From the IMG/VR virus record IMGVR_UViG_3300037010_000760, positions 1-64,000 of that record: 64,000 nucleotides of DNA, one strand, 5' to 3'. Source of the stretch: a virus. The notes below the pieces were generated by a model. The model was not told the origin of the DNA. It saw nothing but the letters and a program-made list of their open reading frames with translations, and did not search any database. Shown here piece by piece: positions 1 through 64,000 of the stretch; position 1 is the stretch's first letter, and each line of letters starts with the position of its first letter. The translations under genes and the position numbers were made by a program.

Positions 1-581
1 TAATGCGTTTGGATCAGATTCTGACTGATAACCGTACTCCTAAGCAGACCACTGTGATCACTGGTTCCCGCATGGTTGATACCAAAACTCTGCCTGCTTG
101 TCGCGTGATGTTCTGTGGCTCAGAATTGATGCCTCATATCAAAGCCATGACCGATCTGTTTGGTAATAAGGCTTTCATTGCTGTTCAGCACTATGCTGAT
201 GCTGGTACTGTCCTGAATGGTGAAGAAGGTTCTGTGGACAATTTCCGTATTGTCCAAGTTCCTGAAATGCTGCACTGGGCTGGTGATGGAAAAGTAGTTA
301 CCTCTAACCCAGGTTATCGTGCTTCTCTGAAGAATGGCGCCACACGTTACGATGTGTTCCCTCTTTTGGTTGTTGGTGAGGACTCTTTCAGTACCATTGG
401 TTTCCAGACTGATGGGAAGACTGTAAAGTTCTCTGTGATGACCAAGATGCCTGGCAAAGATACGGCTGACCGTAATGACCCTTATGGTGAGACTGGATTT
501 AGTTCTATCAAGTGGTACTATGGTATTCTGATTAAGCGTCCTGAACGCATTGGTATTATCAAGACTGTTGCCCCTGTCTAA
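1..581 (+). CDS. Major capsid protein, C-terminal part (N4 gp56 family)
   Basis: This is the 3' end of a gene that enters from the left edge; the reading frame is already open at base 1, so the in-frame ATG at base 3 is probably an internal methionine. The visible ~193 residues resemble the C-terminal part of N4 gp56-type major capsid proteins, including the closing segment with SSIKWYYG and the terminal [14 protein letters not shown]. It would form the head shell. A strong hairpin terminator follows directly at 599..628, so this gene probably ends a highly expressed transcript. The portal gene at the far right edge and this gene at the far left edge suggest the genome was opened near here. 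Confidence 0.9.
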
Positions 582-598
582 TTCAATAGACAGGTAAT

Positions 599-628
599 AA
601 GGGGAGTTAAATACTCCCCTTTATTTCT
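599..628 (+). terminator. Intrinsic terminator after capsid gene
   Basis: AAGGGGAGT (599..607) pairs with ACTCCCCTT (613..621) around a 5-nt loop, followed by TTATTTCTT. The nine-pair stem with a U-rich tail directly after the capsid stop codon is a typical intrinsic terminator. Confidence 0.8.
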
Positions 629-650
629 TCAATCAAAACTGGAATAAATT

Positions 651-1238
651 ATGGAACAAGATGTTATGTCATCTGTTGATGAATTGAATTTGCTCAAGTC
701 ACGAGCCAAACTTATGGGTCTTACGTTTTCCAATAATATTAGTATTGAGACTCTGAGAGAAAAAATTGTATCAAAACAGACTGGCGAACCAGATGTAAAA
801 GATATTGAAATCAATCCCCTTGATATCATCTCTAGTCCTACTTCTACAAAAGTCGTTACACCATCCTTACGTGATTGGCTGCTGGCTTCTGAGATGAAGT
901 TGATGCGTATTCGTATTACTAATCTTGATCCAAAAAAGAAAGATTTGCCTGGTGAGATTTTTACTGTTGCAAATGAGCACATGGGTACTGTCCGTAAGTA
1001 CGTTCCTTTTGGTGAGGTTACTGATAATGGATACCATGTACCACACTGTATCTATAAAGAATTGGAATCTCGCAAATTCCTAAACATTCGCACTGTTAAA
1101 GATGCACGTACAGGCCGTATCAAGGTAGAAAGTGGTTGGGCTAAGGAATTCTCCATTGAAGTCCTTCCAATGCTAACCAGCGAAGAACTAGCCCGCTTGG
1201 CGATGACCCAAACGGCTTCTGGCAGCGTCACAGACTGA
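651..1238 (+). CDS. N4 gp55-like virion-region protein with HeH/SAP-like N-terminus
   Basis: 195-residue protein in the N4 gp55 position, directly downstream of the capsid gene. Residues ~10-45 (with LLKSRAKLMGLTFSNN and ETLREKI) look like the short helix-extended-helix (HeH/SAP-like) fold found at the start of many phage head-region proteins; this fold often binds nucleic acid. The rest is a compact domain with KYVPFGEVTDNGYHVPHCIY. The start ATG has GGAATAAATT upstream as a modest ribosome site. Role is inferred from synteny: head assembly or an internal structural component. No catalytic motif is visible. Confidence 0.7.
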   Translation: MEQDVMSSVDELNLLKSRAKLMGLTFSNNISIETLREKIVSKQTGEPDVKDIEINPLDIISSPTSTKVVTPSLRDWLLASEMKLMRIRITNLDPKKKDLPGEIFTVANEHMGTVRKYVPFGEVTDNGYHVPHCIYKELESRKFLNIRTVKDARTGRIKVESGWAKEFSIEVLPMLTSEELARLAMTQTASGSVTD

Positions 1239-1264
1239 CCTTCCAGATAACTTTTCAAACACTT

Positions 1265-1290
1265 ACCCGTAACCAATCGGGTATTACTTT
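1265..1290 (+). terminator. Small hairpin plus T-run ending in TTGGTTC
   Basis: ACCCG (1265..1269) pairs with CGGGT (1278..1282), followed by ATTAC and a run of six T, then GGTTC. It can be read as a weak intrinsic terminator, or as a plus-strand copy of the T-rich GG promoter motif seen on the minus strand (see 41171..41193). The five-pair stem makes the terminator reading uncertain. Confidence 0.4.
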
Positions 1291-1314
1291 TTTGGTTCAA
1301 TGAGGTAGCATATT

Positions 1315-2148
1315 ATGGCTTGTGGTGCAGATACTCTAGGTTCAACATTAATCTCTAGTTTGACTAATGATGCGCCATTTCAAATACCAAACACTACTAT
1401 CCCTACTGCTATTGTAAAAGTATCTGCAACTGACTTAACCAGTGGCGTAATCAATGGTACGGGAGTATTTGACAAGCTAATGGCTGGTGTAGCTGCCCAT
1501 TTAAAAAATGAGTTTGATAAGAATAGGATAACAGGCGCAGAATACACAAAAGCATTTATCGCATCAATAGAGGTAGCACTTACTCAAGCTACTGCATTTA
1601 TTATTTCCTGCGATAAACAATATTGGGATAACTTGCTTACCCAACAGCAAGCTATAGTTTTTAAGCTACAAGCAGAAAATCTGCTTGCTGACTATGCAGT
1701 TAAAAAGCTGCAATTGGCTAAGTTAAGTAGTGAATTCTGCATATCAGAATATACCCTTAATAATATGCTACCAAAACAGCTTGATATGCTTACTAAGCAG
1801 ATTTTGGGTCAAGATAAGACAAATTCCACTACTGAATATAATTTGGATAACTTGATGCCAGCTCAATTAAATTTGCTTAAAGAGCAACAAGAAGCTGCTA
1901 GGGCACAAACATCGGATACTAGATCAGATGGTAGTGCTATTGCAGGAACTCTGGGTAACCAGAAAGCATTGCTCGCTCAACAAGTAGTCTCCTATAAGAG
2001 TGATGCTAAACTCAAAGTTGGTAAGATATTCAGTGATACATGGATTACCCAAAAAACCTTGAATGATGAAATAACTCCCCCAACCGTATTTACTAATCCT
2101 ACAGTGGAAACTGTAATGACGGCCTTACGAACAGATGTTGGTGTTTAA
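1315..2148 (+). CDS. N4 gp54-like internal virion protein
   Basis: 277-residue protein in the N4 gp54 slot between the capsid and vRNAP genes. It is helical and has an internal near-repeat: a segment with YTLNNMLPKQLDMLTKQ (~residues 146-162) is followed by YNLDNLMPAQLNLLKEQQE (~178-196). The N-terminus MACGADTLGS is not a convincing signal peptide. In N4 the matching product is a ~32 kDa protein packaged with vRNAP. The next gene starts 5 bases after the stop. Likely a structural or ejected virion protein; no enzymatic motif is visible. Confidence 0.7.
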   Translation: MACGADTLGSTLISSLTNDAPFQIPNTTIPTAIVKVSATDLTSGVINGTGVFDKLMAGVAAHLKNEFDKNRITGAEYTKAFIASIEVALTQATAFIISCDKQYWDNLLTQQQAIVFKLQAENLLADYAVKKLQLAKLSSEFCISEYTLNNMLPKQLDMLTKQILGQDKTNSTTEYNLDNLMPAQLNLLKEQQEAARAQTSDTRSDGSAIAGTLGNQKALLAQQVVSYKSDAKLKVGKIFSDTWITQKTLNDEITPPTVFTNPTVETVMTALRTDVGV

Positions 2149-2153
2149 CTAAA

Positions 2154-4868
2154 ATGGGGTTATTCTCTAGTAGTTATAGGACATATGTCTCATCCACTGC
2201 CTACAATTTGGCTGGAGATATTAAATTACGTCCAGACTACCTAAAAACCTTAGTTGTTGGTGGAATAACTTCCCCTAATAACTCATCTCTAGGAGATACA
2301 ATTCAAGGTGGTTATTTTAACGGCCCAGGAATGAAGTTACGTGCTTTTGCTAAATGGACTAGATTAGATAGCCCCCTAGGGTATAACAATGAGATTGGGT
2401 TTAGTTGTACTAATGTATCAGTTGGTGACTCTATTGATAATAACACACTAGCTGGAGAGATTCCACATACTAGTAACCAAGAGGTATTAATTTCAACTAG
2501 CTTAATTGACTTTGGAATATTCACTTATTGGACAGACCAATACATGTTAGACAACCATCCTGAGCTTATTAGCACAGTATGGAAAACTGACTATGCTGGC
2601 GATACAAATACCATAAAAATAACTTTTGAATCTGGTACGATAGAGACATTTGTTCCAGTTGATATGGATAGTTCTAAGCAGTATCTAATTGCTTTGTATA
2701 AGTCAGGTACAACTACAGGAGTTGGTACGAATACCATATTTCCAGTAGTTACTCTACCAGTAGGCCAAGATTTTGATGACATGTCATCTTATGATGTGGT
2801 GTCCACAAGCTCCATTGATAAAACTGCCAGCCCTTACCGCACAATACAGACTATTTCCACATTCTCTGATAATCGTCCTCAAGTAGATGGGCCTATAGAT
2901 TCGTCATCTGTAGATATTACTTTTCAACAGCTAGATAATGTATACAAAAAAACCATTACCAAAGAAGGTTCTGGAGATTCTATTGTTACGCTAGAAGACG
3001 ACATAACTCATCAACAGTATTACGGTGGTATGACTTCTGCCACTACAACGTCAATTACTACTACTGATATAGGAGGTGGTATAATACGTACTGATACTAC
3101 TACAACTATTCAGCAGACATTTTACGTCACTAGAGTCATTGTCGAGTCTCAACAAGAAGTATCTAAAAAATCTTGGAGTTCTCCAAAACTATTCTTGTAT
3201 CAAAAAGGTAGTGGTAATTCTGTACTAGATGCCTTGATTGTATCTCCTGATGCCACAGCAGCATTCTTACCATTTATACCAATACGTCTAGATAATAAGT
3301 TTTTATCCAAAGACTATTTGCCTACTATATTCAGCGCCTCTAAGTCTGCTTTTAGACGTAGCACTGGAGGTAGCAGTCTTAATAAGATAATATCTAAAAT
3401 ATCAGATAATAAGTCATTATCTGATATTGACTATACGTTTGCTCTGTTTGGTGTATCCCTAAATGTAGTAGAGATGGCCTGTCGCCAATATCTATTCACA
3501 TTTTTTGATCAGATGCGGCTACTATATTCATCCCAGTTATTATCAGTAGATGCTTGGCAAGATAAGGTTGAAGAATCCAAACAGTCTATGCTAGATTTTG
3601 AGTCATGGCGATTAGCACAATCAGACTATAGTAATCCCCTGTGTGGTACAGTAGCTCCTACTGTCATACCCACCCCACAATTACCATCTTCTAGCATACG
3701 ACTACATTCTACAAATCCAGAATTAGCGTTTGACTACATAATATCTTGGTCTGGTATAACCAAAGAAACATTATCTGGTTTAGGAAAACCTTCTGCAAAA
3801 GTAAAAGATTATTGGTTAGAGAAGGGAACATCTACTACTGTCACTAGAATTGGTTATGGTAATTACAGTGATGTTGGTCAGGTGCTTCAACCCATAGACC
3901 CTGTTATAATGAAGGCTATATGTGTATACTTTCAAAAATCAGACACGGAATATGAAAAGATTACTATATATGCTTTAAAGCATAGAAATACTATTCACAA
4001 TGGTCACTATGTAGACATTGATGCCCATACTGCATTAGATGACGTAGAAGAGTCTGGGTTCATAATTCCCATACATGAGGGTATCTTTAAAGAATTGCCT
4101 ATAGTAGTATCTACCCAGATGACTACTGCTTGTGCTTATTTGATTTTTAACTCTTATCAAGATGTTACAGTTAAGTGGTATCAAACAGGTATATTTAGTG
4201 CGATTTTGCAGTTAGGGGCTATAGTATTAGCTGTAGTATCAGTCGGAACAGCTACTGGAGTCAGTATTGGTATATTAGGATCAAGTTCTGCTGTAGGAGC
4301 TGCAATAGGATTATCTGGTACTACTGCTTTAATTGTAGGCGCTATTGCTAATGCTATTGCTGCTGTCATAGTATTCAATATAGTATCTGGAGTTGCTACT
4401 CAAGTGTTTGGTGCAGAGCTGGGTTCCATAATAGCAAGTGTAGTTACATTTGTTATGGCCAACCCAGGTATTATAAATTCATTCTCATCTAGTATATCTA
4501 CTGGATTTTCTGAGTTGACTAAAGCTAGCAATCTACTTAAGTTAACTAATGCAGTCAGTGGTGGATATACTCAATACGTGCAGGCTTCTATAGGCCAATA
4601 TGCAAAAGACGCCGAATCTTTTATGCAAAAATACCAGACTGAGAGTAGGGCTGTATCGGATGCTTTTTATGCCGAGTTCGGTAATAATGCTGGAGCAGTC
4701 ATTTCCCCCTTAACCCGTATAGATTCCTCCTCTGGTTCCTCCTCTGGGGAAACACCTAGTTCGTTTTTCTCACGAACCCTTTTAACAGGGAGTGAGATTG
4801 TGGAACTTACGCACTCAATGTTGAGTGACTTCTCCAAAATCACTCTTAGTACAGACTTACCTAGTTAA
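2154..4868 (+). CDS. Large virion protein with membrane-like segment (N4 gp53 position)
   Basis: 904-residue protein of unknown family. The first ~670 residues are Ser/Thr-rich, beta-type sequence (for example TSATTTSITTTDIGGGIIRT). Residues ~681-772 form three or four hydrophobic, Gly/Ala-rich stretches (QLGAIVLAVVSVGTATG, TALIVGAIANAIAAVIVFNI, SIIASVVTFVMANPGI) compatible with membrane insertion. The position inside the internal-virion-protein block, upstream of a transglycosylase-bearing protein and vRNAP, suggests an ejected protein that helps build the channel for vRNAP and DNA (inference). It is far larger than a minor head protein. The start ATG at 2154 is 5 bases past the previous stop. 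Confidence 0.6.
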   Translation: MGLFSSSYRTYVSSTAYNLAGDIKLRPDYLKTLVVGGITSPNNSSLGDTIQGGYFNGPGMKLRAFAKWTRLDSPLGYNNEIGFSCTNVSVGDSIDNNTLAGEIPHTSNQEVLISTSLIDFGIFTYWTDQYMLDNHPELISTVWKTDYAGDTNTIKITFESGTIETFVPVDMDSSKQYLIALYKSGTTTGVGTNTIFPVVTLPVGQDFDDMSSYDVVSTSSIDKTASPYRTIQTISTFSDNRPQVDGPIDSSSVDITFQQLDNVYKKTITKEGSGDSIVTLEDDITHQQYYGGMTSATTTSITTTDIGGGIIRTDTTTTIQQTFYVTRVIVESQQEVSKKSWSSPKLFLYQKGSGNSVLDALIVSPDATAAFLPFIPIRLDNKFLSKDYLPTIFSASKSAFRRSTGGSSLNKIISKISDNKSLSDIDYTFALFGVSLNVVEMACRQYLFTFFDQMRLLYSSQLLSVDAWQDKVEESKQSMLDFESWRLAQSDYSNPLCGTVAPTVIPTPQLPSSSIRLHSTNPELAFDYIISWSGITKETLSGLGKPSAKVKDYWLEKGTSTTVTRIGYGNYSDVGQVLQPIDPVIMKAICVYFQKSDTEYEKITIYALKHRNTIHNGHYVDIDAHTALDDVEESGFIIPIHEGIFKELPIVVSTQMTTACAYLIFNSYQDVTVKWYQTGIFSAILQLGAIVLAVVSVGTATGVSIGILGSSSAVGAAIGLSGTTALIVGAIANAIAAVIVFNIVSGVATQVFGAELGSIIASVVTFVMANPGIINSFSSSISTGFSELTKASNLLKLTNAVSGGYTQYVQASIGQYAKDAESFMQKYQTESRAVSDAFYAEFGNNAGAVISPLTRIDSSSGSSSGETPSSFFSRTLLTGSEIVELTHSMLSDFSKITLSTDLPS

Positions 4869-4878
4869 AGGTCATAAT

Positions 4879-5343
4879 ATGAACCCGATTCAATTTTCCA
4901 CAGATGATTACATGAAAGCATTGCAAAGTTATCGTACATCTAATGATGTTGGTAACAGTGGTGCTGGATTATCTGGTATGGGTTCCACCAATCCGCTCGG
5001 TAGCATTGGTGGTGCGCTGAAGCCATTAGAACTTGGTTGGAACATGCCAACAGCACAGCTTGGTCTACAAGGTATTGGTGCTCTAGGCAGCTTATGGTCT
5101 GCATTTCAAGCAAATAGTGCGGCCCAAAAACAATTTGGCTTACAACGTGATATGGCCAATGCTAACTTGAACAATCAAATTTCGTCCTACAATACGTCTT
5201 TAGAAAATAAAGCTCGTGATGCTTCTATGATGCGTGGGGATACCGGAAGTGCTGTTAGTTCTTATGTAAATGATTACCTACAACGTCATGCCTTACGTGC
5301 TGATGGTCAAGTTCGTAATGGTGCTACACCTGCCGCTCTATAA
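4879..5343 (+). CDS. Small internal virion protein (N4 gp52/53 position)
   Basis: 154-residue protein. I chose ATG 4879 rather than an upstream in-frame ATG at 4825 that would overlap the previous gene, because AAAGG sits 8 bases before 4879. The sequence has a Gly-rich stretch (SGAGLSGMGS, GSIGGALKPLELG), a helical middle (LWSAFQANSAAQKQFGLQRD) and an Asn/Ser-rich C-terminus. This pattern recurs in small internal proteins next to tail-injected lytic proteins in N4-like and T7-like phages. Function is inferred from position only. Confidence 0.65.
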   Translation: MNPIQFSTDDYMKALQSYRTSNDVGNSGAGLSGMGSTNPLGSIGGALKPLELGWNMPTAQLGLQGIGALGSLWSAFQANSAAQKQFGLQRDMANANLNNQISSYNTSLENKARDASMMRGDTGSAVSSYVNDYLQRHALRADGQVRNGATPAAL

Positions 5344-5352
5344 GGATAAATC

Positions 5353-7539
5353 ATGAGTGCTTTAACTTGGAGACAGGTAACTGCTCCTGACTTCTCAGGA
5401 CTGTCTTCTCTATACAGAACCGGGGCAGATCAACTTAACAGGTCTACGTCAGATTTGTCTACTGGCTTGAAAAATTGGCAAGATGCCCGAATGAGTCAGG
5501 CAGAAGATCAAATTGCCCAGCAAGCCAGCCAATACGATAGCCCAGAAGCCTACAGGGCCGATCTGGCAAGCGGTAAAATTTTGGGCAGTGTAGATCAAGG
5601 GCTTATTGGAAGAAAGCTCATAGATGTTGCTTCGGGGCAGGAATCGGGCATTGCTGCTCGTGAAAGACAGGGTGCTCAGTATGCCATGCCCGAGGTAAAT
5701 AATCTCATTCAACAGGCATTGATAAACAAAGACGACCCTGCTGTTTCTTCTTTGGTTCAGCAATATGCGAAGCAGTTACGTCTTACTAACTCCCCATATG
5801 CTGACCCATTTAAGATACAGAGTTTACAAGAAGGTGTTAAAAATACTGATGCCAAAAAAGTTGCTCCATATATTGATAATGCCATAGCTTTAGCCGTATC
5901 TCAAGGTAATTACGATAATGCTAAAGCATTGGCTAGCAATAACCAAGATCAATTACTGCGTGCTGGATCACAGAACTTTTCTTCAGTAGCATTGCAAAAT
6001 AATATGGATAAGCATGCTCTATCTGATCTAAGTACCGCTACTGCTGATGCTACATTGCCACAAAATAAGCGTGAAATAACAGATGCTTGGCTTGCTACGG
6101 CTACCCCTACTCAACGAAAAGCATTTTTTACACAAAATCCTGAATACAATAGTGCAGCTACTTTGTTAGCTGCTGCTACTCCCGGTGTAGGTGATGCTAC
6201 CGATTCTGATGGTAATTTAATCAAATCTGGTTCTGGCATTGTTGCTAGTGGTAGTAGTGCCACCCCAGCTACAAATGCTATCTCTAGTGCTTTAACACCA
6301 ACTACTGGCTCTAAGGTAACTGCTGCTACTTTGTCAGACGGCAAAGGCAAGTTAATCCCTGCTTCTGTTGCAGCCATCGCACATGAAGTAGGTTTGTCAG
6401 GCGAACAGCTTAAAATGCATACAGCTATAACTGGACAAGAAAGTAGTAATAATGCCACTATTGGTAATAGTATAGACGGTGCTCATGGGCCAGGTCAAGT
6501 TATGCCTGATACCTTCAAAAAATATGCCCTACCTGGGGAGAGTATAGATAATCCTGCTGATAACATTCGTGTTTCCCAACGTATCATAAAAGACTTATCT
6601 AATAAGACAAATGGCGATTTAGCTAGAGTTGCTGTAGGTTACTTTAGTGGTGAGGGTAATATAGCCCCTGCTGGTTCAGCTACTCCTTGGAAACGTGATA
6701 CCCAAGACGGCAATCAAAAGAAAGTCAGTTCATATGTAGATGATGTTGTTAAAAAATACTCTACTGATAAAAACACTTATACACCAGCTCCACTTAATCC
6801 GGGTAATTTAAGTATTCCGGCTGTCCCAACTAAACAGGAACTAATAGATGGTGGTATTACTGCTTCTGGTTCTGGAGATAATATGGCCAGTCAAATACTG
6901 GCAAATAATATCTTCAATGAGGTTTCTAATATTGGCCCTAATGATATTGAGGGGGCGCATAAATTCCTCACCAATGCTTTAGGCGAAGGTGGTGCTGATA
7001 TAATTAGCCCACTTAGATTCCGTGAACTATATGAGCAATATGGTAGACGGGAGACACAAGCTAGTATTGCAGATAGGGCTAAAGACCCTAAATTATCTCC
7101 TGTAACGGAAATGATTCCTACTGGTGAGTTTGCAGCATCTTTATTAAATGCCACAAGTAATACTGGTGGATTTTTTAATCATACTAAATCTATGTCTGGA
7201 AAACTTAGTGATAGCTTTCTTGGTAACTTTAAGCCAAGTAGTAAGTGGATTGACCTACCTACATTGCAGGATAACGTAAATAAATCAGGTAGTGCTATAC
7301 CTGAAGTTATGAATCGTAATGCTGCTATAGCAAAAGCATCTGCTCAAGACGTAAAAGATAGAGAGGATACAATTGCAAAGCAGCGTAGTCAGGTAGCTAT
7401 GTATAAAACTCTCCTTGAGTCCCGTATTAATGATCCAAAATTGAAAGCTACGTATGAGGCATCTGTTTTACGATTAAATGAAATGTTGACTTCTGCACAA
7501 GCAAGTAATACTGCCTCTACTATTAAAAACTCACGGTAG
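5353..7539 (+). CDS. Internal virion protein with lytic transglycosylase domain
   Basis: 728-residue protein. A soluble lytic transglycosylase (SLT/GH23-like) domain spans about residues 330-450: the catalytic glutamate is E363 in GQESSNN, followed by GPGQVMPDT and a segment with VAVGYFSGEGNI. Flanking regions are helical and repetitive, as in ejected proteins that open the peptidoglycan during DNA entry. ATG 5353 has AAGGA 6 bases upstream. The gene lies between a small internal protein and vRNAP, where N4 keeps gp51/gp52. Likely packaged and injected to clear the cell wall for vRNAP and DNA. Domain call is firm; the injection role is inferred from synteny. Confidence 0.8.
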   Translation: MSALTWRQVTAPDFSGLSSLYRTGADQLNRSTSDLSTGLKNWQDARMSQAEDQIAQQASQYDSPEAYRADLASGKILGSVDQGLIGRKLIDVASGQESGIAARERQGAQYAMPEVNNLIQQALINKDDPAVSSLVQQYAKQLRLTNSPYADPFKIQSLQEGVKNTDAKKVAPYIDNAIALAVSQGNYDNAKALASNNQDQLLRAGSQNFSSVALQNNMDKHALSDLSTATADATLPQNKREITDAWLATATPTQRKAFFTQNPEYNSAATLLAAATPGVGDATDSDGNLIKSGSGIVASGSSATPATNAISSALTPTTGSKVTAATLSDGKGKLIPASVAAIAHEVGLSGEQLKMHTAITGQESSNNATIGNSIDGAHGPGQVMPDTFKKYALPGESIDNPADNIRVSQRIIKDLSNKTNGDLARVAVGYFSGEGNIAPAGSATPWKRDTQDGNQKKVSSYVDDVVKKYSTDKNTYTPAPLNPGNLSIPAVPTKQELIDGGITASGSGDNMASQILANNIFNEVSNIGPNDIEGAHKFLTNALGEGGADIISPLRFRELYEQYGRRETQASIADRAKDPKLSPVTEMIPTGEFAASLLNATSNTGGFFNHTKSMSGKLSDSFLGNFKPSSKWIDLPTLQDNVNKSGSAIPEVMNRNAAIAKASAQDVKDREDTIAKQRSQVAMYKTLLESRINDPKLKATYEASVLRLNEMLTSAQASNTASTIKNSR

Positions 7540-7550
7540 TAGGTAAATTT

Positions 7551-7563
7551 GAGTATATACTAG
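7551..7563 (+). promoter_or_regulatory. Late promoter-like motif upstream of vRNAP
   Basis: GAGTATATACTAG shares AGTATATACTA with two identical 15-bp motifs at 48284..48298 and 61329..61343, all upstream of plus-strand genes. TATACT fits a sigma70 -10 box. It sits between the transglycosylase gene and the vRNAP gene. Promoter activity is inferred. Confidence 0.45.
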
Positions 7564-7590
7564 CCTCAACCCAAAAAGTTGGGGCTTTTT
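7564..7590 (+). terminator. Terminator or attenuator before vRNAP
   Basis: CCTCAAC (7564..7570) pairs with GTTGGGG (7578..7584, one wobble pair) and is followed by CTTTTT. It lies directly after the promoter-like motif and 15 bases before the vRNAP start, so it may end the upstream transcript or attenuate vRNAP expression. Confidence 0.6.
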
Positions 7591-7605
7591 CACTTAGGAC
7601 ACACC

Positions 7606-10600
7606 ATGCCATCTGTTAGCGACCTACTTACTCAGTTATTCAGTAATCCAGCATCCTCTGATATGGTTAAACCAAGTATCGGTACATCAACTGAAATTGG
7701 GATAACAGTTGATCAAAATAGCATGCTAAAGCAAGCAGAAGTAGATGCTGCTGCTGCTAGAAAAAAAGAAGAATTAGCTGGTACTTCTTTATCTAGTATG
7801 GGTGCCTATGGACTAGGTATTACTTCTAGCACCGGATATGGTGCTAGAAGTGCGGGTCAGTTAGATAAGGACATGCTGACGCGCAATCCGGGTGAATTAA
7901 TGAGTAAGTATGGGGCAGAAGTAGCTTTACGACTTCTTACTCAAAAAGCATCTGGGGAAGACTCATATAACATTGATAGAGGTATGCCAGTAAGTACCGG
8001 AGAAAATATTTCCGACTTTGCAATAAATACTGGTATCAGTGCTATAAATGCTGTTGGTGGTGCTGGTGCCTGGGCAGGTTCTCTAATAAATGATAAGCTG
8101 GGAACTACTTTATCTGGTAGCCTAGATGCATTTAATAATGCTGCGTCCTCACTTACATCTGATCGCTCTAAATCAAGTAAGCAGATTAATAGTACAACTA
8201 ATTGGCTAGATACTCGTGATAATGAGGCACAGTATCAAAAAGATAAAACCAATGGCGATATACTAGCTGTACTAAAACGTGAGGGCAGAAATGCTATTGG
8301 TGCAGTAAATATTGCTAAATCTGATCCAACTACGCTTTTAGAGGGTACTGCTAGCGGCATTGGTTCTATGTTAGGTTTTGGTTACTTTAATAAAGCTGTT
8401 CAGGGTATTGGTGGTACTGGAAAAGTAGCTACCATGATTCGTGATGCTAGTCTTCCAATCGCAGGTGGCCTAGTTGGTGGAGGCAGCATCTACCAACAAA
8501 ACGTATCTGATATTATGGCCAAATCTACTGAAGAGATGGCTCAACAATCCCCGCAATATAATAAATATGTTGCTCAAGGCTTGTCACCTAAAGATGCACA
8601 AATACGTGTTGCTGCTGAATCTGGTGAATATGCTGCTAGCATAGCTGGGCCACTAGATATGATGACCACAATGATGGTTCCCGGTGTTAATGAGATACCA
8701 CATCATGTTGGTTCAGTAGGAGAAGCATTTAAGCACACCCTGTTTGAGCCTGTGCAGGAGTTTATTGAAAGTTCTAACGAGCAATTTGCCAGTAATGCCG
8801 GAAATCAATATAAGTTTAATCCTAATCAGGACATAGCCGAAGGAGTGGGTAAAGCTGCTGGTACAGGTGCCTTATACGGTCTAACTTCTGCTGGTGCAAC
8901 CCACGCTCCGGGTGTTGCTATATTAGGGGCAAAAGCCACTAAAGATGCTGCTGCTACTCTTCTTGGTTCTCTGAAGGATAAAGTTAGTTCTATTAGTGCA
9001 GATAACGAAAATAGTAGTCCAGTATCCAATGCTGCTTTAGCTACTAAAGCAACAACTGCTGCTACACAGACTCCTATTGTAGCTGCTAATATGCAAGCTG
9101 CTGCTGCTAATAGTGATCCTGCTATGCAGGCAAGAGTTGCTAACTTTACTAATATTATGCAATCTGTTAGCACACACGATGCTAATGATTTTGCAGAATC
9201 CAGTGATTCAATTAAGGCAGCATTGAGCGGTGCTACTACAAAAATAGATGAATTAAATGCATTGAAATCCGTATTCAATAATAAAGATTCTACAGACTCT
9301 GATAAAGATTTTGCTGGTACTAAGTTAATTGATGAACTTAGTTCTATGAATGAGTTTTTGAATACTCAAACTGATGTTATTGATGCCGTTCAAGACGAAC
9401 CAACAAAGAAATTTGTACGTGGTATGAAGCAGTTTGCTGCTGATATTCTAAGCAACAAAGAATTTCTTGCTACACGCAATGATATAGCTACTAGATTGGC
9501 TCAGAAGCATGAAACCAGTCATCCTGAATTGGCTATTGCTGCCGACCCAACATCTCAAGAGGGCAAACAGGCCATTGCAGAGACTTTGGCCATAGCCAGT
9601 ACATTGCCTACTGAAGTCAATGGAAAAGCCGTGGATGCCATTCTGAAGCATTCTGAGGACGGTTCTATAAAGCTGACCCAAGAGCAAAAGGATAATCTGG
9701 AAGTCTCCAAAGCCGCTATTACAGCCCTTCAGGACAATCTAGTAGACGGTTCCGATCTGATGCGTGTATCCACTGAAGCAAGCAGTGCAGGTTTAGCTGG
9801 TGACAAAGGTAAGTCCGCCATTCAGCATGCTACTGATATTGTTAGAACTGTATCTGAGGGTAACATTCCTCTTGCCAAAACTTTATTAAAGAGTTTTGAA
9901 AGATTTGCTCAACATTATCAAAATAAAGCAGAAGCTGTTAACCAAGCTACACAAGAAGGTAATGATCAAGACTACAAAGCACATTACACACAATTGGCTC
10001 ATGGTCAATGGGTTGAAAATAAAGCTCTATATACTTTTCAGAAGAGCGGTAAAGGAGTAGAATTAGCTACTCAGGTGCATAAAGAAGCTCGTGCTATCGG
10101 TAGCATGTATAACGCTATTGCATCTATGTATCCCAATATGGGAGTTGAGCCGATTGCTTTAACCAAACCTGATTCTATATTCCTACCGGGTGGTAAGTTT
10201 GACCACAAAGCTACTCAGCATGGTATTGGTGGTAACGGTTTAGCAGGTATTACTGCTTACCGTAACCGTTTAGTAACCCAACAATCGAAAGGAGCCGAAA
10301 ATGGCCACGGGCAAAAAGAAGAAGTGCTAATTGCACCCGGTACTCCATCATTACCTACTAGACCGCCTGTTAGAGCAGACGGTACTGAATCCATCGAAAA
10401 GGTGTTCCACACTGATAGGGTGGAAGCAGCGGCCCAACTTCATGAAAGAAAGTTGGGTGTAGAAAAAGACTTACGCAATGCACTAACTAAGCCCCAACCT
10501 AATGAGGTAGGTTCTCTATATGGTGCATTGCGTGGTATGTTATCCCCTGAGTCATTCAAAAATGACTTAGGTGGAAACCCTAAATTTAACTTTCTTAGGT

Positions 10601-13600
10601 CTATTAAAGGCAATAGCCTAAGAAACTTAATTGAGAATGGTTCATATCTTGATAGTTTTTTAACTTCTAGAATGACACTCAACAAGGGTGAAAATCTAGA
10701 AGCTGCTGTAGAGCACATTGTTGATAAGTTAAATTCTGGAAATTATCTTACTCAACAATTACAAGATCGTTTAGATCAGCTAGGTATAACACTACAGCAA
10801 ATCAATGAGGCAATATCCGATGAGCAACTTGATCAAGAAATCGCAGCCCTCGAAAAACGAATTGCTGATGAAGCTGCAACAGCTAAATCCAAAAAATCAG
10901 CTAGACCTGCTAAAGGCAGTGAAGCAGGGCAGACAGGAACTCAAAAAACAATCTTTGAGTCCGATGAGCAGTCCAACAAAATAGCACCTGTTACTGTAGC
11001 TCCAACTATTAATGCTACTAAATTAGAAGTAACTCAGGCTGAGTACGATAAAGCCATCTCATTACAGTCTATGACTGGTGAGACCGCCCATGATGCATTG
11101 GATTCAGCTAGCAAGAAGACACTAAAAATTCTAGATACTCTAGAAAATAATCCCGATAGCGTAGCTATTACGACAGATGCCACACCTACTGCTACTACTG
11201 CGTCAATAGACAAAATCAATATTTGGTATGGCTCTAGTGAGAATGCTAGTTTAAGTAATCTTGCTGCTCGTAAATTTACTTTATTAGGTAAAGAGTATTT
11301 TTCTGTTGAGCATGCCTATCAAACTTTGAAAAGCGGTTCTTTTGATGAACGCACGTATGCGCGATACAAGAATGCTGGTGTAAAGATTTCTGGTAAGCAG
11401 GCCAAGATAGAAGGTGACTACAACATTAGTTTAATGAAACGACTTATGCTTGCTTCCTTTAATCAAAATAAAGAAGCAAAAGACCTATTATTGGCCACTG
11501 GTAATGCTGAAATTACCCATACACAAGAACAGGGTAAAAGTAAGTGGGCTACTATATTTCCTAGACTTCTCATGGAAGTAAGGAATGAGTTACGTGCCAC
11601 ACCTAACGCTACAGCACCTGACACTGCACTAACATCATCAAAGCCTTCTACTGGGCCTACTCAAGTTACCCCCACTACACAGGTGTCACCACCTGCGATA
11701 GTTTCTCCTACAGTAAATCCAATATCTGATGCAGAGCTTAGTAAGTTAAACCTATTTTTGGCTGCTAAAAGTAGATTAACTGAAATAATAACTAATCCTG
11801 CTACATATGACCCAAAAATAGTAGCTGCTGCCAAAAAGGAGCTTTCTGGGTTAACAAAAGATAGGCTTAATAAAGTAGACTATTTATTTGATGGTTTTCC
11901 TAGTGATAAAGCTGAACTGGATTTTCTATCCAATGCTCCTCCGTCTCTTATTGCCGATACTCCCGGTAAACTAGAACGTCTATGGGAATTGCGTAATAAA
12001 TCAGGAAAATTGTTTGCTAATCTTGGTACAAGCAAGTTGCTTTCCACTGCTGGTAATATACTTATTGCTGGTACTAAGCCTGTTAATGAAAAGCGTGCTA
12101 GTCAATTAACTGATCGCCCTTTGGATACATTTGTTCAAATAGTCAATGAAAATACTAATATCAAAAGTGACGATAAAAAGCTACGTACTGGCTTGGCTAA
12201 ATATATAACATTACGTGCTAACTTGCTTCAATTGGCAGTTAGTAGAACTGTTTTAAATGAAGCAAACTCAGATAACAATCTGATAAAACTACTTCAGCTA
12301 GACCATCTTGACTCTCTGGGTAACAGTAATAAATACCGTATTGATTTGTTTCCGCAAAATAGACTGTTTTCTTTATTGGCTCCAGTAGATGAAGGGGATA
12401 CTCCAAAAGTAAAGCTTGACCCTCGCCTTATGGAAACTGCTTCTTTAGCATTTATGCAGTGGATGCTTGGTGCAGTAGATCGCAAAGCTGTTGTTGATGA
12501 AAAGACTGTAGCTGGTATTCTTGGTATAGATGAAAACCTTGTTACTGAGGCTCAGATAGCAGAATATTCAGAACGTATTACTAATATTGAGGCTATTGAT
12601 GCCATTAGTGCTGGTATATTGCGGCACTGGGGTTTAAAGCCAAAAGATAACATTCAAATAGGCTATAGCGAAGGTGTTACTAGAGTATTAGCAAAAGAGA
12701 TGCTGGATGCTGCTGTTAGTAAGGAATTGATTGAAGCAGGTTTTGGCTTAAATCACAATCAAGTTCGTATTGATAGTAATAAAACTGTTGATAGCTATGG
12801 CATAGATAAGTTACCAAAGAATGTTAAGTTAGCTAATGCTATTTTTCCTGATTTAGTTGATAACACTGCTTTTCTTAAAAATGATCAGGTTATGTACATT
12901 GGGGACGTTACTGTACCTACATCTAAAACTATCTTGCGGGAGCCTGAACAATTACTTAGTCCTGAGCAGATTAGAGCACAAGACAATAACCAAAAAACTA
13001 TTCATAGAATAGATGAGGCGTCTTACAAATTATTTATGGGTATTGGGGTAAAGGGGATATTTGATATTCTTTCTTTGCCTGAAAAAACTGATTTACTGAA
13101 CATAGGTCATGCTAAATCTGTTATTGGTAAAAAGCAGGGCATATCTGCTGTGTTCAATAAAATGAAAGAAGTATACCAAAGAGTTTCTAATCTAGCTACT
13201 GATGGTGATGTTCATGGAGTGCCTATTCATTATAAGTTTGAATATACCAGCACAAATCGTTTACAGATGATAGGTAGTCATACACCACAAGCTAGTAAAT
13301 GGATGCGTAATGTAATACTTCCTACCAACGGAACAATAGATGCTACATACGGTAAAATGGGATATACATCATTCATGTTATCTGTGGCTCAGAATCTTGG
13401 AGTCTCTATCCAAAATTATTCTAGAGAAGCCAATATAAGTAAGATAGCTACTAAATTAGACGGTGAACTTGCTGATGTTGTTAGCCTACTTAAAGATAGG
13501 GTAATTAATAATGAAGATAGGGTATCCCCTAAACTAATAGAAGCTTTGAAATCAGCCTTGGGATCGGAATTTACCCCATCCTCTTTATATGCACTTCATG

Positions 13601-16600
13601 AATATGCCCGCTATCTGGCCAGCAGTGAGGCTGATAAAGCGAACTTTAAGACTGGCCTGTATATTGAGGCTGATGGGGTTAATAACGGCCCCGCCAGTGC
13701 TCTGATGATGCTTGGTGGAACCAGTGAACTCACTCATGAATTCTTTACCAATGCAGCCCGTATAGGTTATTTTATTGGTTCAGATGACAGAACACTTAAC
13801 CAACAACGTCAAGAAGACCCTACAGGATTATATGAGGCAGGTGCTCAAGTGTTGCCTACTTTCTTAGCTGATTTTGGTAATAAAATTGATGGCCATATTA
13901 TACCAGAAGGCGAAAATACACCTGCTATTGATCTCGGTGCTTACTTTGATCAAGTTAAGTATGTAGTAGCTAGTTTACTACCCAACTTCTCTATGGACGA
14001 AAATGGTAATTATACCATTGGACGTTCTGTTATAAAGAATCCCCTCACTAAAACTGTATACGGTTCTGGCTCTCGTGGTATGGGTAATGGTCTTCTTAAA
14101 GACATGCTAAATGCATTCTACGAGAAGCTATCTATAGTCAAGCTATATGAGGACTGGTATAGTAGTGAGGGTAAGAGTAATCCTAGAGAGTCAGCCTTTG
14201 TAGAGGTATTTGGTGACCAGTACAGAGAACTAATTAAGTCAATGCATCGTCTTGCTAGTCATAGCGTAGAAGTTGAGAAAAAACAATTTGTTGTTAAGAA
14301 TGGTATCTCCCCCCAAAATAAGTTTTTTGTTGAAAATGACTATCTTAATTTTGAGGTATCGGGTACTGCATTTAATAGCATGAGCAACAATATTAATACA
14401 TTCTTTTCCAAGAAAGTAAGGAGTGCTATTACTGATGTTATGTCCGAAGCTGTTATGGACTCTACTCAATTGTTAGCTAAAGCAACTAGCTTCCATACTG
14501 AGTTCATGTCCCATGAGTTCAATAAGCTATACGAAGCTGCTTTAGCTAAAAGAAAGAATTCTGATCACTTGTATAGACAAGCTGATGGTTTGTCCAATGA
14601 TGAACTACGTGCTATTACAAATAAAATGTCTAAGACATTTCCTTATATAAAAACAACTACACAAAGTTTTAATCCAGTTGGTGCCTCCAAGATAAGTAGT
14701 GATAACTTCATAGGTGTTACGTCTACCGGATATAAGGTTACTCCATCCATATTTGTACCAGAAAGTGCTGGTGTATCTGGCATTCCTTACATGATTATTG
14801 GTTTAGGAGATGGAAGAACTATTCAGATATTTTCAGATGGTGGCCCAGAAGATACATTAAATATTTATGATGGTATCCATATGGGCTTAGGTAAAGTAGA
14901 AGAATATAGTAAGAGAGCTAATTCTGCTGTTTGGGACTCATGGCAAGGTAATCCTTTTGGTGCTCTTTTTCCATCTCTATCCACATTCGTTACTAACTAT
15001 GACTGGCCTACTTTTTTAGCTTCTGCTAAATCGGATAAACTAAAAATTGCTCCTATCCTAGCTGCACTACATATTAAGTCTGTTTCCGAGTTACCAAATT
15101 ACATAGCAAATCTTATTAATAATGTTTCAACCTCTGCTAAGAATATAGATGCTACTCACCAAGTTTTAGGCAAATATAAGGCTACTATTGATCAGTTAGC
15201 CTCTATAGGCTCACCATATGTTAAATCAGGAGCGGATATTATTATTGATGATGCCTCTATAGCTGATATAAACTCCAAAATATCTTCTATAGCTCAGGCT
15301 GATACTAATTATGCCGTAAATGGTATACTATCCGATGTTGCAGCTAAATTTAATGTACCCACCCCAACAAAACCTACTGAGTACAGCCTCAAATCATTTA
15401 TAGCAACAGGTAGTGTAGCCAATAAGACTACCACTGTAGAATCTCTACTGTCTACTAAATTACTTGATAATGTTTCTGTAAAGTACGGGCCACTAAGCTC
15501 ATTTAGCGACAAGCTAACAAAAGATGACTTTGGTGGTTATGACCCAAAAACAAATACTATTTATATAGCCTCAGATAAATCTGGTGGAGTTGAGACATTA
15601 ACGCATGAAATGGTTCATGCTGCTACATTTAGGGCTATTGCCAATCACTATGCCAATCCTGGTAACTCAGTTATAGCTACTGAAGTGTCCAGATTAGAGA
15701 CATTGATGGGTAGCTTTTTAAACAGGGCTGCCTTATCCATAGACGATACCGTCAGTGGTATAGCGGATAAAATCAATAAGATTGGTGATAGCTCTATTAA
15801 ATTGAATGAGTTTATGGCATATGGTTTGTCAAACCCTGCCATGCGTGCTGATTTAACCTCTGCTACTGCCTTAAAATTGCCTGAGAATATTATTAATAAA
15901 TATACTGGTAAGATTAAGCAACTGATAAAAGATATTCTTACTAAATTAGGTGTGCAGGCTCAAAAAACAGAATATGATCAACTTGTATTTAATGCGGTTC
16001 ATGTGATGGCTAGTGGTGATAATGCTACTATGTCTAATGGACAAATTCTCAAAATGGCTATTGGTGGCCTCAATACCAATAACCGTCTAAATAAGGTTAC
16101 TGAATTCTTTGCTAGCAGCCTTGATAAATATCTTGATAGTCAGATAGACCCTGCGTTTTCAAGACTACCTCCAACAGGTTTACTTACTAAAAATCCAGGT
16201 GAGTTTACTAGAGCAGATAGACTTGGATTTCAAGTATCTACTCTAATTGCCAGCAAATTTAATACCAGTCCACAGGAAAAAGTGGCATTGGATATGATTG
16301 TAAGTACCTTGGCAACAGGTGCTAAATTAGATGGTAATATCATGTCTGGTATAGAGCAACTCTATACCCACTTTACCAAGAATCTAACTCCAGAAGACTT
16401 CTTGCTAGTTGCCCCAACTGATGCTACCCAAGCAGATACCTATGAAGCTAACGAGATGTATAACCTCGTCATGGGCAACTATACTACAGCTAAAGACGTG
16501 TATGGCCGTGGCCAGACACTGCCTATATTCTTTTCTTTGGGGCTAGTGAATGATCGCTTCCGTGATGTGCTGTCCAAGAAGGGACTTCCTGAAGCCATCA

Positions 16601-19392
16601 AGGTGATCTCTAGTGATACTGATGCGTTCCTAACTAGCTCTGCAAATTTCCTATTGGACAAAATGGATAAGGCTCTGATAGGAACCGCAAAATCCAAAAA
16701 CACTCAGCAAGCCTTGGATAGTATCTTTTCTACTTTGGTTCAAACTGGTACAGATTCCCTGACGTTGGTTGGTGCTGGTTTAAATAAAACTGGAAGTATG
16801 GTTGATGGTATAAATGACAGAGTTGTCTCAGCTATAGAATATGTTTCAGCTAAGTTAAATGATAGTGCTGATAAAAAATTAGCAACTACATCTAATAAAG
16901 TTGTAAAAGGTGTTGCCAACGTAGCCAAGAATATTGCTTTATCAATAAATGAAGATACAGCAGCTCGTGTTGGTGAGTTTGCTGTCTCATTGTCTAATCA
17001 GTCAAATTTATTTAAACCACTTCAATCTTTAATAACAGATTTTGTTGGCAGGACTGATAGTAACAAATTGTTATATGACATGATTAAGTTTGTTAGATCA
17101 AATGCTCAGAAAGATCGTCAGCATTATCGTGAAGAACTGCCTGCCATATTAGCATCACAATTTACACGTAAACTATCTGATAAAGAGTGGACTCATCTTT
17201 TCACTGGCCTAGCTAAAACAGATTTAGCACAATTAGTTAACTCAATTGGCATTAAAGATACGGTTTCACTATTGTCTGACCCAACAAAAATAGATACTCG
17301 TATTACTACGTTAGAGGCTAACCTGAGAAATCAAGTGCCAAGTAGCTGGCCTAGTATTCAGAAAAAGTCTAAGCAGCTTGCTAATTATATGATGACTGGT
17401 GAGCATGGCCCTATGCTTATGCGTAATGCTGATATTATTCAGTTAACTTTAGGTGGCAACCGTAATGAGATTGACTCTCTGGTAACTCTGTACGCTCTAC
17501 AAAAACTTGAGCAGCCTGTAAAGACTACCCTTACTTCTTTAGTTCAAACTCAGAAATCTGGCATTGATTCCCTAGTCGGCTACCTATCTGGTCAGCGCCA
17601 AGATGATATACATCCTGATGCTGCTATTCGTATGAACGTATATAAAGGATATATCCCATCATTGCAAAATGAATCGGTATCGTTAAAAGTGATGCCGAAT
17701 ACAGAGCATGCTGCTATGCTAGAAAAGGGTTATATTCGTACAGGCAACTATGCAGGCTCTATACTTGAGACCAGAGCCTCATCTAGTTACTACTTCTTAA
17801 ATGCCCCTGCTAAAGCTGCGTTTAGTCAGGGTCTCATACAAAACGTACATAGTACATCTGGTGGCATTGATACTAGAACTCTATTCTCTACTGGATTAGT
17901 TGCTGGTCGTATTGTCGACCCTAGAGTAGTAAGTAAGCTAGCCCCGTATCTAAATGGTGATGTAGCTGGTAACGAGAATCTGTTACCCATATTTGATGGT
18001 ACTGGTAACATCATTGCATTGGAGAGGGCTGTACGTCCAGATCAACTTGTACAACTAAAGCAAGATACCCATTTAGCAAAAATGATTGGTGTATGGCGTG
18101 GTCGCCAAGTTGAGGAGTATAAATCAAGAGCTGTTAACGAGGCACTTATTTCCAGATTTAAGCAAATGTATTCTGACGATATTAGTAAAAATCCAAATAC
18201 CGCTAGAGAGTATGTTAATCTATTTCAGTCCCAAGACCCAATACACAAAGATGCGCTAAAACTAATGCCTATTTATATGAAGAGGGCATTGGAATCTGAG
18301 TTTGGAAAAGATACATTTATGGTCAGAAAAGACATGATTGACAGCACCATCGGTTATCGTACACCATCTATAGGTGATGCTTGGACTGGTGTATCTGGCT
18401 GGAGTCCTAAGAGTCTCGAATTAGCTAAAAATGTCACTATGTCCATATTTGGTAATAAATCATATGAGTACCTTGTGAATGCAGAGCAGATACTCAAAAA
18501 TGCTATACAAGATGTTAAGCTGATTATTGTCGTTAAATCTGTAATTGTGCCTGTTGGTAATATGTTAGCCAACGTCATTCAATTAATGTCTAGAGGCGTG
18601 CCTATCAATGATATTGTTCGTGGAATGCCAAAAAAAGTTTCTGAAGTTACTTTCTACAATAAGCAACATCTTCGTAAAATTGAGCTAGAAGTCGCATTAC
18701 GTGTTGCTGAGGGTAACAATGATATTGTTGGTATTCGTAAAGCAAAGAATGAGTTGGAGACTATTGAAGATAGTTTCCGTAGACTAAGCATTTGGCCTTT
18801 AATACATGCAGGAGAATTTTCTGCTATTTCTGATGCTGGTATTTCTAGAGATGATATTATTTTGTCAGAAGGTAGACTGCATACCTATATAGAGAACCTT
18901 ACAAACAAGTTGCCAGATGGAGTACGTACAGCGGCTAAATATGGTTTAGTCGCTAAAGATACTGCATTATTCCAAGGTTTGCAAAAAGCAGTTGAATATG
19001 GTGACTTCTTGGCTAAGGCTATTCAGTATGATTATCTGACTACTAATAAGAAACTTAGCAAAGAAGACTCGTTAGCCCGTATATCTGAAGAATTTGTTAA
19101 CTATGACCTGCTAATGGGCAGATTCCGAGAATATATGGAGAACATTGGTCTATTATGGTTTACGGCTTTCAAAGTACGTTCTACCAAGATAGCTGCATCC
19201 ATTATAAGGAATAATCCATTCCATGCTTTAATGTCATCTATCCCCCATTCATTTATGCCATCAGGTACTGGCACCCCTATTACTGATAACGCGGTAGCCA
19301 AGACTATGACTGGTAGTATTTGGTACTCACTTGGATTTGGTCAAGCATTACGTGCTCCTCAATTAAATCCTTGGTTCAATCTGGCCTATTAA
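7606..19392 (+). CDS. Virion RNA polymerase (N4 gp50 type) with inserted NADAR domain and zincin segment
   Basis: 3928 residues; N4 vRNAP is about 3500. ATG 7606 is chosen because AGGA lies 6 bases upstream; a frame-open TTG at 7579 falls inside a terminator. In order: Gly/Ala-rich N-terminal region; NADAR domain ~1206-1330 flanked by low-complexity linkers; T7-type polymerase core with TSTNR 1881-1885 (T/DxxGR motif with N for G), motif A DGVNNG with D2023, motif B R2140, K2144 and Y2152 (exact T7 spacing, YGSG follows), motif C YDG with D2422; HEMVH zincin motif with H2667, E2668 and H2671; long helical C-terminal region. In N4 this enzyme is packaged, injected with DNA and transcribes early genes from hairpin promoters. 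NADAR relatives remove ADP-ribose from nucleic acid or bases. The zincin could self-cleave or cut a host protein; both added roles are inferred. Confidence 0.9.
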   Translation: MPSVSDLLTQLFSNPASSDMVKPSIGTSTEIGITVDQNSMLKQAEVDAAAARKKEELAGTSLSSMGAYGLGITSSTGYGARSAGQLDKDMLTRNPGELMSKYGAEVALRLLTQKASGEDSYNIDRGMPVSTGENISDFAINTGISAINAVGGAGAWAGSLINDKLGTTLSGSLDAFNNAASSLTSDRSKSSKQINSTTNWLDTRDNEAQYQKDKTNGDILAVLKREGRNAIGAVNIAKSDPTTLLEGTASGIGSMLGFGYFNKAVQGIGGTGKVATMIRDASLPIAGGLVGGGSIYQQNVSDIMAKSTEEMAQQSPQYNKYVAQGLSPKDAQIRVAAESGEYAASIAGPLDMMTTMMVPGVNEIPHHVGSVGEAFKHTLFEPVQEFIESSNEQFASNAGNQYKFNPNQDIAEGVGKAAGTGALYGLTSAGATHAPGVAILGAKATKDAAATLLGSLKDKVSSISADNENSSPVSNAALATKATTAATQTPIVAANMQAAAANSDPAMQARVANFTNIMQSVSTHDANDFAESSDSIKAALSGATTKIDELNALKSVFNNKDSTDSDKDFAGTKLIDELSSMNEFLNTQTDVIDAVQDEPTKKFVRGMKQFAADILSNKEFLATRNDIATRLAQKHETSHPELAIAADPTSQEGKQAIAETLAIASTLPTEVNGKAVDAILKHSEDGSIKLTQEQKDNLEVSKAAITALQDNLVDGSDLMRVSTEASSAGLAGDKGKSAIQHATDIVRTVSEGNIPLAKTLLKSFERFAQHYQNKAEAVNQATQEGNDQDYKAHYTQLAHGQWVENKALYTFQKSGKGVELATQVHKEARAIGSMYNAIASMYPNMGVEPIALTKPDSIFLPGGKFDHKATQHGIGGNGLAGITAYRNRLVTQQSKGAENGHGQKEEVLIAPGTPSLPTRPPVRADGTESIEKVFHTDRVEAAAQLHERKLGVEKDLRNALTKPQPNEVGSLYGALRGMLSPESFKNDLGGNPKFNFLRSIKGNSLRNLIENGSYLDSFLTSRMTLNKGENLEAAVEHIVDKLNSGNYLTQQLQDRLDQLGITLQQINEAISDEQLDQEIAALEKRIADEAATAKSKKSARPAKGSEAGQTGTQKTIFESDEQSNKIAPVTVAPTINATKLEVTQAEYDKAISLQSMTGETAHDALDSASKKTLKILDTLENNPDSVAITTDATPTATTASIDKINIWYGSSENASLSNLAARKFTLLGKEYFSVEHAYQTLKSGSFDERTYARYKNAGVKISGKQAKIEGDYNISLMKRLMLASFNQNKEAKDLLLATGNAEITHTQEQGKSKWATIFPRLLMEVRNELRATPNATAPDTALTSSKPSTGPTQVTPTTQVSPPAIVSPTVNPISDAELSKLNLFLAAKSRLTEIITNPATYDPKIVAAAKKELSGLTKDRLNKVDYLFDGFPSDKAELDFLSNAPPSLIADTPGKLERLWELRNKSGKLFANLGTSKLLSTAGNILIAGTKPVNEKRASQLTDRPLDTFVQIVNENTNIKSDDKKLRTGLAKYITLRANLLQLAVSRTVLNEANSDNNLIKLLQLDHLDSLGNSNKYRIDLFPQNRLFSLLAPVDEGDTPKVKLDPRLMETASLAFMQWMLGAVDRKAVVDEKTVAGILGIDENLVTEAQIAEYSERITNIEAIDAISAGILRHWGLKPKDNIQIGYSEGVTRVLAKEMLDAAVSKELIEAGFGLNHNQVRIDSNKTVDSYGIDKLPKNVKLANAIFPDLVDNTAFLKNDQVMYIGDVTVPTSKTILREPEQLLSPEQIRAQDNNQKTIHRIDEASYKLFMGIGVKGIFDILSLPEKTDLLNIGHAKSVIGKKQGISAVFNKMKEVYQRVSNLATDGDVHGVPIHYKFEYTSTNRLQMIGSHTPQASKWMRNVILPTNGTIDATYGKMGYTSFMLSVAQNLGVSIQNYSREANISKIATKLDGELADVVSLLKDRVINNEDRVSPKLIEALKSALGSEFTPSSLYALHEYARYLASSEADKANFKTGLYIEADGVNNGPASALMMLGGTSELTHEFFTNAARIGYFIGSDDRTLNQQRQEDPTGLYEAGAQVLPTFLADFGNKIDGHIIPEGENTPAIDLGAYFDQVKYVVASLLPNFSMDENGNYTIGRSVIKNPLTKTVYGSGSRGMGNGLLKDMLNAFYEKLSIVKLYEDWYSSEGKSNPRESAFVEVFGDQYRELIKSMHRLASHSVEVEKKQFVVKNGISPQNKFFVENDYLNFEVSGTAFNSMSNNINTFFSKKVRSAITDVMSEAVMDSTQLLAKATSFHTEFMSHEFNKLYEAALAKRKNSDHLYRQADGLSNDELRAITNKMSKTFPYIKTTTQSFNPVGASKISSDNFIGVTSTGYKVTPSIFVPESAGVSGIPYMIIGLGDGRTIQIFSDGGPEDTLNIYDGIHMGLGKVEEYSKRANSAVWDSWQGNPFGALFPSLSTFVTNYDWPTFLASAKSDKLKIAPILAALHIKSVSELPNYIANLINNVSTSAKNIDATHQVLGKYKATIDQLASIGSPYVKSGADIIIDDASIADINSKISSIAQADTNYAVNGILSDVAAKFNVPTPTKPTEYSLKSFIATGSVANKTTTVESLLSTKLLDNVSVKYGPLSSFSDKLTKDDFGGYDPKTNTIYIASDKSGGVETLTHEMVHAATFRAIANHYANPGNSVIATEVSRLETLMGSFLNRAALSIDDTVSGIADKINKIGDSSIKLNEFMAYGLSNPAMRADLTSATALKLPENIINKYTGKIKQLIKDILTKLGVQAQKTEYDQLVFNAVHVMASGDNATMSNGQILKMAIGGLNTNNRLNKVTEFFASSLDKYLDSQIDPAFSRLPPTGLLTKNPGEFTRADRLGFQVSTLIASKFNTSPQEKVALDMIVSTLATGAKLDGNIMSGIEQLYTHFTKNLTPEDFLLVAPTDATQADTYEANEMYNLVMGNYTTAKDVYGRGQTLPIFFSLGLVNDRFRDVLSKKGLPEAIKVISSDTDAFLTSSANFLLDKMDKALIGTAKSKNTQQALDSIFSTLVQTGTDSLTLVGAGLNKTGSMVDGINDRVVSAIEYVSAKLNDSADKKLATTSNKVVKGVANVAKNIALSINEDTAARVGEFAVSLSNQSNLFKPLQSLITDFVGRTDSNKLLYDMIKFVRSNAQKDRQHYREELPAILASQFTRKLSDKEWTHLFTGLAKTDLAQLVNSIGIKDTVSLLSDPTKIDTRITTLEANLRNQVPSSWPSIQKKSKQLANYMMTGEHGPMLMRNADIIQLTLGGNRNEIDSLVTLYALQKLEQPVKTTLTSLVQTQKSGIDSLVGYLSGQRQDDIHPDAAIRMNVYKGYIPSLQNESVSLKVMPNTEHAAMLEKGYIRTGNYAGSILETRASSSYYFLNAPAKAAFSQGLIQNVHSTSGGIDTRTLFSTGLVAGRIVDPRVVSKLAPYLNGDVAGNENLLPIFDGTGNIIALERAVRPDQLVQLKQDTHLAKMIGVWRGRQVEEYKSRAVNEALISRFKQMYSDDISKNPNTAREYVNLFQSQDPIHKDALKLMPIYMKRALESEFGKDTFMVRKDMIDSTIGYRTPSIGDAWTGVSGWSPKSLELAKNVTMSIFGNKSYEYLVNAEQILKNAIQDVKLIIVVKSVIVPVGNMLANVIQLMSRGVPINDIVRGMPKKVSEVTFYNKQHLRKIELEVALRVAEGNNDIVGIRKAKNELETIEDSFRRLSIWPLIHAGEFSAISDAGISRDDIILSEGRLHTYIENLTNKLPDGVRTAAKYGLVAKDTALFQGLQKAVEYGDFLAKAIQYDYLTTNKKLSKEDSLARISEEFVNYDLLMGRFREYMENIGLLWFTAFKVRSTKIAASIIRNNPFHALMSSIPHSFMPSGTGTPITDNAVAKTMTGSIWYSLGFGQALRAPQLNPWFNLAY

Positions 19393-19398
19393 ATAAAA

Positions 19399-19421
19399 AA
19401 CCCCTGCTCATAGCAGGGGTT
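19399..19421. terminator. Bidirectional terminator between convergent transcripts
   Basis: AACCCCTGC (19399..19407) pairs with GCAGGGGTT (19413..19421). On the minus strand it is followed by TTTTTTATTT, a strong tail; on the plus strand the tail is weaker. It separates the vRNAP transcript from the converging replication operon. Confidence 0.8.
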
Positions 19422-19425
19422 ACAT

Positions 19426-19563
19426 TTATTTGGTAATCAAGTGGAATACCCAAAGCATAAATAGAGCAGCTATATACGGAGCTAGTAGTACCACAGCTAT
19501 AGTAATTATTATCATAGCAATAATAATTAAGACTCCGTATAGCAGAGTCTTTTTCCAGCTCAT
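19426..19563 (-). CDS. 45-residue membrane microprotein
   Basis: A small reading frame whose ATG overlaps the stop of the upstream gene as ATGA (19560s), the usual coupling in this operon. It encodes a short basic start (MSWKK) followed by an almost continuous hydrophobic span (LLYGVLIIIAMIII, TIAVVLLAPYIAALF) and ends HLITK just before the operon terminator. One long or two short membrane segments are possible. No strong ribosome site is visible, consistent with translational coupling. Function unknown; a holin-like or host-takeover membrane peptide is possible but unsupported. Confidence 0.6.
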   Translation of the reverse strand: MSWKKTLLYGVLIIIAMIIITIAVVLLAPYIAALFMLWVFHLITK

Positions 19564-19997
19564 CAGGGAGTGTTAACTGGGCGTTTCAGGCCAGCGAACA
19601 GAGATCGCACTGGAGTAACAGATTCGGCTTGTGGAGCGGGCACTACAACCACTTCTGCAACAGGTACTGTTGCAATTGCAATGGCTTCTTTCACAGGATT
19701 TGACTCTACTACTGGGGCAAGCTTGTTTTCTTCTTGGGTCAATTGTTGCACCACAGGTACGTCTACTGGAGTAGGCATATCAAATGCAGGCTCTTGCACT
19801 GTTGGAATATCAACTACTTGCATAGAAGCAATTACCTTGTTAGGAGAAATGATGTTAATGATAGCTGTAAAGCCATCAGCACCATGAGTAGCAGTCAAAT
19901 CAACGTAGACTTTCATACCTGCTTTGATATTGACTTGAGACATAACATAGTCTGTCAATGCCTCTTCAATTTCTGATTGAGACAATGTGATTTGCAT
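19563..19997 (-). CDS. Conserved-position protein with LFAGLK tail, downstream of RuvC-like gene
   Basis: 144 residues. The N-terminal ~65 residues form a compact domain (ITLSQSEIEEALTDYVMSQ, KVYVDLTATHGADGFTAIIN). Then comes a Val/Pro/Glu-rich linker and a C-terminal basic tail with PVRSLFAGLKRP. The tail resembles the C-termini of the two upstream proteins (RLFAGVK of the RuvC-like protein, RKSLFGSK of SSB), suggesting a shared partner. The start codon overlaps the previous stop as TAATG. Function unknown; likely an accessory of recombination or late transcription by context. Confidence 0.65.
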   Translation of the reverse strand: MQITLSQSEIEEALTDYVMSQVNIKAGMKVYVDLTATHGADGFTAIINIISPNKVIASMQVVDIPTVQEPAFDMPTPVDVPVVQQLTQEENKLAPVVESNPVKEAIAIATVPVAEVVVVPAPQAESVTPVRSLFAGLKRPVNTP

Positions 19998-20554
19998 TAT
20001 TTAACTCCGGCGAATAAACGCATAAGATTTTGGAACATTTGAGTATGCACTCCTGCATGGATAGTAGCTATCGCATCTGCTACGTGTTCAGCTTTACCTG
20101 ATACCTCGTTTCTGTATTTAGGAAAATTAGCTTCAGGATACAGAGCAACAGCTTGTGCTATCATCTGATCTTTAGTAGCTAATTTATCTCCAGTGAATAC
20201 TTTTTTTACCTCTGATGCAGTTACCTCTATCAGTGGTATTCCTAGTGACCTTACAGCACCAAGTATTCCAACACATACTCCGTAAGATACCATTGCTCTA
20301 GCTGATTGAGAACCTACAGGTACTTCTACAAAAATAACTTTAGCAGTTTTGGCTATTGGTATTACTACATCAGCCAATTGATTTGCCAAGTATAAATCGC
20401 TTGAGTTTTGTCTAACTTGCTTCCCCTCTGCGTCTTTTGGACATACCGTGGTTAGGTAAGGAGTATCAAGAAAGCCTGTATCTAAATCTAGTAGGCTCTG
20501 TGCGATTCCCCAGTTTCTTAGGCTAGGGTCAAAGCCCACTACAGGGATTTTCAC
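19997..20554 (-). CDS. RuvC-like Holliday junction resolvase/nuclease
   Basis: 185 residues with an RNase H/RuvC fold: D9 in VVGFDPSLRNWGIA, E77 in VIFVEVP, and D160 in EHVADAIATIHAG match the metal-binding acidic residues of RuvC. It probably resolves branched DNA before packaging or during recombination. Start is a GTG at 20554 that overlaps the SSB stop as GTGA, indicating translational coupling. The C-terminus ends RLFAGVK, similar to the tails of its two neighbours. Family call is firm; exact substrate is inferred. Confidence 0.85.
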   Translation of the reverse strand: MKIPVVGFDPSLRNWGIAQSLLDLDTGFLDTPYLTTVCPKDAEGKQVRQNSSDLYLANQLADVVIPIAKTAKVIFVEVPVGSQSARAMVSYGVCVGILGAVRSLGIPLIEVTASEVKKVFTGDKLATKDQMIAQAVALYPEANFPKYRNEVSGKAEHVADAIATIHAGVHTQMFQNLMRLFAGVK

Positions 20555-21300
20555 TTGGAGCCAAACAGACTTTTACGCACTGGAGCACCACTTTGTGCGG
20601 CTACGGATGGGCCTCCAGCACGCTTTGGAGCACCTACCTGACCGCCAGCACCCTCTTTGATCAATCGCTTGTCACGAGGCTTTCCTTTGTTACGCTCCAA
20701 CCAACTGTCATGGAACTGAGCAGTTTCAGCACCCTGACGTGCCTCAACAACTGTCATTTTGGTTTCGGTATGAAATACCTTATCAATGACGTTTACATCA
20801 CGAACTTCAGCAGTAGGCACATATTCATTACCTACTTTTTCGCTCTTGTTTTGCAGCTCCTTGATGATGCCCAAAGTGACTGTTTTTCCAGTCAATTCAA
20901 TGAGCACAGGGACTGATTTAGGCAGTTCCTTCTTAGCTTCGTTGTCATAGATATTGACAATTTTATCTTCTGTATCTTGCTCAGACAATGGTTTTCCTGT
21001 AGTGACTAGACAAATGTCATCCACAACTGTGAATCCAGGTAGGGGAACCTTTTTGCTCTGATCATTTTTATTCAGATAGAAATTCTGCCCTTGCTTGTTT
21101 GTAATGTACAGGGTTTCACGATATTCCTTTCCTAGTACATCCACGATAAGAGTAACGGAATGTGCTCCACCAGAGGATTTTCCAGCATAGGCAACCTTGA
21201 TTTTACCAGTGTAGGAGTCAGTCTCTAATGCACTAAAACCGCCAAGACGGTCTTGTGCCTCTTCTAAACCTGTGGAACTGAGTTCTTTGAAAAGTGACAT
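20551..21300 (-). CDS. Single-stranded DNA-binding protein (N4 gp45 type)
   Basis: 249 residues resembling N4 SSB: MSLFKELSSTGLEEAQDRLG at the start, a beta-rich core (HSVTLIVDVLGKEYRETLYI, GQNFYLNKNDQSKKVPLPGF) and a basic Gly-rich C-terminus ending PVRKSLFGSK. In N4 this protein coats ssDNA for replication and recombination, and activates host sigma70 RNA polymerase at late promoters through its basic C-terminal residues. The basic tail here is consistent with that dual role. It is followed, with overlap, by the RuvC-like gene. Confidence 0.85.
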   Translation of the reverse strand: MSLFKELSSTGLEEAQDRLGGFSALETDSYTGKIKVAYAGKSSGGAHSVTLIVDVLGKEYRETLYITNKQGQNFYLNKNDQSKKVPLPGFTVVDDICLVTTGKPLSEQDTEDKIVNIYDNEAKKELPKSVPVLIELTGKTVTLGIIKELQNKSEKVGNEYVPTAEVRDVNVIDKVFHTETKMTVVEARQGAETAQFHDSWLERNKGKPRDKRLIKEGAGGQVGAPKRAGGPSVAAQSGAPVRKSLFGSK

Positions 21301-21331
21301 AATTTTTTGGAAAGTTGGTTAGTTTAGTGAA

Positions 21332-22072
21332 TTAACTACGATAGAACTCGTGAAGATGCTTCAAGAGTAAAGCAGCATCATTATCCATATAGGTCTGTGA
21401 CTTGTCAAACATTCCCATAGGAGAACGAATTCGCTCACCTACTGTAGCTTTCGTTGGTCGTGTCTGAAATACATGCTTGTATCCCAGATCACGATCTTCC
21501 TCACTTATAGTAAGCAAGGAGGATTTATAGGTATCAAGCTCTTTTATAGCAATTTTCTTTGCAGCAACTACTGTGGAGAAATAAGCTTCGATACCGTTAT
21601 TTTTCAATGATCCCTTAATGGGAACACTGGTTTTCATTTCCATTGCCTTCTCATCAAGAACATCTAAGACGTGAGCAGTGATAATGACAGGTTTACCAAG
21701 AGCAGTAACCTTTTGTTGCATCAGAATTTTGAAGAACTGTGAGAAATCTCCCCAAGCCTTCATCGTGTTTGCTGAATTCAGGACGTACATTGTCTCAAAC
21801 ATGTCCATCAAGAACGTGATTGAGTCAATAATAATTCCTTTTGTTTTTGGTTCTCCGATAGCAAAATCAAATGCTTCATGAACCTGATATGGGTCTTCTA
21901 CCCGATATTGTTGAAACTTGTTTTTGAATGGTAAACGTTTACCTGCTTCTGTATTTAGATACATCCAATCCTCTTGGTTTGGAATGTTACGTAATGAGGC
22001 AGATTTACCTGTGGTACTAAAACCACAGATTAGCACTAGCTGATCGTTTATGTCGATAGAAATGTCTGACAT
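21332..22072 (-). CDS. RecA-fold ATPase (N4 gp44 / Sak4-like)
   Basis: 246 residues. Walker A is GFSTTGKS near residues 17-24; a Walker B-like segment is KGIIIDSITFLMDMF; VIITAHVLD resembles the sensor strand of RecA-like phage ATPases (AAA_24/Sak4 group). Such proteins act in annealing or strand exchange with the phage SSB, which is the next gene. A T-rich promoter motif (22093..22106) lies 20 bases upstream, so this gene may head a transcript covering ATPase, SSB, RuvC-like and two small genes. Confidence 0.75.
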   Translation of the reverse strand: MSDISIDINDQLVLICGFSTTGKSASLRNIPNQEDWMYLNTEAGKRLPFKNKFQQYRVEDPYQVHEAFDFAIGEPKTKGIIIDSITFLMDMFETMYVLNSANTMKAWGDFSQFFKILMQQKVTALGKPVIITAHVLDVLDEKAMEMKTSVPIKGSLKNNGIEAYFSTVVAAKKIAIKELDTYKSSLLTISEEDRDLGYKHVFQTRPTKATVGERIRSPMGMFDKSQTYMDNDAALLLKHLHEFYRS

Positions 22073-22092
22073 ATTTACCTTTATTTAGAGAA

Positions 22093-22106
22093 CCAAAGAA
22101 GAAGAA
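22093..22106 (-). promoter_or_regulatory. T-rich middle promoter-like motif, copy 1
   Basis: On the minus strand: TTCTTCTTCTTTGG followed by TTC. It recurs in similar form at 25952, 40537, 41180, 41749 and 46053, each upstream of a minus-strand gene or RNA. Candidate site for the phage two-subunit RNAP (inference). Confidence 0.5.
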
Positions 22107-22133
22107 TAAGTTACTTTATTTGGCTAGGTTAGC

Positions 22134-24284
22134 TTACGTTTTTTGATAGCGCCTAGCTACCGAGGTGAGAATTGTGGTGTCTATCTCATCTTGGGGTAAG
22201 GGCTTACTCAGCTTCTGATTGAAGGCATGTACCTGCTTGCTGACAGTCACTAAATCCATCCCACTATCCACTAATGCCAGAGCATAGCGAATCATGTTGT
22301 TGTTTCTGTTTCCTTCAGCAATACGTTGTGCAAACCAACGCTCCATATTATCCAGAGACTCAACAGCTTGAAATGACTTCCGATACTGCTCGTTTTTGGA
22401 TGTTTTTGGTATGAATGATAGTGCATCTAATAGCTCACCATCCATGTTGTACAGATACTCACCACCAGAGAAACTCTCCCACTTACGTGATCTCTGATTA
22501 GCTGCCTCATCTGCTTTGAATGGCAACCAGCCCATTATGGATTCCATAAACTCCTTATAGTCCTCTGAGTCCAGTTCCAAATAGTAATTGATTGGCAACA
22601 TTAGCCTAAATCGGTTCTCATCAGGCGTAGAGCGTTTAGTTGTATAAATCATAAACTTATACTTCTTCATCAACTCAGTTGCTATCTTAACACTGATGCC
22701 ACCATCCACGTCTACTACAACCATATTGAATCCACAGACTACATTCTCTTCAGCTCTATGGTTATTTTTGAATTGGTGGTTTGCCCAATGAGTATTTGGT
22801 GCCTGTGCTAGTACATGTAGTTGGTCAAATGGCACCTGCTCGTACAAATAGTTATATGCCCAGTGATCGCTATAAGAGACAGTTATCTTATTCAAATCCG
22901 TCTCAGCAAGCATGTCACCCTTGAAGAACTCAATGCCATCCACATACGTCTTTTTAATGACTATATGCTTCTTATATCCCCATGCTGTAGCTAAGGTAAT
23001 AAGTTCATTTCTAGCAGCAATACCACTCTTATAAAACGGTAGTGCTTCTAGAAGATCAGCATGGGTTACTTCAGTACCAACATCTGCAATGTATCGAGCT
23101 AACTTGACATAGGTTTTCTCTCTATTAAGAATTGCTTGGAATGCCCTGCCAGACTGTTCTACAAGCAGAATGGCAGACATTAAATGCTCCATTTCCACTT
23201 CGTTACTCTCGTCAATGAATGCATATGCGCCAGCCAATTTCAGTGCCTTGAAGTACCTATGATTGATCTCTGCCTTGCGAATTTCTTCGTGATCTGGTAA
23301 TAGATCAGCAGCTTTTTCACACTCAATTTTATAGGTAATAAGGCGAATGCCAACATCATCCTCTACACTCATCTTCCAGTTATACATAGCAGGGTCTGCT
23401 AATTTATGGAAGTGAACAGCCCACTTATTAATACTAGTCTTGTTATCTTTCTTAATTAAATTCTCATAAACCTGAGTTGGTGTCTGACTATTGAAGGCAC
23501 GCTTATCATGGTGACCAATACCAAATATGCAACGTCTAGCATATCCGGTCTCTAGAAAGCTATAGAATAAGTCTTCAGCAGTACCACCATCAAGTAACTT
23601 GGAGGGTGTACCAAATAACAACATATTTGATGGTGTTTTACCCATCAGTTCCTCACTACGCTGACTATCAGCAGTATTTTTTGTGAGTTTTTGTTTAGTA
23701 AGCCCTTGGTCATACAACTCAAGAAACACAGTGAGAACTTCACTAGCATTAATCAAATTAGAGCCAATTTCATCAATCTGAAGATTGATGGCGCCACAAT
23801 TTGCTAAAAGCAATTTGTTACGTAGTTGCTTAACTGCTGGTGCAGTACCACTATCGAATGTGAATGGAAATTCTCCTGTATTTCTAAATTGCTTCTCAAT
23901 ACGGTCAAACTCCTCTTGTGGGTCTGTACCATTCCTACCAGCACGCTCATTTGATAATTCCCATAGAAATTTCTCTGAGATGATGGGAAAAGTATCTTCT
24001 ACAAATCTCTTCTGGAATCCATACATGAATTCTGATTCAATGATATTCACAGAATGTCCCTTACCATAACCAGATGTAGCAAGGGCCAGTGCATAGATAT
24101 TAACTGGAATCTCACCACGATCTTTGGTTACAATAACTGCTCGCATGTTACTTGCCAACTTTCCAAAGAAATAGGCAACCTCAGTACGAAAGAACCCTCT
24201 ATCAGTGTTCTGTGTTTTATTACATAACACCCCCACAATATCCTCCAGTGCAGGATGGTGTGTGACTCCAGTTAAATCTATCAT
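22134..24284 (-). CDS. DNA primase, N4 gp43-like, with primase-polymerase-like acidic motif
   Basis: 716 residues from ATG 24284, which overlaps the upstream stop as ATGA; the longer frame starting with TTG is unlikely. The N-terminal part holds a P-loop-like segment (ATSGYGKGHS, ~70-79) and resembles DUF3987/helicase-type phage domains. The C-terminal third has VVVDVDGG (D525, D527), the metal-binding motif of archaeo-eukaryotic-type primases, then NRFRLMLP, and ends with a helical tail (SVARRYQKT). It likely primes phage DNA synthesis and may combine primase and ATPase. It sits between a nuclease and the SSB group, as in N4. Confidence 0.75.
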   Translation of the reverse strand: MIDLTGVTHHPALEDIVGVLCNKTQNTDRGFFRTEVAYFFGKLASNMRAVIVTKDRGEIPVNIYALALATSGYGKGHSVNIIESEFMYGFQKRFVEDTFPIISEKFLWELSNERAGRNGTDPQEEFDRIEKQFRNTGEFPFTFDSGTAPAVKQLRNKLLLANCGAINLQIDEIGSNLINASEVLTVFLELYDQGLTKQKLTKNTADSQRSEELMGKTPSNMLLFGTPSKLLDGGTAEDLFYSFLETGYARRCIFGIGHHDKRAFNSQTPTQVYENLIKKDNKTSINKWAVHFHKLADPAMYNWKMSVEDDVGIRLITYKIECEKAADLLPDHEEIRKAEINHRYFKALKLAGAYAFIDESNEVEMEHLMSAILLVEQSGRAFQAILNREKTYVKLARYIADVGTEVTHADLLEALPFYKSGIAARNELITLATAWGYKKHIVIKKTYVDGIEFFKGDMLAETDLNKITVSYSDHWAYNYLYEQVPFDQLHVLAQAPNTHWANHQFKNNHRAEENVVCGFNMVVVDVDGGISVKIATELMKKYKFMIYTTKRSTPDENRFRLMLPINYYLELDSEDYKEFMESIMGWLPFKADEAANQRSRKWESFSGGEYLYNMDGELLDALSFIPKTSKNEQYRKSFQAVESLDNMERWFAQRIAEGNRNNNMIRYALALVDSGMDLVTVSKQVHAFNQKLSKPLPQDEIDTTILTSVARRYQKT

Positions 24285-25246
24285 AATCCGTACTTGTCTT
24301 TCTGTGTACAAATAGAAAACGCTTCGCAGTAGCCACAGCGTTTAGGTTCGGCGGGTACTGTAATAACAATGCCCTTACCCCCTTTGGATGCCATAAATGT
24401 GCGAGCACTCACAGGATCATCAAAGTTTTTAGTGGAGCGTCCATCTGTTTTTGTTGGGTCAGAGTAGTATTTGAACTGTGGGGCTGAACGCCATAACTCA
24501 GCGTCTGTACACTCAGGAAGTTCCTTTTCAGGAACATCTTTATACTTAGTATATAGTGCCAGCTTATCCTTGATCCACTTCTCTGTATCAGCAATAGACA
24601 TTAACGGAATATCTTTTGTTTCAACACGCTTTTGTGGATACGCAGGATTAGACCGTGCATCTGATTTTTTCCAATCAGTAAAGATGTAGTTAATTCGTAT
24701 AAAGTCCTCAGTGATCTTATCTGGATTTAACCATCTATAGATACTACCTTGAAGCTGGTGTTCATCATCACGACCACCATATAGCCACGTGTAGGCAGAT
24801 GTGCTCTTATAATCCTGCACAATTCCCTCCGCAACCATGTCGAACTTACCACTAATAGTATATCCATCAATATTACGAATAGCACGTTGCTCCAAATAAA
24901 TTGGAATCACGTTTTCAATGCTATCCAATTCTTCCTTGGTAGGATTAATGCGAATTCTATCAATAACAGCTTCCGGGTATCCTAAAATAGACAATGATCG
25001 TTTATGTCCTAGCTTCCATGCTTTTTCAATGGAATCATGTAGGGAATGGCCCAAAGCTCTTGAAATAAAATCAACTACATCTACTGGTTGAGTTCCCTCA
25101 ATACGCTTTGGTAATATAAGATGACGCAATGGACGCATCAGCTTGGTTGCCGAAATATAGTTCGGCTTATTGACATAATCATACTCGTCATGCAGTAACC
25201 AAACTGCAAGTGCCAGAGAAATGTCAGTGTTATTAGTGATAGTCAT
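24281..25246 (-). CDS. PD-(D/E)XK nuclease of RecB/Cas4 type (N4 gp42-like)
   Basis: 321 residues. The nuclease core is visible in YTISGKFDMVAEGIVQDYKS: an Asp (GKFD), then D-x-K after a short strand, matching RecB/Cas4-type exonucleases. An aromatic helix follows (TWLYGGRDDEHQLQGSIYRW), like the Q-x-x-x-Y motif of that group. The C-terminus has CGYCEAFSICTQ, a three-Cys cluster; a full four-Cys iron-sulphur site is not evident. Likely end processing for replication or recombination. Stop overlaps the primase start. Confidence 0.75.
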   Translation of the reverse strand: MTITNNTDISLALAVWLLHDEYDYVNKPNYISATKLMRPLRHLILPKRIEGTQPVDVVDFISRALGHSLHDSIEKAWKLGHKRSLSILGYPEAVIDRIRINPTKEELDSIENVIPIYLEQRAIRNIDGYTISGKFDMVAEGIVQDYKSTSAYTWLYGGRDDEHQLQGSIYRWLNPDKITEDFIRINYIFTDWKKSDARSNPAYPQKRVETKDIPLMSIADTEKWIKDKLALYTKYKDVPEKELPECTDAELWRSAPQFKYYSDPTKTDGRSTKNFDDPVSARTFMASKGGKGIVITVPAEPKRCGYCEAFSICTQKDKYGL

Positions 25247-25260
25247 ATGCTACTCCATGC

Positions 25261-25557
25261 TTATCTATTAAATTTTGCCAAGATTCTTCCAGCATAGTGG
25301 AATATTTTCTCAGCCCCATATTTAGCATTATGTCCGGGCTTGCCATTATCTTTACGGGCATTAGCACTACGCCAAATCTCTTTAAAGATGTTTGCCTCAT
25401 CAGGATTCAACTCAAGAGCCTCAATCAAATCTTCACATTCAGCTTGATATGGTCTCTGCTGTTTACGTTGTGGGTGCTTTACTTGAGCAAGGTAGTAGTT
25501 AACTTTACCACCAGTCAATTCTTTTTGTTGGCTCAACATTTCAGTGACTGTAATCAT
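25261..25557 (-). CDS. Hypothetical protein, N4 gp41 position
   Basis: 98 residues from ATG 25557, chosen because GGA lies 7 bases upstream and it overlaps the preceding gene only slightly; alternatives are ATG 25608, 25578 and 25539. Basic middle (KHPQRKQQRPYQAECEDLIE) and a helical C-terminus (GAEKIFHYAGRILAKFNR). Proteins with a similar PYQAECEDLIEAL segment occur between the DNA polymerase and nuclease in N4-like phages. No known catalytic motif. Confidence 0.6.
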   Translation of the reverse strand: MITVTEMLSQQKELTGGKVNYYLAQVKHPQRKQQRPYQAECEDLIEALELNPDEANIFKEIWRSANARKDNGKPGHNAKYGAEKIFHYAGRILAKFNR

Positions 25558-25900
25558 TTGCGGATCCAAAAAAATCATTATCAATGGGGGATTTCTCTTG
25601 TTGCTCATGGCCTTCAGGTGGTGCCTGAAATTCTTCTTGTGTCATCTCCCCTAAATAACATAGACTGGAGATAACAACATCACGTATTTCAAGCTCAGGA
25701 TTCTCCATGCGATTGAAGAACTGTAATTGCAGTGTTTGCTGTGCTCGTCCAATCAAAGCAACTGGAATATTTTTCTCTGTATGTGATACCACAGCGTTAA
25801 GTTCAATCACATTGACTGATTCCTGATTAGGTTCAGAGAATACAATTTTACCTGTAATCAAATGGTAATGCAGTTTTTGTGATGCTTCAGGGATTTTCAT
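25541..25900 (-). CDS. Hypothetical protein, N4 gp40 position
   Basis: 119 residues; ATG 25900 with GGAAC upstream. It has a beta-type N-terminal half (KLHYHLITGKIVFSE, VNVIELNAVV), a helical middle and an acidic, Gln-rich C-terminal tail. The gene follows a T-rich promoter motif (25952..25964) that may drive this gene and the nuclease-primase genes downstream. It lies between the DNA polymerase and the gp41-like gene, as in N4. Function unknown. Confidence 0.6.
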   Translation of the reverse strand: MKIPEASQKLHYHLITGKIVFSEPNQESVNVIELNAVVSHTEKNIPVALIGRAQQTLQLQFFNRMENPELEIRDVVISSLCYLGEMTQEEFQAPPEGHEQQEKSPIDNDFFGSANDYSH

Positions 25901-25937
25901 GGTAGTTCCAATTTATGCAGTAACACTGCGTAGTTTA

Positions 25938-25964
25938 GGTTCATCTCTGAACCAAAGAAAGAAA
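25938..25964 (-). promoter_or_regulatory. T-rich middle promoter-like motif, copy 2, with start-proximal hairpin
   Basis: Minus strand: TTTCTTTCTTTGGTTC. GGTTC and GAACC (25938..25953) can form a hairpin right at the predicted transcript 5' end. Upstream of the gene starting at 25900. Confidence 0.5.
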
Positions 25965-25975
25965 TAGTAGCTTTA

Positions 25976-28687
25976 TCATTTTGAAATGAATTTGCTAGCT
26001 AGATCAATAACTTCTTGTTCTGTAGCGTGATTAGGAATAGTCATCTCTTTACCCCAGTGTGGATAAAATATAGATAACTCACCCCCCAGCTTAACGTCAG
26101 GATTTACAATGTCTGGGTGATCTTGCCACTGTACTGCCTTTACCAAATGCTCATTAGTATATAAAATGGCATCTATGTTATCTTTAATTAGATAATACTG
26201 TGCATCGTGGATGTGAGCCGATGGCCGAATCCACGTACTATAGCTGCTTTTACGCACCTTGCCCATGAATTCAGAACTTGCTCTGGAATTGAGCAAACAC
26301 CAACTTTGTCCAAGTGCATTGCCTGCTGTACGTCCCTCTGCCTCTGCCTCATAGGGTGTTTTGCTGGTTCCACGAATCACTTGATAAAGCAGTGGTGTAC
26401 GTAAACGTAGCCCGAAGGCTGCTGTTATATATCCTAACTTACTTGCCTCATCAAGTTTATCCGAAACCCACTTATCACTTATAACGTATAGCTCATGGTA
26501 TCTGGCTTCAACTAGCTTTGCTTTCTTCTCATCAAAACCACAGTTTTTAATAAGAGTAGCGTAAGTCCCTTGATAAGTTAAGGCAAAGGTAGGAGCTTTT
26601 GAGTCTTGTCTGTAGTGGGCATATTTATGTCCTTTTTCCGAGATTGAGTTAATACTCGCTACAGAAGTAGAATCAATATCAGGCATACTATCACCAAAGT
26701 AGGCTACAGCCCTCAAAGAATGACCATCATAACCATCGGTATATACCTTTAGTTTATTTGGGTCTTTAGTCGTTAGTGCCGATATACGATCTTCAAGGGA
26801 TGCAAAATCCAAGCCACAGAACAACCATCCGGGTGGGGCTATGAAACAACTTTTTACCAATTTACCTAGTGACAATTTACCTCCTGATACATATGGGAGA
26901 ATTTCATTACCAAGTAAACTTAGTAAGTAATCACTAACTACCATCATCACATTAGCAGGTATGTTCTGTAAGTTGGGTCTACTACTACTTAATCTACCAG
27001 ATAAAGTGCCTCCTAAGTTAAAATTACCAAATAAGTAATGCCAACCATCAGAGCCTAGACAAGCACCCTCTAATGCTGGTATGAACGCAGTCAATAGTTT
27101 ATTTACTGATGCGTAGTCCAGCATAGCTAATAAGAACTCTTTAACTTTTGTCTCAGTGTTATGTTTAGACAGTGCCTCAAGTGTGTCTCTATCAACTGAT
27201 GGTTGTTTAGCATCTGTTAGGCCAATCACAGGCAATCCCAGAATGTTAAATAACAATTCTTGTAGTTGTGTCCCGGAGTTAGGATTAAAAGTAATCTCCT
27301 TTTTTATAGCCTCAGAATCTTCTGCTGCTAAAAGCATTTCTTGAATTGTTACTCTTTTAATCTTCCATGTAGAATTTTTGAGTGTAGTAAATTTCTCCAA
27401 CCTATGATACTCATATTCCTTAATGAGTAAGCTATTTTTTATGGTTTGTAGCGCTGTGTCCAAAACTACCGTCAATAGATTCTTTACCTTAGCTACTTGA
27501 GGCATGTAGATAGGCATACCTGTTAATTGCATTTGAATAATGTCAATAATAGCTGGTTTAAACAAGCTTTCGTACACTTCTAGTTGCCTATCAGCTACCA
27601 TATTACTATAGTGTTTTTCATGTACGTACCATGTAGCTAAGGCGTCTACCAAATTATATTTTAGTAGCTTTTCTAAAGGTATTTGACAAATATCTGTTAT
27701 TTCATCTACAGCGTAATTACCAGCAAACTCTTGGGCTTGATCTTTCAAGCCAAGTTTATTACCTGCACATGAGTTAGTTGCCAAGTAGGTAATGAGTTTT
27801 GTGTCATCCCAGTTACGAAGCATAATATCAATACCATCAAGTAATCCTTGCGTATCCAAAATATCATCCATAAACAATTGATAAATCAAATTGTATACAT
27901 CGAAGGCGATATTATGATAAATCGCTTTTTCCGTAAGCTGGATGAAAAATTCTTTAAGCAGTGTTCGTACCGGAGCATTGAATTTCTGCTCTCCAAATGG
28001 GGCTGCTGTGGCCCCTTGGATAGGGCTATAGTCAACTGCGAAGGCTACGCCTGAGTGCTTGTCCCAAGCAAAAGAAATCGTTCCTAGACCTGCTGTAGGG
28101 TGCTTTAAATCGAACGATTCAATGTCGATTGTGAGAGGCTTTTCCATCTCAAGCAACTCCCTCAAAGCATGCTCAATCTCCTCTAGACTATTTGGATACC
28201 ATGCATATTTAATGATATTTGATCCCGGTGGAGAATAACTACCCTGTATATCAGATAACATCGCATCAATGCCTTGGGTAATCTTATTCTTTATTTTTAT
28301 TGGATCATAAAAAATAGCTTTATATGATGGTACATACACAACCCTATATCCTGGATAAATACAGTCATGTACATAACCAATATTGTTATCTACCTTTTTT
28401 ATTTTAGCTAATATTTTAAAGTAATCTCCATCAGTCACTAGTATATACTTAACTCCCCAGTCAGTAAGTACAGGCAGTAACTCTTCCTCAATATACTGCT
28501 TCATCTCAGTAGTAGGTGTTTTTTTCTTTACCTGACTATAGTGAAGATCAAGTACCATTACAGATGCTTCATCTAGTCCAGTATTTTTGATGTATGCATC
28601 ATGTATCTCTTTAACTTGTATACTAGATACGAGTATTGCTATAGGATATGATTCTTTTTCCTCTTTGGAATAGACGTGGTATCTCAT
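25976..28687 (-). CDS. DNA polymerase, family A (N4 gp39 type)
   Basis: 903 residues with an intact 3'-5' exonuclease (D188 and E190 in TIDIESFD; D263 in NIAFDVYN; Y344xxxD348 in YNLVDA) and an A-family polymerase core: motif A GLDFASLEDR with D627, motif B R693, K697 and Y705 (KAPTFALTYQG), motif C HIHDA with D828. An N-terminal extension of ~180 residues precedes the exonuclease. It replicates the phage genome with its own proofreading. It shares an operon with the Dda-like helicase, separated by one small gene. Confidence 0.92.
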   Translation of the reverse strand: MRYHVYSKEEKESYPIAILVSSIQVKEIHDAYIKNTGLDEASVMVLDLHYSQVKKKTPTTEMKQYIEEELLPVLTDWGVKYILVTDGDYFKILAKIKKVDNNIGYVHDCIYPGYRVVYVPSYKAIFYDPIKIKNKITQGIDAMLSDIQGSYSPPGSNIIKYAWYPNSLEEIEHALRELLEMEKPLTIDIESFDLKHPTAGLGTISFAWDKHSGVAFAVDYSPIQGATAAPFGEQKFNAPVRTLLKEFFIQLTEKAIYHNIAFDVYNLIYQLFMDDILDTQGLLDGIDIMLRNWDDTKLITYLATNSCAGNKLGLKDQAQEFAGNYAVDEITDICQIPLEKLLKYNLVDALATWYVHEKHYSNMVADRQLEVYESLFKPAIIDIIQMQLTGMPIYMPQVAKVKNLLTVVLDTALQTIKNSLLIKEYEYHRLEKFTTLKNSTWKIKRVTIQEMLLAAEDSEAIKKEITFNPNSGTQLQELLFNILGLPVIGLTDAKQPSVDRDTLEALSKHNTETKVKEFLLAMLDYASVNKLLTAFIPALEGACLGSDGWHYLFGNFNLGGTLSGRLSSSRPNLQNIPANVMMVVSDYLLSLLGNEILPYVSGGKLSLGKLVKSCFIAPPGWLFCGLDFASLEDRISALTTKDPNKLKVYTDGYDGHSLRAVAYFGDSMPDIDSTSVASINSISEKGHKYAHYRQDSKAPTFALTYQGTYATLIKNCGFDEKKAKLVEARYHELYVISDKWVSDKLDEASKLGYITAAFGLRLRTPLLYQVIRGTSKTPYEAEAEGRTAGNALGQSWCLLNSRASSEFMGKVRKSSYSTWIRPSAHIHDAQYYLIKDNIDAILYTNEHLVKAVQWQDHPDIVNPDVKLGGELSIFYPHWGKEMTIPNHATEQEVIDLASKFISK

Positions 28688-28694
28688 TTATGCC

Positions 28695-29195
28695 TTAATA
28701 CAATAAAGCACCTACTGCATATACGTGTATTTTTTCTAACGTCTTAGCAGTTTGGCGAATTACCCTCTCATTATGAAGACTGATGTATTCACGTTGTCGA
28801 GAAAGTAATTTAAGTTGTGGAACCAATAAAACAATAAAGTCAGGTAATAAATCCCGACAATCCTGTAAGCTGGGTGATTCTTTGTTTACTTTTTTCAGTA
28901 GTATGAATAGTGTTTGTCTTATCTGCCGATAATCCAAATCTATCAATCTCCTATCACTAATAAAGCTATTCATTTCTCCAGTTAACTCATGTGCTAGTCC
29001 ATCTCGTTGGCTCCGTACAATAGATGCTACATTATGAGTCGATAGACAGTAGAATGTGCCAGCAAATAGGAAACCTATTGAATTTTTATTAACTATCTCT
29101 GAGTGCATCCTGATTAAATTATCCAATGATGCTGATAGTCTTCTTCGTTCTGGTTTAAATAATTTATCCAATAACTGCTCAATGATTTCATCCAT
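28695..29195 (-). CDS. Hypothetical helical protein, N4 gp38 position
   Basis: 166 residues, mostly helical with many Leu, Arg and Ile (DEIIEQLLDKLFKPERRRLS, FILLKKVNKESPSLQDC). No recognisable motif. It lies 7 bases upstream of the DNA polymerase gene and 4 bases downstream of the helicase gene, so it is co-translated with both and probably serves replication. A membrane segment is not evident. Confidence 0.6.
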   Translation of the reverse strand: MDEIIEQLLDKLFKPERRRLSASLDNLIRMHSEIVNKNSIGFLFAGTFYCLSTHNVASIVRSQRDGLAHELTGEMNSFISDRRLIDLDYRQIRQTLFILLKKVNKESPSLQDCRDLLPDFIVLLVPQLKLLSRQREYISLHNERVIRQTAKTLEKIHVYAVGALLY

Positions 29196-29199
29196 AGTA

Positions 29200-30498
29200 T
29201 CACCTTACTACCCCACCATACTTATTTGCTAAGTCACCAAATAATACTACTCTGTTTCTTGCTCGTGAAAAGGCAACATACAATAGTCGTGCTACAACAT
29301 TTGGTTGATTACTCGTACTCAGATTTTTCAAATCAATGAATACCGTGTCATAGCTACTACCTTGAGACTTATGTACCGTAGATGCGTCTCGTTGACGTAA
29401 ATCTGGGTAATTATTTTTTAAATTAAAATACATATTCCAATTCTTAAGTCTTTGAGAGTAACGAATTAAGTCTGCGTAGTGCTTTTGATCAATAGGAACA
29501 TCAATATCACGTACTATTCTAGTTCGTGTTTTTAAATCTGTTTTCAAAATATCTAGATACTCACTATCTGAAATTTTTACCTTAGTGGGTTTGTAGTCTT
29601 GTTGGATTATCTCTACTTCCTCATCCACAGATAGCATTGACTTACCTACATGTATTGCTGAATTATTTACCAATAGCTCCCCTACAGTGAATTCTTCAGG
29701 TAAATTACGAATATCTCGAATATGCCTATTGAACTCTAGTACCCGTGAATTAGAGTATGCCAAAATTCGTGATGTAGTAGTCTGTTTGCTGAAGTGGGTA
29801 TAGACTTCATTTTCAGCTTCCTCACCAGAAAGCCAATCAATTACCCCCGGAACTTCCTGAATTGGCTTGAATACACCCGTCTCCACAGTGTCGCGAAGCT
29901 GTTGACATACGTGCATCAGGGTAGGTTGGCCAGCATTGCGTACAGATTCTGTAAGGGCAAAGAAAGGCAGATTATCCCGATAAATTGGAGATATTGGCTC
30001 CATGACTGGAGCAAGCTGACAGTGATCCCCTACATAAATAATCTTACAGTTGTGGGTGCCTTCCAGAATAATATTTCTCAATTCTGTATCAATCATCGAA
30101 CATTCATCAATAAATATAATTTTGTTTTGATGCACAGTCCATGCTGCTGTTTTAATCAAAGATGATTTACCAGTAGTAAAATTATCTTTAACTTTAAGAG
30201 CTAAGAAAGAATGAATAGTGTCGACTTTATGTTGTGTAGATTCTGTTAGAACATATGCTGCCTTATTGGTTGTGGCCGCCATGACTACGCCATCATATTC
30301 AGGCGCAATACCTATCAACTCACACATCTTGAAATACTTTGGCATGATCTCATCAATCATGTGGCCCATCATGTAAGTTTTACCCACACCACCTGGGCCA
30401 CTGATGATTAATTCTTTACCCTTATTAGAGAGCAGGAAGTTAAAAAAACCATCAGCAGCAGTTTGTTGTCCTGCATTTAATACAGTTTTATTTGTCAT
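29200..30498 (-). CDS. Superfamily 1B helicase, Dda/RecD-like (N4 gp37 type)
   Basis: 432 residues with the SF1B motifs in order: Walker A GPGGVGKT (34-41), Walker B IIFIDECSM (D131, E132), motif III VGDHCQLAPV, motif V TVHKSQGSSYDTVF, motif VI YVAFSRARN. The size and motif spacing fit the Dda group, 5'-3' helicases used in phage replication. A terminator lies just upstream (30509..30537), so a promoter probably lies in the short gap or transcription reads through. Confidence 0.88.
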   Translation of the reverse strand: MTNKTVLNAGQQTAADGFFNFLLSNKGKELIISGPGGVGKTYMMGHMIDEIMPKYFKMCELIGIAPEYDGVVMAATTNKAAYVLTESTQHKVDTIHSFLALKVKDNFTTGKSSLIKTAAWTVHQNKIIFIDECSMIDTELRNIILEGTHNCKIIYVGDHCQLAPVMEPISPIYRDNLPFFALTESVRNAGQPTLMHVCQQLRDTVETGVFKPIQEVPGVIDWLSGEEAENEVYTHFSKQTTTSRILAYSNSRVLEFNRHIRDIRNLPEEFTVGELLVNNSAIHVGKSMLSVDEEVEIIQQDYKPTKVKISDSEYLDILKTDLKTRTRIVRDIDVPIDQKHYADLIRYSQRLKNWNMYFNLKNNYPDLRQRDASTVHKSQGSSYDTVFIDLKNLSTSNQPNVVARLLYVAFSRARNRVVLFGDLANKYGGVVR

Positions 30499-30508
30499 AT
30501 AGGTTTAT

Positions 30509-30537
30509 AAAAAATACTCCCCATTTGCTTGGGGAGT
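30509..30537 (-). terminator. Intrinsic terminator after rIIB
   Basis: On the minus strand ACTCCCCA pairs with TGGGGAGT around a 6-nt loop, followed by A and six T. It lies between rIIB and the helicase gene. Confidence 0.75.
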
Positions 30538-30557
30538 GTTAATAATCGGACTAAATA

Positions 30558-32174
30558 TTAGTTAGCCCAGTTCTTGAGTTCACTCACTTGTTTCTCAGTG
30601 ATTCCAAGAGAAGCCCAAGATACTTTTGCCCTTGCTTTATACTCCAGCAACTCAGAAGCCAACAAGGTACGCTCACGTCCTTTAGCCTGTTTAGATTTGG
30701 TGTAGAGAGCTTTAGCCTTCTCAGCACGAGTAAGTGTCTTTGCTTTTTCTTTTGGTTCAGATTTAGCTTTAATAATTACTGGTGTTTTCACAGTAACTAC
30801 AGCTTTTTCTTCTATAGCTGTAGCAGTATTTTCTGTCACTATTTTTGCAAGTGCCTTTGGATTAATTAAAGTAGCTGGCCCAACAAGAATCTTGTCAACT
30901 GTTTGAACAACAGGATCAACTGAAGTAGTGAGGTTATTAGCCACAGAGTCAGCTACCTCTGTTTTTGTCATCAATGGTGTAATCACAATGCCTGTTCCTT
31001 TTTGCCCAGTAATGAGAACATTTTCTATCTTTCCAATATGATCCCCAGAAATTGCTTTACCAAGAATACGTTTTGCATCTTCCCCCTCTGTGAAAGACTT
31101 TCCTGACTTAGCAAGCTTAAATGCCTCATCGCTAAGTTGAAAAATAATATGGTAACCGCAAACACGCATCTTGTTTGGGGTTCCCAAAGGAACCGCAATC
31201 ACATCTTCTGGATTGACCTTTGCGATAACACAAGAATTTCCACTAAAGGAGGATAAATAGCTTCTTCTTGCTACATGCAATCCGCTGGAGCACTCTATAC
31301 GACGATCATGATCAATTAGTGACTTATCCATACAGACATAGCTACCAACCTTTTGTGGAACTTTTCCTGTGTAGCAATCAACAAAATGATTACCTGATTT
31401 ATTCAGGATTTTGTAGATAATAATAGAACCATCATCTGCAATAGGTAAGTCACCTTTCTCCATAAATCTCATCAAGTCTTCAACTGAGTGACGATACTTG
31501 CTAGAAACAGCAGATACTCGTTCCAAAAACTTGTCTATGCCTGCATAGTTTTTCAATTCACTAGCAGCTTGAATCTGTGATTTAATCATTTCTACATTAT
31601 CAATAACCATATTATTGACTACAGCAATAATAGTTTCATCTTGTGATAGAGGATTATTGAATTCTGGTGAACTAGTTGGTATGGCATGCTGCACTATTTC
31701 TTCTACAACAGACAATACTTTTTTAGCAGCAATCTCAGATTCCTTGTCCACAATTTTGGCAATCATCTCATTCACCCACTTGGAATCTTCAACTGCCATG
31801 GTAGTTTCTTTTTCTGGTTCAAGTGGTTTATCTAATACCTTTACAGATACTGTTACTGGAGGAACTACTTCAACTTGAGTTTGTTTTTCTTCACCAGACT
31901 TAAAGAAAGCATTCAAATGCTTTTTGGCTACTTTAAAGAATTTAACGATACCACTAGAATTTTCTTCGTGATGTTTAAAAGTATTAACTCGCTTTTCAAC
32001 GTAATTATTTAAGTCAATTTCAGCAATCTTGTTAGCTGAAAGAATTGGAATAATATCTTTGATTATTCTAGAAAGCATAGGATCACCTTGCTTAATTTTA
32101 TGAGTAGTACCGTCTACACAGTACAAAATCATTTCAGAAGTATCTACTACAGCAGCGTTAATTTGGATTTTCAT
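30558..32174 (-). CDS. rIIB: rIIB-like protein
   Basis: 538 residues. The central region (SVEDLMRFMEKGDLPIADDG, then RIECSSGLHVARRSYL, VIAKVNPEDVIAVP) is the conserved rIIB core; the N-terminal part is shorter and the C-terminus has a Lys/Ala/Glu-rich linker and a basic end domain (LTRAEKAKALYTKSKQAKGR). The gene follows rIIA by 9 bases, as in T4 and N4-like phages. In T4 the pair protects against a resident prophage exclusion system and affects lysis timing; the exact role here is unknown. Confidence 0.82.
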   Translation of the reverse strand: MKIQINAAVVDTSEMILYCVDGTTHKIKQGDPMLSRIIKDIIPILSANKIAEIDLNNYVEKRVNTFKHHEENSSGIVKFFKVAKKHLNAFFKSGEEKQTQVEVVPPVTVSVKVLDKPLEPEKETTMAVEDSKWVNEMIAKIVDKESEIAAKKVLSVVEEIVQHAIPTSSPEFNNPLSQDETIIAVVNNMVIDNVEMIKSQIQAASELKNYAGIDKFLERVSAVSSKYRHSVEDLMRFMEKGDLPIADDGSIIIYKILNKSGNHFVDCYTGKVPQKVGSYVCMDKSLIDHDRRIECSSGLHVARRSYLSSFSGNSCVIAKVNPEDVIAVPLGTPNKMRVCGYHIIFQLSDEAFKLAKSGKSFTEGEDAKRILGKAISGDHIGKIENVLITGQKGTGIVITPLMTKTEVADSVANNLTTSVDPVVQTVDKILVGPATLINPKALAKIVTENTATAIEEKAVVTVKTPVIIKAKSEPKEKAKTLTRAEKAKALYTKSKQAKGRERTLLASELLEYKARAKVSWASLGITEKQVSELKNWAN

Positions 32175-32183
32175 GATTCTTGT

Positions 32184-34571
32184 TTAGTTAAAAGTTTTGA
32201 GTAAAAGATCAATCAAAGATTTTGATTTACTACTTTGAGATCCTAATTTATTACTTAGCTCATGGATATCTACTATCTCTAGCCATGCAGTTTTACTAAT
32301 TACATTTGCCACAAGTAATATTGCAGAACTTGGTTTAATGGCACTAATTATGTCGTTGACTTCGTTAATACCATTGTAGCTGGCCAATAGTTGCCCATTG
32401 GTTCTGATTTGATAGAATAGTTTAATTAATCCATTTTCTTTCTCGCTAAGGTTTGTGTATAAGTTTAGTGGCTTAGACAACTCAGAAAAACGTAATAACA
32501 CATGTATAATTTCTAATGATGTATTGTTAAGTGTAGTCAGATTATTGACTATGCTATAGCTGTTAGCTAAAAAACGACGTATTGCTTTATTGTAAGTAAA
32601 CTCTTTTTTAATTTCTGCTAACAAAAAGTCTGTTACAAAAGGCACTCCAAGTTTTTTGTACTTTTCTTCTTGTACAGTAGTCCGGCATACACCAGCCACA
32701 TCTCCATATAGTCTTACTATGATTTCGGTTTCTGCCGCACTGAACTGCCCAAAACGCAATATATTACTTTTGTTAATATGGACAATGAATTTAGGCTTAC
32801 TGATCCGCTTAAGTCCATCACTATCTTTCCATAGTGGGGATAGATCACAACTTCCCCCGAATTTCACTGCTGCATTGGATAAGGTAGGTAGCCCTTCTCG
32901 CTTCTTTTGTAAAGTGACTTTTTTAGTAGATTCCCAATCATATTTTATAGTCATATCCACAAATTTGGTGTCTCTTCGACTACGCAACATGTCACGGATT
33001 GCTGCCAACTTTTTATTTTTACGGCTAACATAAACAATAATGCAGTTTTTTATGTTTACATGCGGCGCTATAGTAATAAGACGATTTTCATCAAATTTTC
33101 TGATTGTTGTGAGTATTACTACATTTTTCACAAATAATATGCAGTCTTGTATTGGTACTTCACCCAATTGGTTAATTGAGTATGTACCGTACTTGCTGCT
33201 ATAGCATTTATCTTTAGTGTATCGTACCAAAACATCATCTTGATCGACGCTAGTATCTATCGCATATAGGTCTGCAAGCAATGTACCATAAACTCTTTTA
33301 ATAAACCATTTTGAAGTAGCTTCAATTAGTTTGCAATTTTTGGCTTCTTGTAGTAAAGACTGAAGTAGACCATTTTTACTTGATCTATCCTTAATCATAT
33401 GTTCAATAACCCGAATCAAAAGTGTCTTTCTATAGGCAGTAGACATAGGCTCACCATATGATACTATATAGTTAGCCATTTGCTGCACAGAATGTATAAC
33501 AGAGTTTATATCACTTCTTATCAACTTAGGTAGGTTTCTAAAAGAAACTTCTTTCTTGTAGTCTAGCATTGCTACTTGCTGATTAAGTGCTCTGACATAG
33601 CAGCCCTCTATGTTTCTATCCACATGTGTTGTGAATTTTTGCAGAAGTTCTTTTACTGTTTTTACAGTATGCTCCTGCATAGATAAGGACTCCCTGCTTG
33701 GCGTAACAGAGATAGTATGAGCAGGAGCATGCAGTATCAGAACAAATTCCTCTAATATGGTATTACCTAATTTCTGCAATTTTTTTACTATACTCTCTGC
33801 ATGCACTTGCTCTGCTGTATACTCGTTATTGTATGGAAGTGGGTAAATAATATGCCCATATTTTATGTAAACAGTATCATATTTTGCTGCATCGCTCACC
33901 AACCAACGAGTAGCCAGAGTAAATTCATTTATTCCTTTTGAAAATGGAATAACACCCGCTAAAATGTCATTCACTCTAGCCTTAATTTCACCACAACGGA
34001 CTATCCTTAGTACATCTACATAAAACTCAGATACATCACAATACTCAATCGACACCTTCACAGTTAGTCCTGTTTCGTCTGATGGTATACTAACTACTGG
34101 AGTAATACCAGGCTTCCCACCTACTTGAGCAGAGGATTTGCTAATCTGGTAAATAGTTTTAACGCCACTATTGCATGATATGACCTCAAAATGATCTGTA
34201 TAAGCAAATGGAGACTTGCAACCTAGTCCAAATCCTCCAGTTACCTCTCCATTGTCTTTTTTATTTGAATTTCCGTATACACCGTAAATTTCACCAATCT
34301 TATCCTTGGGGATACCATGTCCAAAATCTTGAACCATGAATCCATCCTTGTTTACAGTAATTTCTATAGGTATATGGGAGATACCAGCTTCAATGTGAGC
34401 ATCCCATGCGTTACAGATCACTTCACGAACAACGGCTAAAATCTGATTCGTATACAGGGATGTTGAGAGAATATTAAAAAACTCTGCTGAATTAGAGATA
34501 CCAAAATCTATTGTCTGGCTACCTCCAATAATAGCATGGGTAATGTGATCTTTTTCGTGAGTGACTTGCAT
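32184..34571 (-). CDS. rIIA: rIIA-like GHKL ATPase
   Basis: 795 residues. The N-terminal Bergerat ATP-binding fold is clear: N box VICNAWDAH (N54, D57), G1 VQDFGHGI, and G2 GGFGLGCKS. The remaining ~600 residues are the large, poorly conserved rIIA C-terminus. It forms a pair with rIIB downstream. A terminator separates it from thyX. ATG 34571 is the only sensible start, as the N box lies about 54 residues in. Confidence 0.85.
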   Translation of the reverse strand: MQVTHEKDHITHAIIGGSQTIDFGISNSAEFFNILSTSLYTNQILAVVREVICNAWDAHIEAGISHIPIEITVNKDGFMVQDFGHGIPKDKIGEIYGVYGNSNKKDNGEVTGGFGLGCKSPFAYTDHFEVISCNSGVKTIYQISKSSAQVGGKPGITPVVSIPSDETGLTVKVSIEYCDVSEFYVDVLRIVRCGEIKARVNDILAGVIPFSKGINEFTLATRWLVSDAAKYDTVYIKYGHIIYPLPYNNEYTAEQVHAESIVKKLQKLGNTILEEFVLILHAPAHTISVTPSRESLSMQEHTVKTVKELLQKFTTHVDRNIEGCYVRALNQQVAMLDYKKEVSFRNLPKLIRSDINSVIHSVQQMANYIVSYGEPMSTAYRKTLLIRVIEHMIKDRSSKNGLLQSLLQEAKNCKLIEATSKWFIKRVYGTLLADLYAIDTSVDQDDVLVRYTKDKCYSSKYGTYSINQLGEVPIQDCILFVKNVVILTTIRKFDENRLITIAPHVNIKNCIIVYVSRKNKKLAAIRDMLRSRRDTKFVDMTIKYDWESTKKVTLQKKREGLPTLSNAAVKFGGSCDLSPLWKDSDGLKRISKPKFIVHINKSNILRFGQFSAAETEIIVRLYGDVAGVCRTTVQEEKYKKLGVPFVTDFLLAEIKKEFTYNKAIRRFLANSYSIVNNLTTLNNTSLEIIHVLLRFSELSKPLNLYTNLSEKENGLIKLFYQIRTNGQLLASYNGINEVNDIISAIKPSSAILLVANVISKTAWLEIVDIHELSNKLGSQSSKSKSLIDLLLKTFN

Positions 34572-34594
34572 GTTAATTTCCTTAATATCAAATT

Positions 34595-34625
34595 AAAAAG
34601 CCCCACTACATTTAAGTAGTGAGGC
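34595..34625 (-). terminator. Strand-specific terminator after thyX
   Basis: On the minus-strand RNA, GCCUCACUAC pairs fully with GUAGUGGGGC (one U-G wobble) and is followed by five U. On the plus strand the same position would be a C-A mismatch, so the element is tuned to minus-strand transcription. Confidence 0.75.
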
Positions 34626-34651
34626 TTATACCCACGAAAAGCGATAACGCA

Positions 34652-35482
34652 TTAAGTAGTCAAGTGTTTCCAAGAAACTGGAAACAGCGGTTCTATGATC
34701 GAAGCAATAATCTTGCCAAGCTCTTGTGCAGGTAATTTAGCACGGCTATCAGAATATTGATTGCATACTCGTGCCCAAAATTCTAGTGAACCTGTCCAAA
34801 CGACAGTTGTCATTATATTCAATGGCAGCGTGATACGAGCCTCTTCGTTAACAACACCAATTGATAGGCTATCTCTATAGGAATTAATGCAGTTATACAC
34901 TGCATTTTCTGCATTCCAAGCTGCTTCTGATTGTTTTCTGATTGACCCGTCAGAATCTTGTTTAATATCTTTAGACTGTGCATGCCAAGTATCTGGATAC
35001 CATACTTCAGGGTCATCTGAAATGTATCTACGAGATTCCTCAGACCATACACCACCTACTTGATGTTTAACAAATTGCCGAGCCAAAAAGATAGGGAGGG
35101 TCATGCGAATCTGTACATGGGGATGAGCAAATGGTGTCCAGTGCTGGGCCTTGTGCTTGTATTTATGTAGCATGTCGGTTAGCATAATTCTTCCTGTAGC
35201 TGTATCTACTGACTGTCCCATTGAAATAACGGTGTTGATGATTTTATTTAAAAAATCATCCCATTCATGATCACGGAATCCTGTTGCAAGAAAGCGAATA
35301 AAGTTAGCATCTAGTGGTTTTAGTTCTTCAACCATTAATCCAGCACCATTTTCAAATTCTGCTTCAGTAGTGTAACGAGTATCCCACTCACTTTCTTTAC
35401 TGGAGCTGACACGAGCCGCATTTACTACAGTTAGGTCTGATCCCATGTGGTCTAAATATTCTGCTGAGATTTTTGCTGACAT
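34652..35482 (-). CDS. thyX: Flavin-dependent thymidylate synthase
   Basis: 276 residues. The ThyX signature is present as H140Q...SEESRRY (E148, S150, R152, Y153), with AARVS near residue 22-26 and the helical FAHPHVQIRM segment before the motif. The enzyme makes dTMP from dUMP using FAD, NADPH and methylene-tetrahydrofolate. Together with the dCTP deaminase encoded just upstream it forms a dCTP to dTMP supply route. The start overlaps the small zinc-finger gene by 31 bases. Confidence 0.88.
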   Translation of the reverse strand: MSAKISAEYLDHMGSDLTVVNAARVSSSKESEWDTRYTTEAEFENGAGLMVEELKPLDANFIRFLATGFRDHEWDDFLNKIINTVISMGQSVDTATGRIMLTDMLHKYKHKAQHWTPFAHPHVQIRMTLPIFLARQFVKHQVGGVWSEESRRYISDDPEVWYPDTWHAQSKDIKQDSDGSIRKQSEAAWNAENAVYNCINSYRDSLSIGVVNEEARITLPLNIMTTVVWTGSLEFWARVCNQYSDSRAKLPAQELGKIIASIIEPLFPVSWKHLTT

Positions 35483-35622
35483 TTCTTTTCTCGGTTTGAT
35501 TGTTTATACGGATTATGATCTTTACAGAACACAAGTCCGTCTTTTATAGAAGCGCCTTTTCTATTTGTAAAGACGATCCTACATCTTATACACATAAGCA
35601 TAGCGTAGCTAGTTCCGGCCAT
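35452..35622 (-). CDS. 56-residue zinc-finger-like protein overlapping thyX
   Basis: A small reading frame between dcd and thyX. Its ATG overlaps the dcd stop as TAATG and its stop lies inside thyX, so it is coupled on both sides. C11-x2-C14 and C33-x2-H36 (MCIRCRIVF, VFCKDHNPY) form a plausible single zinc site with basic residues between. Such mini-fingers often bind nucleic acid or endonuclease partners. The coupling makes it likely real; function unknown. Confidence 0.6.
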   Translation of the reverse strand: MAGTSYAMLMCIRCRIVFTNRKGASIKDGLVFCKDHNPYKQSNREKKCQQKSQQNI

Positions 35623-36149
35623 TATTTGCTATCTATTGCGTATATTGGTTTATTTTCTTGATTCTGATACTTTCCTGTGTAGCGAGCCGGTTCACTTAAT
35701 TCATGGAAAACTACCTGAGCTATTCCAGAACCCGCTTCAATAATTAAGTCATCTTCCCCCTTGTAAACAAGCTCTAGAGTTAGAAATCCTTTCCATCCAG
35801 GCTCAATGACAGTATTGAATACAGACAAACTTTTACGCGCCCATGTAGATTTATCATGCACAATGCCCATTAAGTTATTAGGTATATCAAACTCCTCAAT
35901 GGTAGAAGCTAGTATAAATCTACCAGCATTTATTTTATTTAATTGTTTATCTCCCTCTAGCCATGTAATTGCAGCAGTACGCCGAGTATTGTATCCTAGA
36001 CCTCGTTTTTTAAAAATAACAGTCTGTTTAACACGAATGTCGTATCCTGCCTCACCCAAACCATAAGAAACACCATTCAGTGTTTTTTTAGTTGGTTCCA
36101 TGTTTTTGATTGGTGCTAAAGCAAGTAAATTTCTACCATTGATAACCAT
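35622..36149 (-). CDS. dcd: dCTP deaminase (Dcd/dUTPase fold)
   Basis: 175 residues from ATG 36149, preferred over a GTG at 36155 because AGGTGA lies just upstream. The fold is recognisable from GEAGYDIRV, FILASTIEEFDIPNNLMG, DKSTWARKSL and NTVIEPGWKGFLTLEL (the catalytic Glu is in VIEPGW), then GSGIAQVVFHEL and YTGKYQNQ. It converts dCTP to dUTP (possibly on to dUMP, if bifunctional), feeding ThyX. Lies in the same tight operon as the VWA protein. Confidence 0.85.
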   Translation of the reverse strand: MVINGRNLLALAPIKNMEPTKKTLNGVSYGLGEAGYDIRVKQTVIFKKRGLGYNTRRTAAITWLEGDKQLNKINAGRFILASTIEEFDIPNNLMGIVHDKSTWARKSLSVFNTVIEPGWKGFLTLELVYKGEDDLIIEAGSGIAQVVFHELSEPARYTGKYQNQENKPIYAIDSK

Positions 36150-36151
36150 AA

Positions 36152-37270
36152 TCACCTCGGTATGTGAATTATTTTTCCAAATTCCACTTGAGCAGTGGGG
36201 TTGTTCACTACTACCCAGATAATTGGAATAGGCTTATCCAATTTTCTCATACTTGGGCAGTACAAATCAGAAAATATGATTGCAGCCGTTGGCATAGTCT
36301 CTTGAATATGCTCACGTACTTTAATCAATGATGTTCCGCCTCTACCTACAACAGTCAGTTTGTCAAACCGATCATTTGGGGTAAAAACATCTACTTTTTT
36401 GATAGTGGTATCAAATTGTACCACTGTAAGTTTCTCTGGATTGAATGTTTCTTTGATGTATTTAACTTCAGAATTAAATCTCATAATTTCTGAATCAGTT
36501 ACTGATCCTGATACATCAAAATAATAATTAATACTCTCCAGTCTTGATTCATTCAACTGAATAGATGGTAGGTACATATCTTGATAGCGTCTATTAGGTC
36601 TTCTCCAAGAATGATCTTCTTCAATTAAGGCACTGAAGAATTGAAACAATAATGTCTGCCAAGGAACAATAGGTTTCAGAAACTTATCAATTAAATGATC
36701 TACATCTATACTTAATGTTCCAGCATCTTTATTATTTTTGCTCTGGTGTACAGCACGTATTACGTTATTAACGATTTCATGCTGTTCTGATTTACTTATT
36801 TCTTTAAGATCGCACTCTCCATCTTCATCTTTCCAAGATGGATTAGGCATTTCTATGCTGTTTTGAATAATGTCATTGTAAATGTCTTCTTCTGCCATTA
36901 CAGAGTATTGCTGATTAATACAAGGCTTAGTACCATCAAATGTATAGCCATCATTTTCTAAGGCATTGTTAATAGAAATATCACAAGCTTGATTCCATTC
37001 CTTGTGTCTTTTACCCTCTGCACGAATCATATGCAGTTTAGCTACATGCCATAACTCATGTACCAATACTGTTTTTCGTGTATCTTCTGATAATGAGAGA
37101 AACCAAGTAGGATTCCACCTCAATGATTTACCATTGGTAGATGCCGTTCCGGTCTCCTCACACCATATAAAGTCAAGAGAGCACATAATAGAACCAAGAA
37201 TAGAAGCATTACTTCCAAGAAATACTTGTGATTTGGTCTTATCAAGCAACCTACTCAGATCGGTATTCAT
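36152..37270 (-). CDS. VWA-domain protein with metallopeptidase-like N-terminus (N4 gp25 type)
   Basis: 372 residues. The N-terminal half has HELWHVAKLH (H71, E72, H75), the zincin-like motif of DUF2201-type proteins. The C-terminal half is a von Willebrand A fold with the MIDAS motif FDVSGSV (D252, S254, S256). It pairs with the MoxR-type ATPase gene two positions upstream; MoxR-VWA pairs act as chaperones that insert metals or remodel complexes. The same pair is a standing feature of N4-like phages, though its target is unknown. Confidence 0.8.
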   Translation of the reverse strand: MNTDLSRLLDKTKSQVFLGSNASILGSIMCSLDFIWCEETGTASTNGKSLRWNPTWFLSLSEDTRKTVLVHELWHVAKLHMIRAEGKRHKEWNQACDISINNALENDGYTFDGTKPCINQQYSVMAEEDIYNDIIQNSIEMPNPSWKDEDGECDLKEISKSEQHEIVNNVIRAVHQSKNNKDAGTLSIDVDHLIDKFLKPIVPWQTLLFQFFSALIEEDHSWRRPNRRYQDMYLPSIQLNESRLESINYYFDVSGSVTDSEIMRFNSEVKYIKETFNPEKLTVVQFDTTIKKVDVFTPNDRFDKLTVVGRGGTSLIKVREHIQETMPTAAIIFSDLYCPSMRKLDKPIPIIWVVVNNPTAQVEFGKIIHIPR

Positions 37271-37458
37271 TTTGACTCTTTAGCCAACTCTGCCCAAACC
37301 AATCCCATGCTGCGTTTTTTAGGCTTAAAGTGCTCCACAGCCTTTTGTTTTGCAGCAGCTAGGGAAGAGGCATATAAGCCTATCTTCTTACCCTCAAAGC
37401 CAGCAACATAAGGTTTATCAATTGGGCCACGTTGGTTGATAGGTGTTGGGTTAGGCAT
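37267..37458 (-). CDS. Small basic protein between MoxR ATPase and VWA protein
   Basis: 63 residues from ATG 37458; the longer frame starts with TTG inside the ATPase gene and is not favoured. It overlaps the ATPase stop by 8 bases and the VWA start as ATGA, so all three are coupled. Pro-rich start (MPNPTPINQRGPIDK), then a segment with GKKIGLYASSLAAAKQKAVE and a basic end. The ASSLAAAKQKAVEHFKPKK part resembles short phage proteins that carry basic helices. Function unknown. Confidence 0.6.
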   Translation of the reverse strand: MPNPTPINQRGPIDKPYVAGFEGKKIGLYASSLAAAKQKAVEHFKPKKRSMGLVWAELAKESK

Positions 37459-38491
37459 ATAAGTATTTGGACATTTCGCCCATAGTTGAAACAAATGCTT
37501 TGTGGTGACGCAATTCTGGTTTTCTTACCATAATTGATCGGAAGAATAGTACACGAAAATCCATAGAAAACCGTGATACATATACTGACAACTTATCAAA
37601 GTTGCTTTCATCTAGCATCTCCATCATATGTGTCATCACTGCCCACTTAGTAGCAGCGTCATATGGGACTGGACACATTTGAGGATTAGCAAGAATATCA
37701 CGAATGTTAACCATTGTGGCGTACACTTTAGTAAACTGAATAAAGTCTACAGCAACGCCACTGGTAATAGTTCCACTATACAAGGAAGCCTTGGCTTCTG
37801 TAACATCCTTTTTATGAATAAGGCTATTCATGAACTCCCATGTGCGCGGGCAACAGAATGTTTTTTCGTTATGATCTGGGTTGAAGTCCATCAATTTATT
37901 TGGATACTGGCTCAAGTAAGCAATGATACGAGAATCATAGTTTTCCTTTAGTGCTACATCTAACAGCCACTCAGTAAAATTGATTTCCATTTGTAGGTGA
38001 ATCACACGAGACTGCATAGCTGTGCTAATTGGATTGGTAATCGCCTTATCCGTTGAGAGGTTACCAGCAGCGCATATGAGCACATTTTCATGTAGAGGCA
38101 CCTGTCCAGTCATCCTATCCAGAATGAGCTTGTAGCAGGCTGCTTGCACCCCTCGGCTAGCAGAATTGAACTCATCCAAAAAGAGAATCCACCCATCTTT
38201 TCCTTCGGGTAGTGGGGTTCCAGCAGTAGGAAACAACTCAGCGAATGGTACAAATTGTGCATAACCCTTCTCATTAAATTTAGGTAAGCCGCTAAGGTCT
38301 TCTGGGGCAGATGTGCTCAAGCGATGATCTATCAAATGCAGATTACACTCTTTAGCAATTTGCTTAACAATGCTTGATTTACCCATGCCAGGGGATGATT
38401 GTATGTACGGAACTAGTCCAGCCTCAAAACACTCAATAATATGTGATTTGACTTGTCTGGGCGTACTACGGTATAGACTATCAACGCTCAT
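37451..38491 (-). CDS. MoxR-like AAA+ ATPase (N4 gp24 type)
   Basis: 346 residues. Walker A SSPGMGKSS (~32-40), Walker B WILFLDEFN, sensor 1 VLICAAGN and a downstream arginine-containing segment (MQSRVIHLQM) mark a MoxR-type AAA+ ATPase. It is expected to act with the VWA protein as an ATP-driven remodelling pair. In N4 the homologue is encoded among middle genes. ATG 38491 overlaps the upstream gene by 11 bases. Confidence 0.83.
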   Translation of the reverse strand: MSVDSLYRSTPRQVKSHIIECFEAGLVPYIQSSPGMGKSSIVKQIAKECNLHLIDHRLSTSAPEDLSGLPKFNEKGYAQFVPFAELFPTAGTPLPEGKDGWILFLDEFNSASRGVQAACYKLILDRMTGQVPLHENVLICAAGNLSTDKAITNPISTAMQSRVIHLQMEINFTEWLLDVALKENYDSRIIAYLSQYPNKLMDFNPDHNEKTFCCPRTWEFMNSLIHKKDVTEAKASLYSGTITSGVAVDFIQFTKVYATMVNIRDILANPQMCPVPYDAATKWAVMTHMMEMLDESNFDKLSVYVSRFSMDFRVLFFRSIMVRKPELRHHKAFVSTMGEMSKYLYA

Positions 38492-38816
38492 AGTGCAACT
38501 CTGGGGTTAGTGGCTCAACAGTTATATGGCACTCTGTAATGCCACCTTTAAAATCTACACAAAGCAGATCCAAAATATTTACTACAGTCTCAGCCAATGA
38601 CCTGCAAGATTTATGTGATCTGTCGTGGTCAACAATCTTGATAGTCTTGCCAGGGTTAGCTAATGCTTCATTAATGATCTTTATGGCAATACGTGTACTC
38701 TTACCTGTATAGCGATCAGTACGAAAGAATTTATTGTTCTCATCGTACATCTTACGAATTAACTCATCCTCTGGAAGTAAACCAGTAGTTTTACTTACTT
38801 CTATATCGTTATTCAT
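38481..38816 (-). CDS. Hypothetical protein upstream of MoxR ATPase
   Basis: 111 residues. The segment YTGKSTRIAIKIINEALANPGKTIKIVDHD looks like the first part of a P-loop fold (GKST then a helix and a strand), but the protein is too short for a full ATPase. Its end overlaps the MoxR gene start by 11 bases. Role unknown; it might bind nucleotide. Confidence 0.55.
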   Translation of the reverse strand: MNNDIEVSKTTGLLPEDELIRKMYDENNKFFRTDRYTGKSTRIAIKIINEALANPGKTIKIVDHDRSHKSCRSLAETVVNILDLLCVDFKGGITECHITVEPLTPELHYER

Positions 38817-38830
38817 GTATGAATTCCTGT

Positions 38831-39307
38831 TTAGTAGACAACTTCAGTAAGTTGATCTGTCAAATACATATTTATGCCACTATTCTGAGATAACAAGGTA
38901 ATATTGTCATCTGAGTGTAGTACAGTAGATTTAGCACCATTTAATGTAACTACATCTCCCCCTTTCAGTTTGACGAATCTTCGTGGTATAAAAAATCCAT
39001 CTCCTTGACCTAATCTGTCAACAGTAAATAAGATATTTCCTCTATCCATACTTACTTGTGTAAATTGTAGTTTGTCGTCTCCAACCAAACCATCAAAGTA
39101 AACGTAGTTTGATTTACCACATTCTTCAATGGCTAAATAACTTTCATTCACCTCATAAGGGCAGTCGTAATAGTCAATGATTTTTTCTAAAAATACAGCT
39201 TCTGTATTCATACTTCGCATAATCATCTCTTGATCTGCACTATCAGGATAGTCTGCTCGTGTTAGGCAGTAAAACCAGTCTTCTTCTGATTTAACAAAAA
39301 GAGTCAT
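38831..39307 (-). CDS. Hypothetical beta-rich protein
   Basis: 158 residues; acidic N-terminal helix region (SEEDWFYCLTRADYPDSADQ) and a beta-rich C-terminal half (VYFDGLVGDDKLQFTQVS, FIPRRFVKLKGGDVVTLNG). The segment with GDVVTLNG resembles small SH3-like barrels. Start ATG overlaps the upstream stop as ATGA. No family recognised. Confidence 0.55.
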   Translation of the reverse strand: MTLFVKSEEDWFYCLTRADYPDSADQEMIMRSMNTEAVFLEKIIDYYDCPYEVNESYLAIEECGKSNYVYFDGLVGDDKLQFTQVSMDRGNILFTVDRLGQGDGFFIPRRFVKLKGGDVVTLNGAKSTVLHSDDNITLLSQNSGINMYLTDQLTEVVY

Positions 39308-39519
39308 AATGTAAAATCCATTAAGTTAATGATAATAGCCAGAACCAAAACAAAGAGAGCTATCCCCTGAATAGCAAATAGCACTTTATCTATCCTATCG
39401 TTTTCTAACATCTGTTGATGTGCTGGGCAGTTGTAGCTATCATTGCAACCATAGTCACAACAGTTTTGGTTGTACTTGTTAGACTTGGCTTGACAGTCTT
39501 TATCCGATTTAATAGTCAT
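39304..39519 (-). CDS. Small Cys-rich single-span membrane protein
   Basis: 71 residues. A Cys-rich N-terminal head (NQNCCDYGCNDSYNCPAHQQ) precedes one clear membrane span (VLFAIQGIALFVLVLAIIIN) and a short tail. A ribosome site AGGAG lies just upstream (GGAGAACTAATG). It heads the operon of small middle genes and ends in an ATGA overlap. Cys clusters next to a membrane span may bind a metal. Function unknown. Confidence 0.6.
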   Translation of the reverse strand: MTIKSDKDCQAKSNKYNQNCCDYGCNDSYNCPAHQQMLENDRIDKVLFAIQGIALFVLVLAIIINLMDFTL

Positions 39520-39640
39520 TAGTTCTCCTAATTGAAAATGGCGTCACAATAAGCAGTGTTTCTTTTTGTCTTGACATTAGATAACATAATGTTTGTTTAG
39601 GCGCTAACCCTAAACCGCCATTAAGATAACATATTACCAT
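39509..39640 (-). CDS. Possible 43-residue leader protein
   Basis: A short frame with a good ribosome site (AGG five bases before ATG 39640) that runs into the next gene and overlaps it by 11 bases. It begins MVICYLNGGLGLAPKQTLCY and has no known motif. The coupling to the membrane protein start supports it, but its size and lack of homology leave it uncertain; it may be a leader peptide. Confidence 0.35.
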   Translation of the reverse strand: MVICYLNGGLGLAPKQTLCYLMSRQKETLLIVTPFSIRRTNDY

Positions 39641-39717
39641 GTCTACCTGTTGATATGATATATGCAATATACTAACTTAATGTCTCTATCAATAGAGCTA
39701 TACTATTTAGTTACCTC

Positions 39718-39755
39718 AAAAAAAAAAATAGCCCCTACTATTTCTAGTAGGGGCT
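39718..39755 (-). terminator. Terminator downstream of tRNA-Leu
   Basis: On the minus strand AGCCCCTACT pairs with AGTAGGGGCT around a 6-nt loop, followed by A and eleven T (39718..39728 on the plus strand are A). It ends the tRNA transcript. Confidence 0.85.
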
Positions 39756-39792
39756 AATAAAAGACTGCTTTCATACAGTCTAAGGGAGGAAA

Positions 39793-39876
39793 TGGTGCAA
39801 GAAACGGGAGTCGAACCCGTATACCATAAGGCGCTGAATTTTAAGTTCAGTGTGTATACCTTTCCACCATTCTTGC
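39793..39876 (-). tRNA. tRNA-Leu (TAA)
   Basis: Acceptor GCAAGAA pairs with TTCTTGC, followed by discriminator A and an encoded CCA. The anticodon stem-loop is CTGAA-CTTAAAA-TTCAG (anticodon TAA), with a long variable arm typical of class II tRNA-Leu and a T arm with GGTTCGACTCC. All expected parts are present. Confidence 0.88.
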
Positions 39877-40291
39877 GTTTAACTATGTTTATTTATAGAA
39901 CCAATATTGGTTCGTATTAAATATGTATTTTTTGAAAAAGAAAAACACAGATCACACCACATGTATTATGCATGTGGTGTGATGGCCAATATAGTAAAAA
40001 TATTACTGGGTTTATTGGCGGGAATATAAATCAAGACGGTGATGAGTTGTCCCAATCTATACCCCGATCAGATGGCCGTAGTAGATCATCCCTGGGCGAA
40101 GATATCTATAGACTAATATATATAGTCTAACAAGTATCTTACTGCTGCCCTTCTTAGGCGGAGATAAAGCCCGCCAATACTCAGATGGGTACATCATTCC
40201 CATCAAACTTTTTAAACTCTCCCAGATGGGGAGTGTAGGTATTAAATTCATCAAAAACATAAACCCCCCTTTCATGGAAGTGTATTTTAAT
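39877..40291. other. Structured region between tRNA-Leu and tRNA-Arg, no convincing gene
   Basis: The stretch holds a 16-bp palindrome GAACCAATATTGGTTC (39898..39913), a perfect 13-bp hairpin ATCACACCACATG/CATGTGGTGTGAT (39951..39983) and an inverted repeat TATTGGCGGG/CCCGCCAATA (40012..40021 and 40169..40178) whose second arm can instead pair locally with GGCGG at 40157. A 67-residue frame at 40057..40260 (-) has a G-rich ribosome site but overlaps these hairpins, so I do not call it. On balance this looks like non-coding RNA or a regulatory leader. Confidence 0.45.
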
Positions 40292-40368
40292 TGGCCTGCC
40301 CGGAGAGATTCGAACTCCCAACCTACTATATAGAAGACAGCAGCTCTATCCAATTGAGCTACGGGCAG
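40292..40368 (-). tRNA. tRNA-Arg (TCT)
   Basis: Acceptor CTGCCCG pairs with CGGGCAG, followed by discriminator G and an encoded CCA. D arm GCTC/GAGC; anticodon stem-loop GCTGT-CTTCTAT-ATAGT (two G-U pairs) gives anticodon TCT; T arm GGGAG-TTCGAAT-CTCTC. Reads AGA codons, which suit the AT-rich genome. Confidence 0.87.
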
Positions 40369-40376
40369 ATTTTGTA

Positions 40377-40452
40377 TGGTGCCATGTGTGGGATTTGAAC
40401 CTACGATCCCTGAATTATGAGTTCAGTGCCTTAACCGCTTGGCTAACATGGC
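40377..40452 (-). tRNA. tRNA with CAT anticodon (elongator Met or Ile2)
   Basis: Acceptor GCCATGT pairs fully with ACATGGC, then A and encoded CCA. The anticodon arm CTGAA-CTCATAA-TTCAG gives CAT, and the T arm is GTAGG-TTCAAAT-CCCAC. A fully paired 1:72 position argues against initiator tRNA. Whether it is Met or lysidine-modified Ile cannot be told from the sequence. Confidence 0.85.
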
Positions 40453-40455
40453 AGA

Positions 40456-40539
40456 TGGTGGTTGATCTTTCCTATAAGCAGGATTTCTTAAGGAGACTTC
40501 TAACCACTTGGTAGCTAACACCAAGCAGATCAACCACCA
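40456..40539 (-). ncRNA. Structured RNA leader closed by a perfect 13-bp stem
   Basis: TGGTGGTTGATCT and AGATCAACCACCA (40456..40468 and 40527..40539 in opposite orientation) enclose 58 nt with an internal hairpin CTTGGT-GTTAGCT-ACCAAG (7-nt loop) and a small TCCT...AGGA hairpin. On the minus strand a T-rich promoter motif ends exactly at the first G of the stem, and the mature tRNA(CAT) 5' end lies 3 nt after the stem. This looks like a folded 5' leader of the tRNA transcript. It is not a standard tRNA, since the 13 pairs are uninterrupted. Confidence 0.5.
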
Positions 40540-40549
40540 AAAAAAGAAC
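40537..40549 (-). promoter_or_regulatory. T-rich middle promoter-like motif, copy 3, before tRNA cluster
   Basis: Minus strand GTTCTTTTTTTGG; the GG is the start of the 13-bp stem of the structured RNA, which supports GG as the transcript start. Confidence 0.5.
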
Positions 40550-40576
40550 TAACCCTGTTGAGCCAGTTTTTACTGA

Positions 40577-40657
40577 ACCCCTAGAGTGGAGTTGAACCAC
40601 TATCTTGCCGTTTTGTATTCTAGCGACATTGCTCTATCCGCTTTGAGCTACTAGGGA
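40577..40657 (-). tRNA. tRNA-like gene with expanded 13-nt anticodon loop
   Basis: Acceptor TCCCTAG pairs with CTAGGGG (T-G at the end pair), D arm GCTC/GAGC, T arm AGTGG-TTCAACT-CCACT. The anticodon stem TGTCG/CGGCA encloses 13 nt (CTAGAATACAAAA) instead of 7. The 3' end reads T-TCA, so CCA is not encoded. The anticodon cannot be assigned. It may be a tRNA pseudogene, a decoy for tRNA-cutting defence nucleases, or a tRNA with an insertion; arms are otherwise well kept. Confidence 0.5.
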
Positions 40658-40732
40658 TAACTGTAAAGTATAGATACTTGTTAGTACCTATAGTTTACAG
40701 CAGCATTTTGTAGATGCTACTGTTGTTGCTGA

Positions 40733-41104
40733 TTACTCAGTAGTTTCAGCAACTGAATCTGATTCGTCTTCAGTAACCAAATCAGATTGCGTTTCAGCAA
40801 CCTCTTTTTCCTTTGGTTCCTTGGCTGCCAAGCACCATACGCCCATAATGTCCTGATCTAGTTCCTCGTCTCTATACACGCGGACGAGGAAGCGACGGTC
40901 ATCCTTGGTACGACGTTTGTAGATGGCAATTGCTGAACTCAGTCGAGCAATGGCTTTCTTGGCATCCTTACCAAATTCATTGGTCAGATCGGAGTCGCCA
41001 ACTTTCATGCTAGCGAAGTCGTACTTCGATTTGCGCGGAGCGGCATTGGGATTGACGGTACGACGGGTCTTGGGCAGAGGGGCTTGTGTGCGAACAAATT
41101 GCAT
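40733..41104 (-). CDS. Hypothetical basic/acidic early protein
   Basis: 123 residues. A basic, Pro-containing start (PLPKTRRTVNPNAAPRKSKY), a helical middle (GKDAKKAIARLSSAIAIYKR) and a very acidic end (VTEDESDSVAETTE). The RVYRDEELDQDIMGVW segment is a plausible small beta-turn core. The charge split suggests a DNA- or protein-binding factor. A T-rich promoter motif (41180..41193) and a 7-bp hairpin lie upstream. No family recognised with confidence. Confidence 0.55.
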   Translation of the reverse strand: MQFVRTQAPLPKTRRTVNPNAAPRKSKYDFASMKVGDSDLTNEFGKDAKKAIARLSSAIAIYKRRTKDDRRFLVRVYRDEELDQDIMGVWCLAAKEPKEKEVAETQSDLVTEDESDSVAETTE

Positions 41105-41160
41105 GATAGTTTCCTAGTTGGTTAGTTTAAGTAGCATCTTGCTACTGGTCTAGAGTATAT

Positions 41161-41193
41161 AACCAAATTTGGTTCAGAACCAAAAAAAGAAAA
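41161..41193 (-). promoter_or_regulatory. T-rich middle promoter-like motif, copy 4, with hairpin and palindrome
   Basis: Minus strand: TTTTCTTTTTTTGGTTC, where GGTTC pairs with GAACC (41171..41181) at the predicted 5' end. A 14-bp palindrome AACCAAATTTGGTT (41161..41174) overlaps and resembles the one at 39898. Candidate promoter with an overlapping operator. Confidence 0.5.
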
Positions 41194-41211
41194 TATTTAC
41201 TAATTTTTTGA

Positions 41212-41628
41212 TCAGTAGGCTTTGCCTCCGGTAGCTTCACGGGCTTCAGGCTTATGGTCAGGACGTTTTGCGTTATAGGCTAACTTTTCTGAAATGGCGC
41301 CACCAATATCAAACTGCATAGCACCTGCCAAATCCATGATGCGAATAACTGCATCGGCTAATTCCACTTCTAGCATAGTACGGTTAGGTAGCTTGTCATC
41401 CATCAAGCCTTTGCGGTGTCCCTCCATACCTTCACTGATTTCACTGTGTACTAGGCACAACTTCTGTGCTACTAGAGCAGCAGCAAGAAGCTCTTGGGAA
41501 GCATCTGCTGGTTTACTAATTACAGATGCTAGATCAAGACCTGTTTTATTGTCCGACCACCAGCCAGCTTTATATGCTGCTTTATGGCACACGTAGGACA
41601 GAGCGTTCATGTTAATCTTGATACCCAT
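41212..41628 (-). CDS. MazG-like nucleotide pyrophosphohydrolase
   Basis: 138 residues. The helix pair with KLCLVHSEISEGMEGHRKGL and MLEVELADAVIRIMDLAGAM gives the acidic E..E and E..D residues of MazG/all-alpha NTP pyrophosphohydrolases, and NAKRPDHKPEAREA is the usual tail of the phage group. It hydrolyses NTPs or dNTPs, or possibly (p)ppGpp, and could limit host stress signalling or clean up dUTP. The gene has its own promoter-like motif upstream (41749..41763). Confidence 0.75.
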   Translation of the reverse strand: MGIKINMNALSYVCHKAAYKAGWWSDNKTGLDLASVISKPADASQELLAAALVAQKLCLVHSEISEGMEGHRKGLMDDKLPNRTMLEVELADAVIRIMDLAGAMQFDIGGAISEKLAYNAKRPDHKPEAREATGGKAY

Positions 41629-41748
41629 TACCTATCTCCAATTACTTTTGTTAAAGAAAAATGTACTTCTGTTGTGGAGATGTAACTATCATCTACAGCT
41701 TTTACAAGATATTTTTCTAGATATCTTTTGTGAAAACAACAGGCAACA

Positions 41749-41763
41749 CCCCAAAAAAAGAGA
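41749..41763 (-). promoter_or_regulatory. T-rich middle promoter-like motif, copy 5
   Basis: Minus strand ATCTCTTTTTTTGGGGTG, upstream of the MazG-like gene and just downstream of the RNAP2 terminator. Fits the group of minus-strand T-rich GG motifs. Confidence 0.45.
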
Positions 41764-41787
41764 TACGAGTTTCCATGACTATCTCAG

Positions 41788-41822
41788 AAAAAAATTAACT
41801 ACTCCATGTGGAGTAGTTAATT
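41788..41822 (-). terminator. Terminator after RNA polymerase subunit 2
   Basis: AATTAACTACTCC and GGAGTAGTTAATT form a 13-bp stem with a 4-nt loop; the minus strand continues with a run of T (seven A at 41788..41794 on the plus strand, partly within the stem base). Confidence 0.85.
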
Positions 41823-41824
41823 GG

Positions 41825-43024
41825 TTAGCTTAAAGCGTACTCTGCTTCAAGTATGTCATCATACATGTTAGGATTTACCTTACCCAACTGCACCTTTCTG
41901 CCAAGAACTTGACTCATCATCACGCTGAGAATCTCACTTCTAGAGATCAGAGCAAGCTGTAAGTTGTATTGCTTACGCATGTCATTAGCATACTTAGGCA
42001 AACAACGAAAACAATCGTGGATAGACATGATTTGAAATGGCTCATCAGGCAAGCTATTAATCAGTTCCATCAAAACACCAACATCAATTAGATCAATGTT
42101 GTATTCTTCAATGTAATCAAGAATCCTTGCACTGAGATAACCAGTAGCCTCATAGTGTGACCACAAAGTTCTGACCATATCAGTATTTTCATTCTCAACC
42201 ATACAAATAGCAAAGTCTCTAAGAGCAATGTCCTTTACCTTAGCAACCTTAGCAGCATTGTAGCTACAGCGGCGAGACATTTCACGTACAATCATGCCAT
42301 CCAAAGAATGAATAGTATTAGCACCTAAAGAACGACCTTGCTCAGTGGGTTTATTTACCTTACGGTATGTAGTGAATGGTTCATTAAAGAAGTTAACATG
42401 CTCCGCAACATGATCAATAATCTTTATATGCACATGGTAGTTATCGGCCATAACCCAGTCATAGCTTAGAGCCGTGGAATTCCAACACCCAGGCATAGCT
42501 TCATTCAATTCCCACGCAGCAGGAGCCATTTCACGCATCACAGCGATAAATGTGTCTAGCAAGGGGCCAGCACCAAACACCCTTTTTGGAACTGCTGTGG
42601 AGCCGTATAAGGCCGACATAATTGCCTCCTTGACCATCGAACGCTGAATCTTAGCTACTTCACCTATTCGATTACACATGATGTTATAGATGCCTGTGTA
42701 GGCATCTTCACGTTTACCTGTGTTGACCACATTACAAAGTTTGGCAGCAGACTCATCTCCAGTCAGCACAGCAAGTAGCTGGAATCCTGAAGATGTAGCA
42801 TCCAGTGATACAGGATAACCTGATGGTTTTCCCTGTAGCATACTATTCCAAGCTGTCAACCCTGCGAAAAACAATGCAGGGTTTTCAGCACTGTCAATCA
42901 AGCCCACTAACTTGTCTTCATTGGCATCAAACCAATCAATACGTTCTTCCCAAGTGGATTTATCCAACCCATACTGTGAAGCAATATCAATTTTGAGATA
43001 CTCTCGTGCTGTGAATTCTTTCAT
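41825..43024 (-). CDS. RNA polymerase subunit 2 (N4 RNAPII large subunit, T7-type)
   Basis: 399 residues carrying the catalytic half of a T7-type RNAP: motif A SLDATSSGFQ with D75, motif B R128, K132, Y140 (exact T7 spacing, then GS), and motif C SIHDCF with H336 and D337. In N4, two proteins (gp15 and gp16) together make the polymerase for middle genes; here the motif T/DxxGR lies on the upstream protein RNAP1. Start ATG 43024 has AGAGGAACC upstream. A 24-nt hairpin with CCAATA lies between the two genes. Confidence 0.92.
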   Translation of the reverse strand: MKEFTAREYLKIDIASQYGLDKSTWEERIDWFDANEDKLVGLIDSAENPALFFAGLTAWNSMLQGKPSGYPVSLDATSSGFQLLAVLTGDESAAKLCNVVNTGKREDAYTGIYNIMCNRIGEVAKIQRSMVKEAIMSALYGSTAVPKRVFGAGPLLDTFIAVMREMAPAAWELNEAMPGCWNSTALSYDWVMADNYHVHIKIIDHVAEHVNFFNEPFTTYRKVNKPTEQGRSLGANTIHSLDGMIVREMSRRCSYNAAKVAKVKDIALRDFAICMVENENTDMVRTLWSHYEATGYLSARILDYIEEYNIDLIDVGVLMELINSLPDEPFQIMSIHDCFRCLPKYANDMRKQYNLQLALISRSEILSVMMSQVLGRKVQLGKVNPNMYDDILEAEYALS

Positions 43025-43065
43025 TGGTTCCTCTTATCATGAATTTACTTTATAGCGACTCTCTT

Positions 43066-43096
43066 CCAATATATACAGCTCCTAGTGGTGCTGTAT
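43066..43096 (-). promoter_or_regulatory. CCAATA plus hairpin between RNAP1 and RNAP2
   Basis: CCAATA (43066..43071) is followed by ATACAGC...GCTGTAT with CC/GG inside, one T-T mismatch and a TAGT loop. On the minus strand this reads hairpin then TATATTGG, as in the early promoter-like elements, but the stem is longer. Could instead be a processing or pause site. Confidence 0.35.
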
Positions 43097-43117
43097 TATG
43101 GTGCTTGTTTTGAGCTT

Positions 43118-43930
43118 CTATTCAATTAACTCCTTTTGTGCAAACTCTACACATGCTTTATTCCAAGCAGTTCCTTGATAGTTGACGTGATAGCCCTGGC
43201 AGTATGTCCTGCCTCGTTTGTCATAACGATGCGTCAGATAAAACACATTAGTTACGCCAGTAATCAGCTTAATGACATGCTTTGCTGATTTATCATATTT
43301 CTCAAAAGCTCGTTTACGCTTTTCAAACTCTTGATGGGTCTCTCCTTCCTTTAACTTATCAAGGTTTCTCCACTGATTACGGATGAATGTAACTACATCC
43401 ATATTCAGAGAGAAAGTAACTTGATTGAGTCTGTTGATATGATCAAGACATACATCATCATCATGATGATTGTCTCGCAGAATGATAGATAATTTACCAT
43501 TGTAGTAGCCAGTACCTTTATTGTTCTCGATCAATCGTGGTCTGACTACCATAGGTAGTGGATATTGATATCTATCCAAGTCCTCTTGGACTTGTGCAGT
43601 TAAGATAAACCGCACAATAAATATCTTCAAATCCACATTCCATTCAACAATGCCCACGTCAGCGCAATTCATTAACTCATTTGCTACTTCTTGGGCAGTT
43701 TTGAAGTGATTTCGCATAATCCCCATCAAAGTTGGAAAATCACATCTTTTATGCAGCGCCATCTGTACTAGCACATCAATGCCAAATTTCACATCTATAC
43801 CAAGTCTATCCAAATATTCATGGAAGTCAAATTCTTTACATTCTACGAACTCCTTTCTTACTCGTGGTAGAAGTTCGTTTTTACTCAACAGCTCTTCAAA
43901 TGCTAACTGAGCAGCTAATAGGTTCGCCAT
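43118..43930 (-). CDS. RNA polymerase subunit 1 (N4 RNAPII small subunit)
   Basis: 270 residues. The C-terminus carries the T/DxxGR motif of T7-type RNA polymerases as Y-DKRGR (237-241) and stops ~30 residues later, just before motif A, which is on subunit 2. The split point matches N4 gp15/gp16. The N-terminal part is helical (promoter-binding/thumb-like region by position). Together with RNAP2 and a DNA-binding activator it should transcribe middle genes. The stop is 93 bases upstream of the RNAP2 start. Confidence 0.9.
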   Translation of the reverse strand: MANLLAAQLAFEELLSKNELLPRVRKEFVECKEFDFHEYLDRLGIDVKFGIDVLVQMALHKRCDFPTLMGIMRNHFKTAQEVANELMNCADVGIVEWNVDLKIFIVRFILTAQVQEDLDRYQYPLPMVVRPRLIENNKGTGYYNGKLSIILRDNHHDDDVCLDHINRLNQVTFSLNMDVVTFIRNQWRNLDKLKEGETHQEFEKRKRAFEKYDKSAKHVIKLITGVTNVFYLTHRYDKRGRTYCQGYHVNYQGTAWNKACVEFAQKELIE

Positions 43931-44096
43931 AAATTGTCTCCTTAACTGTCGTTACTTGCTTCACTAACACCATTTCAGACAAAGCATTACCATGCTTTTC
44001 TTTCTGTTTCCTATACCATTCTCGTGCCTTCTCTTCTTCAAAGAATTTCATAGCAGTTGCACCACGAGAAGTGCGGTAGAAAAATTCAACTTTCAT
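43896..44096 (-). CDS. Small early protein
   Basis: 66 residues (MKVEFFYRTSRGATAMKFFE). Basic and helical in the middle (EEEKAREWYRKQKEKHGNAL). It overlaps the RNAP1 start by 35 bases and the macro-like gene stop by 11 bases, as is common in this early operon. No known motif; possibly a small host takeover protein. Confidence 0.5.
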   Translation of the reverse strand: MKVEFFYRTSRGATAMKFFEEEKAREWYRKQKEKHGNALSEMVLVKQVTTVKETIYGEPISCSVSI

Positions 44097-44472
44097 ACGT
44101 ACCCCAATACTTGTTGTAGTCGCCGATCCAAGGCTGCCAATCTAAATCAAATTCTACATTCTTCGTAGCTCCTCGGAACAAGGGAGCAATATCTCTATCT
44201 TTAAAGCCAGCTAGTCCACATCCAATTCGTGTAACTCGGAATGTAATCTTTCTATGTCCCGCTGCATAAGCTAAGAAGCCATTCACATAAAGATGAATGT
44301 TATTTATTGGCAATGCTTCAATTGCATCATCCTTAGTAGGAATAGCAAAACTTTTTCCGTAATGCCCATAGGATTTACCCCAGATAGCACCATGTTTTTC
44401 CATTGCTGTCTTTGCAGCACCAGCAGCGTGTAGGCCAGCTTCATTGCTACCAAATACAAATACAATAGTCAT
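44086..44472 (-). CDS. Macro-like (A1S_2505-type) phage protein
   Basis: 128 residues. FVFGSNEAGLHAAGAAKTAMEKHGAIWG, FAIPTKDDAIEALP and RVTRIGCGLAGFKDRDIAPLF are hallmark segments of a phage family related to macro/ADP-ribose-binding folds (segment lengths here exceed my motif limit only when joined). The G-S-N and glycine-rich loops suggest nucleotide or ADP-ribose binding. Members occur in many lytic phages, often early. A role in removing ADP-ribose marks or binding signals is possible; no catalysis is shown here. Confidence 0.7.
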   Translation of the reverse strand: MTIVFVFGSNEAGLHAAGAAKTAMEKHGAIWGKSYGHYGKSFAIPTKDDAIEALPINNIHLYVNGFLAYAAGHRKITFRVTRIGCGLAGFKDRDIAPLFRGATKNVEFDLDWQPWIGDYNKYWGTYES

Positions 44473-44693
44473 ATCTTGCTCCTTATCTCAGTTAATCTAA
44501 CAAGCCTAACTTCAGCAGAACTAAAGTTATAGATGTAGGCGTTATACGCCTCCTCTAAAAGAGGATGTTGTTTTGATTGGTTCACAATATTCGCATGTTG
44601 TCTATGTCCTTCTTGATATGCGTAATACCAATCAAATGTATTTAACTGATGTACGAACTTATCAAAGTCCGTAGTAGTTAATTCAGCTATCAT
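44469..44693 (-). CDS. Small early protein
   Basis: 74 residues, aromatic-rich (DWYYAYQEGHRQHANI, EEAYNAYIYNF) and probably all-helical. Starts and ends in ATGA-type overlaps with neighbours, so it is clearly within the early operon. No recognised family. Confidence 0.5.
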   Translation of the reverse strand: MIAELTTTDFDKFVHQLNTFDWYYAYQEGHRQHANIVNQSKQHPLLEEAYNAYIYNFSSAEVRLVRLTEIRSKI

Positions 44694-45015
44694 TTACAGT
44701 TACCATATCACCGAAATCATCAACTACTAGCTTGCCTTGTGCAATTGCTTCCATAAATGCCTTTCGTTTTGGATTAAGGTGTTTAGCAGTATCCTTTATA
44801 GATAATGCTACTGATCTATCAAAAGGTAGATCAAAAGTTCCATAACAACGAAGTAACTCATATTTCAATTCCATTGAATGTATCGAATACTGCCTACAGT
44901 ACGATGTAAAATTTGAGCACAATCCTTCGTAATCTGGAACTATCAAGTTCCCTACATTATTTAAATCAGAAACTGCTTTTAACCACTCTTTAGCGAACTC
45001 TTTCAATAAGGACAT
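44683..45015 (-). CDS. Hypothetical early protein
   Basis: 110 residues, helical with several Cys and aromatic residues (SNFTSYCRQYSIHSMELKYE) and a C-terminal beta-like end (GKLVVDDFGDMVTVNDS). Overlaps the next gene start slightly. No recognised motif. Confidence 0.5.
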   Translation of the reverse strand: MSLLKEFAKEWLKAVSDLNNVGNLIVPDYEGLCSNFTSYCRQYSIHSMELKYELLRCYGTFDLPFDRSVALSIKDTAKHLNPKRKAFMEAIAQGKLVVDDFGDMVTVNDS

Positions 45016-45184
45016 TCTTTTTTCCTTGGTTCATAGGTTGTTTTCTCAATTCCATAATGCACTCGTTATGCATTGTGAAAATATCTCTGTAGAAGTTAGG
45101 AGTGCCACCATATTTCTTAGCACGCTCTTCAGCAGAGGGCACCAACTTAATTGGTTTATGGCAGTGTTTACACAGATGTTGCAT
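44990..45184 (-). CDS. Small zinc-ribbon-like protein
   Basis: 64 residues with CKHCHKP at the start (C5-x2-C8) and MHNECIMEL later (H and C two apart), a likely four-ligand zinc site, followed by a basic tail. Such miniature proteins in phage early operons often inhibit or redirect host enzymes or bind nucleic acid. It overlaps genes on both sides. Confidence 0.55.
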   Translation of the reverse strand: MQHLCKHCHKPIKLVPSAEERAKKYGGTPNFYRDIFTMHNECIMELRKQPMNQGKKNVLIERVR

Positions 45185-45464
45185 GCTTTTTAATCCAGTC
45201 TAGTCTTGATGCATTCATATATATAGCTCCTTTATGACACTCAATGACGTATTCAATACGATTTTCGTTAAATGGATATACCTCACTTAATTCTGCTTCA
45301 TGGAATTGATCATATAGACTCTCTCGGTAATTATAGCTAGTCGTATTGTTTTTAACAACAAATATGATTAAGTTACTGCATAAACCAGTCTTCTCCGAAA
45401 ATGGATACTCGCTCTCACCAGTATCTATCCATTTCAAAATTTCCTTGTAGAAATCAGTTAACAT
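45168..45464 (-). CDS. Hypothetical early protein
   Basis: 98 residues. Acidic and aromatic (EYPFSEKTGLCSNLIIFVVK, SEVYPFNENRIEYVIE). A mixed alpha/beta composition, no known motif. Overlaps both neighbours. Confidence 0.45.
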   Translation of the reverse strand: MLTDFYKEILKWIDTGESEYPFSEKTGLCSNLIIFVVKNNTTSYNYRESLYDQFHEAELSEVYPFNENRIEYVIECHKGAIYMNASRLDWIKKHATSV

Positions 45465-45978
45465 TGAATCTCTCTAGAATAAATTTATAACAGAGTATTG
45501 CTTGCTCTTGGCTAGCAATGTCAAATACAGGTATGCCTAGTGATTTAGCAATTCTTATTGCTTGACCAGTACCACCACTACCTAAAGCATTTGGTGTCCA
45601 GCAGATAACCATATCTACTGGATCATTCAAATTGATACCAAGAAGCTGATACACATTACGTGTATGTAATTTCTTAGCTGCTATGCTGCACCTATCCCAT
45701 GTAGGATGGGCCTTAGAGGCAATTTCTAGGGCTTTATCTGTCCAAGGTGGGACAATGAATCCATTACGCACCCTGGCCCCATTGAACCCATTCCAAGGGA
45801 TGAATATCTCTTTGTTTCCTTGGTTCTGATCACAACCCAGCTCAAAAGCTAAGTCAGCCCCATCAGCATGGCCAGATCGAAGAACACAACTACTAGCCAG
45901 AGATTTGCCAATGGCAAACATGTCTTCCAGAATGTTCTGTGGAGTCCGACGACTGCCTATTCCAGCGTACTTATACAT
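45454..45978 (-). CDS. SLOG-fold (DprA/LOG-like) nucleotide-binding protein
   Basis: 174 residues. MYKYAGIGSRRTPQNIL, LRSGHADGADLAFELG and GGTGQAIRIAKSLGIPVF are the Rossmann-like segments of the SLOG superfamily (DprA-like; related to LOG nucleotide phosphoribohydrolases). The fold binds nucleotides; relatives sense cyclic ADP-ribose derivatives or cleave nucleotide N-glycosidic bonds. Phage versions are often annotated as DprA-like. It may bind or destroy a signal nucleotide; that is inference. It is the first gene of the early block with a T-rich promoter motif upstream. Confidence 0.72.
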   Translation of the reverse strand: MYKYAGIGSRRTPQNILEDMFAIGKSLASSCVLRSGHADGADLAFELGCDQNQGNKEIFIPWNGFNGARVRNGFIVPPWTDKALEIASKAHPTWDRCSIAAKKLHTRNVYQLLGINLNDPVDMVICWTPNALGSGGTGQAIRIAKSLGIPVFDIASQEQAILCYKFILERFNVN

Positions 45979-46052
45979 TAGGTAATCCTTAGTGTAAATT
46001 GGTCAAAAAGTTCAACTTGTTTTATCGCTGAGTTGAAATGAGATTGGCGAAG

Positions 46053-46070
46053 CCCCAAAAAAAGAAAGAG
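46053..46070 (-). promoter_or_regulatory. T-rich middle promoter-like motif, copy 6, with start-proximal hairpin
   Basis: Minus strand CTCTTTCTTTTTTTGGGG followed by CTTCGCC, where GGC-TTC-GCC can pair. Upstream of the SLOG gene (start 45978). Confidence 0.5.
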
Positions 46071-46167
46071 CTAAAAATGATAGCAGTTTAGGCTATCAAC
46101 TTCAGATTAACATTGTAGTTAACTAATTTGTATGCCATACATTTGCCTATCTATCCAATAGAATAAT

Positions 46168-46197
46168 TACTGACTACCTATTTCTAGGTAGTCAGTA
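46168..46197 (-). terminator. Hairpin downstream of 46203..46643 gene
   Basis: A 12-bp stem (TACTGACTACCT/AGGTAGTCAGTA, loop ATTTCT). The minus-strand tail AATTATTC is only partly U-rich, so it may be a weak terminator or an RNA stabiliser. Confidence 0.6.
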
Positions 46198-46202
46198 TTT
46201 CA

Positions 46203-46643
46203 TTAAAGCACCAATGGCTTAATGAATTGGTTCACATTGCTTGGAACTGTTGCCTGCGGAGCAGAGATACGCCGAAGCTGAAGCTCCAATGCAATGGGAC
46301 GATCTTCGCCTTCAGCAAGCCCTGCACCGGCTTCAATAAGCAGCTTGAGCAGCTCATTCCTTGCCTGTTGAAATGCAGCAAAGTTTTGATTCTGGCTGTT
46401 TTCAGAAAGCATCTGCATGGTATCTACTGCAATACCAACAGGCAATGATACAAACCGATTCTCCTGCACTTGCGTGCCATCAGCCTGAATAGTCACCACT
46501 GGAACGTGATATCCCACGTTGAGCCAAAGCTGTGCTTTCGGTTTATCGCCACCAGTAACAGCAGGCTTTGCCACGTTACCAATTTGCGAATTCTTCATCG
46601 AAGCAAGGGCTGCTGCGAAATCAATACCATTTTGACTAGCCAT
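46203..46643 (-). CDS. Early protein of unknown family
   Basis: 146 residues from ATG 46643, which has GGAG six bases upstream; a longer TTG-started frame is not favoured. The core (AQLWLNVGYHVPVVTIQADG, FVSLPVGIAVDTMQML) is beta-rich, followed by a helix (FAAFQQARNELLKLLIEAG). A hairpin promoter-like element (46693..46713) lies about 50 bases upstream, so it is likely one of the earliest transcripts made by the injected polymerase. A possible RNAP or host-binding protein; no family recognised. Confidence 0.6.
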   Translation of the reverse strand: MASQNGIDFAAALASMKNSQIGNVAKPAVTGGDKPKAQLWLNVGYHVPVVTIQADGTQVQENRFVSLPVGIAVDTMQMLSENSQNQNFAAFQQARNELLKLLIEAGAGLAEGEDRPIALELQLRRISAPQATVPSNVNQFIKPLVL

Positions 46644-46692
46644 GAAAGTCTCCAAAATAGCTGTGTATCCACGAATGCGGACTTAAACACCA

Positions 46693-46713
46693 CCAATACG
46701 TGCCGTAGGCACG
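46693..46713 (-). promoter_or_regulatory. Early hairpin promoter-like element C
   Basis: On the minus strand CGTGCC-TAC-GGCACG (6-bp stem, 3-nt loop) is followed by TATTGG. It matches elements at 47136..47156 and 47803..47823 and the general plan of N4 vRNAP promoters (short hairpin with a 3-nt loop, start a few bases downstream). Confidence 0.65.
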
Positions 46714-46755
46714 CCACACCGGAGCGAAGAAACGCACCGAGAGCAAGGTGTAATT

Positions 46756-46785
46756 AAAAAATAAGCTACCCATCAGGGTAGCTTA
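46756..46785 (-). terminator. Terminator after the 26-residue gene
   Basis: TAAGCTACCC/GGGTAGCTTA with a 4-nt loop, followed on the minus strand by T-rich TTTTTTAATTAC (six-A run 46756..46761 on the plus strand). Closes the small early unit that starts near 47136. Confidence 0.75.
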
Positions 46786-46788
46786 GTA

Positions 46789-46869
46789 TTAATAGGCAAG
46801 TATTACACCTATGGCTATAAAGCACACGATGCAAATGAGCATATACATGAATTCAGGATCACGTTTCAT
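46789..46869 (-). CDS. 26-residue membrane peptide
   Basis: A tiny frame with a good ribosome site (AAAGG seven bases upstream of ATG 46869) and a terminator right after its stop. The charged head MKRDPEF is followed by one hydrophobic span (MLICIVCFIAIGVILAY). Size and topology match phage microproteins that sit in the host membrane. Too short for most gene callers. Confidence 0.55.
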   Translation of the reverse strand: MKRDPEFMYMLICIVCFIAIGVILAY

Positions 46870-46879
46870 ATTTATACCT

Positions 46880-47092
46880 TTAAACCAGTGAGTTAATACC
46901 ATACTTCAAGGCAACATACTCCTCATGTAATGAGGCGAATTGCTGATGGTATACCCACACGTATGCTGGTAACCTGTCATGTGCCATATATCGCTCCAAA
47001 GTAGAATTGTCTTCATGTGCTAGTTTGTGCAACTCAATGCGAATTTCTTTTCGCAATGCAATCATGCTGCTTACCAGTTGAGTTCTTTTCAT
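46880..47092 (-). CDS. Small early protein under hairpin promoter B
   Basis: 70 residues from ATG 47092, which has AAGGAG seven bases upstream. A longer frame extends over the hairpin promoter-like element and lacks a ribosome site, so it is not used. Helical, basic and aromatic (RKEIRIELHKLAHEDNS, YVWVYHQQFASLHEEY). Likely an early host-takeover or transcription factor by position; no family recognised. Confidence 0.6.
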   Translation of the reverse strand: MKRTQLVSSMIALRKEIRIELHKLAHEDNSTLERYMAHDRLPAYVWVYHQQFASLHEEYVALKYGINSLV

Positions 47093-47135
47093 TGAAGTGC
47101 TCCTTAAAAGTTGAACCAAAGTAGAAAATTTTCTA

Positions 47136-47156
47136 CCAATACATGCCGCAGGCATG
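47136..47156 (-). promoter_or_regulatory. Early hairpin promoter-like element B
   Basis: Minus strand CATGCC-TGC-GGCATG followed by TATTGGTAG, nearly the same as element C. It lies 44 bases upstream of ATG 47092. A perfect TAGAAAATTTTCTA palindrome and CTTTGGTTC follow downstream of it. Confidence 0.65.
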
Positions 47157-47360
47157 CTCTTATTATTGAAGCAATAGTTGGAGTTAGATTTTCGGGAGAA
47201 TTAGTAAAGCTATTGAAGATAGCTAGTTGATAGGTTTTAACTATAGTAAGTTAAATTCAGTGAGATATCACTTCCCAAGTTATTATTTACCTATAGATGA
47301 ATAGGTAAATAAATACCAATAGTTATGGTAACTAACCTTACTATCTACCTATCCTGCATG

Positions 47361-47394
47361 CGTACCCGTACCCGTACCCGTACCCGTACCCGTA
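47361..47394. repeat. CGTACC hexamer tandem array (five full copies)
   Basis: Five perfect CGTACC copies plus CGTA, followed by TTTGGGTAC. It is outside any likely gene and near the divergent junction where the genome ends are expected. Five copies is far more than chance in this AT-rich sequence. Confidence 0.9.
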
Positions 47395-47410
47395 TTTGGG
47401 TACTGGTATT

Positions 47411-47436
47411 AAATACCACTACTAACGTAGTGGTAT
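47411..47436 (-). terminator. Terminator after the leftward leader gene 47453..47770
   Basis: ATACCACTA/TAGTGGTAT with a 6-nt loop, followed on the minus strand by TTTAATACC. A modest terminator. Confidence 0.55.
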
Positions 47437-47452
47437 CTAGTAGCGTAAAGAG

Positions 47453-47770
47453 TTACTTCACGCTAGCAAGTGCAACTCGTACACGTTCCTTGGTGGCAAG
47501 AAACAGCACTTGTTCCTCTGCACTGAGATTGAGCGCCTTGATCTCACGTAAACGCTCTGCTTGTGCCTTGGCTACACGATCTTCTGCCATTTCATCACAA
47601 AGGATTTCCATAGCAGCATAATCCTTGCGCTGTTGCTTACTCTGCATTTCTGCATACTGATTCAACATTTCTGCGCCAGTAGACGCAGCGTTGAGGGTTG
47701 ACGTAATCACTGTTGCTGATGACGTAACAGTACCGAGCAAAGCACCAAAGGTTGCTTTAATAGAAGCCAT
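47453..47770 (-). CDS. First early gene: small helical protein
   Basis: 105 residues from ATG 47770 (GGGGA with six bases spacing upstream); the frame extends further upstream but runs through the hairpin promoter element, so that start is rejected. N-terminus MASIKATFGALLGTVTSSAT may be weakly hydrophobic; the rest is a charged coiled-coil-like helix (QQRKDYAAMEILCDEMAEDR, RLREIKALNLSAEEQ). Its promoter is element A. Likely the first gene injected DNA expresses. No family recognised. Confidence 0.6.
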   Translation of the reverse strand: MASIKATFGALLGTVTSSATVITSTLNAASTGAEMLNQYAEMQSKQQRKDYAAMEILCDEMAEDRVAKAQAERLREIKALNLSAEEQVLFLATKERVRVALASVK

Positions 47771-47802
47771 ATTCATTCCCCAATTGACAGCACGAAGATG
47801 TG

Positions 47803-47823
47803 CCAATAGCTACCGCAGGTAGC
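47803..47823 (-). promoter_or_regulatory. Early hairpin promoter-like element A
   Basis: Minus strand GCTACC-TGC-GGTAGC followed by TATTGGCAC; 6-bp stem, 3-nt loop. It lies 33 bases upstream of ATG 47770. Confidence 0.65.
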
Positions 47824-47975
47824 AGGTGTAGTGGGTATACCATACCGGGGGGGATACATTCAGCTACTGGGGGGTAGCTGGTGTAATACAGTAAAACAGA
47901 ACACAGCAACAAAAATATTTGTAATATTTTTCTCTATATAGTTTTTCAAAAATATATTTAAAAAAAATTCTATAT

Positions 47976-48170
47976 AAAAAAAAAATGGGGAGATAGAGTT
48001 AACTATCTCCCCAAACACACATCAACGAGAATCAGGTACGTTTAAGCAAGTACCTGTTTGCTACTAGATCAAACTCTATACACTTTCGTGCCGGAAGATG
48101 AGTTCTCTAGTTGTAGCAGTTATATCCCCACACACTACTTGGGTTGGTACTCTCGGCTAGGAGAGTACCT
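47976..48170 (-). ncRNA. Candidate structured RNA with its own terminator
   Basis: On the minus strand the region holds GGTACTCTC-CTAGCC-GAGAGTACC (9-bp stem), CAGGTAC...GTACCTG (7-bp stem) and ends in a 10-bp GGGGAGATAG/CTATCTCCCC stem with ten T, a clear terminator (A-run 47976..47985). No reading frame with a ribosome site lies here. The start point is unknown and could lie near 48200. It may be a regulatory RNA or an end-of-genome structure. Confidence 0.45.
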
Positions 48171-48204
48171 ACTCATTCTATAGTAGATTCTTTTATATTT
48201 TATG

Positions 48205-48285
48205 GTTCTGTGTTCACACAGAACAATAGGCTATCCCATCCCTGTTCTTTCAAAGGGATTTTCAGATTTAGCTAAGGATAGCCTA
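48205..48285. other. Nested inverted repeats upstream of the late promoter
   Basis: GTTCTGTG/CACAGAAC (48205..48224) is followed by TAGGCTATCC (48227..48236) paired with GGATAGCCTA (48276..48285), with ATCCCT/AGGGAT nested inside. The nested stem ends right at the late promoter motif. This could be an operator, an RNA leader or part of a packaging signal. Confidence 0.4.
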
Positions 48286-48298
48286 AAGTATATACTAT
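48284..48298 (+). promoter_or_regulatory. Late promoter-like motif
   Basis: TAAAGTATATACTAT is identical, base for base, to 61329..61343. TATACT fits a -10 box; no clear -35 box is seen, which agrees with activator-dependent N4 late promoters. It lies 27 bases upstream of the first plus-strand gene. Confidence 0.55.
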
Positions 48299-48324
48299 GG
48301 GCTTCATTTTTTTAGGGGATGCCC

Positions 48325-48720
48325 ATGGAAGTTGAAAAAATTATCGTTTTAGGATGCATCCCAATGGTTCTTGGGGAGTTCATCGATCTGATGGATACCG
48401 TAGCAACGGAGGAGCAAGATCGCTGCTCTGAGGGGTTTCTAGTGACCCTGCCAACTGGGCAAGACTGGATTGCCTCCAGTAAGCTTACTGATATGCATTT
48501 CACTAATAAGTTAAATTGGAAGATGCCATATAAGTTGGTGATAATTGAACTACTGGTACTTCAAAAGAAGTACAAAGAGTTTCTTTCTTTTATTGGTTCA
48601 GCGCAGTTCAAGTTGTTGCTTGAGGAAGATAAATCTGATCTAATATGCAAATGCACGGCTCTTGGTGAGTACCTATGGTTTACTCGCAAGCTAATTAAAC
48701 GTAACTTTTCTGGAGAATAA
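48325..48720 (+). CDS. N4 gp70-position protein
   Basis: 131 residues from ATG 48325 (AGGGG with six bases spacing); ATG 48319 is too close to the ribosome site. Regions: VEKIIVLGCIPMVLGEFIDL, LLVLQKKYKEFLSFIGSAQ and a basic end RKLIKRNFSGE. It is the first late gene after the divergent region and leads the terminase block, matching N4's right end. Function unknown; a small terminase or DNA-end factor is possible. Confidence 0.55.
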   Translation: MEVEKIIVLGCIPMVLGEFIDLMDTVATEEQDRCSEGFLVTLPTGQDWIASSKLTDMHFTNKLNWKMPYKLVIIELLVLQKKYKEFLSFIGSAQFKLLLEEDKSDLICKCTALGEYLWFTRKLIKRNFSGE

Positions 48721-48722
48721 CC

Positions 48723-49409
48723 ATGCTTACTAAAGATCAAATTGAAAAAGCAGTACCTGCCCATTTGAAAAGCAACATCACACAATCATTAGTTGATTTA
48801 GTGAATAACATTTCAACTGACCCTGAGTTTGCTGAAAGCGTAAGAAATAACTTCATCTCTTATACCTCTGTTCTGAAGGATGGTAAGTTTAAAACAGAAG
48901 ACTATGTACATGCCGTAGCATATGTTAGTTACAAGGTGATGGGCTACACAAACCAAGATGCGTATGCCAGAACATTTCCTCAAAGATACGCTGCCTTGAT
49001 TGCTAAAGGCACTGTTAGTAAAGACATTGCTGCTTATGTATCAGCATATAACAAGGGTAAACTTGTCAATCTGATTCTTGAACAGACATTAGTCCCCACT
49101 TGGGTGTTGAATCAAGACCTGTACCAGAAGGCCATCAATGTGCAGGCCGACCTAATGGCTAATTCGATGAGTGACAAGGTGAAGTGCGAAGCAGCGAATT
49201 CCTTGCTCACCCACCTAACTAAGCCAAAAGAGGTAGGGCCACTGATTAATTTTGACATGCGAGAAAACTCTGGTATGAATGAAATGCGAGAGTTACTTGC
49301 TAAAATGGCACAGAAACAGCAGGAACTTATTACCGGTGGTGTACCTACCCATATTATCGCATCCCAGTCTATCATTGATGTGAAGGCTAAAGACAATGGC
49401 ACTCATTAA
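48723..49409 (+). CDS. N4 gp69-like protein, possible small terminase subunit
   Basis: 228 residues, helical (QIEKAVPAHLKSNITQSLVD, YVHAVAYVSYKVMGYTNQDA), with a segment TFPQRYAALIAKGTVSKD that resembles the helix-turn-helix DNA-binding part of small terminases, and a Gln-rich C-terminal helix (LAKMAQKQQELITGG). It is directly upstream of the large terminase, overlapping its start by 14 bases. A small terminase role is inferred from position and helix pattern. Confidence 0.6.
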   Translation: MLTKDQIEKAVPAHLKSNITQSLVDLVNNISTDPEFAESVRNNFISYTSVLKDGKFKTEDYVHAVAYVSYKVMGYTNQDAYARTFPQRYAALIAKGTVSKDIAAYVSAYNKGKLVNLILEQTLVPTWVLNQDLYQKAINVQADLMANSMSDKVKCEAANSLLTHLTKPKEVGPLINFDMRENSGMNEMRELLAKMAQKQQELITGGVPTHIIASQSIIDVKAKDNGTH

Positions 49410-50988
49410 GCAAAAACTTGATGAGTGGTTAGATCAAGTTAACTACTCTGGGTTAAACTCCAATAGCTATATACCTAGTGATTTTGCCCTAACATTTATG
49501 AACTTCATTAAGTTAGTAAATGGTTCTGTTGGAGAGTCACATAAGACACCTCCAGTACATTTAAAGATGCTGGATAAGATGATAACCCCACAATCTTACA
49601 TAGCTAATCTATGTTTTCGTGGTGCTGCTAAGACAACTTTATTCATGGAGTATTTCACCCTATACGTGAGTATGTTTAATCACCTACCTGGGTTTGGTAA
49701 AATAGATGGAATGATCTATGTTTCTGACTCTATGGAGAACGGGGTAAAGACAGCAAGAAAAAATATTGAGTTTCGCTATAACAATAGCGAGTTTTTACAA
49801 CAGTGGGTTCCAAAAGCATCATTCACAGACAACTACTTAGAGTTCCAGAACACAGAGGGCAATGTTCTTGGAGTGAAGATGTTCGGTGCCAAGACTGGTC
49901 TTCGTGGTACGAAGATTTTTGGTAAGCGACCTGTTATTGCTATTCTTGATGACTTGGTTAGCGATGATGATTCCAAGTCTAAGGCAGCAATGATTGCCAT
50001 TAAAGATACTGTTTACAAGGGAGTAAACCACGCACTCGACCCCACCCGGAGAAAAGTAGTCTTCAATGGCACCCCATTCAACATGGATGACATTCTGATC
50101 GAAGCTGTGGAGTCTGGGGCTTGGGATGTAAACGTGTGGCCAGTATGCGAAAAATTTCCTTGCACTGAGGAAGAATTTGTCGGGGCATGGGAGGATAGAT
50201 TCTCCTATCAGTACATCCAAGAACAGTACGATATGGCCGTCAAGACTGGAAAGTTAGCTTCATTTTTTCAAGAGCTGATGTTGCGAATCACATCGGAAGA
50301 AGAAAAATTAGTACAAGATGGGGATATTCAGTGGTACAGTCGTAAAAATTTACTGGAGCATAAATCCTCCTTTAACTTCTACATCACGACTGATTTTGCT
50401 ACATCTGCAAAGCAGACAGCAGACTATTCAGTCATCTCTGTATGGGCATATAACTCAAATGGAGACTGGTTTTGGGTAGATGGTACATGCGAACGACAGA
50501 CGATGGACAAGTCAATTGATGATTTGTTTCGTTTGGTTCAGCAATATCGTCCACAGCAAGTTGGTGTAGAGATAACAGGCCAACAAGGTGCCTTCATATC
50601 TTGGATGAAGAATGAAATGATGAACCGGAATATCTGGTTTAACTTTGCCTCATCAGATAAGACAGGTCATACCCCTGGCATACGTCCAATCACAGATAAA
50701 CTGTCTCGATTTAACCTTGTTGTTCCTTGGTTCAAAGCTGGAAAAATGCATTGGCCCGAGGAGATGAAACATAGTGTTATAGTTGGCACGTTTATGCAGC
50801 AAATTCGTTTAGCAACGTCAAGTGGTTTAAAAGGCAAAGATGACTGCATAGATACAATTTCTATGCTTGGATTCTTATCACCATGGAGACCATCAGATTC
50901 AGTACCTGCCACCAAAACTGAAGTGGATTTATGGGAAGATGAATACCCAGAAGCCAGTCAAAATGCTTTGGCCACTTACATTGTTTGA
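49396..50988 (+). CDS. Terminase large subunit (N4 gp68 type)
   Basis: 530 residues. Walker A RGAAKTT near the start of the ATPase half, Walker B VIAILDDLVSDDD, and an RNase H-type nuclease half with TTDFATS, VGVEITGQQG and KDDCIDTISM providing the metal-binding acidic residues. It packages the DNA into the head with the portal. The ATG overlaps the gp69-like gene. Clear family match. Confidence 0.9.
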   Translation: MALIKQKLDEWLDQVNYSGLNSNSYIPSDFALTFMNFIKLVNGSVGESHKTPPVHLKMLDKMITPQSYIANLCFRGAAKTTLFMEYFTLYVSMFNHLPGFGKIDGMIYVSDSMENGVKTARKNIEFRYNNSEFLQQWVPKASFTDNYLEFQNTEGNVLGVKMFGAKTGLRGTKIFGKRPVIAILDDLVSDDDSKSKAAMIAIKDTVYKGVNHALDPTRRKVVFNGTPFNMDDILIEAVESGAWDVNVWPVCEKFPCTEEEFVGAWEDRFSYQYIQEQYDMAVKTGKLASFFQELMLRITSEEEKLVQDGDIQWYSRKNLLEHKSSFNFYITTDFATSAKQTADYSVISVWAYNSNGDWFWVDGTCERQTMDKSIDDLFRLVQQYRPQQVGVEITGQQGAFISWMKNEMMNRNIWFNFASSDKTGHTPGIRPITDKLSRFNLVVPWFKAGKMHWPEEMKHSVIVGTFMQQIRLATSSGLKGKDDCIDTISMLGFLSPWRPSDSVPATKTEVDLWEDEYPEASQNALATYIV

Positions 50989-50993
50989 AAATC

Positions 50994-51698
50994 ATGCGCC
51001 TACGAGATTTGTTTGAAAATTTGGTTAATGGTGAGTTATCTAACTTAGCAATGGCTACTACTTTAGTTAGTGACACTATTACGCCAGACCATAAAAAAGT
51101 AGTCATCTACGCAAATGATGCTCTTATACGACTCTATTCAAAATTTGTTTTGAAAGAGAATGATATTATTATTATCACCCAGAGTGGTATAACAAATTAT
51201 CACTTGGATAGTAGATTTTCTATTCAAGGGCATGATGGTAAGTTGATAAGAGTACCGTATATACAAGATTTGCCACAAGAACCTTTTACTAATGATGTAG
51301 TGAAGATACTTGCTGTGTATGATAATAGTGGTTGTGAGCTTGCCCTCAATGATGCTGAGTGCTATAACTCTGTTTACACACCACAAGCAAACGTTTTGCA
51401 GGTTCCAAGACCCTATGATGGGATGGTACTGAGTGTGCTGTATCAGGCAAAACACGAAACCCTATCTATAGAAAATATAGAACAGATAATTGAGTTGCCT
51501 GATGTATTGATTAGCGCCTTTACAGCCTATATTGCTTATAAGGTACATAGCCATATTAATACGCAGGAATCCTCTGCTAAAGCTCAGGAACACCTGACCT
51601 TATATACATCACTAACTGATGATGTTTTGCGTGATGACACTGTTGGTGTTAGTATATCTGGCACTAATGTTAGATTTCAAAAACGTGGATGGATTTAA
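50994..51698 (+). CDS. N4 gp67-like structural protein
   Basis: 234 residues from ATG 50994 (the frame also opens with a TTG at 50985). N-terminal helix (LRDLFENLVNGELSNLA), beta-rich middle with Tyr/Pro segments, and a helical end. In N4 the corresponding gene encodes a connector or tail-region protein next to the terminase. Function inferred from position. Confidence 0.65.
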   Translation: MRLRDLFENLVNGELSNLAMATTLVSDTITPDHKKVVIYANDALIRLYSKFVLKENDIIIITQSGITNYHLDSRFSIQGHDGKLIRVPYIQDLPQEPFTNDVVKILAVYDNSGCELALNDAECYNSVYTPQANVLQVPRPYDGMVLSVLYQAKHETLSIENIEQIIELPDVLISAFTAYIAYKVHSHINTQESSAKAQEHLTLYTSLTDDVLRDDTVGVSISGTNVRFQKRGWI

Positions 51699-51700
51699 TC

Positions 51701-52179
51701 ATGAATATGCGTACAGTATTTAATTCTTGTGGGAGTCAAGACTCATTAGTAGATAAGCGTATAGGCAATGCCTTTGATACGGTACAACAAGTTGCCCTAA
51801 ATCTTGGAATGCTGCAATACATTGTCGATAACATGGAGGCAATCTATTCTGCTGCTACGCATGAACCTATTTTGAGTCCTGTTCCTATTATCTCATTTAT
51901 CTCAGCAAGTTATGTAGCAGCAGATCACTTAGATGATCGGTATAGACATGTTAGATTGAATAATACAATTAGTGTGTCTGTGTTAGATATATATGGACTT
52001 ATTGAGATAGGCTCATGGTATCAATTTAAAAATACCAAAACAACTGCTATTTCCCTCATTGGAGGAACTTTTAACTTACCTTTGGGTACTAAATCAAGTC
52101 TTCGTGCTAAAGGTGAGATGCGTATCCTTAAAGTCTCTGCTACAGAGTGGGATGTTGTAGGTGATATGGAGGCAATATA

Positions 52180-52180
<1 letters not shown>
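51701..52180 (+). CDS. N4 gp66-like tail appendage/adaptor protein
   Basis: 159 residues from ATG 51701, preferred over ATG 51689 inside the previous stop. The start (MRTVFNSCGSQDSLVDKRIG then FDTVQQVALNLGM) is like phage tail appendage anchor segments; the rest is beta-rich (IEIGSWYQFKNT, AKGEMRILKVSATEWDV). It precedes three proteins with repeated modules and glycosidases, so it likely anchors the tail enzymes. Confidence 0.65.
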
Positions 52181-53316
<1,136 letters not shown>

Positions 53317-53317
53317 T

Positions 53318-56110
53318 ATGCCAAAATTCTATGTACCATTTGGTGTATTTCTGCTTAGTAATCCTATACGGAATTACTCTAGCAGGGTCATACCTAACTT
53401 TATCAGTAAAGTTATACCTAATCCTGATATAGTGCTACCTACTCTATCTATTAGTGATGGTGTAATTAGTACAGTAGTCACGTCAATAACACTGTCCATA
53501 AGCAATGGTGTTATTACCACTAGCTCACCTATTGTCACAGATGTTGGGTACATAGCAACATTCATTGATGGGCTTACACCAATAACTAAGTATGCCTTTG
53601 TCGATACAGAAGTAAGTGCCACAAATACTGTGTCATTCAAACTTGTGGCCACAAGTGCTTCGACATATTCTATATTGCCTAATTCGATTGGCCCGTTCCA
53701 TATCACTTATGGCACTCCTCCAGATGGGCTTGTAGTGGCCCCCAGACAGCTTACCCTAGGAGCATCTTTACAGGTGAATGTGTCACTCTCTTCTTTGGTT
53801 CCAGTAGCTGCAAATAGTGTTTTGACCTTTACCCCAGATGTAGGTAATCCAGTCTCTATCACGTTAACTGGTAATGTGCTAACCGAGCTACCTATAGTAC
53901 CATTACCTAGAATAACTGCATTAGGTAATCAATTTATAAGGTCAGGAGTCCCATTTAGACTTAAAGGTGTTAATTGGTATGGTGCAGAAACTAGCTCCTA
54001 CGTACCTCACGGCATGTGGGTTAAAAGTTATAAAGCCATCATAAAAGATATTGCTGATATGGGATTTAACTGCATCCGATTACCATTCGGTACAGATGGC
54101 TATTCAAATCCAAATTTAATATCTCCAGATCAAGGAGCTATGGGTAACTCTGGAAGCCCAAATTCATATATTAATCCTGATTTGGTTGGATTAACTGTAT
54201 ACGAGGTTCTTGATAAGATTATCAATGCCTGTACTAGAAATGGTATATATGTTCTGCTAGACAACCATAGAAATACGCTATCTGGGCAAGATGGTACTCC
54301 TATACCGACAGGTGGGACAGTACAGCATTGGCATGATGTTTGGTCACTGATGGCAACTAGATACGCCAATAATACTACTGTAGTTGGTTCCGATCTATTT
54401 AATGAGCCTTATGCCTTACTATGGGCAGATTGGAAAGAACTAGCTCAAAATTGTGGAAACTACATTCATACCATTGCGCCAGACTGGCTCATTTTTGTTG
54501 AGGGGACGAGTGGTACAGAGAGTGGATACCCATTCTGGTGGGGTGGTAACTTAGAATATGTCTCCACTAATCCTATAGTTTTAGCCGCACCTAATAAATT
54601 GGTATATTCTCCGCATGAATATGGGCAATCTGTATATTTACAGAGTTGGTTAGCCTACTCAGGAAACACTCCAGCTAATTGGCCAAATAATCTTAACCAA
54701 CTTAGAACAAATCACTGGGCATTCATATTTGAGCAAAACATTGCTCCAGTATTTGTTGGAGAATTTGGTGGATTTTTTGGTTACGATATGGATGGGAATC
54801 TCACTAAACCAAATGGGCCTGAAGAGATAGCATGGTTAAATAATCTTATTGCACACATGAATGGTGATTTCAATAATGATGGTGTAAGTGAGTTGATCGG
54901 CGCTAATAAGGGTGTTTCTTTTGCTTATTGGTCATTAAATCATGATAGCTCAGATACTGGTGGTCTGTATACGGCTCAACCAAATAACGCTGGTTGGATT
55001 AACTGGCAGACAAATAAGTTAGCTTTGTTGTCTAATCTATTATCTGGTGCTATCGTACCAAAAGGTTGGGGTAATAGAGTTGTATATGGTTATTATCCTA
55101 CATGGGATAATAATGACTATACTTCAGCCACTGTTCAATCTGGACTCACCCACACTATAATGTCTTTTGTTCAACCAGACTTCACATGGTCAGGCTCAAC
55201 AACATCATGGGAGGGTACGGGATTAGATTTTGGAGTATCTAATACTCCAGCAATTATCAAATCAAGACTTACTACCATACAGGCTAGGGGCATAAAAGTG
55301 TTCATGTCTATTGGCGGCTCCTCATACTACAATTGGTCAGGTCTTGCAGCAGAATCTGGGCTTACTTCAGGAACTCCTATCAAAAATGCTTTATTGGCGT
55401 TCTATAACTACATGGGCTTTGATGGTATAGATATTGATTATGAGATTAATATTGATGATGGTAACAGAACAACTATACTTGCCCAGTATGCTAAATCAAT
55501 ACAAGCATTACGTGAGGTTGTAGATGCGGCTACTATACCCGGAAAGCTATGCTTAACTACTGTATCAGTTGGTGCTGACTACACTGCTTATACTGTTCCG
55601 GCAGGTTCTACTTTACCCCAAGGAAACAGTTGGTTTGGTGGTAATGCTGGCTCTGAAAGGATAACATTTGCTCTATCTGCTATAGGTGCTTACTCAAGCA
55701 AGAAAATAAAAGATTTGGTAGATATGATTACGATAATGTCATATGACATTGGGCCTGAAAAGTATGATCCTATAGTGGCATATGAGGATTTCAGGAGTAT
55801 ATGCCTTCCTACTACATCTGTTAGTATTGGTATACGTATTTCAGGTAGCAGTGCTCCACTATACAAGGACTATATGGTCTTATCCTCAGACTGTGTAAAC
55901 TCAGCTACCATTGTTGATACAGATCAGTATAGTAGAATTGTTAATCAACCAAACTCTGTTGAGAGAGTTGCTAAGTATCTAATGGCTAATTCTGGAAACG
56001 CTAATGACGGTATTATGTTATGGCAGGCCAGAGAAAACGCATCACGTCAGTTGTCTGGTAAGACTACTGCTACAGCAGACTCAACAATAGCTTATATAAA
56101 CACCCTTTAA
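53318..56110 (+). CDS. Tail glycosidase: GH5 cellulase fused to GH18 chitinase-like domain
   Basis: 930 residues. An N-terminal beta-rich tail-binding part (~1-200) is followed by GH5: FRLKGVNWYGAE near 215, acid/base E363 in FNEPY, nucleophile E482 in VGEFGG. From ~583 comes GH18: VVYGYYPTW, GVKVFMSIGG-like strand, and the DxxDxDxE motif DGIDIDYE (D702, D705, D707, E709), then WQARENAS near the end. GH5 suggests endo-beta-1,4-glucanase or mannanase; GH18 suggests chitinase or endo-GlcNAcase. It probably clears a host surface or biofilm polysaccharide. Fused GH5-GH18 in a phage tail is unusual. Confidence 0.9.
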   Translation: MPKFYVPFGVFLLSNPIRNYSSRVIPNFISKVIPNPDIVLPTLSISDGVISTVVTSITLSISNGVITTSSPIVTDVGYIATFIDGLTPITKYAFVDTEVSATNTVSFKLVATSASTYSILPNSIGPFHITYGTPPDGLVVAPRQLTLGASLQVNVSLSSLVPVAANSVLTFTPDVGNPVSITLTGNVLTELPIVPLPRITALGNQFIRSGVPFRLKGVNWYGAETSSYVPHGMWVKSYKAIIKDIADMGFNCIRLPFGTDGYSNPNLISPDQGAMGNSGSPNSYINPDLVGLTVYEVLDKIINACTRNGIYVLLDNHRNTLSGQDGTPIPTGGTVQHWHDVWSLMATRYANNTTVVGSDLFNEPYALLWADWKELAQNCGNYIHTIAPDWLIFVEGTSGTESGYPFWWGGNLEYVSTNPIVLAAPNKLVYSPHEYGQSVYLQSWLAYSGNTPANWPNNLNQLRTNHWAFIFEQNIAPVFVGEFGGFFGYDMDGNLTKPNGPEEIAWLNNLIAHMNGDFNNDGVSELIGANKGVSFAYWSLNHDSSDTGGLYTAQPNNAGWINWQTNKLALLSNLLSGAIVPKGWGNRVVYGYYPTWDNNDYTSATVQSGLTHTIMSFVQPDFTWSGSTTSWEGTGLDFGVSNTPAIIKSRLTTIQARGIKVFMSIGGSSYYNWSGLAAESGLTSGTPIKNALLAFYNYMGFDGIDIDYEINIDDGNRTTILAQYAKSIQALREVVDAATIPGKLCLTTVSVGADYTAYTVPAGSTLPQGNSWFGGNAGSERITFALSAIGAYSSKKIKDLVDMITIMSYDIGPEKYDPIVAYEDFRSICLPTTSVSIGIRISGSSAPLYKDYMVLSSDCVNSATIVDTDQYSRIVNQPNSVERVAKYLMANSGNANDGIMLWQARENASRQLSGKTTATADSTIAYINTL

Positions 56111-56120
56111 GGCATATACC

Positions 56121-58661
56121 ATGGCACGAAATGCAAGACTTACTGTTACCTTGAGTGCAGCAAGCACGTCTGTAGTTACTGTTAACTATGCCACTGTGGA
56201 TGGCACAGCAGTATCTCCATCTGATTATACCCATGTTAGTGGTACTTTAACTTTTGCTCCGGGGCAGGTTACCAAGTATATTGATGTAGCTATTCGAGAT
56301 GATCTTCTTGGTTCAGCATCTGAACAATTCTCGGTGGTGCTCTCTTCCCCAACTGGAGCAACTATCCTTGATAACACAGGCGATGTTGTTCTTGGTTCTG
56401 GTGTTGGGGAAATACCCGAGTATTACAGAAGATTTAATTGGGTATACGATAAAGTTCACAATACATCTATTGGCTACTTTGGCCCACAAACGGGGCCAAA
56501 TGCTTTCTCTGTACCTAGACATATACCCGAAGTAGACAGTCGAATCATTAATGAGGCACCTGACTATGGTGGAGAGACTGTATCCGAAACTGCATCTTTC
56601 TGGGTTGGCCTAGAGGCATGGAAAGGTTTAGTATCTGGTGACTGGTCAGGCTATAACACATGTGCCAATAATATAGAAAAATTCTATATACCTAATAATG
56701 CTAATCAGCCTGTTGGTGCATATACAGCAAGCAGACCTGCTGATTATGTTCCAGAAGGTAACTTAGTTAGCGATTACCCTAGACTAGCTAACTTAGCTGC
56801 CCCTATTGGTGCAGACCCGTTGTATGACGAGCTTCTATCCACTTATAGTACGAAAAACATCTATTTAATGCATTGGATTATCGATGTTGAAGGTGCTTAT
56901 GGGTTTAAGAATGCTGAATTAGGTGCTTCCCAACTCTCATTTATGAATACATACCAACGTGGTATGCAGGAATCAAGTTATGAGACTATTCCACAAGGAG
57001 CTTGGAATAATTGGCAGAATGGTGGTCGAGCTGGCTCTGGCGGCTATGACCCATTATTTAATCAAGGTCTTCCAGATTATCCTGCTGCACCGTATGCCTA
57101 TTCAAAAAAATGGTCATATACTAATGCACCAGATGCAGAGATGCGAGCTATTCAGTGGGCATTTCATGCTAAGAAATTTGCTACAGAACAAAACAAACTA
57201 TCTTCTATTTCCTCCTCCCAAGAAAAGTATATAAAGATGGGAGACTATGCCCGATATAATTTGTTTGATAAGTATTTCCGCAAAATTGGTGATAATCAAG
57301 TTGCAGGTTCTGGTTACAACTCGTGTCATTATTTGATTAACTGGTACGCTTCTTGGGGTGGTGAAATACCTACAAGTGGTTTAGGAAGTTGGTCATATCG
57401 AATTGGCTGTGGAGAGTCTCATCAAGGCTACCAGGCACTGATTTCTGCATATGCAATGGCTACTGGAGGTGGTGGTATGACTCCTATGTCTCCCAGTGCC
57501 GGGGACATATGGTTGGGTTCGGTATATCGACAAATTGAAATGATTCGTTGGCTTCAATCACCAGAAGGCCCAATAGCTAGTGGAGTCACAAATTCTTATG
57601 CTGGAGATTATAGAATTCCTGATGGAAATAGAAATGTTTCCAAATTCTATGGAATGTCCTATGTCTACTCTCCAGTTTGGCACGACCCACCATCAAATAA
57701 CTGGGTTGGCTTCCAATACTGGGGACAAGGTAGAACTGCTGATCTATTCTTGGAGGTGAGTGATAAAACTACTCCACTAGCTACAGCCATAAGACCAAAT
57801 CTTGAGATAATTCTTGATAGACTAGTTTCTTGGGCAATTAGAGAAACTAGCATACTCACTGCTAGTGATGTGAAAGTATCTTTTAAAGTGCCTGCTACTA
57901 TATCGTGGATAGTTGATAACACGAAAGCAGAGTGGGCTGCTGAAATAGCTGCTGGTCAAGGTATCCCAACAACAAACAATTTTGAAGGAAGCAAAGAATG
58001 GTTACCTACTCTTAACTGGGATGGTAAAGGTGACTATGCTGCTTTCTGGAATGCAAGTACAGTTCCAAATCCACATTTACACTGCCAAATGGCCCCTGAA
58101 AATGAGGGCGGACATGGACAAGATGTAGGGGTGGCTGCAAGTATGGCCTATCTACTGATAGCCTATGCGAAAGCTAAAAAGAACATGGGTAAGTTCAATA
58201 CTACTGTATCTATTGTTGTTGGTTCAACTACTTATGAACATACAGCAGAAAGAGCGTTTCTATTAGCTAAGGATTTGCTTGATATTATATGGAATCATTT
58301 TAGATCACCATCTATAGGAACAGATATTGAATCTAGTTATGGTATTGGTTTATCTGAACCACGTAGTGATTACGCTAGAATGACTGACACTGTTTATGTG
58401 CCTACAACTCCTGTGGCATACACTGGGGCTATGCCAAATGGTGATGTTATAAATTCATCATCCACATTCATATCCATAAGATCATTTTTGAAAGATGATA
58501 AAAAATGGGCAGAGTGCCTTGCATATGCCAATGCAATGAAGGCTAACCCTAATCAGACTGCCGTACCTCCACCAAATATGCTGTATCATCGCTTTTGGGC
58601 GCAAGTCGAATTTGCTATGTCGTGTGCGGCTCTGCAATATAATTTTTCAGAACTACTTTAA
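56121..58661 (+). CDS. Tail glycosidase: Calx-beta domain plus GH48 exo-cellulase
   Basis: 846 residues. Residues ~5-95 form a Calx-beta domain (ATVDGTAVSPSDYTHVSGTL). Residues ~100-846 match glycoside hydrolase family 48: RFNWVYDKVHN, EAPDYGGETVSETASFW with acid E156, MHWIIDVEGAYGF, YTNAPDAEMRAIQ with proposed base D338, and the family end YHRFWAQVEFAM. GH48 enzymes are mostly reducing-end exo-cellulases of cellulose-degrading bacteria; some relatives act on chitin. The gene sits 11 bases after the GH5-GH18 gene. Endo plus exo cellulases next to each other is the classic synergistic pair, here on a phage. No secretion signal, as expected for a tail protein. Confidence 0.9.
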   Translation: MARNARLTVTLSAASTSVVTVNYATVDGTAVSPSDYTHVSGTLTFAPGQVTKYIDVAIRDDLLGSASEQFSVVLSSPTGATILDNTGDVVLGSGVGEIPEYYRRFNWVYDKVHNTSIGYFGPQTGPNAFSVPRHIPEVDSRIINEAPDYGGETVSETASFWVGLEAWKGLVSGDWSGYNTCANNIEKFYIPNNANQPVGAYTASRPADYVPEGNLVSDYPRLANLAAPIGADPLYDELLSTYSTKNIYLMHWIIDVEGAYGFKNAELGASQLSFMNTYQRGMQESSYETIPQGAWNNWQNGGRAGSGGYDPLFNQGLPDYPAAPYAYSKKWSYTNAPDAEMRAIQWAFHAKKFATEQNKLSSISSSQEKYIKMGDYARYNLFDKYFRKIGDNQVAGSGYNSCHYLINWYASWGGEIPTSGLGSWSYRIGCGESHQGYQALISAYAMATGGGGMTPMSPSAGDIWLGSVYRQIEMIRWLQSPEGPIASGVTNSYAGDYRIPDGNRNVSKFYGMSYVYSPVWHDPPSNNWVGFQYWGQGRTADLFLEVSDKTTPLATAIRPNLEIILDRLVSWAIRETSILTASDVKVSFKVPATISWIVDNTKAEWAAEIAAGQGIPTTNNFEGSKEWLPTLNWDGKGDYAAFWNASTVPNPHLHCQMAPENEGGHGQDVGVAASMAYLLIAYAKAKKNMGKFNTTVSIVVGSTTYEHTAERAFLLAKDLLDIIWNHFRSPSIGTDIESSYGIGLSEPRSDYARMTDTVYVPTTPVAYTGAMPNGDVINSSSTFISIRSFLKDDKKWAECLAYANAMKANPNQTAVPPPNMLYHRFWAQVEFAMSCAALQYNFSELL

Positions 58662-58670
58662 GGAATTGCC

Positions 58671-59093
58671 ATGTCAGAAGTATATATAGCCCCCGAACCA
58701 ACTCAGTTATCTGTGCTGGAAAAAATTGAAGAAAACACTGCTAATCTAATATTTCCTGAATTAGTCAGTGGTAATTTACCTGTTGCCCCCAATATCAGTC
58801 GTGGTAGTGGTGTAACTGACGCGAATACGCAACGTATTGTGCTTGCTAGCGACAGCCCTAACTCCGTATCTCTAGCATCCATTGATGCCAAGTCTCCTGC
58901 ACTGGTGTCTGGTGCCTCTCCTGTTTCCATGCAAGTTCTTGGTGGCACTATTCCCGCCTATAACAACATGCTCATGTCATACACTGGCACCAACTTAACT
59001 ACCGTGCAGTACCGGCTAAACGTAGCCGTAGTAGCTACTGTGACGATGACATATGACGCATCTGGTAATATGTTAACTGCCACTCGGAGCTAA
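58671..59093 (+). CDS. Small tail/baseplate-type protein
   Basis: 140 residues. Starts with a helix (PTQLSVLEKIEENTANL), then a linker with VSGNLPVAPNISRGSGVTDANTQ and beta-strands (YRLNVAVVATVTMTYDASGN). The GVTDANTQRIVLASD motif is seen in phage tail fibre connector proteins. It lies between the GH48 enzyme and the fibre, so it probably attaches one of them. Function inferred. Confidence 0.6.
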   Translation: MSEVYIAPEPTQLSVLEKIEENTANLIFPELVSGNLPVAPNISRGSGVTDANTQRIVLASDSPNSVSLASIDAKSPALVSGASPVSMQVLGGTIPAYNNMLMSYTGTNLTTVQYRLNVAVVATVTMTYDASGNMLTATRS

Positions 59094-59095
59094 TC

Positions 59096-60760
59096 ATGGC
59101 CTATAAATTTAACCCATTCATAGGTAACTTCGCTGATGCCTTTGCTATGACAAGTGCTCAACAAGCAGTAGGAGCCTTACAGCCTGTAGCTGCCACGTCT
59201 AATGGTAGTATAGTGCTGCCAGACGGCACCTATTTACGTAACACCGCTGTCAACTATATCGGTGTTGCTGGTACGGCTGGATTTGGCGTTGGCATTTGCC
59301 CTGCACCTGATTCTGCTAATATGACTCCTATGTCTGGCTATGATAGTCCTACTAGCGCAAACTATGGTAACTATCAAGATGCGCGTGGGTCGGTGTGGTG
59401 CTGGATTCCAGCTTTTCGCTTTCGATTAGGTAATGCTACTGACCCTGGCTTTGCCACTTACGGAGCCAACACTATCCATATTGTTCCCATCGTGCAACAC
59501 CCAGATGAGGCTACAGCTAACTTAGATGGCTATTATCTGCACCGCGCATTTATTAATGGTGGGCAAGTGCATCGTGGACTTTTTCGTAGTAAGTATGACT
59601 GTAGTGTGCTCAATGGTGTGGCAGCAAGCCTGCCAAATGTACAGCCTATGGTGTCTGGGCCTTTAACAGGACAAGTAGGGTTTTCAGCGGTAAGTGCTGC
59701 TAATACCTACTATGGTGCAATAGATGCTGCCAAAACGATGGGCCAGAAAGTTCATGCTGAAACCGTATTTCAGGCCGACGCGCTTTGCCGACTGAGCGAA
59801 GCCCACGCCCAAGCCGCCACCAGCACCGCCTACTGTGCCTGGTATGACCCCAGTGGTGTGCGCAACTATCCCAAGGGTAATGATAACAGTGCTCTTAAAA
59901 GTGAAGCTGATGTGACCCTTAGTGGTGGTAGTGCCGTTACTTGGACTTCAGCAAGCAATACCACGTACCCAGCATTTGCTCTAGCAGGTAGTGCTAATCA
60001 ATTGTCCAAAACCACACATAACGGGCAAGTATGTGGGGTAACAGATGTAGGTGGTAACATCTACAAAGTTAATTCTGGTATGACATGTGTAGCTAGTACG
60101 GTTAATATTACTGCTACTACTCAAACAAACCCGGTACAGATTACAGCAGCAGCTCATGGCTGCACTACAGGTGATGTAGTCCAAATTACAGTCATTGTTG
60201 GCATGACTCAAATCAACGACCGACTGTTTACTGTGACCGTGACTGACGCGAACAATCTAACCTTAAATGGTGTGGATGGTAGTGCATTCACGGCATACAC
60301 ATCGGGAGGGGTACTAGCAAGGGGTCGCTTCTATGTGCTTAAGCCTAGTGTAGACATTGCCTCTGTTACCAGTGGTACGGCTCTAGCCACCGATCACTGG
60401 GGTACAATTGGCGTTGCAGCGCTATTTGATGAAGTGCAAATGCAGTTTACAACAACTTATCCTAATAATGGGACTTATCAAAGATATGGTAACGGAGCAA
60501 ATACTGTTTTTAGTCTCGCATCAGCAGCTAGTCGTATGCGTGCAATGGCGGGCATACCGGAGTCTGGTGGTGTCTCAGTATCCGGCTCAAACCTAATGGG
60601 CGGGGATTACTTTTATCAATATATAATTAACCAACTATGTGTAATCTCTAGAGGATATTGGGCTACAGGTAGTAATGCTGGTAATCGTCTTCGCCTTCTA
60701 TCTGGCGCCCGTTCCTATTCAGCCTATCACGTTGGTTTTGCTGCTTCTTGTTATCTATAA
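59096..60760 (+). CDS. Tail fibre / receptor-binding protein with C-terminal lectin-like fold
   Basis: 554 residues. The N-terminus (MAYKFNPFIGNFADA) is typical of tail fibre anchors. The middle is beta-rich, with SSxTINITATTQTNPVQI-like repeats. The C-terminus (LRLLSGARSYSAYHVGFAASCYL split across the end) resembles C-type-lectin or sulfatase-modifying-factor folds used by some phage receptor-binding proteins. There is no reverse transcriptase or template repeat in the window, so it is not shown to be a diversity-generating system. Receptor unknown. Confidence 0.65.
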   Translation: MAYKFNPFIGNFADAFAMTSAQQAVGALQPVAATSNGSIVLPDGTYLRNTAVNYIGVAGTAGFGVGICPAPDSANMTPMSGYDSPTSANYGNYQDARGSVWCWIPAFRFRLGNATDPGFATYGANTIHIVPIVQHPDEATANLDGYYLHRAFINGGQVHRGLFRSKYDCSVLNGVAASLPNVQPMVSGPLTGQVGFSAVSAANTYYGAIDAAKTMGQKVHAETVFQADALCRLSEAHAQAATSTAYCAWYDPSGVRNYPKGNDNSALKSEADVTLSGGSAVTWTSASNTTYPAFALAGSANQLSKTTHNGQVCGVTDVGGNIYKVNSGMTCVASTVNITATTQTNPVQITAAAHGCTTGDVVQITVIVGMTQINDRLFTVTVTDANNLTLNGVDGSAFTAYTSGGVLARGRFYVLKPSVDIASVTSGTALATDHWGTIGVAALFDEVQMQFTTTYPNNGTYQRYGNGANTVFSLASAASRMRAMAGIPESGGVSVSGSNLMGGDYFYQYIINQLCVISRGYWATGSNAGNRLRLLSGARSYSAYHVGFAASCYL

Positions 60761-60838
60761 TCACTAAGTAGTAGCAATTAAGACTGTATTCGGTATATTG
60801 CCTACCTATAACCTCTATTGATTTACTTGGAAAAAATT

Positions 60839-61294
60839 ATGACAGTCTCTATACTGAGCTATCTTAAAGTTTACACTCCTTATGCTATTATTCAGGCTAC
60901 TATACCTAACTCTAGTATGGTAGACGATGAGCTACACTGTACTGAACTCTGCACTTTAGATAATGTCACGTATTTATCGGTGCCAGATGGTGTGACGTTA
61001 CTGGAACAGCCTGACGAAATTGAACTTAAACCTGTCATATTGTCACCTGAATTACGTGAGCAAATCAAAGCTGCTAGTCCGCATATCCAGTTAATTTCAG
61101 AACTTATGATTCAGAAAATACGAGACCGATATAGCATTGATGATGAGATGTTTTTCTCCCGAATCGGGGTGGGTGCCGCTACTGGCATGTACACTCCTAC
61201 TGCAAGTGAGATGGCTGATATGCAAGCATTCGGTGAGTTTATTGAGAGCGTGCGACAGTGGGGAAGAGGTGAGAGAGCAAAGCTAGGGTTGTAA
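60839..61294 (+). CDS. Tail fibre assembly-type protein
   Basis: 151 residues from ATG 60839 with GGA upstream; the frame also opens with a TTG at 60818. C-terminal helical segments (QIKAASPHIQLISELMIQKI, EIDDEMFFSRIGVG-like) resemble phage tail fibre chaperones, which usually follow the fibre gene. Function inferred from position and helix content. Confidence 0.55.
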   Translation: MTVSILSYLKVYTPYAIIQATIPNSSMVDDELHCTELCTLDNVTYLSVPDGVTLLEQPDEIELKPVILSPELREQIKAASPHIQLISELMIQKIRDRYSIDDEMFFSRIGVGAATGMYTPTASEMADMQAFGEFIESVRQWGRGERAKLGL

Positions 61295-61328
61295 GCTATA
61301 TCTAACTATATATTCACCAACATAACAG

Positions 61329-61343
61329 TAAAGTATATACTAT
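61329..61343 (+). promoter_or_regulatory. Late promoter-like motif before lysis cassette
   Basis: TAAAGTATATACTAT, identical to 48284..48298, ends one base before ATG 61345. If it is a promoter, the transcript would begin within or after the start codon region, so the gene may also be read from upstream; the next genes form the lysis cassette. Confidence 0.5.
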
Positions 61344-61344
61344 C

Positions 61345-61761
61345 ATGAGACTTGCTTTCTATAAATCCCCCGGAACTTGGTGGGATAAATGCATTCGTGT
61401 TGTCACAAAAAGTCATTACAGCCATGTAGAGTTAGTAGATGACATTGCCTGCTGGTCATCTAGTGTTCGTGATGGTGGAGTACGTTTAAAGTATATAGAC
61501 TTTAATCAACCAGACACATGGGACTTTGTGCTGCTGCCTACCACAGTTGATAGAAACGCAGCACTGGCGTGGTTTGTTAGCCATAAGGGACAATCTTATG
61601 ACTGGCTAGGGGTAATCAGATTTATCATACCATTTATTCCACAGAGTGAGACTAAATGGTTTTGTAGTGAAGCTGTGGCAGCGTCACTAGGTTTGGATAG
61701 CCCAGAATCTTTTAGTCCTCAAGGACTTTACGATAAATTCAAGTCCATGGGGGCTGTATGA
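61345..61761 (+). CDS. Permuted papain-like (YiiX/NlpC-related) hydrolase
   Basis: 138 residues. H27 in SHYSHVEL comes before C108 in WFCSEAVA, the order expected of circularly permuted papain-like enzymes (YiiX/YaeF group). Family members cut amide or lipid-linked bonds. In this position, at the head of the lysis genes, it may cut peptidoglycan cross-links or host lipoproteins. The stop overlaps the next gene start as ATGA. Family call moderate; substrate unknown. Confidence 0.7.
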   Translation: MRLAFYKSPGTWWDKCIRVVTKSHYSHVELVDDIACWSSSVRDGGVRLKYIDFNQPDTWDFVLLPTTVDRNAALAWFVSHKGQSYDWLGVIRFIIPFIPQSETKWFCSEAVAASLGLDSPESFSPQGLYDKFKSMGAV

Positions 61762-62063
61762 GTATAGAGAACCAAGATTGGAATGGTCAAGATAGACGTG
61801 AACCGGCACATAGAGGAGTGAAATTTGATGCAACTATCAATTTGGGCCATATACTAACGTTTTTAGGCTTTATTTTGGCTGGATTTACTGCTTGGACAAC
61901 TCTAGACAAGCGAGTGACAGTCATTGAAGAACGAGCAGTATTGCAAAATGTCATTGATAAGAATCAAGATTCAACTCTCACCAATAACTTGGTATCAATC
62001 AAGGAAAGTCTGGGAGAGATTAAAGTACAAGTTAATCGACTGAATGATCGAGTAGGAAGATAA
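61758..62063 (+). CDS. Small membrane protein with coiled coil (holin or antiholin-like)
   Basis: 101 residues. One clear membrane span (HILTFLGFILAGFTAWTTL, ~residues 30-48) between a charged N-terminal tail and a coiled-coil C-terminus (VTVIEERAVLQNVIDKNQDS, VSIKESLGEIKVQVNRL). The topology fits phage small lysis proteins (second holin or antiholin). It directly precedes the holin gene. Confidence 0.65.
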   Translation: MSIENQDWNGQDRREPAHRGVKFDATINLGHILTFLGFILAGFTAWTTLDKRVTVIEERAVLQNVIDKNQDSTLTNNLVSIKESLGEIKVQVNRLNDRVGR

Positions 62064-62066
62064 GCT

Positions 62067-62270
62067 ATGAAACTCAAAGATGACTGGCGTATGGTTCTAA
62101 GTAAAGCATGGAGCGTGCGTTTTATAGCTCTAGCTGGCTTGTTCAGTGGTGCAGAAACTGCACTTCCCTCTCTATCTGATAGTCTGCCACCCCATACCTT
62201 TGCTGCATTAACAGCCATTGCTACGGCTGGGGCTTTCATTTCACGGCTAATCGTACAAAAGGATATGTAA
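62067..62270 (+). CDS. Holin
   Basis: 67 residues with a charged start, two hydrophobic parts (RFIALAGLFSGAETALPSL and HTFAALTAIATAGAFISRLI) and a short tail. The motif GLFSGAETALPSLSD followed by PPHTFAALTAIATAGAF is characteristic of a phage holin family. Its stop overlaps the endolysin start as TAATG, which fits holin-endolysin cassettes. It would form the inner membrane lesion that starts lysis. Confidence 0.8.
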   Translation: MKLKDDWRMVLSKAWSVRFIALAGLFSGAETALPSLSDSLPPHTFAALTAIATAGAFISRLIVQKDM

Positions 62271-62752
62271 TGGCTTCTGATGCACAAAAGAGAAAAGCTG
62301 CTGCACTTGCCATTGCTACAGCCTTGGCTATTCCAATGGAAGGTATACGCCAAATTGCTTACTATGACCCAGCCGGAATCCTCACTGTATGTGATGGGTC
62401 AACAACTGGCGTAGAAAAAGGAAAAATATATTCTCTAGCTGAGTGTCGGCAGCGACTTAATGACGACATGCTGGCTGCAATAAACACTGTTGACCGTTGT
62501 GTACCCGGCCTGCCGCCTCACATGCTAGCTGCATGGGGTGATGCTGTGTATAACCTTGGCCCAGCTATCGTCTGCAATAAGACTCGTAGCACTGCTGCCC
62601 GGTTACTAACATCTGGTCAACGCCTTGCTGCATGTGACCAACTTCCACGCTGGGACAAGGCTCGTATCGCCGGAGTACAAATCTCACTACCTGGGTTAAC
62701 AAAGCGTCGCTTAAAAGAACAGTCTCTTTGTAAAACTGGAGAATTAACATGA
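62270..62752 (+). CDS. SAR endolysin (GH24 lysozyme)
   Basis: 160 residues. Catalytic E24, D33 and T39 are spaced as in T4 lysozyme (E11, D20, T26). The N-terminus (residues 10-23, AAALAIATALAI) is a weakly hydrophobic signal-arrest-release anchor, so export uses the host Sec system and activation needs release from the membrane. Cys residues (C41, C57, C77, C92, C111, C155 region) may form disulphides that regulate activity. Clear family match. Confidence 0.87.
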   Translation: MASDAQKRKAAALAIATALAIPMEGIRQIAYYDPAGILTVCDGSTTGVEKGKIYSLAECRQRLNDDMLAAINTVDRCVPGLPPHMLAAWGDAVYNLGPAIVCNKTRSTAARLLTSGQRLAACDQLPRWDKARIAGVQISLPGLTKRRLKEQSLCKTGELT

Positions 62753-62943
62753 ATGATGCACGTAGTGACTGGTTACATGCCCGTGCTGATGAATCCCGAG
62801 AGATGGTTAAGCAAGTGGCAGGACGTTATAGAATTCCAAAAAAAGTTATCCTAGCCTCTGATCTAGCTGAACTAGATCATGAGTCGGATGATATTGTGTC
62901 TGATGACAATGATATGCCAGTATGGACAGGAGTAATGCGTTGA
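62749..62943 (+). CDS. Hypothetical protein in lysis cassette
   Basis: 64 residues; the start overlaps the endolysin stop as ATGA. Basic first half (HARADESREMVKQVAGRYRI) and acidic second half (DLAELDHESDDIVSDDND). No known motif; probably a small regulatory or assembly protein. Confidence 0.5.
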   Translation: MNDARSDWLHARADESREMVKQVAGRYRIPKKVILASDLAELDHESDDIVSDDNDMPVWTGVMR

Positions 62944-62975
62944 TTCGTACACATGGCCATTTTTGAAAGACTGAA

Positions 62976-63359
62976 ATGAACTACAAAGAAATTGAGCAAG
63001 AGATCGCATCTAAAGGATTGACTGCTCCCCGCGTGACACCCAATGATATTGAGGCAAATATCTCCAGTGAATATTTTTTTACGGCTGAGGAAGGAATGAT
63101 CGGCAAGTACGTAAATCGACTTACAAAAGATGAGGTAATGGTGTATCCCGGTGAGCTGCCAAAGCATCCGGCTACACTTAATCTACTTACTTTCTGCATA
63201 CTAGTGCTGCGCAACGGCTTTACTGTCACGGGAGAGTCAGCTTGTGCTAGCCCAGAAAACTTTAATCCTGAAATTGGCCGAAAGATTGCACGCCAGAATG
63301 CAGTGCAGAAGATTTGGCCACTCATGGGCTATGTACTTAAGGAGCAACTGTTAAAGTGA
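62976..63359 (+). CDS. N4 gp49/Sf6 gp66 family protein
   Basis: 127 residues. The segments RVTPNDIEANI, LLTFCILVLRNGFTVTGESA, CASPENFNPEIGRKIARQNA and IWPLMGYVLKEQLL are the family signature. The family is widespread in lytic phages of Gram-negative bacteria; its molecular function is not settled. Its stop overlaps the spanin gene start as GTGA. Confidence 0.8.
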   Translation: MNYKEIEQEIASKGLTAPRVTPNDIEANISSEYFFTAEEGMIGKYVNRLTKDEVMVYPGELPKHPATLNLLTFCILVLRNGFTVTGESACASPENFNPEIGRKIARQNAVQKIWPLMGYVLKEQLLK

Positions 63360-63811
63360 ACTACTGCATCATTACTACTATGGTCTTTGCACTACTAACT
63401 GATGTTGGGGTGTGGAGCTATGTCAAAACCAAGTATGAACGTGATATTTCAACCCTAAAAACTGAATATGCCCAAACACAAGTCAGGGCAGTGGAGATAG
63501 CAAATGCTGATACTATTCGACTACAAGCGCAAGCAGATAAAGCAGCAGCAAATTCAGCGGCCCAATACCGTGCTCTTGCTGTTGATCGTGATCGTACTCG
63601 TGCTGTTGCTGACGGGCTGCGCACACAACTCGCCAATTCCGCCCATGATTTGCCCACAGCTACCTGTGACTCCACCCGCGCTTACGCCACAACCCTTGGA
63701 GCCGTATTCAGTGAGTGTGCAGAGGCAATTGAACGATTGGCGGGACAGGCTGATGGCCACGCCATTGATTCTCAAAAACTGATTAACTCTTCAGCTAAGA
63801 GCGAAGAATAA
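63356..63811 (+). CDS. i-spanin (Rz-like)
   Basis: 151 residues. Start GTG 63356 overlaps the upstream stop as GTGA; ATG 63380 is an alternative. N-terminal membrane segment (IITTMVFALLTDVGVWSYV) followed by a long Ala-rich coiled coil (DISTLKTEYAQTQVRAVEIA). This is the inner-membrane partner of an Rz1-type lipoprotein encoded in another frame within it. The pair fuses inner and outer membrane at the end of lysis. Confidence 0.75.
   Translation: MNYCIITTMVFALLTDVGVWSYVKTKYERDISTLKTEYAQTQVRAVEIANADTIRLQAQADKAAANSAAQYRALAVDRDRTRAVADGLRTQLANSAHDLPTATCDSTRAYATTLGAVFSECAEAIERLAGQADGHAIDSQKLINSSAKSEE
63504..63782 (+). CDS. o-spanin lipoprotein (Rz1-like), nested in the i-spanin gene
   Basis: 92 residues in a +1-type frame fully inside the i-spanin gene. 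Hydrophobic segment followed by lipobox LLTGC (C39 lipidated), then a Pro-rich outer-membrane part (PPMICPQLPVTPPALTPQP). Nested Rz/Rz1 genes are common. The start could be a later codon; M1 is used as it gives a basic n-region before the signal sequence. Confidence 0.75.
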   Translation: MLILFDYKRKQIKQQQIQRPNTVLLLLIVIVLVLLLTGCAHNSPIPPMICPQLPVTPPALTPQPLEPYSVSVQRQLNDWRDRLMATPLILKN

Positions 63812-63815
63812 ATAT

Positions 63816-64000
63816 ATGACTACGGCTCAGTTTACTAATCCACATATCCAAGTTAAATTAACCTCTTGGAAAAATGAACCAACTATTCAGATATTGAAGG
63901 GTGATCTTGAGCAGGCAAAACCTGCACACGATTCTCAAATGTCTAATGTGGAACGTTGGAATGATCTGAGTGCCATTCGTGGTAAGGCAAAACCTCCACA
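63816..64000 (+). CDS. Portal protein, N-terminal part (N4 gp59 family), runs off the right edge
   Basis: The first ~61 residues are visible (MTTAQFTNPHIQVKL, SWKNEPTIQILKGDLEQAKP, WNDLSAIRGKAKPP). They resemble the N-terminus of N4 gp59-type portals: an acidic helix with DLEQA and a basic Lys-Pro linker. The portal is the DNA gate where the terminase docks. The gene continues beyond base 64000. With the capsid gene at the left edge, this places the missing head genes between the two edges. Confidence 0.75.
   Translation, partial: MTTAQFTNPHIQVKLTSWKNEPTIQILKGDLEQAKPAHDSQMSNVERWNDLSAIRGKAKPP

Follow-up and report, generated by a model that had tools for sequence, protein, structure and literature searches.

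N4-like virion RNA polymerases (vRNAPs) with ART, metallopeptidase, lysozyme and PBECR modules have been described and termed polyvalent, among them a roseophage vRNAP with an ART domain (Iyer et al. 2017, PMC5512222). In the vRNAP of phage N4, the N-terminal domain (NTD) inserts in membranes, and residues 907-1006 form a disordered, low-complexity linker that joins it to the polymerase (PMC12633501). The RNA polymerase of crAss-type phages is a virion component as well (PMC7886860, PMC10172136). NADARs have been proposed to be often packaged in virions, and phage NADARs have been called typically stand-alone (Iyer 2022, PMC9503650). A literature search for a NADAR domain inside a virion RNA polymerase found no report.

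We analysed 64,000 nucleotides of viral DNA (positions 1 to 64,000 of IMG/VR record IMGVR_UViG_3300037010_000760), here called the window. One giant ORF in it contains the following parts.

7579 to 19392, plus strand: N4-like vRNAP gene, 3937 aa from a TTG; probable start at the ATG at 7606
7606 to 10176, plus strand: NTD, residues ~10-866, homologous to N4 vRNAP residues 18-890
11203 to 11610, plus strand: NADAR domain, residues 1209-1344, placed by profile matches, an AlphaFold2 model and Foldseek
12391 to 15678, plus strand: single-subunit RNA polymerase domain, residues 1605-2700 (conserved part), placed by profile and N4 homology

The ORF matches the vRNAP family phrog_2206 with E=0 and contains four Pfam vRNAP domains, all above cut-off. 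Homology to N4 gp50 covers residues ~51-866, 1605-2551 and 2651-3937. Genes upstream match N4-type virion structural families, genes downstream match SSB, primase and DNA polymerase, and the gene order is that of N4. NTD, single-subunit RNAP and CTD in one giant ORF beside gp51-gp54-type neighbours mark the protein as an N4-like (Schitoviridae) vRNAP. The first-pass annotation, made from the sequence alone, had put it about 430 residues above the N4 enzyme; measured lengths are 3937 and 3500 aa, a difference of 437. The first ATG, which opens the reading MPSVSDLL, is residue 10 (nucleotide 7606) and is a likelier start than the listed TTG at 7579, which would give a protein of 3928 aa. By homology to N4 (PMC12633501), it would be packaged in the virion and ejected into the host. 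With RNAP and NADAR in one ORF, it has the make-up of a polyvalent protein, presumably located in the virion.

Profile matches to NADAR from four libraries span residues 1221-1317. PF08719 matches with E 2e-4 when the whole vRNAP is the query and with E 7e-6 for residues 1150-1392, where the 26.8 bits fall under the gathering score of 35.1 bits. The segment also matches TIGR02464 (E 8e-6, 26.2 bits against a cut-off of 73.7) and phrog_1017 (E 2.5e-8), and among PDB sequences YbiA, 2b3w (E 0.013). The HMM comparison foreseen at first pass thus gave a significant match that nevertheless stays below the Pfam and NCBIfam cut-offs. A curated cut-off is a scoring convenience and no biological feature; homology rests here on the fold and on chains of relatives. 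A search of viral contigs with the single sequence found no close relatives. An alignment of 67 sequences, the window NADAR and 66 relatives from viral contigs, served as AlphaFold2 input and yielded a model with pLDDT 85.5 and pTM 0.82. The top three Foldseek matches of this model in the PDB are 2b3w (YbiA, E 1.3e-5), 8bau (P. nicotianae, 1.4e-3) and 8bat (G. lovleyi, 0.04), and the fourth has only E 1.9. We regard the NADAR fold as settled because the top matches are all three solved NADARs, followed by this gap. Against a viral library, giant proteins of crAss phages cr131_1 and cr272_1 lead, followed by named NADARs. The fold search, together with 43-57% identity to other NADARs, rules out chance similarity. 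Profiles, relatives and the predicted structure agree in confirming segment 1209-1344 as a divergent NADAR domain, as the first-pass annotation had proposed for residues ~1206-1330; its coordinates, 11221-11595, correspond to residues 1215-1339 and are revised here.

Two narrower assignments were rejected. For a YbiA-type N-glycosidase acting on riboflavin intermediates, the segment scores 26.2 of the 73.7 bits of TIGR02464 and has His in place of Glu at position 125. For a DarT1-associated antitoxin it has His, not Asp, at that position, and it lies inside a vRNAP ORF that has N4-type virion genes upstream.

The E. coli C7 NADAR requires E88, K95 and D171, equivalent to E43, K50 and E125 of the P. 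nicotianae protein (PMC11543638, PMC11125620). At position 125, YbiA has Glu, DarT1 partners and BC4488 have Asp, and phage NADARs have His (PMC11543638, PMC11125620). Counterparts in the window are as follows.

11308 to 11310, plus strand: E1244, counterpart of catalytic E43 (P. nicotianae) and E88 (E. coli C7) (PMC11543638)
11329 to 11331, plus strand: K1251, counterpart of K50 and K95, a phosphate contact essential in C7
11518 to 11520, plus strand: H1314, part of an invariant TH motif and aligned with E125 and D171; His in phage NADARs

The catalytic Glu and Lys of the superfamily are both present and invariant in the clade, and the third catalytic residue is of the phage (T4 gp30.3) type. 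The first-pass annotation had looked to the catalytic acidic residues: E1244 is kept, but the second acid is absent, replaced by H1314, a known phage-type variant. Across the 67 aligned NADARs, in which relatives share 28-51% identity with the window, the residues that never vary are S, N, E40 (=1244), K47 (=1251), L, T and H110 (=1314). Invariance of three catalytic positions over such divergence argues that selection has maintained activity rather than a spacer. The counterparts of R79 and W89, which contact pyrophosphate, are replaced by V and E in the window NADAR, and W89 is lost throughout the N4-type subclade, so substrate or affinity may differ. Judged from these residues, activity of the domain is probable and its ligand pocket possibly altered. 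T4 gp30.3, a NADAR of the same His type, and YbiA both hydrolyse guanine-ADPr in vitro, yet neither protects cells against DarT1 (PMC11125620).

With the same homologous domains taken as end points, the stretch from NTD to polymerase is 190-560 aa in surveyed vRNAPs and ~740 aa in the window. NADAR sits within this extended equivalent of the N4 linker 907-1006, with a Ser/Thr/Pro-rich stretch C-terminal to it. That it is a modular insertion flanked by Ser/Pro/Ala-rich linkers, as read at first pass, is borne out by its setting between two vRNAP domains in linkers rich in Thr, Ser, Pro and Ala.

A direct repeat, TGCCACACCTA (16/18 over 18 nt), brackets NADAR in frame at 11178 and 11595.

11178 to 11195, plus strand: repeat copy 1, TGCCACACCTACTGCTAC, 16/18 identical to copy 2
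11595 to 11612, plus strand: repeat copy 2, TGCCACACCTAACGCTAC, 417 nt (139 codons) downstream of copy 1

Within the 11.8 kb vRNAP ORF, no other such pair is spaced 380-450 nt apart. A different repeat of 13 nt, again with 417-nt spacing, is present in L023, a further N4-like locus described below. Of 62 NADAR loci, 11 are flanked by an exact repeat no shorter than 12 nt, in frame in every case; the expected number is 0.8, and 200 permutations across loci never gave more than 4. Controls within the ORF bear this out for most loci but not for all, and self-similar linkers could contribute to the repeats. A second, independent contig of the same phage, IMGVR_UViG_3300035661_000138, begins exactly at 11595 and is identical over the compared stretch. 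An assembler would be expected to break there if a NADAR-less allele coexisted, so such an allele of the window phage is possible; a search through contigs for the upstream flank, which could have revealed it, found nothing.

The survey of other N4-like vRNAPs was run from two directions. Selection by polymerase similarity gave 80 vRNAP loci; in 69 of them a single ORF holds both NTD and polymerase, and NADAR is found in 0 of these 69. The window NADAR segment has no match in any vRNAP of 50,697 phage records. The NADAR-first search of viral contigs, in which three of four query rows were crAss-type, gave 80 contigs, and three N4-like vRNAPs among them (L028, L024 and L023) carry NADAR between NTD and polymerase. 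The vRNAP of L028 is complete, 3941 aa, with NADAR at residues 1194-1321; the L024 contig terminates after NADAR; the L023 vRNAP is divergent (N4pol E 4e-28, NTD 4e-9, CTD 4e-32 in an HMM search without filters). NADAR is rare in N4-like vRNAPs. The first-pass statement that no standard N4 vRNAP is known to have such a domain is supported by the polymerase-selected set and the phage records; the three N4-like carriers show that the arrangement is not unique. Between the window and L028, the NADARs are 52% identical and the polymerases 26%, which points to transfer of the module. Three Dinoroseobacter records matched the NADAR query from crAss phage cr126_1, and the Dinoroseobacter vRNAP loci (L013, L014) show no NADAR. 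A local match in the CTD of the EE36phi1 vRNAP (E 0.08) was dismissed as noise.

The same linker holds other modules elsewhere. ART-PolyVal scores above cut-off in the vRNAP linkers of L028, EE36phi1 and vB_DshP-R7L; in L028 it occupies residues 1066-1177, directly N-terminal to NADAR at 1194-1321. Among 13 roseophage-type vRNAPs, ART is found in 7 and NADAR in 1, the other ART carriers being without NADAR. A search for ART-PolyVal in the window genome found none; the positive control was missed too, which makes this a weak negative. As separate observations, L028 combines a writer and an eraser of ADP-ribose within one virion polymerase, and ART-PolyVal lies between NTD and polymerase at residues 931-1044 of the L015 vRNAP and 942-1022 of the L013 vRNAP. 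An M90-like zincin (HExGH) is present in the linkers of L028 (~1399-1547), L013 (1148-1257) and L014 (1057-1178), above the Pfam cut-off in L014.

Most NADAR-first contigs lead to a different polymerase. In 58 of the 80, a NADAR of the same clade shares an ORF with an RNAP of the crAss (phi14:2 gp66) type, mostly with the DFDxD motif; this figure includes near-duplicates and is inflated because three of four query rows were crAss-type. Polymerase-first selection found NADAR in 6 of 80 crAss-type RNAPs, at varying positions, two of the six being one sequence. Fusions to crAss-type RNAP are found in L009, L010, L019 and L020 (cr126_1, cr131_1, cr130_1 and cr272_1), with others among L035-L100. 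The arrangement is thus not confined to N4-like vRNAPs: a related domain is present in numerous crAss-type virion RNAPs. One crAss-type protein and one of another kind are located as follows.

L009, 5509 to 12717, minus strand: cr126_1 protein QOR59539 (NADAR and gp66-type RNAP), NADAR at residues 62-189
L022, 3255 to 11660: LPD38 polyvalent protein with NADAR, 2802 aa, the NADAR 55% identical to that of the window

The cr126_1 NADAR, at 51.6 bits, exceeds the Pfam cut-off, and residues 940-1813 of the protein match 6vr4 (E 9e-15) with the DFDID motif aligned. NADAR is N-terminal in cr126_1 and downstream of the DFDxD motif in cr130_1, cr131_1 and cr272_1 (TAG read as Gln). The crAss-type fusions often show in-frame flanking direct repeats. 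Other giant proteins fuse NADAR with cpYpsA SLOG (L096, L066) or a DprA-like domain (L026). In a phylogenetic tree whose bootstrap had not settled, the four N4-type NADARs group with L022, L096, L066 and stand-alone genes (98/99), apart from the crAss-type group; L025, with a crAss-type RNAP, neighbours the window NADAR (98/69). Stand-alone NADARs of 141-168 aa in the same subclade as the vRNAP ones are found in L027, L029, L033, L034 and L037. Searched from either direction, NADAR emerges as a sporadically distributed module with a strong link to giant injected proteins. Kindred NADARs in unrelated injected phage polymerases suggest a portable tool against host defence at entry.

Our main reading, to which we give a probability of roughly 55%, is that NADAR is an injected, horizontally acquired ADP-ribosyl N-glycosidase cargo that acts against ADP-ribose-based host defence before phage expression. 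What we see directly is the domain identity, fold, catalytic residues, position, recurrence in virion RNAPs and flanking repeat; packaging and ejection we infer from N4 and crAss phages, and activity, substrate and counter-defence role are putative. Lodged in the flexible linker between the membrane-inserting NTD and the polymerase, the enzyme would travel in the virion, reach the cytoplasmic face of the membrane together with the DNA or before it, and act prior to any phage gene expression. According to the N4 model, refolding of the polymerase takes place in the cytoplasm while the NTD stays embedded in the membrane (PMC12633501); a domain in the linker would then face the incoming DNA. The most probable target would be ADP-ribose on guanines of the incoming template, as DarT1-type toxins place on single-stranded DNA; another ADP-ribose conjugate produced by host defence is the alternative. 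The N4 vRNAP uses single-stranded hairpin promoters. Because DarT1 modifies guanines in single-stranded DNA (PMC11543638), protection of a template of this kind would be an attractive function. More tentatively, two unrelated virion RNAP families may have repeatedly taken up one portable, repeat-flanked NADAR cassette, with tethered removal of guanine-ADPr coupling template repair to first transcription; we hold this fuller version to be rather doubtful.

The main rival to template protection is that NADAR hydrolyses soluble ADPr signals or toxins (cyclic ADPr, ADPr-1''-phosphate) from host NADase-based immunity, not ADP-ribosylated nucleic acid. Phage NADARs have been argued to target mostly small ADPr derivatives, and pairings such as the SLOG and DprA-type fusions of this clade have been read as soluble-ADPr handling (Iyer 2022, PMC9503650); loss of the W89 and R79 contacts is a further hint of another ligand. 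We nevertheless consider it unlikely, as the NADARs assayed in two studies act on guanine-ADPr (PMC11543638, PMC11125620) and a tether to a DNA-bound polymerase would have no clear benefit against a diffusible signal. The same two lost contacts, and a linker whose length varies in any case, would suit a catalytically dead or structural insertion that merely lengthens the linker or binds ADPr or DNA. Invariance of E, K and H across the divergent alignment speaks against this, and we judge it very improbable.

The neighbouring ART of L028, and the slot it fills in 7 of 13 roseophage-type vRNAPs, raise another explanation, that NADAR reverses ADP-ribosylation by a phage-delivered ADP-ribosyltransferase, either as protection against an own goal or as timed reversal. 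The remaining ART carriers, however, have no NADAR, the window genome yielded no ART-PolyVal (the weak negative above), and ART-PolyVal is predicted to modify proteins while NADAR acts on bases. Reversal of this kind fits L028 but not, as far as seen, the window, for which we think it improbable.

The injected-cargo reading offers a directly testable case of phages shipping an eraser of DNA or RNA ADP-ribosylation with the genome, ahead of gene expression. It presents the virion RNAP linker as a site for interchangeable cargo, with ART as writer and NADAR as eraser of ADP-ribose, allows a module to be read in many giant crAss-type RNAP proteins annotated as "hypothetical", and points to host defences active in the first minutes of infection. 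Stand-alone phage NADARs reportedly neutralise DarTG1, in work that is not known to cover virion RNAP fusions; this would strengthen an anti-DarT1 reading.

Among known systems, the window vRNAP resembles the polyvalent phage proteins of Iyer et al. 2017 (PMC5512222), giant virion RNAPs with effector modules presumed active at entry; in roseophages, ART-PolyVal occupies the linker slot that here holds NADAR. Vehicle and cargo are thus a known idea; unlike the proteins of that study, with 0 occurrences of NADAR, the window module is predicted to remove ADP-ribose and recurs in crAss-type RNAP, and this recurrence in two unrelated polymerase families is unreported. The anti-DarT factors AdfA and AdfB are likewise phage countermeasures to DNA ADP-ribosylation, but AdfB is produced after infection and targets the toxin (PMC11481870), unlike a virion-borne NADAR. 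The crAss-like virion RNAP phi14:2 gp66 (6vr4), injected with the DNA, provides the parallel through cr126_1, although it is a two-barrel enzyme unrelated to the single-subunit N4 type. With the NADAR superfamily (YbiA 2b3w, DarT1-associated NADAR, 8bau, T4 gp30.3) the domain shares the fold and the SN...E..Q..K motif, and with T4 gp30.3 the His at the third catalytic position. It differs from known NADARs in being embedded in a virion RNAP, which departs from the description of phage NADARs as typically stand-alone (PMC9503650), and in forming a clade of its own with a THTQ(D/E)....W..FP motif, within which the N4-type subclade has lost W89.
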